Position numbers and translations under genes: made by a program. Under the pieces are notes generated by a model that was not told where the DNA came from, made no database searches, and saw only the letters and a program-made list of their open reading frames with translations. This document shows, piece by piece, positions 1 to 33,012 of a DNA stretch of 33,012 bases. Numbering within the stretch: position 1 is the stretch's first letter; every line of letters begins with the position of its first letter. This stretch comes from Thermoplasmata archaeon. GTDB taxonomy: Archaea > Thermoplasmatota > Thermoplasmata > Lutacidiplasmatales > SKW197. The stretch covers positions 1 through 33,012 of the forward strand of contig JAVZCK010000023.1 in assembly GCA_038874435.1 (NCBI GenBank). Direction: 5' to 3'.

Positions 1-2
1 GG

Positions 3-125
3 GAGTTATCCAAAGTTTATGTTGTGACCGTAGGGGAGCAGAACTTTGTGAATGAAGTGACAAAATCCACGAGAAAACTGCTTAATGAGCTGGAAATACA
101 TATTACTCAAAACTTGGGAAGTTAG
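3..125 (+). pseudogene. C-terminal 40 codons of a truncated upstream gene or gene fragment
   Basis: Frame 3 is open from the window edge to a TAG at 123-125, and the next codon in the same frame is TGA (126-128). The peptide ends in NELEIHITQNLGS and has no recognisable domain. The same frame stays open after the two stops as far as 698. This could therefore be the end of an ordinary gene or the upstream half of a gene broken by two tandem stops. The absence of a convincing start for the downstream part favours decay, but the evidence is thin. The gene's beginning lies outside the window. Confidence 0.4.
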
Positions 126-236
126 TGAGAACCCGTATCGGAAGACAAGTTTATTTCAAATACCAAAGCTGCAGAGATTGCGTGGGATTATGTAAATAAA
201 TTTGTATCGGTTGCATGGAAGCACGCTAAATCCCAT

Positions 237-698
237 GTGACACTGAAATTGTCATCAATACATGCCGACATAGTTTCAGAGGGAACACTGAAATACATTA
301 CTACAAAAGTAGTATCCTTCAGGGTTTCTTATGACAATTATGATACTGGTGCGGATATTATGCTTAGAGTGAATTCAGCGGGCAGGGTGGTATGGATGAA
401 TGCCTTTGCTGAGTTTACCATGGTAAACATAGGACTATTAGATGCCCACACACCCAACAAGGTAATTACATACCTTACAAACAATGGAGTTGGAATTTCT
501 AGGCCTGCATCGCTAGTAAGTTCTGCCACTATCACGAATATCAGCATTTACTATGCCACTTCTTCAAACACTACCCTTACCCAAGGCAAAGAATACTACG
601 CAGTGGCGGTCCCGTTGTACGATCTCCAGATTACAATAATATACAAAGATAATGCCAAAGAAATTGTGTCTAAACCGCTAAAGGTGGATTTGATATGA
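237..698 (+). CDS. hypothetical protein, possibly the remnant of a secreted protein
   Basis: The only available start is a GTG at 237 with no Shine-Dalgarno sequence in front of it. The frame is open further upstream to a double stop at 123-128, and the translation there (for example AWDYVNKFVSVAWKHAKSH) looks coding. The 153-residue product is rich in Thr, Ser, Val and Tyr and resembles beta-sandwich extracellular protein, yet it has no signal peptide or membrane segment. That suggests its true N-terminus has been lost. Its TGA stop overlaps the ATG of the next gene (ATGA, 695-698), so the two were probably translationally coupled. I do not recognise the family. Confidence 0.45.
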   Translation: MTLKLSSIHADIVSEGTLKYITTKVVSFRVSYDNYDTGADIMLRVNSAGRVVWMNAFAEFTMVNIGLLDAHTPNKVITYLTNNGVGISRPASLVSSATITNISIYYATSSNTTLTQGKEYYAVAVPLYDLQITIIYKDNAKEIVSKPLKVDLI

Positions 699-2090
699 GA
701 GAAAAATTTTTAATTTTTATATCTATTTTACTAATTTTTATTTTTTCGCTGCAGAATTTAGCACCGGCATCCAATTCAGAAAATGATGTTTTAGAAGATA
801 GTAACCTTCAAAAGCATGGTCCAATTCGCCTCGATGAGCGAGCTGACTTCACCAGAGAAAACGGAGTCGTGTCTGGTAGTGGGACTGAAAGGGACTGAAA
901 CTGATCCATATATAATTGAAAATCTGGAAGTATATTCCAATGAGATTCCTGCCATCTGGATAGGATCTCATAAACTAACTCTTGAATACATTAAAATAAG
1001 AAAGTGTGTTCTCCATGGGAATTACTCAATCGGTGGTTACAATTCAAATGGCATTAAACTAGAGAATACCAATCACATTATAATTGAAGATACAATCATA
1101 GAAAACTTTACTGATGGCATTCTCCTTCAAGGATGCAGTGATGTGGTGATTACAGGCAACAAGATATGGGCGGCATACTCTTGTATAGAATTGAACGAAT
1201 ATTATTCCGTTCCGCATATTTCATGCTCTGATGTAAGAATCTTTACAAATGATTTAGCAGGTGGGATAGGTATTAACGTCCAACACGCACATGATGTAAA
1301 GGTGATTAATAATAGATTTTCTATTGTTTCAGGTGGGCGAGGAATTTTCACGTACGAGGTGCGAGGTTTAGAAGTAATTTCAAACAACTTTTTTGGAGAG
1401 ATTCCATTATCATTTGGGCAGGCAGATAGTAGCGAAATCTATCACAATAATTTCTGGGGAGGTAAAGGAAAAGGGGTAGTCGGTGGGAAAATGGTTGAGA
1501 TTTGTATTGGACAAAAGGGTGCGCTATGCTTCTACAATACTTCTCTGAAAGAGGGGAACTACTGGTGTAATTGGGACGGAGAAGGTTGGGGCACAGCATC
1601 TGCATATCCGATTGAAGAAACATTAGGTTATGGAGATATTTATCCTCTTAAAGAACCTTTGAAAAATATCACTATCAAACTTGAAATTCCAGATAAAATC
1701 AGTGGGGGAAAGGAATATAAAGGTAAGATTGCTGTCAAGGACACAAATGGCGCTGGTGTTCCTGGCATTCGTGTCATGTCTGTTTTTACATCGCCCCAGT
1801 GGGTCACGCCAAGTTTTAGAGCAATATCCTCTGAAACAGACGAAAACGGTATTTTGGAATTCACAATCTATACTAAGAGTGGAGAATTGGGAAGAACTGG
1901 CCGCATTCTCTTCACAGTAATCTGTTCGAAAGCCGGGTTTATAGATGGCTACTATGAATGTTATATTCTTATAGAAGAAGGCAAAGATGAGCTTATTTAT
2001 TACTACTCTGCTGTGGTGGTTGGGGCGTTAGTTGTAATAATTGGTCTCTTGTTTATCTACAAGGGAAGAAGAAGGAGAAAGAGGACCTAG
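695..2090 (+). pseudogene. NosD-like beta-helix surface protein, frameshifted by a 10-bp tandem duplication
   Basis: The first frame (695-898) encodes a signal peptide beginning MREKFLIFISILLIF and runs to NGVVSGSGTERD, then stops. The second frame continues from about 900 to 2090 with DPYIIENLEV, right-handed parallel beta-helix repeats (ITGNKI, VINNRF, VISNNF), the motif GNYWCNWDGEGWGT, an Ig-like domain, a membrane anchor (YYYSAVVVGALVVIIGLLF) and a basic tail. Removing one copy of the 10-bp repeat at 881-900 restores one frame of 461 codons that reads VSGSGTETDPYIIEN, matching VSGSGTEWDPYIIEG in the intact 465-residue paralogue at 17375-18772. The intact form would be a surface-anchored carbohydrate-binding or processing-type beta-helix protein; the substrate is unknown. 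The rest of the frame has no other lesion, so the mutation looks recent or reversible. Confidence 0.85.
881..900 (+). repeat. exact 10-bp tandem duplication causing a frameshift
   Basis: GGGACTGAAA occurs twice without interruption (881-890 and 891-900) inside the NosD-like gene. Ten bases shift the frame by one and expose the TGA at 896-898. Loss of one unit restores the frame exactly. Confidence 0.95.
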
Positions 2091-2099
2091 ATTTATATC
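2091..2099 (+). promoter_or_regulatory. orphan TATA-like box
   Basis: ATTTATATC directly follows the stop of the broken NosD-like gene and closely resembles the box at 18798-18805 in front of the small protein gene. Only a 12-codon ORF (ATG at 2130) follows before the antisense tRNA-Lys. It may be a chance A/T-rich match or drive a short transcript. Confidence 0.2.
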
Positions 2100-2167
2100 T
2101 CTTCCAGTAGAATACCTCCAGTTGTGAAAAATGGGAAATTCCAAGAAAAAATTAGATATTCCGGCTT

Positions 2168-2172
2168 AAAAA
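2168..2172 (-). terminator. oligo-T terminator of tRNA-Lys
   Basis: The minus strand reads C then TTTTT immediately after the discriminator base of tRNA-Lys, a typical archaeal U-tract termination signal. Confidence 0.6.
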
Positions 2173-2173
2173 G

Positions 2174-2247
2174 CGGGCCTGAAGGGATTCGAACCCTTGA
2201 CCCATCGGTTAAGAGCCGATTGCTCTACCTAGCTGAGCTACAGGCCC
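2174..2247 (-). tRNA. tRNA-Lys (anticodon CTT), no intron
   Basis: The minus strand folds into a complete cloverleaf: acceptor GGGCCTG/CAGGCCC, D stem GCTC/GAGC, anticodon stem ATCGG/CCGAT with loop CTCTTAA (anticodon CTT), a five-base variable loop, T stem AAGGG/CCCTT with loop TTCGAAT, and discriminator G. It is 74 nt with no intron and no encoded CCA. It lies between the broken NosD-like gene and the C11 peptidase gene. Confidence 0.95.
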
Positions 2248-2270
2248 AATCTTTTGAGAGATAATTGAGG

Positions 2271-2279
2271 ATATATTTA
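2271..2279 (-). promoter_or_regulatory. TATA box of tRNA-Lys
   Basis: The minus strand reads TAAATATAT about 28 nt upstream of the first base of tRNA-Lys, the expected distance for an archaeal box A. Confidence 0.6.
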
Positions 2280-2391
2280 TGCCTTTAGCAGGGTTTCTCC
2301 AGCATCTCCTTTCCCGTTTTTCACATCCATGATTTCGCTATTCCAGCTTGTTTCGCAAATTAGATATATCCCTTTAAACTCTATATTGCCA

Positions 2392-4563
2392 ATGAAAGTT
2401 CAGCAAATCTACAGCATTCTCTTAATTCTTATCCTTCTCATTCAGTGTGTCCCAGCAATGGGGGACATGCCCACAGCAGAGAAAAATCTCAAAAGCATTC
2501 AATCCTCTGACTGGCTGTTTCTGATATACATGGATGCAGACAACAATCTCGGAAGTGCAGCAGACAATAATCTTGCTCAGATGATGGCAGTCGGTAGTGA
2601 TGAGAGTATAAACATTCTCGTGCTTCTGGATAAAAATGGCTTTGGGGATTCAAGGATTTACAATGTGAAGAAGAATACCCTTGAATTGGTGGATGATGAT
2701 GGTGCAGTGATTCCAGAGACGCAGGAAGTTAACATGGGTTCTTCAGATACCCTTAAAAACTTTCTCAACTTCAGCATGCAATTCAAAAGAAACCACACAT
2801 TTTTAGTGCTCTGGGACCATGGAAGTGGTTGGCGTGGCTTCTGCACCGACAGTCAGTCAAAGGATTCCCTAAATCTCTCAGAAATTGCAGATGCATTGAA
2901 TGATTTTGAAATCGATGTACTGGGCATTGATGCCTGCCAGGGTGCACTAGTGGAAGTGGTCTATGCACTACGCAACTCCGCTAAATATTTTGTTGGTTCC
3001 CAGAAGGACGAGCCAGAAAACGGCTGGAATTACACACTTCTTCTCAACATAGCAAAGGCAACGGCACCGCTTACACCAGAGAGATTTGCCACAGTTGCAG
3101 TGGAAGCATTTGAAAAACATTATAGAAGCTACTCCATGCTTTCAGTATCAGTTGCCTTGAGTGCAATAAATCTCAGTAAAGTTAGTTTGCTGGTCGATGC
3201 TCTAGATAATTTTTCACTCGCTTTGTCTTCGGCTACATTTTTACTCCATTCCGAAATTTCGGAAGCTAGAAATTCCACTGAAACCTATGAGGGTAACAGC
3301 AAGGCAGATGTTGACCTAGGAGATTTTGCTAGGAAATCGTTAAACAGTTCCTACATTAACATAAGGAAAGGCGCCAGAAACATGTTATCTGCTCTGCAGG
3401 CTACGGTATTAAAGTCCTGTGGAATTACCGCATTTCTGCCTGCCAGCGGTGTTCGGGCAGACAATACTTCAGGTCTCAGCATTTATTTTCCCCAATCTAC
3501 CTTCAACTCAGAATACCTGAAAACACAGTTTGCGAAGGAGAAAAGCTGGCATAAGTTCCTACTGGACTTCCTTAATCCTCCTGCACTGCAAATAGCATCG
3601 TTGTATGTGAAAACAAGGTTTGAAAACAACACAATTGCAATAGAAAATCCAGATGCTGCGATGATTTACATCTGTGACTCTACAGGTGAAGTAGTGACTA
3701 GTACAAATATAACATGGATAAACTATACAGTTAGTGTATGTGATTACTACGAAATTCTTGCATACAATTACACATCATACATGGGAAACTTCTATCTTGA
3801 CGGGATGTTCAAAAATGAGAAGAAATGGATTGGAGAGAGACGCCCCAACATAAAAATTAATAGTGTTGAATTTGTCAGAGAGGACGGCATTAGAATTCTT
3901 GGAGATACAGGCAAACATCCTGTTGAAAACAGAAGCTTTTCGGTGCATGTTGAGGTTTCAAATCCTGGGAATGTGAATTTGAGCACAGTGGCTTTGATTG
4001 AAGTGGGAAACTTCAGATGGCGAGAGAATGTAAGTGTGAGCGTGAATGCGACTGGAAGCATCAATCGGACGCTCATACTGCCCGTTGGTGAGTTCAAATT
4101 CAGCATTTTTCTGGATCCAGATAACCAGTTGAGAGAAACAAATGAGACGGACAATTTTTATTTGGAAAGATTTCAGGTGAAATCTGGTGCACCATTGCGA
4201 GGAATTTCAATTGTTCTTGAGATCCAAGGTGTGTGTAACTATCGAATTTATAACGAAACAGGTTATGTATTGGCTGAGGGAACGGTGATAGGCAAAACCA
4301 CTGCCTATATCAGTCCTTCCAGTTTTAAGGAAGGAGAATATCTATATGTGCATCTCATATCTGGAAATCAAACTGTTTTTAGAAAGATCCAGGTTTTTTC
4401 TGAAGATGACACCTATAAGTTGGTATTCAATATCCAAACAGATGGTTTTACAGTTATTGACTATGTCTTTATTACGGTGGTTGCTGTGTTGCTCGCGATA
4501 ATGCTCATTGTGTCTGGCATTACCATTCAGATGATCAGACGGAATGATAGAAATAAACATTGA
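2392..4563 (+). CDS. secreted, membrane-anchored C11 (clostripain-family) cysteine peptidase
   Basis: Clostripain-family endopeptidases cut after basic residues, and here the catalytic domain would act outside the cell. The ATG at 2392 is preferred because it gives a compact signal peptide (MKVQQIYSILLILILLIQ); an in-frame ATG at 2329 would add 21 unlikely residues. The C11 domain begins at DWLFLIYMDADNNL. The catalytic dyad is His143 in LWDHGSGWRG and Cys182 in GIDACQGA. A CARDB-like beta-sandwich follows around residues 490-595 (HVEVSNPGNVNLSTVALIE). One transmembrane helix near the C-terminus and a short basic tail tether the protein to the membrane. The length is 723 residues with many N-glycosylation sequons. 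The next gene starts 67 bp downstream, after a short T-run, so the two are probably independent. Self-cleavage for activation is known in the family but cannot be read here. Confidence 0.9.
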   Translation: MKVQQIYSILLILILLIQCVPAMGDMPTAEKNLKSIQSSDWLFLIYMDADNNLGSAADNNLAQMMAVGSDESINILVLLDKNGFGDSRIYNVKKNTLELVDDDGAVIPETQEVNMGSSDTLKNFLNFSMQFKRNHTFLVLWDHGSGWRGFCTDSQSKDSLNLSEIADALNDFEIDVLGIDACQGALVEVVYALRNSAKYFVGSQKDEPENGWNYTLLLNIAKATAPLTPERFATVAVEAFEKHYRSYSMLSVSVALSAINLSKVSLLVDALDNFSLALSSATFLLHSEISEARNSTETYEGNSKADVDLGDFARKSLNSSYINIRKGARNMLSALQATVLKSCGITAFLPASGVRADNTSGLSIYFPQSTFNSEYLKTQFAKEKSWHKFLLDFLNPPALQIASLYVKTRFENNTIAIENPDAAMIYICDSTGEVVTSTNITWINYTVSVCDYYEILAYNYTSYMGNFYLDGMFKNEKKWIGERRPNIKINSVEFVREDGIRILGDTGKHPVENRSFSVHVEVSNPGNVNLSTVALIEVGNFRWRENVSVSVNATGSINRTLILPVGEFKFSIFLDPDNQLRETNETDNFYLERFQVKSGAPLRGISIVLEIQGVCNYRIYNETGYVLAEGTVIGKTTAYISPSSFKEGEYLYVHLISGNQTVFRKIQVFSEDDTYKLVFNIQTDGFTVIDYVFITVVAVLLAIMLIVSGITIQMIRRNDRNKH

Positions 4564-4630
4564 ACTGGCTTTTTAGGCTACTAATTATTTACGGGAAAAC
4601 TCTATTAACCCCCTCAGGTATGCATCCCAC

Positions 4631-7600
4631 ATGTTCGGAAAAATCGCAAATCTCATAGTGAAACACCCTAAAAAAATCACAATTATCTGGGCAGTATTCC
4701 TGATACTAGCTGCGCCCCTCGCAATCCACTATGGTGATGTGCTGGTCTATGAGGAAGCAAAAATCACTCCTGACAATTTAGAATCAAAGGTTGCTGATAG
4801 AATCATTGAAAAGGAATTTCCAGGAAATGTGCCAAATGGCTCTGCAGTGGTCGTAATTCAAAACCACAATGTTTCCTCTCAGGAGACAAAGCACTTCGTG
4901 GAAAATTTGACAACAAAAATAAAGGAATCAACTGAAATTGCCCTTTTAGATGATGTGACATCAGTTTACATCCTCACAGGAGATATTCTGCATACAGCCT
5001 CCTCTGCAATTCACGAGGCATTTCCTTCATTAAAGGAAAATGTGAATGGCACCACATACTTAGTTTACGGACTCCCAGATAGCTTTAACACAACAGCCAG
5101 TAATGCAAAGGCCATTGGCGAGATGCTTTACGGCTTCCCTGAAAATTATGTTTATCTCTGGAATCTCTCAGAACAGTCAGCAATGATGGTTTATGGACTT
5201 CCATTGCAATATGCAATGATCTGGAACTACACAAATTTTTCTGCAACGCTCGTTTACTCAATCCCCAAAGCTCATGCAATGTTCTGGAATTATTCCAATT
5301 ACGGAAGCACGGTTGAAGAACGGGATAACTTCACCTACACCCAGTTTTCCACCTATATGGACATGTTTGCGGGCCAGTATGGACTGAATGAGAGCGAGAA
5401 GGAGATGCTTCGCTCCTATTACAACCTCTTTGCTAATTACTGGAACAGCACAAGTGGAGAGCATAATCTGAGCGAAGAGATGAACGCGACCCTTGCGAGG
5501 GCACAGAAGGCGATAGATGAAAATGCCATAGCAGATTGGTGCAACATCACATTCAACACCACGGAAGAGAAGGAATTTTTTGAGAAGATTCATCACTTCT
5601 GGAATGTCACAACATGGTATCTCTCCCTGCCCCCACTTTTCAATGAGGGAGATAATACACCGATGCTCAACAACTTCGCTCTCGAGCTCATAAAAGAGAA
5701 CATCGCACTCTTTGCTACTGAAATTCCAGCTGAGTTTCTGACACCCGTGGAGCACTTCATAGACGCTTTCGGGGAGAACTGGAGCAGGGAATTTGGAAAT
5801 TACTCCACGCTTGAGGAAACCGCGATGGTTGCAGGAAACCTGTCAAGACAGTTGCTTTTTGACGAGTTTGCAAATCTCACAGAACCAGTTTATCCTGGAA
5901 TTGACTTCACGGCGATAGAACTTCTCATAAAACTCAACGATACCTTTGACTACTATGACTGGAACAATCGCAGCGCTTACAACAACACCACCGCAATAGA
6001 CAAATTTGCCTATGAACTATTTTCAACGGTGGCATTTGCAAATGCCACAGAACTTTTCCTCAACTACTCTGAGAAATTTTTCACATACTGGAACCAGAGT
6101 ATAGGCACTGCTTATGACAGGGGAACAGCGGCAATGACGCAAGCAATCCCAGAATTTATTGCAAACATTCCAGATAACACCACGAGAGAATTTTTCGAAA
6201 ATGTCTCTGCAGCCCTTGACATTCAAAACTGGGCCTCAAGGACAGCAATAGATGGTTTTGCCTTTGGCTACATTGCGGAGCAGATAAACGGAAGCACACC
6301 ACCTGCCATGCTGAACAAAACCCTCAACTATTTTAGAGCATTTTATGATGGCTGGTGTGCACTGAATTCCAGCGATTACAACGATACAGATAACCGCACA
6401 GCTATAGTTCTGGATGCAATGCTCTTCCCTTACATCAATTCCTCGTTGAGCGGTGATGAGAAGGACTTCGTGCTTGAGGTTGCGGCCTATTTTAACCTCA
6501 AAAACTATGCAAATGACACAAAGCATACTGAATTCTGCTGCCATTACCTTGCAAAGCACAGTCCGCTCAAGGATGCAAACTACATACAAATGGTGGTTGA
6601 AGCTGAGAGTGATGCAGCACTCTGGCTTGTAGTGAATGAAACTCTTGAAACGAGAGGTGTCTGGAACCTTCCGATGGAATTTCATCCTGCAATTCTGCAT
6701 AAATTCATAAGTCCAGATAATACCACAATGCTTGTTTCCATCACTTTTCTCAAGGGCTCAAATAATGCGAGTGTGGACAATAATGTGGTAGTGTTGAGAC
6801 AAATGATTGCTGATTTGAACAAGAACTACAACTATACTGTTTATTTAACGGGTGATGTACCGCTCTCCCATGATATAGCGGAGGCCTCCTGGGGTGAAGT
6901 TTCCCATATTGACACCTTTGCAGTCGCTTTTGCAATTATATTTATGATAATCTACTTCCTTTCTCTCGTGGCACCCTTTGTGCCTCTAGGTGCTGTGGGA
7001 ATTGTAATTCTGATTGCAGACGCAATTGTGTTTCTGGTGGGTGCCTTCCTGATTCAGATTTATTACATTGTGCCCACTTTTCTCTTTACTGTGTTGCTTG
7101 GTGCTGGCACTGACTACACAATTTTCCTTCTTTCAAGGTATCGTGAGGAACGGAGAAAGGGCCATACAAAAGAGGCGGCTGTAAAAACCTCAGTTACCTG
7201 GGCAGGAGAGAGCATTGCCACGAGCGGAGGCACAGTGATGATTGCTTTTGGAGCCCTGACGATAAGTTCCCTCCCGCTGGTGCAAACCATAGGTGCAATT
7301 GTGTTCATAGGGATTGGTATCGGAATACTGGCTGCACTCACACTTTTGCCCGCCCTCATCCTCCTCATCGGCGATAAAATTTTCTGGCCATCAAAAATCA
7401 AGCCATTGCTTGGAAAGGATGGAAAAAGAAATTACTTCTGGCATGCGGCTCGATTCTCACTCAAGCATCCGAAGGCAATAGTTGTTGCTGCATTTCTCAT
7501 CACACTGCCTGCGGCTTATGCTGCTCTTACTCTTGAAACTGGCTATGACTTTGTTTCCACGATGCCCGATGTGGAAAGCAAGCAGGGGATGAATGCACTT

Positions 7601-8704
7601 GGAGAGGGTTTCGGAAAAGGAGACATAATGCCCACATACATTCTAATCAATCTCACAGAGCCAGTAAGAACTGATGAGGGTTACAACATTAACATTTTCA
7701 ATGATACTGAAGCATTGTGTTCCAAAATCATGGCACTCGGAGGCATTGCAAAAGTTTACAGCATTACGAGACCATTTGGTGACCCGATTAATTACAGTGA
7801 TTCAGATACCCTTGACTTCTATAAGCCAGTCATAGACACCAACATCGGGAACAGCAACAAAACAATTCTCATTTCAATTGTGTTGGTTGAGCAGCCATTC
7901 CATGCAAATGCAATAAAGAAGATAAACGAGGTAAGGGAGCTTGTGAAAAGCCAGAAATCAAACTATCAGAGTTTTAAAGAGGCAGCGATTTATTTCACAG
8001 GAAGCACCGCAGGAATGCAGGACATAAAGGAGATGATGGACAAGGACTTTCCCTACATGATGCTGATAGTTCTAATTGGTGCCTACATTGTGCTCCTTGT
8101 TGTGCTTGGCTCTGTTTTGATTCCATTGCGATTGCTTGGAGTAACCTTAATGACTGCGACCTGGGCACTGGCGTTAACAATGTTCGTGTTTACCATTGTG
8201 TTGAACCAGCCATTGCTCTGGCTCATGCCCTTGATTCTGTTTGTGGTTCTTGTAGGTCTTGGCCTTGACTACGACATCCTGCTCACCACGAGAATCAGAG
8301 AGGAGGTGAGCAAGGGTAAGAGCGATGAGGAGGCAATTGTTACTGCTGTTGAGAGAACTGGTGGCATCATTACAATCTGCGGTTTGATAATGGCAGGGGC
8401 GCTGGGAAGCATGATGCTCTCTGGCATGGGAATGCTTCGCCAGTTTGGTTTTGCACTCTGTGCTGGGATTCTGATTGACACAGCGATAATGCGAATTTAT
8501 GTTGTGCCTTCCATGATGATTCTCCTCAAGAAATGGAACTGGTGGGCACCAGGGAGATTACAGAGGGTAAGAAGAGAGGAAAAGAAAGAGGCAAAGCATG
8601 GGAAAACCGTGAAGAAGGAGCAAATTCTCAAGAAGGAGTTGAAGAAACCTCATTCACAGAAAAAGCAAGGAGAGATGCAGAAGCCAAAGCCAAAATCCCG
8701 CTGA
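4631..8704 (+). CDS. RND superfamily (MMPL/SSD-type) membrane transporter with giant extracytoplasmic insert
   Basis: The layout is that of an RND-type transporter: TM1 at about residues 14-33, a large outer domain (about 36-760), TM2-6 (761-915), TM7 near 945, a small outer domain (about 965-1135), and TM8-12 up to about 1300. The two family hallmarks are present: GAGTDYTIFLLSRYREE near residue 825 and GLGLDYDILLTTRIREE near 1207. Their Asp residues are the presumed proton-relay positions. Family members export lipids, drugs or hopanoid-like molecules; the substrate here is unknown. The first outer domain is over four times longer than the second, is packed with N-x-S/T sequons and contains four tandem 21-residue repeats. 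The Lys/Arg-rich tail (about 1305-1357) is encoded partly opposite the 3' end of the MFS gene, with a 77-bp convergent overlap. Confidence 0.85.
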   Translation: MFGKIANLIVKHPKKITIIWAVFLILAAPLAIHYGDVLVYEEAKITPDNLESKVADRIIEKEFPGNVPNGSAVVVIQNHNVSSQETKHFVENLTTKIKESTEIALLDDVTSVYILTGDILHTASSAIHEAFPSLKENVNGTTYLVYGLPDSFNTTASNAKAIGEMLYGFPENYVYLWNLSEQSAMMVYGLPLQYAMIWNYTNFSATLVYSIPKAHAMFWNYSNYGSTVEERDNFTYTQFSTYMDMFAGQYGLNESEKEMLRSYYNLFANYWNSTSGEHNLSEEMNATLARAQKAIDENAIADWCNITFNTTEEKEFFEKIHHFWNVTTWYLSLPPLFNEGDNTPMLNNFALELIKENIALFATEIPAEFLTPVEHFIDAFGENWSREFGNYSTLEETAMVAGNLSRQLLFDEFANLTEPVYPGIDFTAIELLIKLNDTFDYYDWNNRSAYNNTTAIDKFAYELFSTVAFANATELFLNYSEKFFTYWNQSIGTAYDRGTAAMTQAIPEFIANIPDNTTREFFENVSAALDIQNWASRTAIDGFAFGYIAEQINGSTPPAMLNKTLNYFRAFYDGWCALNSSDYNDTDNRTAIVLDAMLFPYINSSLSGDEKDFVLEVAAYFNLKNYANDTKHTEFCCHYLAKHSPLKDANYIQMVVEAESDAALWLVVNETLETRGVWNLPMEFHPAILHKFISPDNTTMLVSITFLKGSNNASVDNNVVVLRQMIADLNKNYNYTVYLTGDVPLSHDIAEASWGEVSHIDTFAVAFAIIFMIIYFLSLVAPFVPLGAVGIVILIADAIVFLVGAFLIQIYYIVPTFLFTVLLGAGTDYTIFLLSRYREERRKGHTKEAAVKTSVTWAGESIATSGGTVMIAFGALTISSLPLVQTIGAIVFIGIGIGILAALTLLPALILLIGDKIFWPSKIKPLLGKDGKRNYFWHAARFSLKHPKAIVVAAFLITLPAAYAALTLETGYDFVSTMPDVESKQGMNALGEGFGKGDIMPTYILINLTEPVRTDEGYNINIFNDTEALCSKIMALGGIAKVYSITRPFGDPINYSDSDTLDFYKPVIDTNIGNSNKTILISIVLVEQPFHANAIKKINEVRELVKSQKSNYQSFKEAAIYFTGSTAGMQDIKEMMDKDFPYMMLIVLIGAYIVLLVVLGSVLIPLRLLGVTLMTATWALALTMFVFTIVLNQPLLWLMPLILFVVLVGLGLDYDILLTTRIREEVSKGKSDEEAIVTAVERTGGIITICGLIMAGALGSMMLSGMGMLRQFGFALCAGILIDTAIMRIYVVPSMMILLKKWNWWAPGRLQRVRREEKKEAKHGKTVKKEQILKKELKKPHSQKKQGEMQKPKPKSR
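5054..5305 (+). repeat. four tandem 21-residue repeats in the MMPL outer domain
   Basis: Residues 142-225 divide into four consecutive 21-residue units beginning TYLVYGLPDSF, GEMLYGFPENY, AMMVYGLPLQY and ATLVYSIPKAH. Tyr5, a small residue at 6 and Pro8 are constant. Units 2-4 also share W15 and an N-glycosylation site at 16-18 (WNLS, WNYT, WNYS). The first unit lacks the Trp. The DNA has diverged, so the repeat is old and selected at protein level. Confidence 0.85.
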
Positions 8705-9815
8705 AACTGAATGCAGCCCATGAACCAAATAGATCCCAGAGCAAACCAGCTATGAAGTTAGCAGGGAATATTGTGATGCTTGTCACAAGGTTGATGATAC
8801 CCAAAGCAGAACATCTTACTTCTTCGCAAACCATCACAGAAGTTATTGCTCTCATTGTGCCGTCAGTCATCGCCATATACAACCCGAAACAGAGAAATAG
8901 TGCCACCAGAAAAAGGAGAGAATGCACAAGGGCAAAGCAGAACATTACTCCTGCAAACACAATGAAGCCGACCACAAGCATGTTTTTCCTTCCTACTCTG
9001 TCTGAAAGAATGCCCATTGGATAGGCTAAGGCGGCATAGGCGATGTTCATCAGTACATAAAAACCAACTTCCACATACACGGGCATCTCAAGAACCTGGT
9101 GGGATCGCAGGAGTAAGAAAGCAATGCTGAAATTGGCAATCCCAAACACTCCGATTGCGGCTACAAAGAATCTGAAGTTGGGAGGGAATTTTTCAAGCGA
9201 AAGCGAAAATTTTCTTGACTGTTTCCCCTTGGTTTCTCGCACGAAAAGAATTACGATAATTGCAGCAATGCCAGGCACTGCAGAAAGCAGAAATACCAGG
9301 CGATAAACATCCATCGCAGTTCCAAATGCTAGGAGCACAATTAGAGCAATTAATGGTCCGACAACCGCACCGCTGGTATCTAGAGCCCTATGCAATCCGA
9401 ATGCCTTACCTCGCTCACTTTCTTTAGACGAGTCAGCAATGATACCATCCCTTGGCGTTGTCCTTATTCCTTTTCCAACTCTGTCCACAACTCTAACGCC
9501 GAGCACATGAAAAGGGGAGGTGGCAAGGGCAAGCAAGGGCTTTGTGAGATTGCTTATAGAGTAGCCAGATAGAACAAAAATCTTCTTTCTCTTGAGTTTA
9601 TCTGCATAAACACCAGAGACAAGTTTAAGGAAACTGCCAGTGCTTTCTGCAATTCCTTCTACAATTCCAATCACAAGAGAGGTTGCACCAAGTCCAGCCA
9701 GAAAGAAGGGAAGCAAGGGTACAAGCATCTCTGTACTCATATCTGTAAGAAAACTCACAATTCCGAGCAGAATTATGTTGATTGAGAGGCCAGCAATCAC
9801 TTTGGATTTTGGCAT
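8628..9815 (-). CDS. major facilitator superfamily transporter
   Basis: This is a 395-residue, roughly 12-helix permease. Loop motifs typical of MFS are visible: GVYADKLKRKK between TM2 and TM3, and GILSDRVGRKN in the second half. It also has a long cytoplasmic signature around DRVGKGIRTTPRDG and AFGLHRALDTSGAVVGPL, seen in a large MFS_1 group of archaeal and bacterial exporters of unassigned substrate. The ATG at 9815 is chosen over the more upstream ATG at 9887 because a TATA box at 9838-9845 places transcription start at about 9815, implying a leaderless mRNA. The 3' end overlaps the convergent MMPL gene by 77 bp. It is transcribed divergently from the TPR gene. Confidence 0.88.
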   Translation of the reverse strand: MPKSKVIAGLSINIILLGIVSFLTDMSTEMLVPLLPFFLAGLGATSLVIGIVEGIAESTGSFLKLVSGVYADKLKRKKIFVLSGYSISNLTKPLLALATSPFHVLGVRVVDRVGKGIRTTPRDGIIADSSKESERGKAFGLHRALDTSGAVVGPLIALIVLLAFGTAMDVYRLVFLLSAVPGIAAIIVILFVRETKGKQSRKFSLSLEKFPPNFRFFVAAIGVFGIANFSIAFLLLRSHQVLEMPVYVEVGFYVLMNIAYAALAYPMGILSDRVGRKNMLVVGFIVFAGVMFCFALVHSLLFLVALFLCFGLYMAMTDGTMRAITSVMVCEEVRCSALGIINLVTSITIFPANFIAGLLWDLFGSWAAFSFSGILALASASLLAFSVNEVSSTPS

Positions 9816-9837
9816 TAGTGTTGCCAAATAGGTATAA

Positions 9838-9845
9838 CATATAAA
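9838..9845 (-). promoter_or_regulatory. TATA box of the MFS gene, leaderless start
   Basis: The minus strand reads TTTATATG, centred 27 nt upstream of the ATG at 9815. That is the spacing expected if transcription starts at the start codon itself. Confidence 0.65.
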
Positions 9846-9895
9846 GGATTTTGGATTGAATACTTTAGCAGGCCCTTTGTTCTTCACCTGTTAGT

Positions 9896-9903
9896 TATAT
9901 TTA
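9896..9903 (+). promoter_or_regulatory. TATA box of the giant TPR gene
   Basis: TATATTTA is centred about 28 nt upstream of the GTG/ATG pair at 9928/9931. A leaderless or nearly leaderless mRNA is expected. It sits back to back with the MFS promoter in the 115-bp divergent gap. Confidence 0.6.
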
Positions 9904-9930
9904 TTACCCTCCAAGTAATTGGTAAGGGTG

Positions 9931-12900
9931 ATGGCTAGAGTGGAAGAGATTGCAAAGGCAGTAAAATCTGTAGCACTATATCATAAAAAAGATATCCAGA
10001 ACGCAGAGGAACTTCTGAAGAGTGCTGACAGTTCAAATCCTGATACATGGATTTACAGAGGAAATTTGAGATTTGAGAATGGGGATTTTGATGGTGCAAT
10101 TAGCTGTTACAACGAGGCATTGAAACTTTCTCCTGAAAATGTAGCTGCTATGTATAACAAGGCAAATGCCCTCTTGCAAATCGGCAGAAATGAAGAAGCT
10201 CTGAAGATTCTTGAAAAACTTGTAAAACAGAACCCAGACATTGAAGAAATCTGGAACAATCTAGGTAATATCTATGCAAGGCGCGGAAAAATTGAGGAGG
10301 CAGTAGAAGCATACACTAGGGCCATTGACCTAAACCCAGATTATACTGTTGCGAGATACAACTTGGGAATGGTACTTGCTCAAAAAGGGGAATATGCTGG
10401 AGCCATAAACCAGTTTATCTATGTGCTAGAACGGGAGGCAATGGTCGAGGCATACTGTGCTAAAGCGTCATGTGAATATGCAATTCATGATTTCCAAGAG
10501 GCACTAGAGACAATAAACAAGGCGATTTCGCTAGATTCAAAAAATGTTGATGCATGGCTGTTGAGAGCCGCAATTCTGGCAGAACTTGAGCAAACAGAAG
10601 ACGCGTTCAGCACTTTGAAGGAGTGCATGAAAATCAATCCAGATAGACCAGAAATTTATTTAGCTACAGCAAAACTTGCAGTGAAGCACAATCGTCTTAA
10701 GACAGCAGAAGAATTTTTGAAGGAGGCTGTGGAGCGCAATTCTGACCATGTGGAGGCATGGGAACTGCTGGCGGATGTAGAATTCCAACTGGAGAAGTAT
10801 GATGCAGCGATTTATGCTGCAGAACGGGCAATTTCCATTCCGGAAAGTCGTGAACATCGGTGGTATTTGGTATATCTTTTAGGTTCTTCCTACTTTGAAA
10901 AGAAGGAGTTTATAGATGCAAGGCGGTATTTTGAGAGTTGCATCGAAGAGAATCCAGGTTTTGCTGAAGCTTATGTAAAGCTAGGTTTTACTCTGATTGA
11001 AACAGGAAAAAGAGAGGAAGGATTGCAACTTTTAGAGAAGGCAATGGAGATGAAACCAGACGACTGGCATGTACAATATCTGGTTGCCAAGGGGAAATTT
11101 GAAATAGGAGAGGTTGAAGAAGCCAGTCAGATTCTAGATAAATTACTTGAAAAAACTGCAGATTCCGCTGCTCTTTTGCTTATGGGGCGAATTCTAGTAT
11201 TGAAGGGAGACCTTGAAGAGGCAATCCTGATGTTCGAGAAAGCAATAGATAAGAATCCTGCAAATTTTGAGGCATGGTATTACAAGGGCAGGACTTTGTT
11301 TGAGAAAAAAGAGATAGAGAAGGCATCTGCCGCACTAGAGCTTGCCCTCCAGATTAATCCATGGCATTACAATTCTCTTTATTATCTCGCCCTTTCATAT
11401 GAAGAACAACAGAATTATTCGAAGGCCGCAGAATGCTATGAAGAAATCTTGAAGATAAGTCCAAGGGACTACCAGGCACTGTTTAATCTTGGGAAAGTGT
11501 ATTCTGGCATGGAAAAATGGGTGGAGGCACAGAACGCGTTGAAGAAAGGTTTAGAAGTAAAGGCCACTTATGAATGTGCTTTGCTGCTGGGTATTGTCTA
11601 TGAAAAACAACAAAAATTGGAGGAAGCAATAGATTATCTTGAAAAGGCAATAGAAATAAATCCATATGGAGATGAGGCATATTATGAAGGAGGCAAAACC
11701 TACATTGAGAAAAAGGAGTTCAAGAAAGCATTAGAAATGCTTGAAATGGCAGTAAAACTTACACCAAAAAATGAATACCTGAAGCAGCTTGGAATTGCTT
11801 ATCATCATTCTGGTAACTTTCCGAAGGCGTTGGCTATTTTTGAAAAGCTAGATGATATAGAAGCAAGGGTTTATGCTGCAGAATGTGCACTTGAGCTTGG
11901 AGAAGAGGAAAGAGCGTTGACATATTTACAATCACTTCCAGCGGACACAGGAATATTCAATGCCTGGATGCTTAAGGGAAGATGTGAGGAGAAACTTGGG
12001 AAACTAGAGGAAGCGCTCTATTCATATAGCAAGGCGATTGAGCTATCCCCAGATGTGGTCGATGGCTGGCAAGCAAAGGGAAATGTCCTTCTGAGGTTGG
12101 GAAGGGATGCAGAGGCACTGGAATGTTATCAGCATGTAATTGCGAAGGAGGAGCGAGAGGAGTATTTGATAAGAGTTGCAGAAATTCATATTCATCTGGA
12201 GGCGTTTGAAAAAGCATTGGATCTGTTGGACAGAGCTGAGAAATTACCCAATGTGAAAAAGGAAACATTGCTCTGGCTCAAGGGACTTGCCTATCTTGGA
12301 CTGGAGGAATTTGAGAAAGCAAAAGAGATGTTTGAGAGTTTAATAGCGAGCGAGGAAAAGCCAGAATATCATCTTAAACTTGCCTTAGCTTACAAGGGTT
12401 TGGCTGAATATAAAAAGGCCGTGGAACATTTTGAGCAATATCTGGAGGCAAAACCGGATGACATTGATGCCTGGAGGCAGCTCTCTGAATTCTATTATGC
12501 AATTGGGGAAACGGAGAGGTGCTTAGCAGCACTGGATAAGTGCATCGCGTTAAATCCAGAAATGTATGCGGCATGGTATAACAAAGGGACTGTTCTCTTG
12601 ATGCTGAAGAGGTTTGAGGATGCGGAGAAGGTATTGCTGAAAGCTGCAGAATTGATGTCCAATGATGCCAGAGTGTGGAATAATTTAGGCACGGTCTATC
12701 TTGGAATGGAGAGGTATCCGGAGGCTGTGAAGGCATTCGAATCTGCTATCGCTGTAGAACTTGGAAATTCGGAAGCATGGTACAACAAAGGTGTAGCATT
12801 GATGAGAGAAGGAAAACATGTAGAGGCAATTGAATGCTTTGATAGGGCTGTTTCCATAAATCCAGAGTACATAGACGCAATCTTCATCAAGGGGAGTGCA

Positions 12901-15900
12901 TACTTTGAGATGGGAGAGTGGCAGAAGGCAGCGGAGGTCCTTAGCCAGTTCCTCGAACAGAAACCAGAACATTTTGAAGCATTACTTTTGCGTGGTAAAT
13001 CATACCAGAAACTCGAGAAGTTCAGCGAAGCGAAGAGAGATTTTGTGAAAGCCATTTCAATAGAGCCTGCTCAGTTTGAACCCTACAAGTTGGCAGCTCT
13101 GGTCTCTTCCATGCTGTTAGATTGGGAGGAGATGGAAAAGTATGCTTCCGTTGCGGTTGAAAGAAATGCAGAGGATGCGGAAAGCTGGTATCTAAAGGCA
13201 GTAGCAGCACTGAATTTAGGGCAAATAAAAGCGGCAATTAAGTTCTGTGAGTATGCAGAAGAATTGGATAAAAAGATGATTGATGCGTTCTTTATAGAGT
13301 CGATAGGAAAATTGCTAGGAAATGACAGAAAAGGGGCAATTGAAGCAATTGAAAAATGTGTACTCGCAAACCCAGAAAGTGGGAGGGCAGCCCTAATGCT
13401 GGCCTCAGCCTATGCAAGGTTTGGAGAAAGAGATGAAGCATTGAAATGGTTTAAAAATGCAATTTTGATAGATAAGAGTGATAGAACCATTTATTTCATT
13501 GCAAAGTCATTGTATGAGTTTGAAAAATATCAGGAATGCATTGAACTGCTAGAGAGATTGAAGACATTGAATTCTCTATCCAATTATCTTCTCGGGCTTG
13601 CCTACAACGAAGTCGGAGAAAAACAGAAAGCCATTCACCATTTGGAAAAATCAGCTGACGAATTCCTCCCTGGAAAATTGATGTTAGCAAAGGTCTATTA
13701 CGATATTGAGAACTATACAGAGGCGTTGAAGGTACTGGAGGGTATTGAAACAGATGAAGCAAATAAGCTGAGGGGCTGGATTTATGGAAAGCTTGGAATT
13801 TGGGAAAGGGCCATTGAAGAATTGGCGAATCTAGCAAGAACGAGAGTGCTTGACGGAGAAAGCGCTTATGTATTGGCCCTTGCTTGTTTTTCACTTAATA
13901 GGATTGTGGAGGCGAAGGAATATCTAGAGATTGCAAAGGCGTCAATTCCCAGTGCAGCTGAGAATTGGCTATTGATGGCTAAATTGAAGATGTTGGAAGC
14001 AGAGATGATGAATTCAAACGAGTTAAGATCAGAAGCAGTTGGGTTATTCAAACGAGCTTTGAGTTTGAATCCAAATTCTCTAGATATTGTTTTTGAGCTT
14101 GCTAGGAATCTATTTGTGCTTGGGCGGGAGAAGGAAGCATTGGAATATGCAATGACGATTGCAAAGAGTCCAGATCTGAGGCATGTGCTTCTTGCAGCCA
14201 AGATTTTTGAGAAGAATGGGAGGCAGGAGGAGGCATTAGCCAACTACAAGCTCGTGGCAGAAAAATCAGCTAATCTGGAGAGCTTAGAGGGTTGTGCGCG
14301 CTGTTCTCTGAGTTTGGGCGATTATAAAGAGACGATGGAGTATGGGGAGAAATGCTTAGCGAGAAATGAAAAAAGTAGTGCGTTGCTTGCAGTGGCGATC
14401 GCGAAACTAGCATTGGGTACCAAGGATGCAGTGGAAATTACGGAGAAAGCGATAAAAAATGGTTATGTGGACGAGAATCTTTTGCTGGGCTATGGGAAGC
14501 TTCTTCTTGAAAACAATGAGGTTGAAAAGTTGGTGGAACTTTACACTCAACATGAGGAAAAGTTGAGAAGTGCTAAAGCAGGCGCCATCTGGGCAGAAGG
14601 TTATATGAGGAATGGCGAGTATCAGAAAGCCCTGAAAATTGTAGATAAATATCTTTTACAGAAAGAAGACGCGGCACTGTTGAAAATGAGGGGTGAGATA
14701 CTAGAGAGGATGGGAGATATAAATGAGGCAATTGTTCATTATGAAAGGGCATACCAGCTTGAACCCAATGATGTTGAAATCTGTCTACATCTTGCTAGAA
14801 TTCACTTGAGTCGTGGCAATAAGGCAAAAGCAAGGGAATTTGCAGAACAAGCAGTTGCGATTAACAGAGAATCATGCAATGCCTGGTATCTGTTGGCACT
14901 TTCTAGGGAAGGGGAAGAAAAAATTGAGTGTTTGGAGAAAGCAATGAAATTGGGGGGAGGCAGAGAAGTGCTTTTAGAGTATGGGAGGACACTTCTGGGG
15001 AAAGGAGATGTGGGAGGAGCGGCATCCTGTGTTGAGAAATTGCTGAGCATGGGCGAGGAAGATGAGATACTTTTACTAGCTGCAAGGATAAAGTTAGCAT
15101 CAGGTAAGATTGATGATGCTAGAAATCTGCTTAACAGGGTGGAGAAGGAATCTAGGGATAGACAGGTCCTTGAGGTGGAAATTAGGATGCTGGCAGGGGA
15201 TTATGAAAATGCAGTTAAGGTCTATGAGAAACTTCTAGATGGTGAGAAAAAATTAGAGTATCTAGTGGGACTCGCGAGGGCCTACAAGGGACTTGGGAAT
15301 TATGAGAAAGCAGGTGAGTTTTATGGTCAGGCGCTTGAACTTAACCCTGCAAATGAGGAGCTGTGGGAAGAGCTTGCAGCGGTCCAATTCAGCAGAAAAA
15401 TGTTTGAGAAATTAAAGAAGACACTTGAAAACTACATAAAACTGAACCCTCAGGAATACCAGCCCTATTACAATCTCGGGTTGCTGATGTTGAGTGATGG
15501 GGACTTAAAGGGTGCGGAAGATGCTATAAGGAAATCGCTTGCTATTGAGAAGGAGAATGAAAAAGGATGGAACGCACTGGGTAATGTCTATCTGCAGAAA
15601 GGCGACCTTGATAGAGCAAAGGACTATTTTGAGAAGGCAGTAGTGATAAATCCTGAATACTGGCGTGGTTGGTATAATCTCTCGCTTGTTTATGCCAAAA
15701 AGAAGGACATTGGGCAGGCACTCGCAACAGTCACAAATGCTGAAAAAATTGCTCCAGATAATCTTGAGGTTGGCTTACTGAAAGGGACACTCCTCCTCAG
15801 CCAGAAGAAAATCAGGGAAGGAGAAAGAGTATTTGAGAAACTCTATGCCAGGCATCCACAGAACGAGAAAGTGATTTTCAACTACGGTGTTGCAAAGATG

Positions 15901-16110
15901 CTCTCTGGTAAGCTTGAAGAAGCTTTATCGCTCTTTGAGAAGGCGATCGAGCGGAAAAAGGACTATGTTGAGGCATGGATGAACAAGGGCATAATTCATT
16001 ATCAGAGAAAGGACTTTAGAAATGCGGGTATTGCGTTTGAGACTGTGCTCTCCTACGATAGAAACAACAGAATTGCCAAAAAGTATCTGGAGGAGATAGA
16101 GGGGAAATAG
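9931..16110 (+). CDS. giant tetratricopeptide repeat (TPR) protein
   Basis: About 2059 residues consist almost entirely of 34-residue TPR units, an estimated 55-60 helix-turn-helix repeats. Typical units include AWYNKGVALMREGKHVEAIE, with the usual W4, G8, Y11 and A20 pattern and terminal P. There is no signal peptide, membrane helix or enzymatic domain, so it is a cytoplasmic superhelical scaffold whose partners cannot be read from sequence. The frame is intact throughout. The ATG at 9931 is chosen from the TATA spacing; an in-frame TTG at 9919 and a GTG at 9928 are alternatives. ftsZ starts 62 bp downstream on the same strand but has its own TATA box, so co-regulation is possible but not required. 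Some units, such as those around residues 1140-1330, are strongly degenerate. Confidence 0.92.
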   Translation: MARVEEIAKAVKSVALYHKKDIQNAEELLKSADSSNPDTWIYRGNLRFENGDFDGAISCYNEALKLSPENVAAMYNKANALLQIGRNEEALKILEKLVKQNPDIEEIWNNLGNIYARRGKIEEAVEAYTRAIDLNPDYTVARYNLGMVLAQKGEYAGAINQFIYVLEREAMVEAYCAKASCEYAIHDFQEALETINKAISLDSKNVDAWLLRAAILAELEQTEDAFSTLKECMKINPDRPEIYLATAKLAVKHNRLKTAEEFLKEAVERNSDHVEAWELLADVEFQLEKYDAAIYAAERAISIPESREHRWYLVYLLGSSYFEKKEFIDARRYFESCIEENPGFAEAYVKLGFTLIETGKREEGLQLLEKAMEMKPDDWHVQYLVAKGKFEIGEVEEASQILDKLLEKTADSAALLLMGRILVLKGDLEEAILMFEKAIDKNPANFEAWYYKGRTLFEKKEIEKASAALELALQINPWHYNSLYYLALSYEEQQNYSKAAECYEEILKISPRDYQALFNLGKVYSGMEKWVEAQNALKKGLEVKATYECALLLGIVYEKQQKLEEAIDYLEKAIEINPYGDEAYYEGGKTYIEKKEFKKALEMLEMAVKLTPKNEYLKQLGIAYHHSGNFPKALAIFEKLDDIEARVYAAECALELGEEERALTYLQSLPADTGIFNAWMLKGRCEEKLGKLEEALYSYSKAIELSPDVVDGWQAKGNVLLRLGRDAEALECYQHVIAKEEREEYLIRVAEIHIHLEAFEKALDLLDRAEKLPNVKKETLLWLKGLAYLGLEEFEKAKEMFESLIASEEKPEYHLKLALAYKGLAEYKKAVEHFEQYLEAKPDDIDAWRQLSEFYYAIGETERCLAALDKCIALNPEMYAAWYNKGTVLLMLKRFEDAEKVLLKAAELMSNDARVWNNLGTVYLGMERYPEAVKAFESAIAVELGNSEAWYNKGVALMREGKHVEAIECFDRAVSINPEYIDAIFIKGSAYFEMGEWQKAAEVLSQFLEQKPEHFEALLLRGKSYQKLEKFSEAKRDFVKAISIEPAQFEPYKLAALVSSMLLDWEEMEKYASVAVERNAEDAESWYLKAVAALNLGQIKAAIKFCEYAEELDKKMIDAFFIESIGKLLGNDRKGAIEAIEKCVLANPESGRAALMLASAYARFGERDEALKWFKNAILIDKSDRTIYFIAKSLYEFEKYQECIELLERLKTLNSLSNYLLGLAYNEVGEKQKAIHHLEKSADEFLPGKLMLAKVYYDIENYTEALKVLEGIETDEANKLRGWIYGKLGIWERAIEELANLARTRVLDGESAYVLALACFSLNRIVEAKEYLEIAKASIPSAAENWLLMAKLKMLEAEMMNSNELRSEAVGLFKRALSLNPNSLDIVFELARNLFVLGREKEALEYAMTIAKSPDLRHVLLAAKIFEKNGRQEEALANYKLVAEKSANLESLEGCARCSLSLGDYKETMEYGEKCLARNEKSSALLAVAIAKLALGTKDAVEITEKAIKNGYVDENLLLGYGKLLLENNEVEKLVELYTQHEEKLRSAKAGAIWAEGYMRNGEYQKALKIVDKYLLQKEDAALLKMRGEILERMGDINEAIVHYERAYQLEPNDVEICLHLARIHLSRGNKAKAREFAEQAVAINRESCNAWYLLALSREGEEKIECLEKAMKLGGGREVLLEYGRTLLGKGDVGGAASCVEKLLSMGEEDEILLLAARIKLASGKIDDARNLLNRVEKESRDRQVLEVEIRMLAGDYENAVKVYEKLLDGEKKLEYLVGLARAYKGLGNYEKAGEFYGQALELNPANEELWEELAAVQFSRKMFEKLKKTLENYIKLNPQEYQPYYNLGLLMLSDGDLKGAEDAIRKSLAIEKENEKGWNALGNVYLQKGDLDRAKDYFEKAVVINPEYWRGWYNLSLVYAKKKDIGQALATVTNAEKIAPDNLEVGLLKGTLLLSQKKIREGERVFEKLYARHPQNEKVIFNYGVAKMLSGKLEEALSLFEKAIERKKDYVEAWMNKGIIHYQRKDFRNAGIAFETVLSYDRNNRIAKKYLEEIEGK

Positions 16111-16132
16111 CGAGCTGTTCCACAGTAATCTT

Positions 16133-16140
16133 CTTATATC
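16133..16140 (+). promoter_or_regulatory. TATA box of ftsZ
   Basis: CTTATATC lies about 36 nt before the ftsZ ATG. A Shine-Dalgarno sequence (GAGGT, 16161-16165) lies 7 nt before the start, so the leader is short but contains an RBS. Confidence 0.6.
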
Positions 16141-16172
16141 TTTTTTCCTTTAGCTAGCAAGAGGTTGGAAAT

Positions 16173-17285
16173 ATGAAGTCGTTTATTGAAGAGGCGCTGG
16201 CAAAAACTGGTGCTAATGCAACCCCAGACCCAAGGCAGTTTTCAGATGAGATTGTGGATGAAGAACTGCGAGAGATGCTTGAAAAAATGAAAATTAATGT
16301 GAAAATTGTGGGTGTGGGTGGTGGTGGCTGCAACACTGTCACAAGGCTTTCGGAGGAGGGAATTTACGGCGCTGAATCTGTGGCCATGAACACGGACGCT
16401 CAGCATCTTCTCATCACCAAGAGCCAGCGAAAAATTCTGCTCGGAAGGCGCATCACAAAGGGGCTTGGAGCTGGTGCTCTTCCAGAGGTGGGAGAAGAGG
16501 CAGCAAGGGAGAGCGAAGATGAACTAAAGAAACTGTTTGATGGAGCCCATCTGGTTTTCATCACATGTGGGCTTGGTGGAGGCACAGGCACAGGTGCAAT
16601 TCCAGTTGTTGCCAAAATTGCAAAAGAACTTGGTGCCCTTGTAGTTGCTTTCGTTACCCTTCCCTTCCATGGAGAGGGCATGATGCGAATGGAGAATGCG
16701 GAGGCAGGGCTTGAGAAACTGAAGAGAAGCGCAGATGCCGTGGTCGTGATTCCGAACGACAAGCTGCTGGAGGTTGTTCCACGTCTTCCGCTCAACACTG
16801 CCTTTAAAGTCATAGACGAAATTCTTGCCCATGCAATAAAGGGAACAACTGAAATGATTACAAAGCCAGGGCTTGTGAATCTCGATTACAACGACTTAAA
16901 GACAGTGCTGAAGGATTCTGGACTTGCATTAATGGGAATGGGAGAGTCGGCAAATGTGGGAGATGCTAGGGCATTGGAAGCCATAACAAAGGCATTACAT
17001 TCACCTTTCCTGGATGTTGGTATTGATGGTGCCAAAGGTGCAATGATTCATGTCGAAGGCGGAGAAGACATGACACTGGCTGAGGCAGAGAAAATTGCCG
17101 AGGAAGTTCAGGCGAGGGCGAGTCCAACAGCAAGAATAATCTGGGGTGCAAGAGTAAATCCTGAGATGGAACATGTGCTCAGAGCCACTGTTATTGCCAC
17201 TGGTGTTGAGGAGAAAAAGTTCAGAGAGGTTGTTAAGGGAAAGAAGGTGGCAAAGGCACCACCTGGAATTGAGACAGTGAGGTAA
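16173..17285 (+). CDS. ftsZ: cell-division tubulin homologue FtsZ (FtsZ1-like)
   Basis: FtsZ polymerises with GTP into the division ring. The 370-residue protein has the N-terminal nucleotide-binding glycine loop (VGVGGGGCNTVTRL, about 46-59), the tubulin signature GGGTGTG at 135-141, and the T7 synergy loop NLDYND at 236-241 needed for GTP hydrolysis. The stretch NAEAGLEKL through VVIPNDKLL and MITKPGLVNLDY resembles the archaeal FtsZ1 subgroup more than FtsZ2. A 40-residue N-terminal extension ends in a helix (EELREMLEKM). The C-terminus is short and ends GIETVR, a possible protein-docking peptide. No second ftsZ or sepF is in the window. It has its own TATA box and RBS. Confidence 0.96.
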   Translation: MKSFIEEALAKTGANATPDPRQFSDEIVDEELREMLEKMKINVKIVGVGGGGCNTVTRLSEEGIYGAESVAMNTDAQHLLITKSQRKILLGRRITKGLGAGALPEVGEEAARESEDELKKLFDGAHLVFITCGLGGGTGTGAIPVVAKIAKELGALVVAFVTLPFHGEGMMRMENAEAGLEKLKRSADAVVVIPNDKLLEVVPRLPLNTAFKVIDEILAHAIKGTTEMITKPGLVNLDYNDLKTVLKDSGLALMGMGESANVGDARALEAITKALHSPFLDVGIDGAKGAMIHVEGGEDMTLAEAEKIAEEVQARASPTARIIWGARVNPEMEHVLRATVIATGVEEKKFREVVKGKKVAKAPPGIETVR

Positions 17286-17334
17286 AATTATCGAAACCAA
17301 ATTTTCAATCCGACTTTTCACTCATTTCCTTCCG

Positions 17335-17343
17335 ATATATATA
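17335..17343 (+). promoter_or_regulatory. TATA box of the intact NosD-like gene
   Basis: A run of alternating T and A ends about 32 nt before the ATG at 17375. An RBS, GGTGAG, lies at 17365-17370. Confidence 0.5.
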
Positions 17344-17374
17344 TATGTTCTTCTATATAGTTTTGGTGAGAAAA

Positions 17375-18772
17375 ATGCTCTCAAAAATAAGAATATTTGG
17401 GATTGGAATAGTGCTTTTTGCAATATTCTGGGGATTTGTTGCAATGCCGACAGTTAGTGCATCGCCAGGAGAGACCTCACGAATTAAAATATCAGAATTG
17501 CGACCTCATTCTCCAATCACTATTGAAAAAGATTCAGATTTCAATTTTGCGAATGGTGTTGTGAGTGGTAGTGGGACAGAGTGGGATCCTTATATCATAG
17601 AAGGTTGGGAAATTTTTGGTAGTGATGACCCTCAAAATTATGATACAGCAATTCAGATATTACCCACAAAGAAGTATTTTTTAATTCGAAATTGTGTAAT
17701 ACATTTTGGGTATATTGGGATTCGTCTGGGTTCCTGTTCCCATGCTATCATTGAAAATAATACAATTATTGACACTCGCAGGTTTGGGATTGACTTGGCT
17801 GGTTGCAGCGATATTGTATGTAAAAACAACCATATCTTAAATCATAAGGGATATGCGTGTATAGAATTGGAGGTTTGGCATGGAAATAATGGTAACATAC
17901 CTTGTGAGGATGTAAGAATCTTCTCAAATATTTTTGAGGGTGGGCTGGGAGTTGATGTTCAATTTGGACACAGGGTAGTTATCGCCTCAAACTGGATTCG
18001 TGCTGATTGTGGAATCCTTACATGCGAGGCATACAATCTGAAGGTTTTTTCTAACAATTTTTGTATTTTACAGGCATTTGTTAGTGCTTACGATGGAGAA
18101 ATAATTCATAACAACTTTTTCACAAACCAAACAAAAGGTTGTAACGGAAAACCACCTATTGAATGTGCCAGTTCACAATTTTGCGATACAATTTTTTATA
18201 ATGCAAGCAAAAAAGAAGGCAATTACTGGCAAAACTGGGATGGAAAAAACTGGGGAACGCCAGAGGCATACCCTATACCTACTAGCGCTTATGACCTTTA
18301 TCCATTAAGTAACCCTTTAAAAAACGCAACACCATTTATTGAACTCCCAATGAAAATTCGGTCAGGAGAGAGCATTTTCGGAAAAATCTGGATTTGTGAC
18401 GAAAATGGAAAAGGTATTCATGACTTCTATGTTGAAATCACCATACAACTGCCTGATGGTACACCTATATTTTATAGGCATCTTCTTACGGATGGAAATG
18501 GTAGCGCAGAGTTTAAGCTTCAACTTCCAAAGGAGATTGAAAAGCATAGGATTTGCGTGGTAATTTCTGGGACTAAAAGTGAATATTTAGATGTATATTC
18601 TGAGGAATTCTCATTCATAGTGAGTAATGACGAATCAAATAATATTTTCACAAATAATATTTTCTTTATAGTTGAAATTGTTGCTGTCATTCTGCCATCT
18701 GCAACAGTAATAGTAGGTGTCAGGTGGTTACGAAAAAAGAGAAGAAAAATGGATGGAACCAAGAAGATTTAA
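17375..18772 (+). CDS. NosD-like parallel beta-helix surface protein, membrane anchored
   Basis: The 465-residue protein has a signal peptide (MLSKIRIFGIGIVLFAIF), the conserved entry motif VSGSGTEWDPYIIEGWEI, and parallel beta-helix repeats (IENNTI, CKNNHI, FSNIFEG, ASNWIRA, IHNNFF). These are followed by GNYWQNWDGKNWGT, an Ig-like domain and a C-terminal membrane helix with a KKRRK stop-transfer. The family name comes from the copper-enzyme maturation protein NosD, but archaeal members are mostly surface proteins with suspected polysaccharide-binding or lyase-like roles. No copper role is implied here. The start at 17375 is preferred over an in-frame ATG at 17345, which lies at the TATA box and lacks an RBS. 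It is a full-length paralogue of the broken gene at 695-2090. Confidence 0.88.
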   Translation: MLSKIRIFGIGIVLFAIFWGFVAMPTVSASPGETSRIKISELRPHSPITIEKDSDFNFANGVVSGSGTEWDPYIIEGWEIFGSDDPQNYDTAIQILPTKKYFLIRNCVIHFGYIGIRLGSCSHAIIENNTIIDTRRFGIDLAGCSDIVCKNNHILNHKGYACIELEVWHGNNGNIPCEDVRIFSNIFEGGLGVDVQFGHRVVIASNWIRADCGILTCEAYNLKVFSNNFCILQAFVSAYDGEIIHNNFFTNQTKGCNGKPPIECASSQFCDTIFYNASKKEGNYWQNWDGKNWGTPEAYPIPTSAYDLYPLSNPLKNATPFIELPMKIRSGESIFGKIWICDENGKGIHDFYVEITIQLPDGTPIFYRHLLTDGNGSAEFKLQLPKEIEKHRICVVISGTKSEYLDVYSEEFSFIVSNDESNNIFTNNIFFIVEIVAVILPSATVIVGVRWLRKKRRKMDGTKKI

Positions 18773-18797
18773 TCTTTTGAAAAACTGTAAGAGTAGA

Positions 18798-18805
18798 TTT
18801 ATATC
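18798..18805 (+). promoter_or_regulatory. strong TATA box of the small protein-rqcH unit
   Basis: TTTATATC is followed by the Shine-Dalgarno sequence GGAGG (18827-18831), 7 nt from the ATG at 18839. Both match archaeal consensus well, which suggests good expression. Confidence 0.65.
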
Positions 18806-18838
18806 TTCCCCCTCTTTTGGGTTTTTGGAGGTTAAACT

Positions 18839-19135
18839 ATGGCTTACGGAATCTACGGAGTGAAAAAAGAATTCATTGGAAAGATAGACGAAGCTCTGAA
18901 GGATGACATGGTAAGCAGGCAAAGCATAAAGATCAGAGATGCAAAGGTTCTTGGCATCAACAAGGAAGTCCGGTATGTGCTGGTGGAAGGCAGTGAGGAG
19001 GCAGTGAAGAGAGCAGACGAAATCTTCAAGCCAATTGCAGAGAAGGAGACAGGCGAGGATGCAGAAAAGGCCTATGCGGCCTTTAAAGCTGAAGATGAAA
19101 ATGTAGCATCAGGCATGGGCTTTATTGACTTTTAA
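18839..19135 (+). CDS. small conserved-looking protein coupled to rqcH, function unknown
   Basis: The 98-residue soluble protein begins MAYGIYGVKKEFIGKIDEAL. The order of predicted elements, with a strand in VRYVLVEG and a helix in SEEAVKRADEIFKPIAE, suggests a small alpha/beta fold of ferredoxin-like type, but I do not recognise a family. It has no membrane segment or metal-binding cysteines. A strong TATA box and a consensus RBS precede it, and its stop is only 2 nt before the rqcH ATG, so both are made from one mRNA. The coupling suggests a role in translation or ribosome rescue, by inference only. It was considered as aEF-1beta and rejected on sequence. Confidence 0.8.
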   Translation: MAYGIYGVKKEFIGKIDEALKDDMVSRQSIKIRDAKVLGINKEVRYVLVEGSEEAVKRADEIFKPIAEKETGEDAEKAYAAFKAEDENVASGMGFIDF

Positions 19136-19137
19136 AG

Positions 19138-20997
19138 ATGAAAACTCAACTTTCTTCTTTTGACATCTTTTGCACGGTAAAGGAAATAAAAAGGTTTGCA
19201 CCTACATACCTTGAAAAAATTTACACAGCGGAAGATGGGGGCATAATTTTCAGGTTTTCTGGTAGCAAAGATTTTGAGTTGTATGTCGGGAACGGCTTTG
19301 TGTCGCTTCCTGTAGTTGGAAAAGCCGCTCATCCTGATGCATTCATAATGGAATTACGAAAACATGTGCAGGGGAGAAGAATAGACGAGATTTCTCAGGT
19401 GGGTTTTGATAGGATTCTAAGGATTGGAATGGGCGAATATGCACTTTACTTGGAGGTTTTTGGTGAGGGAAATGTGGTTCTAGTAAAAGAGGGCAAAATC
19501 ATAGCAGCAAGGCATTATAGAAAATATGGACAGAGGGAAATTGGAAGAGGGATGGAGTATCGTACTCCTCCAACCAAGCTGTCTCCCCTGGACTTGGATG
19601 ATCAGACGTTCGCTGAGTTCTGCAAGAAAGCAAGGTACGATGTTCAGAGAAACCTGGTCAGTCAGTTATGGCTAGGTGGCATTGCTGAGGAAGTGTTGCA
19701 CCGCACAGGTATTGATGGAAGTGGTGAAATCAGAACACTTAGTCCAGAGCAAAGAAAAGCAATCCTAAGTGCAATACGAGAAATATTTGAAGAAACAGAA
19801 CACCTGAAACCACAGATTGTTTATGCAGAAGGGAAGCCAGTGGATGTTGTGCCTATTCCTTTGCGGACCTATGCGAATTTAACGAGCAAACCATTTGAAG
19901 CATTCCTAGAGGCCATTGCGGCTTACACAGCTGAGATAAAAAATCTAAAGGAATATATGGACTTCGAAAGAGATAAAACAGAGAAGTTGGAGAGGGCAAG
20001 AAGAAAGCTGGAGACACAGGAACAGGAACTTAGGAATGTAGAGTGGGAATATGAGAAATGGCAGAGAATAGGCAATTTCATTTACGAGCATTATGCCGAA
20101 TTTGAAGCGGTTTTGGAAAAGAAGGCAACAGCTGCTTTCGTAGTGGCACAGGATGAGCGTAGTGTGGAGTGTAGGGTTGGCGAGATAACTTTCAAGATAG
20201 ATAGAAAACTCACGGTAAACGAGAATGCACAAAATGCATTTGCGCATGCTGCGAAATTCCGTGAAAAAGCAACGAAATTGAAGGAAGCAATTGAGGACAC
20301 GAAAAACGAGATTGAAGAAATTGAGCGGCTGGAATTCGCGCAGGAGGAAAAAACAGTTAGACCTGTATTTGCAAGAAGAAAAACCTTCTGGTTTGAGAAT
20401 TATAGATGGTTTATTTCTTCTGATGGCTTCATTGTGGTGAGCGGTTATGACGCCGAAACAAATGACAAGGTTGTGAAGAAGTATTTGAAGGAGAAGGACA
20501 GGTATGTGCATGCGAACATCCATGGCTCACCCAGCACAGTCATTAAGTCAGAGGGAAAAGAAATCCCAGATACCACAATTTATGAAGCATGTGTTTTTAC
20601 CGTGTCTTACTCTCGTGCCTGGAGCCAGGCGATTGGAAATCTTGATGCATATTGGGTAAAGCCAGAGCAGGTGAGCAAGACGCCACAAAGTGGTGAGTTC
20701 GTGCCTAAAGGAGCATGGATAATAAGAGGAACAAAGAATTTTGTTCCTAACTTAAAACCGGAGCTTGCGATGGGGTGGGTTGAATATGAAGGAGAAAAGT
20801 TGTTGATGTGTGCGCCTGAGAGTGCGGTTAAAAAGCGAACTAACGATTACATTTTGCTTGTTCCAGGTGGGGAAGAAAAAGAGGTTATGGCTAAACAACT
20901 GGCAGAATTTTTCGGAGTTAAAATAGAGACAATTCAGAAATTGCTTCCATCTGGCAAAACAAAAATAATTAAAAAAGTTGGGGAAAAGGTTCAGTAG
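19138..20997 (+). CDS. rqcH: archaeal RqcH/NEMF (NFACT) ribosome quality-control protein
   Basis: RqcH/Rqc2/NEMF proteins bind large ribosomal subunits obstructed by peptidyl-tRNA and, in bacteria, direct C-terminal alanine tailing. The 619-residue protein has the NFACT-N domain at the start, with the conserved Asp9 (LSSFDIFC) and the Asp91-Arg92 pair (VGFDRILRI) that tailing-competent homologues need. A long coiled coil follows at about 260-325, and then the NFACT-R domain (DUF814) at about 415-510 with WFISSDGFIVVSGYDAETN and YVHANIHGSPS. A basic C-terminal end closes the protein. It is translated from the same mRNA as the 98-residue protein and overlaps the convergent surface protein gene by 7 bp. 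Older databases call such proteins fibronectin-binding. Confidence 0.95.
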   Translation: MKTQLSSFDIFCTVKEIKRFAPTYLEKIYTAEDGGIIFRFSGSKDFELYVGNGFVSLPVVGKAAHPDAFIMELRKHVQGRRIDEISQVGFDRILRIGMGEYALYLEVFGEGNVVLVKEGKIIAARHYRKYGQREIGRGMEYRTPPTKLSPLDLDDQTFAEFCKKARYDVQRNLVSQLWLGGIAEEVLHRTGIDGSGEIRTLSPEQRKAILSAIREIFEETEHLKPQIVYAEGKPVDVVPIPLRTYANLTSKPFEAFLEAIAAYTAEIKNLKEYMDFERDKTEKLERARRKLETQEQELRNVEWEYEKWQRIGNFIYEHYAEFEAVLEKKATAAFVVAQDERSVECRVGEITFKIDRKLTVNENAQNAFAHAAKFREKATKLKEAIEDTKNEIEEIERLEFAQEEKTVRPVFARRKTFWFENYRWFISSDGFIVVSGYDAETNDKVVKKYLKEKDRYVHANIHGSPSTVIKSEGKEIPDTTIYEACVFTVSYSRAWSQAIGNLDAYWVKPEQVSKTPQSGEFVPKGAWIIRGTKNFVPNLKPELAMGWVEYEGEKLLMCAPESAVKKRTNDYILLVPGGEEKEVMAKQLAEFFGVKIETIQKLLPSGKTKIIKKVGEKVQ

Positions 20998-22358
20998 GTT
21001 GGCGGCTGTGGCTGCTGGGGTTGCTGGGGCTGCTGTGGATACTGGGGTGGAGGTGCTTGGTACTGTTGTGGTGGTTGCTGATACTGTGGTGGCTGTTGAT
21101 ATTGGGGTGTTTCTTGATATGCAGGTGGTGCCTGTCGGGCTGCAGGCGGTTGCTTTTTCCTCAATAGCACGACTGCAACCACAACAATAATTACTACAAC
21201 CACGATTACAGCCACAATTGCAAGTAGCAGGAGCATACCAAGCGCGGCCTCTGCAGGTGGCGTCGGTGTTGCGGTGTAGCTCCCATATGTTCCCTTTGGA
21301 TTTGAAACAATCTGGTTCACACTGTTCTTATCGGTACTTTGAGAACTTCCATACTGTCCATTATTTTCTGAGGCGTAGTAGCCAGTGCTTGAATCATAGG
21401 TGGCAGTGTTTGCATCTGCAATGTCTTCAGCACAGCCCTCAACATCTACATCGTTTTCATTAGATTTTGTTGGCGTCACTGGGACTCCATTCCAGCCATG
21501 ACACCCTACTCTGTCCAGTACCGTCGTGCCTGCGTTGGTCAGGAAGCCAGCTCTTGTCACTGTAGTCCCGCTTACATGGAAGGTGTACCATACGGTAGTT
21601 GTACCTGAATAATCTTTGTCTGCGTTGATATTGACATTACCTCCCAGTGCCATGTTTGTTCCGTTGTAGTTGGCAGAAAGGTTCCACTTGCCTGTTACAT
21701 GGGCTTTCGCATGACCACTGTAGTTGCAATCTGTGTAGCCAGAATAATAATAGTTTCCATCGTCTGCTGGTACAAATGGAATTCCATCCTCAAAGTCAAG
21801 TGTGAGCGAGATGTTGAAATTTCCCTTTGCATATGCAGTGGTATCTGCGGTAGCATTCTGAGTCTCAGCATGATACTCTGCATTGTAATCCACATCTTCC
21901 TTGGAATACACTGTGTAAACGAATTTGTATACCGCATAAACCATATGCTGGCCACTCCATGTGGAAATGTTCTTTTCTTTCATGTAGAAGTAACCATAAT
22001 ATTCAACCCATATTGTTTTCTGCTGGAGTTTAAGATGACCACTAGAGGGTTCAGGTGATGTTACCTGATAATTTACATCCAGATTTGCCCAGCTGTAGTG
22101 CACGCCATGGAAATTGAATCTATAGTATTCATCTTCCATGCCTGCATACTCCACATAGTATGCATAGACTGCCTTACCATCATAGTTCCCCGAGACAGTT
22201 CCATTTGTCCATGAAACACTGCCAGAAGAGCTGTAGTCCTTCTCCCATTTGTATGCCCATGTTTGGCCTACCTGCCATGGGTCCGCGCTAGCACATGGAA
22301 CCAGCAGCAGTAACACGCTCAGCAACAAGGCACCGAAACCAATACTTATTTTCCTCAT
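20991..22358 (-). CDS. secreted surface protein with single membrane anchor and Pro/Gln-rich cytoplasmic tail
   Basis: The 455-residue protein has a signal peptide (MRKISIGFGALLLSVLLLLV), then about 350 residues rich in Tyr, Asn, Ser and Thr with many N-glycosylation sequons. A very hydrophobic helix (MLLLLAIVAVIVVVVIIVVV) follows, and a tail of about 55 residues built of PPQYQQ- and QPQQ-type repeats. I recognise no domain in the outer part. The start is supported by GGAGG at 22366-22370, 7 nt upstream, and a TATA box at 22404-22411. The tail may mediate low-complexity or scaffold interactions under the membrane. It ends 7 bp inside the convergent rqcH gene. Confidence 0.85.
   Translation of the reverse strand: MRKISIGFGALLLSVLLLLVPCASADPWQVGQTWAYKWEKDYSSSGSVSWTNGTVSGNYDGKAVYAYYVEYAGMEDEYYRFNFHGVHYSWANLDVNYQVTSPEPSSGHLKLQQKTIWVEYYGYFYMKEKNISTWSGQHMVYAVYKFVYTVYSKEDVDYNAEYHAETQNATADTTAYAKGNFNISLTLDFEDGIPFVPADDGNYYYSGYTDCNYSGHAKAHVTGKWNLSANYNGTNMALGGNVNINADKDYSGTTTVWYTFHVSGTTVTRAGFLTNAGTTVLDRVGCHGWNGVPVTPTKSNENDVDVEGCAEDIADANTATYDSSTGYYASENNGQYGSSQSTDKNSVNQIVSNPKGTYGSYTATPTPPAEAALGMLLLLAIVAVIVVVVIIVVVAVVLLRKKQPPAARQAPPAYQETPQYQQPPQYQQPPQQYQAPPPQYPQQPQQPQQPQPPTY
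20994..21120 (-). repeat. low-complexity Pro/Gln/Tyr repeat coding region
   Basis: On the minus strand, degenerate CAG/CAA, CCA/CCC and TAC/TAT codons encode repeated PPQYQQ and PQQPQ units. On the plus strand it appears as a G/T-rich stretch (ggctgctgggg-like). It is a coding low-complexity tract, not a CRISPR array. Confidence 0.75.
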
Positions 22359-22403
22359 TTTTATGCCTCCAAGTTTTGGTTGTAATGTTGAATGGATAAG
22401 GAG

Positions 22404-22411
22404 TATATAAT
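22404..22411 (-). promoter_or_regulatory. TATA box of the Pro/Gln-tailed surface protein
   Basis: The minus strand reads ATTATATA about 46 nt upstream of the ATG. It starts just after the epimerase stop codon (22425), so this gene has its own promoter downstream of the que operon. Confidence 0.6.
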
Positions 22412-22424
22412 AGTTTGTGGAATT

Positions 22425-23372
22425 TTACCTTATTTTTTCTCGCCAGTAATTCAGGATGTCCGCAAGGGTTTTGTACATTGGAATTTCTGGCTTCCAACCA
22501 GTATCTGCAGTGAGCTTTGCATTATCTCCCAAAATTATCTTCTCATCAGATGGCCTGAGCTTTTTCTCATCCACCACAACCTCTATTTTGCTGGTAGAAA
22601 GTCCTATGAGTGTGTCCAGCACATTCTGAATCTTTATGGGTCTGCTGGAGCAGAGATTATAGCATTCCCCATCCTTTCCTTTAACTGTAGAAATAACAAT
22701 TGCCTTTACCATGTCCCTGACATCCGTGAAGTCCCTTTCTGTCTGCAAATTGCCAACAAAAATTTTGTTTTCTCGCTTTCCTTTTTCGATTTCTACAATC
22801 TGGGTTGCAAAATCGTTTGGAGCATCGTTGGTTTTGCCTGGGCCAGTGGTGTTGAAAATTCGTCCTCTTGTGCATCTAATTCCAAAATTTTTGTAATATT
22901 GGTAGGCAAGTAGGTCCTGAGCAACCTTACTTACACCATATGGATGCAGGGGCTGAAGCAGATGGTTTTCCTTTACCGGAATTTCTTCTGGTTCTACATA
23001 GCCGTATTCGGCACTTGAGCACGCCACAAAAACCTTTGCATCATGTTTCAATGCTTTAACAGCTTCAAAAATGTTCACGGTGCCAATGACATTTGTTTCC
23101 ATCGTGTACCATGGGTCTTCCCAGGACTTTGTAGGAAAACTCTGGGCAGCAAGGTGGTAAATGTATTCTGGAGCGTACTTTCCAACGAGCTTTTCAACTG
23201 TCTTTCTGTTTCTTACATCGCATTTCAGTACCTTTATGTTCTCATGTTTAGGAATTGTTTCAGCATTTTCTTCCTCGTACCATGTAGCAATCACAGTGTT
23301 GCCATCATCAGCCAGCACCTTTATAAGGTACTTACCTATGAATCCTTCAGCTCCTGTTACCCATATATTCAT
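22425..23372 (-). CDS. NAD(P)-dependent nucleotide-sugar epimerase/dehydratase (GDP-mannose dehydratase-like)
   Basis: The 315-residue protein belongs to the extended short-chain dehydrogenase family. It shows the dinucleotide loop GAEGFIG (7-13), Ser119/120 in SSAEYG, and the catalytic pair Tyr145/Lys149 in YGVSK. Segments such as TGPGKTNDAPNDF and RPSDEKIILGDNAKL followed by TGWKPEIP resemble GDP-mannose 4,6-dehydratase or the related GDP-6-deoxy-4-keto-hexose reductase, which make GDP-deoxyhexoses for glycans. Other sugar epimerases cannot be excluded. It starts 11 bp after queE with an RBS (GAGGGTGA), so it is probably transcribed with queD-queE. It could supply sugars for the heavily sequon-bearing surface proteins nearby. 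Confidence 0.9.
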   Translation of the reverse strand: MNIWVTGAEGFIGKYLIKVLADDGNTVIATWYEEENAETIPKHENIKVLKCDVRNRKTVEKLVGKYAPEYIYHLAAQSFPTKSWEDPWYTMETNVIGTVNIFEAVKALKHDAKVFVACSSAEYGYVEPEEIPVKENHLLQPLHPYGVSKVAQDLLAYQYYKNFGIRCTRGRIFNTTGPGKTNDAPNDFATQIVEIEKGKRENKIFVGNLQTERDFTDVRDMVKAIVISTVKGKDGECYNLCSSRPIKIQNVLDTLIGLSTSKIEVVVDEKKLRPSDEKIILGDNAKLTADTGWKPEIPMYKTLADILNYWREKIR

Positions 23373-23383
23373 TCTTTCACCCT

Positions 23384-24013
23384 CTATTTTCCCCTTACCT
23401 CTCCCCAGATTATTTTGTGGAGTTGCGGGAGAACTCGTACATTTAATTCCTCCTTTACAACAGCATCTGCAATGAATTTAATATCTGTTCCATAAACGGG
23501 CTGGAAGACCACATTTGTCTTTGGCGAATATTTTTCGATTATTTGCTTTGCGTAGTTGAAATCAGTTTCATCTGCAATTACGAATTTGAGTTCGTCAAAA
23601 GGGGAAAGAAGTTCAATGTTTGAAAAGTCCATCTTATCTTGCATCCCAGAGCTGGGACATTTAATATCCATGGAAATGCAGAGGTTTTCCTCGCAGGGCA
23701 TCTCTTGAATTGTTTTAGAGCCATTTGTCTGAAGCTGCACGAAGTAGCCAGCATCAATAAACCTTGAAATCAGTTTCGTAATTTCTTTATAAAGGAGTGG
23801 TTCCCCACCAGTGATGCATACTCTGTTTACTCTGAATTCTTCAACCTTCTTGAAAATTGCATCAATGCCCATTTCAGTGCCTTCTTCGAAAGCATATTTA
23901 GTATCACACCATTTGCATCTCAAGTTGCAACCAGTTACCCTAACAAAAACCATTGGAATTCCAATGTTGATACCTTCGCCCTGAATTGAGTAAAAAATTT
24001 CGTTTATCCGCAT
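23384..24013 (-). CDS. queE: 7-carboxy-7-deazaguanine synthase QueE (radical SAM)
   Basis: QueE converts 6-carboxy-tetrahydropterin to 7-carboxy-7-deazaguanine on the way to preQ0, the precursor of archaeosine in archaeal tRNA. The 209-residue protein opens with the family-typical INEIFYSIQGEG and carries the radical SAM 4Fe-4S motif CNLRCKWC (Cys29, Cys33, Cys36), followed by CITGGEPLL for SAM binding. The ATG at 24011-24013 has a strong RBS (GAGGGGG, 24023-24029) located inside the upstream queD, and the two genes overlap by 10 bp. Confidence 0.95.
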   Translation of the reverse strand: MRINEIFYSIQGEGINIGIPMVFVRVTGCNLRCKWCDTKYAFEEGTEMGIDAIFKKVEEFRVNRVCITGGEPLLYKEITKLISRFIDAGYFVQLQTNGSKTIQEMPCEENLCISMDIKCPSSGMQDKMDFSNIELLSPFDELKFVIADETDFNYAKQIIEKYSPKTNVVFQPVYGTDIKFIADAVVKEELNVRVLPQLHKIIWGEVRGK

Positions 24014-24495
24014 GGATTTAGCCCCCTCTCAAACCAGGCAATCTGTCCAATTCCTTCAGCCACACCACACTGAATTCGCACTAAATTCTTATAATCTTTA
24101 AGACGTTCAGCGAGGAGATTGCAGATGTATTCTGCCAGTGACTCAGCTGTCACATGCTCTATTTCACACAGGACACAGTCAGAGGCAGGAAAAATGTAGT
24201 GTTTTTTGCCATGCCAGACCTCAATTTCCTCACCTTTTCTTTCTATTTTTAAATCAGAATTTTTTGATGGGAGAAGCACATGGTGGTCTAATTTAGCAAT
24301 TATTTCCCTTGCATACTCTTTTAACTTTGAAAAGTCCAGAAGCATGCCCTCGCTGCCTTGCTCTCCGTAAACTTTGATTTTTAGAAAGTAGTCATGTCCG
24401 TGCAATCTCGAACATTTTTCATGCCCAGGGATAAAATGACAGGCAGAGAACCGCAGGTCTCTGAAGACACCATCTAACTCCACGCAGATTTCCAT
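24004..24495 (-). CDS. queD: 6-carboxy-tetrahydropterin synthase QueD (PTPS family)
   Basis: QueD makes 6-carboxy-tetrahydropterin from dihydroneopterin triphosphate, the step before QueE. The 163-residue protein has the zinc ligands His20 and His32/His34, and the CxxxHGH motif (CSRLHGH, catalytic Cys28) that marks QueD-type rather than biopterin-type enzymes. It also has LDHHVLLPS and TAESLAEYI, matching the catalytic Asp-His and Glu regions of the family. It is the first gene of the queD-queE-epimerase unit. A TATA-like box at 24518-24526 lies about 27 nt from the ATG, suggesting a leaderless mRNA. Confidence 0.94.
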   Translation of the reverse strand: MEICVELDGVFRDLRFSACHFIPGHEKCSRLHGHDYFLKIKVYGEQGSEGMLLDFSKLKEYAREIIAKLDHHVLLPSKNSDLKIERKGEEIEVWHGKKHYIFPASDCVLCEIEHVTAESLAEYICNLLAERLKDYKNLVRIQCGVAEGIGQIAWFERGLNPCG

Positions 24496-24517
24496 GCATC
24501 AGGGAAATGTTTGAGGG

Positions 24518-24526
24518 ATAATAATG
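24518..24526 (-). promoter_or_regulatory. TATA-like box of the queD-queE operon
   Basis: The minus strand reads CATTATTAT, centred about 27 nt upstream of the queD ATG at 24495, consistent with leaderless initiation. The match to consensus is moderate. Confidence 0.45.
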
Positions 24527-24573
24527 TTTACCCTTGCGGTTTTCTTTCCTTTGCTCCATTAATCTTTGATTTT

Positions 24574-27500
24574 CTACGGTGGATACACCCTTGTTCTACC
24601 CTCATCATCAACCTGAATTGTTAAGTTTCCATCGACCTCCATCATCTGTACAGCCGTCATCACATCCACTTCTCGCATTCCATACTCTGCAGCGAAATCG
24701 GCAGCAAGCTTTGTGAGGTAAACACCGGGGTTCTGCTTCACATACGCCTTAATCTTCTTTTCAAGCTCAGGAGTAATGCCGTATTCTGCTCGCTCTTCTT
24801 CTTCAACCTCCGGTGATTCGCCTTCGGAGGGTCCCACTTCCTCAGTTATGCCAGGCGACTCTGCAGCCACCGCACCTTCTCCTTCTGGAGGCGGTGTTTG
24901 CACTGGTTCCTTCTTTCGCCTTTTCATCAGCACGATAACCACAACCACAAATACAGCAATAAGAGCAATTGGTAGAAGCCAGGGTAGGAAATCACCAATT
25001 CCTTTTGGAACAACTTTCTGGCTTACACTGATTTCCCAGGTTTTCTCCACGGTGTACTTCCCATCCGTAACTGCAACCTTCAAAGTGTAGGTTCCAGCGC
25101 TCTTGAATAGGTGTTCTATTGGGTTACCACTCCCTATGACCTCTCCATTTAGATACCATGTGTATGTGAGGGACTCGTTCTTCACATCGCTGAAATTTGC
25201 ATAGAACTGGTAAACTGTATCAGTGAGAAATTCAGACGGTATTGATGCATCCACAAAGAATGGTGGGTAGTTGATGTTCACCGCAACCTGAAATTCCTTC
25301 TCCTTGATATTCCCAGCAGGGTCTTTCACCTGCACCTTAACCCTGTAAGTCGCATTATCCTGGAAATCCAGTTGATAGTAGCTCTGGTTCACCTTTGCAA
25401 GTTCCTCCCAGCCACTCCCATCGCTTGAGTTAATGAAGATGGTTGTTTCCACAATTCCGTTGTTATCATAGGCGTTCCAGGTTAGGTTATGGGTGGTGTT
25501 TTCTGTGAGTGTGAGCGAATTAGAGGCGTCAAGTCCGAGAATTGTGAGGATGGGAACTCGTGTATCCAGAGTTACACTTGCCATGGTAATCTCTGAGACC
25601 TCTCCGAGGTCTGTGCATACCTGAGCATAGATTGTTTTCTCTCCATCACCTTCTGAAATAATGAATTGAAGCTCAGACGAAAAATTCTGCCAGGGAATAT
25701 TATCAATTACATCCTGCTGCTCAGTGAGACGGACGAATTTGACTATGCCTATGTTATCACTTGCAGTAAGGCTCAAGGTCACAGTAGTTGAATTTGTGTA
25801 TTGAGGTGTAGTCATTGTGCAGATTGGGAGCGTGGTGTCATAGTAAATTGAAGCATTCAATTTTACAAAATTCCCTGCGTTATCACAGATTTTGAGGTAG
25901 AGTGTGTGCAGCCCTTGAGTGGTGTTTGAAAGCGTGGCTGTTAAGTTCTGTGTAAACGAGTACCATGTGCCATTTTCACTTTCAACCCAGCTCAGGTAGA
26001 AACCACTCACACCACTCAGTGCATCTGCTGCCTGCACCGACAGATTAACACTCGTCTTGTTTGTGTATTTTGCACCGTTGTCGATCATCAAGCTGCAGTT
26101 TTGTGGTGGCGTGGTATCTAGAACAATTTCGTCATAATAGGAATTGCTTTCGTGACCCACAAAGTCCCTGAACTTCACATAGATTCGGTAGGTTCCATCA
26201 TTCCCAGAGAGAAATGTGGTATGTGTAGCAGCATAATCAATCCAGGTTGAATTACCAAATCCCGGGTCGTTAATGCTGAGCATCATCTTTTCTACACCCG
26301 AAACATTATCTGATGCGTTAAGCCAGATTATAAGTTGCCTATTCCCAGTAAATGGTTTACCTGAAATTGTGATGTTGCCATAGGGTTTTTCAGTGTCGTA
26401 AAGCACAGAGGCAGATGCAACACCAGAGGCAATTCCCACATTATCCACAGCGTAGCATTCAAAAGTGTAGCTGCCTTCAACACTGAATGTTACCTGGCAT
26501 GTGTTTGTTGTTGAATATGTGTATCCAGGGGGTGTGCTCCCGTTTCTGTAAACTCGCCAGTAATAACCAGCGATACCAGAAAGCGTGTCCATGGCATTGA
26601 TTGTAGCGGTAATCTGCTGGCTGGCTGTTAGTGACGGCACATCAATACTGTTGATGTGGGGTCCAGATGTATCCAGATAAACCGTCACTTGAACATTCTT
26701 TGTGTAGTCAGTGTTGTTTGCAGCATCTCCAAGCCAGATATATACATCCCAGATACCCTGGGAAGGTAGAGAGATTGTCATTGTGGTTATGTTCTGGCCT
26801 TCTTCATAGCCATCGTAGTCAGAATTGCCGGTTGGAGAAGTTCCGAATTTGTAGTAAGCTCTTGTGATTGGGGTCAAACTATCTGGGTTCTCCCATGTAA
26901 ATGTAAAGGAATTGTCCTTTGTCCAGGTTGTGGGAGATACGGCTAGATTCTTTGGTTCCATTGGTGCAACTAGGTCTACGAAATGCACCTGAATTGTTCC
27001 TGCAGCATTGCCAAGTGAAGAATTAACCATGACACTTATGTTTGCAGTCCCGAGAAGATTCTCACCGATGATTGTGAAACTGATTCTACCACTGGAAGTA
27101 AAAACCGTAGCATTTCGATTGCCTATAGCGTTTATCCAGCCCAGGTCTGTGCTCACATAAAAACCAATTCCATCCTGAATTATGTTTCCAGCTGTATCAT
27201 AGATAATTGAACTATTAACTGCAACGCTAGAATTTGCATCAACATTCCATGCTTGTGGAATCAAAACAATGTTGCCTGCAATGGATGCAGTTGAAACCTG
27301 AATTTGCTGGTTCAACACCCCACCAAAAACATCCTTTAGGTTGAAGCCGATGTTGAAGGAGCGGTTGTAATTGAGTTGGTTAATCTCAAGGTTTATGTTT
27401 GTCTGGTTGACTATTGTGATGTTGGAAATTGTTCCGTGGGTTGTGGTGATGTTTGACTGGGTTATTGTAGTGTTGTTCATGGGGTTTGTAAATGTAACAC

Positions 27501-29700
27501 TTATTGTGGCTGAAGGCACCGAAAGATTTGTGGAAGGAGTATAACTTGCAATTGTCGGTTGAGCATGAACATTGATTGTGCTTGTGCCAGTTGCATTACC
27601 CACGACTGCTTGCACATGAATTGAGTCCGCACCTACACTCGTGCCCGTGTAAAAGAATGAAATTTTTCCGTTAGTTGATGTAATCTGGCTAGGTCCTGCA
27701 ACATAATTTATGTTTCCATGGTCTGCCCAGACAGTGAAAGCAGTCCCATTTATTACCTGGGAGCCAAATGTGTTTAAAATTGTGGAGGAATTTACGAGAA
27801 TTGTATTTCCAAGCGAAATGTCAGAGGAATGGAAAAGCTGGATGTTACCAGTGGCATAGGAAGTATCTATAGTTCTCTGGATTGTGCTGGAGTATTTCAC
27901 ATAGTTCTCACTGTCCACAGCTTTTACTCTAAAATAAACCGTGGTGAGAGTGTTGAACTTTTCTGTCAGTTGAGCAAAGTATGTGTTTCCACTTGGATGG
28001 CTCATTGGAAGTTCAGTCAAAGAGGTAAAGCTGGGATTGAGTGCATACTGAAGATAAGGTGTGAAACCAATCGGAGAAGTTATATTTGTCCAGCAGGAAA
28101 ATGTGTCATTGTCAGAGACCTGGGAAACAGGCACCACATTGAAGTTCAGAATTGTGGGAGCAACGCTGTGGTTCACAAGAGCAATAGCATATCTTATCAC
28201 ACTGGTGGTAGTTGAGGCCCTAGCAATCAGGAAGTATTTTCCGTGAGGCAGTTGCGAGAAGTTATAGGAATACCACCAGGCAGTTGTGTTCATGTTTGCA
28301 TTTCCCCAGGTACCTGCATTTACCTTCACCCTTACGCTGTTTGCATTTGCGAATGTCCCTGTGCAATTTTCCGTCCCATTTACCTTTGTGTTATTTGCAG
28401 GATAGTCGATTGAAATTGAAGGAGGTGTGGCACTTACTCTGGTCACATTTAAGAATGTGCTTGTGCTCACCCCAGTTTCATCGGTGGCCCTCACCTCAAA
28501 TTGATGGGGCCCAAAAAGGTAGCTAGAGATATTTATGAATGCGTACCAGAGCCCTTCCGGGAGGAGCACAGCACTGGTTGTTGTATCTGAGATTACCTCA
28601 ATTTTTGAAACATTTGAGTAAACTGGAGCCCAGGAGCCAGCAAACACGAGAGTGTCTCCAGCAACGGAGATTGTGTCCTCGGGAATAAAAACAGCAAGCA
28701 AAGGCCCTGCAATATTTTCTTCTGGACTGTAATCAATTCCAGCCGTTTCTCTTTTAACACACCCATAAATAGCGTTCCAGAGCACGCTATAAGCTATGCT
28801 GCTGTTATCTGTGGTTGCAAATTCAATTGAAATTTGTGAAAGATTTGCAAGAATGCCTGCAGCTTCCACATCCTGGCTCAGGTTTGCAACTTTGAAACTG
28901 AGAAAGTTAATTCCCTCATGCTGCACTGAAGTGCCAGTAAGATTTTTGTAGAAGACCATGCCCGTGCCATTGTAAATGTCAGCATCTGTATAGTTTCCGC
29001 TTGTCAGGCAGAGGTAGCGGAGCACAGTTCCATCACTGAAGTTGAGGTTGAGCGAGATAAAACTGTTATCCGGAATTGTAGCATTTAATTCCCATACGAG
29101 GGAACTCATGTTCTGAGAAACATTGAGAGCTGCAATTGAGTAGTAAATTTGTGAGGCATTTTCTGTCTGGAGCGTCTGGTTTAGATATGAGAGTTTAGAG
29201 TTTGGCGATTCCACTGTAAATGTGCCATTCGTTGTGGAGGTCTGCCAGCTATTCAGGTCTGTTGTGTTGCTCCATGGTTCTGAAAAAAAGTTAGCATTGT
29301 TTTTAAGCCCGATAGAAAGAGGCGCTGTGCTATTGTAGTATACCCAGACCGGAATTGTTTGCCCAGCAGGAATTGTGACTTCAACGCCTACATAACACTC
29401 ACTTGGAGACCATGAAAGTATAGTGAAATTCATCAAGTTACCGTTTGCATCTACAACTGCAATATCATCACCAGAAGGTAGCATTGATGGGTAGGTTATA
29501 AGCGTGGTATTCAGCAAGAATTCCACAAATTGCTGGTTGTAATCAGAAAGTGTAGGATTTGTAATGTTAATCTGAACTCGTTTTCCGTAAGCAGGGTTCC
29601 ACCAGGGCGTCCCAGCTTTTTCTTCTGCGTTTCCATGACTCACTGCTATAGCATTCATCAACAAACACACCGCTACAATTGCAACAGTGAACTGTTTCAT
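24574..29700 (-). CDS. giant DUF2341/Ig/PKD surface protein with a cytoplasmic winged-helix-like tail
   Basis: The 1708-residue protein has a signal peptide (MKQFTVAIVAVCLLMNAIAV), a DUF2341 domain near residues 33-125 (WWNPAYGKRVQINITN), and then a long chain of Ig-like and Big-type beta-sandwich repeats marked by LDTTPP and YDTTLPICTM boundaries. A PKD-like domain follows at about 1480-1565, and one membrane helix at about 1570-1594 (WLLPIALIAVFVVVVIVLM). The cytoplasmic part has an acidic Pro/Glu linker and a final 70 residues (YGITPELEKKIKAYVKQNPG onward) that read like a winged helix-turn-helix. The extracellular part bears dozens of N-glycosylation sequons. A Shine-Dalgarno sequence (GGTGAG) precedes the ATG at 29700. 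It may be an adhesin, S-layer-like protein or surface sensor. Confidence 0.88.
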   Translation of the reverse strand: MKQFTVAIVAVCLLMNAIAVSHGNAEEKAGTPWWNPAYGKRVQINITNPTLSDYNQQFVEFLLNTTLITYPSMLPSGDDIAVVDANGNLMNFTILSWSPSECYVGVEVTIPAGQTIPVWVYYNSTAPLSIGLKNNANFFSEPWSNTTDLNSWQTSTTNGTFTVESPNSKLSYLNQTLQTENASQIYYSIAALNVSQNMSSLVWELNATIPDNSFISLNLNFSDGTVLRYLCLTSGNYTDADIYNGTGMVFYKNLTGTSVQHEGINFLSFKVANLSQDVEAAGILANLSQISIEFATTDNSSIAYSVLWNAIYGCVKRETAGIDYSPEENIAGPLLAVFIPEDTISVAGDTLVFAGSWAPVYSNVSKIEVISDTTTSAVLLPEGLWYAFINISSYLFGPHQFEVRATDETGVSTSTFLNVTRVSATPPSISIDYPANNTKVNGTENCTGTFANANSVRVKVNAGTWGNANMNTTAWWYSYNFSQLPHGKYFLIARASTTTSVIRYAIALVNHSVAPTILNFNVVPVSQVSDNDTFSCWTNITSPIGFTPYLQYALNPSFTSLTELPMSHPSGNTYFAQLTEKFNTLTTVYFRVKAVDSENYVKYSSTIQRTIDTSYATGNIQLFHSSDISLGNTILVNSSTILNTFGSQVINGTAFTVWADHGNINYVAGPSQITSTNGKISFFYTGTSVGADSIHVQAVVGNATGTSTINVHAQPTIASYTPSTNLSVPSATISVTFTNPMNNTTITQSNITTTHGTISNITIVNQTNINLEINQLNYNRSFNIGFNLKDVFGGVLNQQIQVSTASIAGNIVLIPQAWNVDANSSVAVNSSIIYDTAGNIIQDGIGFYVSTDLGWINAIGNRNATVFTSSGRISFTIIGENLLGTANISVMVNSSLGNAAGTIQVHFVDLVAPMEPKNLAVSPTTWTKDNSFTFTWENPDSLTPITRAYYKFGTSPTGNSDYDGYEEGQNITTMTISLPSQGIWDVYIWLGDAANNTDYTKNVQVTVYLDTSGPHINSIDVPSLTASQQITATINAMDTLSGIAGYYWRVYRNGSTPPGYTYSTTNTCQVTFSVEGSYTFECYAVDNVGIASGVASASVLYDTEKPYGNITISGKPFTGNRQLIIWLNASDNVSGVEKMMLSINDPGFGNSTWIDYAATHTTFLSGNDGTYRIYVKFRDFVGHESNSYYDEIVLDTTPPQNCSLMIDNGAKYTNKTSVNLSVQAADALSGVSGFYLSWVESENGTWYSFTQNLTATLSNTTQGLHTLYLKICDNAGNFVKLNASIYYDTTLPICTMTTPQYTNSTTVTLSLTASDNIGIVKFVRLTEQQDVIDNIPWQNFSSELQFIISEGDGEKTIYAQVCTDLGEVSEITMASVTLDTRVPILTILGLDASNSLTLTENTTHNLTWNAYDNNGIVETTIFINSSDGSGWEELAKVNQSYYQLDFQDNATYRVKVQVKDPAGNIKEKEFQVAVNINYPPFFVDASIPSEFLTDTVYQFYANFSDVKNESLTYTWYLNGEVIGSGNPIEHLFKSAGTYTLKVAVTDGKYTVEKTWEISVSQKVVPKGIGDFLPWLLPIALIAVFVVVVIVLMKRRKKEPVQTPPPEGEGAVAAESPGITEEVGPSEGESPEVEEEERAEYGITPELEKKIKAYVKQNPGVYLTKLAADFAAEYGMREVDVMTAVQMMEVDGNLTIQVDDEGRTRVYPP

Positions 29701-29805
29701 TCGCTCACCAGTTATGTAATAAAAACGGAGTTAATAAAACTTGCCGAAGCAAATTAATCTTTAGCACGCACCATCTACATCAACCTCTCACCTATACCTT
29801 CAGAA

Positions 29806-29817
29806 AATAATAAATAC
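29806..29817 (+). promoter_or_regulatory. TATA-like box of the PAN-thiL unit
   Basis: AATAATAAATAC lies about 45 nt upstream of the PAN start. The RBS GGGGTG (29849-29854) follows, 5 nt before the TTG start codon at 29860. Confidence 0.45.
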
Positions 29818-29859
29818 TGATAGGTTAATAGTGTACACAGCACAGAAAGGGGTGCGAAA

Positions 29860-31074
29860 TTGACTGAAGAAGCACAAGAAGCGAAAAATAACGAGACCTA
29901 TGAAAATGCCCGTCTTCATCTTCTGGAAATCCAAAATTCAAGATTAACAGAGGAATTGCGGAGAATTGAAAACGAGAAGAGGTACCTGGAAAATGAGGTG
30001 GTTCGTCTTCAGAGAGAACTGAGGCGTCTTAAAGTTGAGATAGATAGGTTGAGGTTTCCTCCGTTGATCATAGGGCAGATAAGAGATGTGCTTGCAGACG
30101 GAAGGGTTGTGGTGAAAAGTTCTACTGGTCCCGATTTTGTGGTGAACGTGAGCGAGGCCATTCCCCAGACAGAACTCAAAGCGGGTGCAAGAGTTGCTTT
30201 GAATAAGCAAACCCTCGCTGTAATGAATGTACTGCCGCCCTCTCTAGACCCAATTGTGATGGGGGCAGAGATAATCGAGAAACCACAGGAGAGCTATGCT
30301 GATATAGGTGGGCTCGATGAACAAATTCAGGAAGTGAGAGAAGCAATAGAATTTCCTCTTTTGAAGCCAGAACTTTACAAAAAGGTAGGAATCCAGCCAC
30401 CAAAAGGTGTATTACTTGTAGGACCACCAGGTACTGGTAAAACCCTAATTGCAAAGGCAATTGCAAGGCAGACAAGCGCGACATTCATTCGCCTTGTCGG
30501 TTCTGAGCTCGTACAAAAGTACATTGGAGAGGGGGCACGACTCGTTCGCGAACTTTTTGAACTGAGCAAGTTGAAAGCACCTTCTATAGTATTCATCGAT
30601 GAGCTAGATGCGATTGGTGCAAAACGACTTGATGTGTCTACGTCTGGAGACAGAGAGGTTCAAAGAACACTGATGCAATTACTAGCTGAAATGGACGGTT
30701 TCAACCCACTTTCTAATGTAAAGATTTTAGCAGCAACTAACCGTCCAGACATTCTTGATGAGGCCCTTCTCAGACCTGGTAGATTTGATAGAATCATTAC
30801 AATCCCGATGCCCAATCTTGAGGCAAGAATCTCGATTTTTAAGATTCACATCAAACCCTTGAATGTTGTCGGCGAAATTTCTGTTGAAGAACTTGCTAGA
30901 AGAACTGAAAACTGCACTGGTGCAGACATCAAAGCAATTTGTACAGAGGCGGGAATGTTTGCTATAAGGGCCGAGCGGGACCATGTAGTACCAGAGGATT
31001 TTGAAAAAGCAATCACTAAAGTGCTTGGAAGGGGTAAAAAGCAGACCAAGGCACCAACTGGGATGTTCGTATAA
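29860..31074 (+). CDS. pan: proteasome-activating nucleotidase PAN (AAA+ ATPase)
   Basis: PAN forms a hexameric ring that unfolds proteins and feeds them to the 20S proteasome. The 404-residue protein has an N-terminal coiled coil (about 15-65), the Pro-Pro turn at 67-68, and an OB domain (70-140). The AAA+ domain carries Walker A GPPGTGKT (188-195), the pore loop KYIGEG (220-225), Walker B IVFIDE (243-248), sensor Asn294 and the arginine fingers in RPGRFDR (305-311). The start is TTG, supported by the GGGGTG RBS. The C-terminus is GMFV, so the final three residues are Met-Phe-Val in place of the usual HbYX gate-opening motif. thiL follows after 15 bp. No proteasome subunit is in the window. 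Confidence 0.96.
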   Translation: MTEEAQEAKNNETYENARLHLLEIQNSRLTEELRRIENEKRYLENEVVRLQRELRRLKVEIDRLRFPPLIIGQIRDVLADGRVVVKSSTGPDFVVNVSEAIPQTELKAGARVALNKQTLAVMNVLPPSLDPIVMGAEIIEKPQESYADIGGLDEQIQEVREAIEFPLLKPELYKKVGIQPPKGVLLVGPPGTGKTLIAKAIARQTSATFIRLVGSELVQKYIGEGARLVRELFELSKLKAPSIVFIDELDAIGAKRLDVSTSGDREVQRTLMQLLAEMDGFNPLSNVKILAATNRPDILDEALLRPGRFDRIITIPMPNLEARISIFKIHIKPLNVVGEISVEELARRTENCTGADIKAICTEAGMFAIRAERDHVVPEDFEKAITKVLGRGKKQTKAPTGMFV

Positions 31075-31089
31075 CATAGCTGGTGGACT

Positions 31090-32109
31090 ATGAAACTTGA
31101 GAAGGTGGGAGAAAGGGGAATAATTAGGAAACTTGGCGAGATTTTTGGTGAAAGTGCAATAGAGGATGACTGTGCTATTATACCAGTAGGTGGCCGTTAT
31201 TTCATGCTTTTTACCACAGACACAATAAATCAGAAGGAACACATACCCTTTACCGCTACTCCATGGCAGATTGGATACTATGCTTGTGCTGTGAATCTGA
31301 GTGATATTGCTGCAAAAGGAGGCGAGCCGAGGGGCTTGCTCTTTGCTACAACATATCCTAAAGATACAAACCTGGACTTTGTAATGGAAGTTGCAAGGGG
31401 AATGGCTGACTGTGCAGGAATGTACGGAACTACGGTCATCGGCGGAGATACAAAAGAAGGAGATTCCCTTACAATTGCAGGTGTTGGCATCGGAAGGGTA
31501 CATAGTTCAATGCTCATGCGGAGGAAGGGTGCAAAGCCAGGCGATGCAGTTTATATAACAGGAACGGTAGGCAGAGGAGGCACTGCATTCGTGAAGCTTC
31601 AGCATGGCTACGAGCAAAAAAATGCTACTAAAGAATTACTTGAAATCACACCCAGAATCACATTAGCGAGACAAATTGCGCGGTTTGGTTATGTTACAAG
31701 CACAATTGACACTTCCGACGGTTTAGCAGCTTCTCTTTGCCAGCTCGGCGAACTTAACAATGTTGGATTCCAGATTCTTTGGGATGAAAAGTTTCCAGTT
31801 TATCCTGATGCTCCAAGAATCGCCAATAAATTCGGTATGGAATTGAGCGACTTCATATTTTACGGTGGCGACTACGAGATTCTCTTCACAATTGCCAGCA
31901 GTTTTAAGGATGAATTTGAGAAGAAATGTAAAAGAAAGAAGTTCCCTGTAACAAGGATAGGAAGAGTTACGGAGGATAAATCAATTGTGCTCAAGCAACC
32001 CAATGGGCGGAATCTGGATTTGAGAGGGTATGGTTACGAACATTTTCTTAGAAAGAATAAAAATCTGGAAACTAAAATTCTGAGTGGACCCAGCGGGAAT
32101 TTCAGGTAG
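31090..32109 (+). CDS. thiL: thiamine-monophosphate kinase ThiL
   Basis: ThiL phosphorylates thiamine monophosphate to the active cofactor thiamine diphosphate using ATP. The 339-residue protein shows the family motifs DDCAII, FTTDTINQ, NLSDIAAKGGEPRG, GGDTKEGDSL, DTSDGLAASL and YGGDYEILF. Homologues usually end close to the GYEHF seen here. The last 20 or so residues after it form a basic tail, and the final eight codons plus the stop lie opposite the tRNA-Ala gene. The start ATG follows a GGTGG RBS, 15 bp after PAN, so the two genes probably share an mRNA although their functions are unrelated. Confidence 0.95.
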   Translation: MKLEKVGERGIIRKLGEIFGESAIEDDCAIIPVGGRYFMLFTTDTINQKEHIPFTATPWQIGYYACAVNLSDIAAKGGEPRGLLFATTYPKDTNLDFVMEVARGMADCAGMYGTTVIGGDTKEGDSLTIAGVGIGRVHSSMLMRRKGAKPGDAVYITGTVGRGGTAFVKLQHGYEQKNATKELLEITPRITLARQIARFGYVTSTIDTSDGLAASLCQLGELNNVGFQILWDEKFPVYPDAPRIANKFGMELSDFIFYGGDYEILFTIASSFKDEFEKKCKRKKFPVTRIGRVTEDKSIVLKQPNGRNLDLRGYGYEHFLRKNKNLETKILSGPSGNFR

Positions 32110-32187
32110 TTTGAGATTTCAAAATACCATTTGAACCCGCGACCTCTTGCTTGCGAAGCAAGCGATCTTCCGCTGATCTATGGGCCC
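32085..32187 (-). tRNA. tRNA-Ala (anticodon CGC) with a 31-nt intron in the T-loop
   Basis: After removal of bases 32099-32129, the minus strand folds into a 72-nt cloverleaf: acceptor GGGCCCA/TGGGTCC (one G-U pair), D stem GATC/GATC, anticodon stem CTTGC/GCAAG with loop TTCGCAA (anticodon CGC), T stem GCGGG/CCCGC, T-loop TTCAAAT and discriminator A. Without intron removal the T arm cannot close. The 3' exon and the intron overlap the 3' end of thiL on the opposite strand. The gene lies 17 bp downstream of the hypothetical gene on the same strand and may be transcribed with it. CCA is not encoded. Confidence 0.92.
32099..32129 (-). other. tRNA-Ala intron between positions 59 and 60, bulge-helix-bulge motif
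   Basis: The pre-tRNA forms a canonical bulge-helix-bulge. The exon stem GCGGG/CCCGC is followed by a 4-bp central helix TTCA/TGAA (32135-32132 with 32104-32101) and two 3-nt bulges, AAT and ATT, on opposite strands. The intron helix is GGTA/TACC, then an inner stem TTTGA/TCAAA with an AATC loop. Cutting after the second base of each bulge releases 31 nt and leaves T-loop TTCAAA plus T. Every base of the intron is accounted for by this fold. Confidence 0.9.
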
Positions 32188-32204
32188 ACCCGTTGATAAT
32201 GAAA

Positions 32205-32828
32205 TTACTGGGTGTATGTTTCACCCTTTTCGTAGGTGTTCTTGATGTGGGCTAGAAGTATATCTCGGTTCTTCTTAAGATGGGATTCATACCAGGACTT
32301 AACCACATCTGCCAGAATCTGGTGAATCCTATCAATGTCCACTTTAGTCACTGGTGCATCATATAGGACATGGACATTGAAAATGCGTTTCCAACCAGAA
32401 TATTTATAGTAGTTCTCGCCCTCGCAGTATTCAAACACTCCTCTCAGGTGGAGCACCCCTTTTTCATCGGTGTAGTATGTAAATTTAATCCCGTCTCCGA
32501 CTCTGCCCTGTGCCTGAGTTTTGTCAACTAGCTGGATAGTGTTTATTGTAGCGAAATCAAAATCTGGCTTGAATTCCCAGTCCTTCGGATAGTTCTTGAA
32601 TGTAGCATATAGATTATGCGGAGGATCCATCGTGATGTGTATATGAATATCGTTAAATTTGTCCCAGATGAGCATGAAATCATGCACCAGGGTTCTGTTC
32701 AATTCCATCTTTCTGCTTCTTTCTTCCCCACTTGTCTGGATGATTTCCTCTGTCTTCTTTTCAAGTTCCTCTTCCAGTTCTCGGAACCAGTCCGACGGAT
32801 TTTGGGTTTTCTGTTCTGCTTTGACCAT
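32205..32828 (-). CDS. hypothetical protein, 207 residues
   Basis: This is a soluble protein with no signal peptide, membrane helix or motif I recognise. It starts with a charged, helical stretch (WFRELEEELEKKTEEI), continues with a mixed beta region rich in Tyr, Phe and Asp (IHIHITMDPPHNLYATF, IKFTYYTDEKGVLHLRG), and ends in a helical segment. The ATG at 32828 is preferred to the one at 32852 because a TATA box at 32864-32871 predicts transcription start near 32841, downstream of the longer start. tRNA-Ala follows on the same strand after 17 bp. Confidence 0.8.
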   Translation of the reverse strand: MVKAEQKTQNPSDWFRELEEELEKKTEEIIQTSGEERSRKMELNRTLVHDFMLIWDKFNDIHIHITMDPPHNLYATFKNYPKDWEFKPDFDFATINTIQLVDKTQAQGRVGDGIKFTYYTDEKGVLHLRGVFEYCEGENYYKYSGWKRIFNVHVLYDAPVTKVDIDRIHQILADVVKSWYESHLKKNRDILLAHIKNTYEKGETYTQ

Positions 32829-32863
32829 AGTTCTCAACCCTATGCTCCCCAATAATGTTCACA

Positions 32864-32871
32864 CTTATAAA
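32864..32871 (-). promoter_or_regulatory. TATA box of the 207-residue hypothetical gene
   Basis: The minus strand reads TTTATAAG, about 40 nt before the ATG at 32828. It lies too close to the ATG at 32852 for that start to be used. Confidence 0.6.
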
Positions 32872-32927
32872 CCTTTTTCAGGGTGCATGACTTCGGAAAG
32901 TTCATAGAAAGTTTGAATAGAAAAAAA

Positions 32928-32963
32928 TCCATCCCCGCTCTAAAATCAACCAGAGGGGATGGA
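32928..32963 (+). promoter_or_regulatory. perfect 9-bp inverted repeat covering the RBS of the last gene
   Basis: TCCATCCCC (32928-32936) and GGGGATGGA (32955-32963) are exact reverse complements separated by 18 nt. The right arm holds the only purine-rich RBS-like sequence and ends directly before the ATG at 32964. If transcribed, it would form a strong hairpin masking the RBS; as DNA, it could be a dimer operator. Confidence 0.75.
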
Positions 32964-33012
32964 ATGTCAACACAACAAGTCCATATATCGTCCGAACTAA
33001 AAAAATATATCG
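32964..33012 (+). CDS. N-terminus of a gene cut by the window edge
   Basis: Only 16 codons are visible, MSTQQVHISSELKKYI, preceded by a GGGG-containing RBS inside an inverted repeat. The overlapping ATG at 32959 closes after 13 codons, so 32964 is the likely start. The visible part is too short for family assignment. Confidence 0.55.
   Translation, partial: MSTQQVHISSELKKYI

Follow-up and report, generated by a model that had tools for sequence, protein, structure and literature searches.

A gene for tRNA-Ala(CGC) lies on the minus strand at 32085..32187 of the window, by which we mean the whole 33,012-nt stretch of DNA analyzed here. The gene comprises 103 nt including A73, encodes no CCA, and corresponds to a mature tRNA of 72 nt. 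On the minus strand, from 32187 to 32085, the pre-tRNA reads GGGCCCATAGATCAGCGGAAGATCGCTTGCTTCGCAAGCAAGAGGTCGCGGGTTCAAA-[TGGTATTTTGAAATCTCAAACTACCTGAAAT]-TCCCGCTGGGTCCA, with the intron in brackets. The 5' exon (32130..32187, nucleotides 1-59) ends in TTCAAA and carries the alanine anticodon CGC at 32153..32155; the 3' exon (32085..32098) runs from T60 to A73. Between them, at position 59/60 in the T-loop, sits a 31-nt intron, TGGTATTTTGAAATCTCAAACTACCTGAAAT (32099..32129). This direct reading was supported by ARAGORN run on the spliced sequence, and it matches to the base the isoacceptor and intron proposed in the initial annotation. The acceptor stem, GGGCCCA/TGGGTCC, contains the G3.U70 pair, which is the identity pair of alanine tRNAs.

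In the unspliced gene, the T-stem halves GCGGG (32136..32140) and CCCGC (32093..32097) are 38 nt apart, compared to the 7 nt expected, so that the T arm is indeed interrupted as had been noticed. Removal of 32129-32099 leaves the 7-nt T-loop TTCAAAT and yields an alanine tRNA of the usual form, 72 nt long. At the junctions lies an exact 3-4-3 bulge-helix-bulge (BHB), as the initial annotation had described it in every element. Its outer helix is the T-stem, and its 4-bp central helix pairs the exon strand TTCA (nucleotides 54-57, 32132..32135) with the intron strand TGAA (32101..32104). The 5' bulge AAT (32129..32131) and the 3' bulge ATT (32098..32100) would be cut, by the established BHB rule, after AA and after AT, respectively. 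The rest of the intron (32105..32128) folds as a hairpin made of GGTA/TACC, a T.C mismatch, TTTGA/TCAAA and a 4-nt loop. The BHB sets the intron site between TTCAAA and T; as T stands at both ends, the DNA alone has a one-base ambiguity, which leaves the product unchanged.

A convergent open reading frame (ORF) for an AIR synthase-like (ThiL-type) protein at 31090-32109 on the plus strand overlaps the tRNA gene and ends within the antisense of the intron. The corresponding ORF of the sister genome described below seems to end just ahead of the tRNA, which points to a small shift of frame. Elsewhere in the window, at 23384-24495 on the minus strand, adjoining genes of the PTPS family (QueD-like) and the radical SAM family (QueE-like) were observed, which probably serve deazaguanine (archaeosine) modification of tRNA.

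Detection and conservation of the tRNA-Ala(CGC) gene

The initial annotation had warned that standard tRNA searches may overlook this gene, and two of them did. ARAGORN called no tRNA at 32187-32085 of the window, and the Rfam tRNA model gave no match there at its gathering score, reaching 28.7 bits against a cut-off of 29 and covering only 32187-32132. The spliced sequence was called by ARAGORN as tRNA-Ala(cgc); the unspliced sequence received no call. Models for BHB introns are included in tRNAscan-SE 2.0 (PMC8450103).

We then considered the folding of the pre-tRNA. The BHB fold has an energy of -16.5 kcal/mol, compared to -16.8 kcal/mol for the minimum free energy fold, which lacks the central helix and has a 7x7 internal loop in its place. 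With a gap of 0.3 kcal/mol, folding energy cannot decide alone, but sequence comparison did support the central helix. Of 132 verified T-loop introns of at least 20 nt, 131 form the three central pairs (T54, T55 and C56), compared to 16.5 expected from shuffled introns, which excludes a chance origin of the helix.

The genome (2.155 Mb, 95% complete) was searched for a second intact tRNA-Ala(CGC) gene and none was found, its remaining alanine tRNA genes being TGC and GGC; because of the 5% missing, a further copy could sit in an assembly gap. GCG accounts for 113 of the 853 alanine codons (13%) in the main ORFs of the window. We could compare the gene with that of the only other genome of the genus, that of a sister species (contig JAOAJK010000004.1, isolate SKW197), which has an Ala(CGC) gene at the same place. 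All 72 exon positions were identical, and the four differences were confined to the intron: two in the loop, one in a bulge, and one A-to-G change turning a T-A pair into T.G, so that no pair was broken. The flanks were 85% and 71% alike. Identical exons, an intron that varies without losing pairs, and diverged flanks point to a working tRNA whose intron is tolerated and yet structured.

T-loop introns in the genome and in related archaea

Other tRNA genes of the window's genome (G000) are interrupted as well. The Arg(CCG) gene on contig C31 has a 33-nt intron at 59/60, which is conserved in the sister genome. Lys(TTT), at about 280-440 of contig C17 on the plus strand, is interrupted twice, in the D-loop (about 20/21; junctions CTAG-GTT-GAATCC...GGATTC-CTAG-AAA) and at 59/60 (TTCG-AAA-CTCCATC...GATGGAG-CGAA-AGT), each time with a 4-bp central helix; with both introns removed, ARAGORN calls tRNA-Lys(ttt).

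Introns of other kinds were also seen in this genome. Gln(TTG), Glu(CTC), Glu(TTC), Gln(CTG) and Pro(CGG) (contigs C5, C2, C26, C2 and C20) have anticodon-loop introns of about 190-460 nt made of short repeats such as GGGTACCGTAGGGTGTCAACCCTCGGGGGTTACCGTAAGGGG, a family that is also scattered elsewhere in the genome and amounts to 37 pieces altogether. The published length range of archaeal tRNA introns is 11-129 nt (PMC4090602). In the tRNA-Ser(GCT) gene (G000:C15:42850-43300, minus strand), the intron lies near 33/34, is about 45 nt long and has a motif other than the standard BHB. A long anticodon intron in tRNA-Trp(CCA) (G000:C1:99000-99400, plus strand) contains box C/D-like motifs, which are known in this intron from other archaea. 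A weak false tRNA match was traced to a CRISPR-like array (G000:C13:21400-21850) with the repeat GTTCCAGTCCCCTTTTCATCGGGTTTTGAC.

The assignment of the genome to the Thermoplasmata holds, and T-loop introns recur throughout its order. A DNA search revealed another family of the order in which Ala(GGC) is interrupted at 59/60 and Ala(CGC) is intact, which is the opposite of the state in the window's genome. A pattern scan of GTDB genomes for such Ala(GGC) introns returned at least 80 stretches, some of which are chance matches to intact genes; at least about 60 distinct introns of 27-36 nt remained, nearly all in records titled Thermoplasmata. The carriers include UBA184 and AcS and SubAcS isolates. 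A study whose text does not contain the word "intron" (PMC9287336) assigns AcS11-62, SubAcS15-31 and SubAcS9-61 to the Lutacidiplasmatales, and AcS11-62 and SubAcS15-31 match genomes placed in the window's order, which we therefore equate with the Lutacidiplasmatales. We also saw archaeal-type tRNA-Ala genes with T-loop introns on contigs labeled Campylobacteraceae and "bacterium"; given these genes, the records probably hold mis-binned archaeal contigs.

For a search across isotypes, we used R1, a covariance model of T-stem plus intron that was trained on real introns with T-stems swapped between tRNAs; owing to this exchange, it is a search tool and not evidence. As 150 of about 210 candidates were scored, the Lys(TTT) gene of the genome studied here went undetected by R1, and its counts are therefore lower bounds. 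In the family with Ala(GGC) introns, it gave at least 6-16 matches per genome at E <= 1. At E <= 1e-4, matches were obtained in all 48 genomes of the order listed in a class-wide sample of 250. The initial annotation had regarded a T-loop intron in a Thermoplasmata-type genome as unusual, which is right with respect to published accounts but not within this order.

The genes behind these matches were checked at the sequence level in two genomes, and at least 10 of about 46 tRNA genes have a 59/60 intron in each: Ser(GCT), Ser(GGA), Ser(CGA), His, Glu(CTC), Asn, Arg(TCT), Arg(TCG), Asp and Ala(GGC) in G013, and Ala(GGC), Glu(CTC), Ser(GCT), Ser(CGA), Ser(GGA), Arg(TCT), Asn, Asp, His and Gly(TCC) in G002. 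Gln(CTG) is interrupted at the same position in other genomes. In a third family, represented by G003, about ten genes contain T-loop introns of 13-14 nt with the full TTCA/TGAA center and almost no inner hairpin; several of these genes have a second intron, and Arg(CCG) has three. Altogether, 139 distinct cases with 19 anticodon labels were verified by ARAGORN, and the introns at 59/60 range from 13 to 36 nt. Genes that also bear D-loop or anticodon introns escaped the candidate parser and were read by eye. Among G003, G100 and G231, we noted D-loop, anticodon and T-loop introns together in Arg(CCG) and Lys(TTT), and D-loop plus T-loop introns in Arg(CCT).

Recent transposition within genomes was tested as a source of these introns and found no support, as intron similarity averaged 0.46 between different isoacceptors of one genome, compared to 0.55 for the same isoacceptor in different genomes and 0.49 for unrelated introns.

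Covariation was analyzed in a set of 42 gap-free sequences, all with 32-nt introns. Here, 90.7% of the cells pair, and 9/9 inner-helix pairs change on both sides. Since isotypes are mixed, covariation of the T-stem is trivial and the inner helix is the informative part; its covariation score was 0.638, whereas shuffled sets gave 0.205 and sliding gave no more than 0.193, figures that are not probabilities because the sequences are related.

At the fourth central pair, G57 has C as its partner in 17/17 cases; the partner of A57 (n = 122) is G in 98 cases, T in 13, A in 8 and C in 3. About 70% of the verified motifs have A57.G as the fourth pair, and the window gene has the standard A-T. The count of G facing A57 is far above chance, with many of the cases being orthologues. 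We read A57.G as a real A.G closing pair and a mild relaxation of the canonical motif.

Outside the order, 22 further weak or unparsed matches from other Thermoplasmata families were read by eye, and 22/22 proved to be tRNAs interrupted at 59/60, many of them also with D-loop or anticodon introns. Family f25 gave 1-6 R1 matches per genome in the class-wide sample. Lys(TTT) with D-loop and T-loop introns was found in G188 and G200; both encode methyl-coenzyme M reductase, which identifies them as methanogens, presumably Methanomassiliicoccales. Cultivable members may permit a test at the RNA level, as these methanogenic relatives carry the intron. Beyond the class, 16 genomes of a phylum-wide sample had one to three R1 matches. 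Scattered T-loop introns are thus widespread in the phylum, and their expansion is a feature of the window's order.

The splicing endonuclease and the proposed route of splicing

One splicing endonuclease (EndA) was detected in the window's genome, a 351-residue ORF with two PF01974 units whose catalytic Tyr, His and Lys motifs are intact and conserved through the order. Its best relatives in the PDB are two-unit enzymes, namely, 5x89, which we take to be the Methanopyrus enzyme, and that of A. fulgidus. Two units fused in one gene were found in 20/21 genomes of the order and in 17/19 other members of the class (one with one unit, one with none). The loop from FYG to LSL has seven residues, the same as in A. 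fulgidus. PDB entry 3p1y, presumably the A. fulgidus protein with a grafted Crenarchaea-specific loop, is 8 residues longer exactly at this stretch. The short form is present in all aligned relatives of the order and nearly all of the class; two or three sequences fell outside the automatic loop pattern, one of them being visibly short-looped. An inserted lysine-bearing loop in the catalytic unit (CSL or ASL; PMC12397907) was found neither in this EndA nor in the great majority (nearly all) of the aligned relatives, its absence following from the short FYG-LSL loop. By its sequence, the enzyme is thus of the ordinary alpha'2 type and lacks specificity-broadening loops, and is not the broad-specificity endonuclease for which the initial annotation had suggested a check.

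Archaeal EndA recognizes the BHB and not the tRNA body and makes one cut per bulge, after which a ligase joins the exons. An enzyme from Ferroplasma, also a member of the Thermoplasmata, is reported to cut minimal BHB substrates (PMC8707768). The motif of the Ala(CGC) gene is canonical, and cleavage by an alpha'2 enzyme is therefore to be expected whatever its location. We infer that the pre-tRNA is transcribed, cleaved and ligated as follows. In the transcript, the T-stem, TTCA, the intron TGAA and the intron hairpin would form the BHB; alpha'2 EndA would cut one site in each 3-nt bulge, releasing the 31-nt intron; and a ligase, presumably RtcB, would join the exons and restore the 7-nt T-loop.

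Alternatively, the gene could be a decaying pseudogene with a chance insertion of 31 nt, GCG codons being read by tRNA-Ala(TGC). An intact tRNA-Ala(TGC) is present and could in principle do so, and the failure of ARAGORN and Rfam to call the gene would fit decay. However, all stems and G3.U70 are intact, no redundant copy was found in the 95%-complete genome, the exons are 100% identical in the sister while the flanks diverge, and the insert forms an exact BHB. Many isoacceptors across the order, moreover, have an insert at this site with covarying helices, making decay extremely improbable. We give just as little credence to retention of the insert in a mature tRNA with an enlarged, structured T-arm. 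The unspliced RNA does fold as a stable extended hairpin, but a T-loop without its 7-nt form could not dock with the D-loop, and the contact needed for the L shape would be abolished. The conserved parts are the BHB parts, and lengths of 13 to 36 nt at one site are as expected of a sequence that is removed.

The identity of the enzyme leaves somewhat more room for doubt. A strictly canonical enzyme might not cut the A57.G found in about 70% of the verified motifs, and splicing could then depend on a second or modified endonuclease of broad specificity instead of alpha'2 EndA. This is nevertheless improbable, given that 20/21 genomes of the order searched have a single PF01974 gene, which encodes two domains and lacks an inserted loop, and that all four central pairs of the Ala(CGC) motif are standard. 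Taken together, the locus very probably holds a working tRNA-Ala(CGC) gene, present in a single copy, whose T-loop intron at 59/60 is spliced through the BHB by the two-domain alpha'2 EndA.

A broader reading concerns the choice of site. Nearly every tRNA T-loop begins with TTCRA. This stretch supplies one strand of the central helix, which would favor the 59/60 site and make one intron design suitable for almost any tRNA. We lean towards the view that the T-loop is a shared landing site for introns in this order, with TTCRA as half of the central helix, at least ten isoacceptors occupied per genome, and a loop-less alpha'2 enzyme adapted to the A57.G motif. If so, this would break the accepted rule by which tRNA introns that are relaxed or relocated depend on a loop-bearing endonuclease.

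Comparison with known systems

The Ala(CGC) intron is a BHB intron that is ordinary in principle, at a known but rare position, and part of an order-wide concentration. Position 59/60 is among the listed non-canonical intron positions, and such introns are abundant in Crenarchaeota and Nanoarchaeota; in Euryarchaeota with alpha4 or alpha2 enzymes, fewer than 10% of the genes are described as interrupted, each by a single BHB intron at the canonical position (PMC4090602). The alpha4 and alpha2 enzymes are said to cut only canonical motifs (PMC4033280). No report of T-loop introns in Thermoplasmatota was found in the open-access literature searched. Apparently, the host lineage, the abundance and the pairing with a loop-less EndA are new, the position itself being known in Crenarchaeota. 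Many tRNA genes of this order, which is abundant in acidic soils, would be overlooked or misread in annotation without a model for T-loop introns.

The introns described here resemble those of Crenarchaeota and Nanoarchaeota (PMC4090602) in position, in BHB logic, in affecting several isoacceptors and in numbering up to three per gene. They differ in their Thermoplasmatota host, in their concentration at a single position in one order, and in being paired with a loop-less alpha'2 instead of an (alpha-beta)2 EndA. With the canonical archaeal introns at 37/38, the window gene shares the exact 3-4-3 BHB and the EndA type; the position differs, and the central helix is built from TTCR at the start of the T-loop, whereas theirs uses anticodon-loop bases. 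Outside these groups, the tri-intronic tRNA-Ile(UAU) of Cyanidioschyzon merolae (PMC9602550) likewise combines D-, anticodon and T-arm introns in one gene, and Asgard tRNAs (PMC11291895) likewise include a high share of interrupted genes. Both are other lineages, and neither is known to have introns concentrated at a single site, unlike the situation here.

A homodimeric EndA also occurs in Korarchaeum cryptofilum, which was described as unique among archaea in pairing an alpha2 enzyme with non-canonical introns; that EndA has a specific loop (PMC4033280), and the one described here has none. ARMAN-2, with its epsilon2 EndA (PMC12397907), is also a lineage of the euryarchaeal side with non-canonical introns, but its protein has three units and an ARMAN-specific loop, compared to two units and no loop here. 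Accepted accounts thus tie non-canonical introns to loop-bearing endonucleases, whereas this order combines a plain alpha'2 enzyme with at least ten T-loop introns per genome, as counted in two genomes, so that the rule by which introns and endonuclease type coevolve becomes directly testable.
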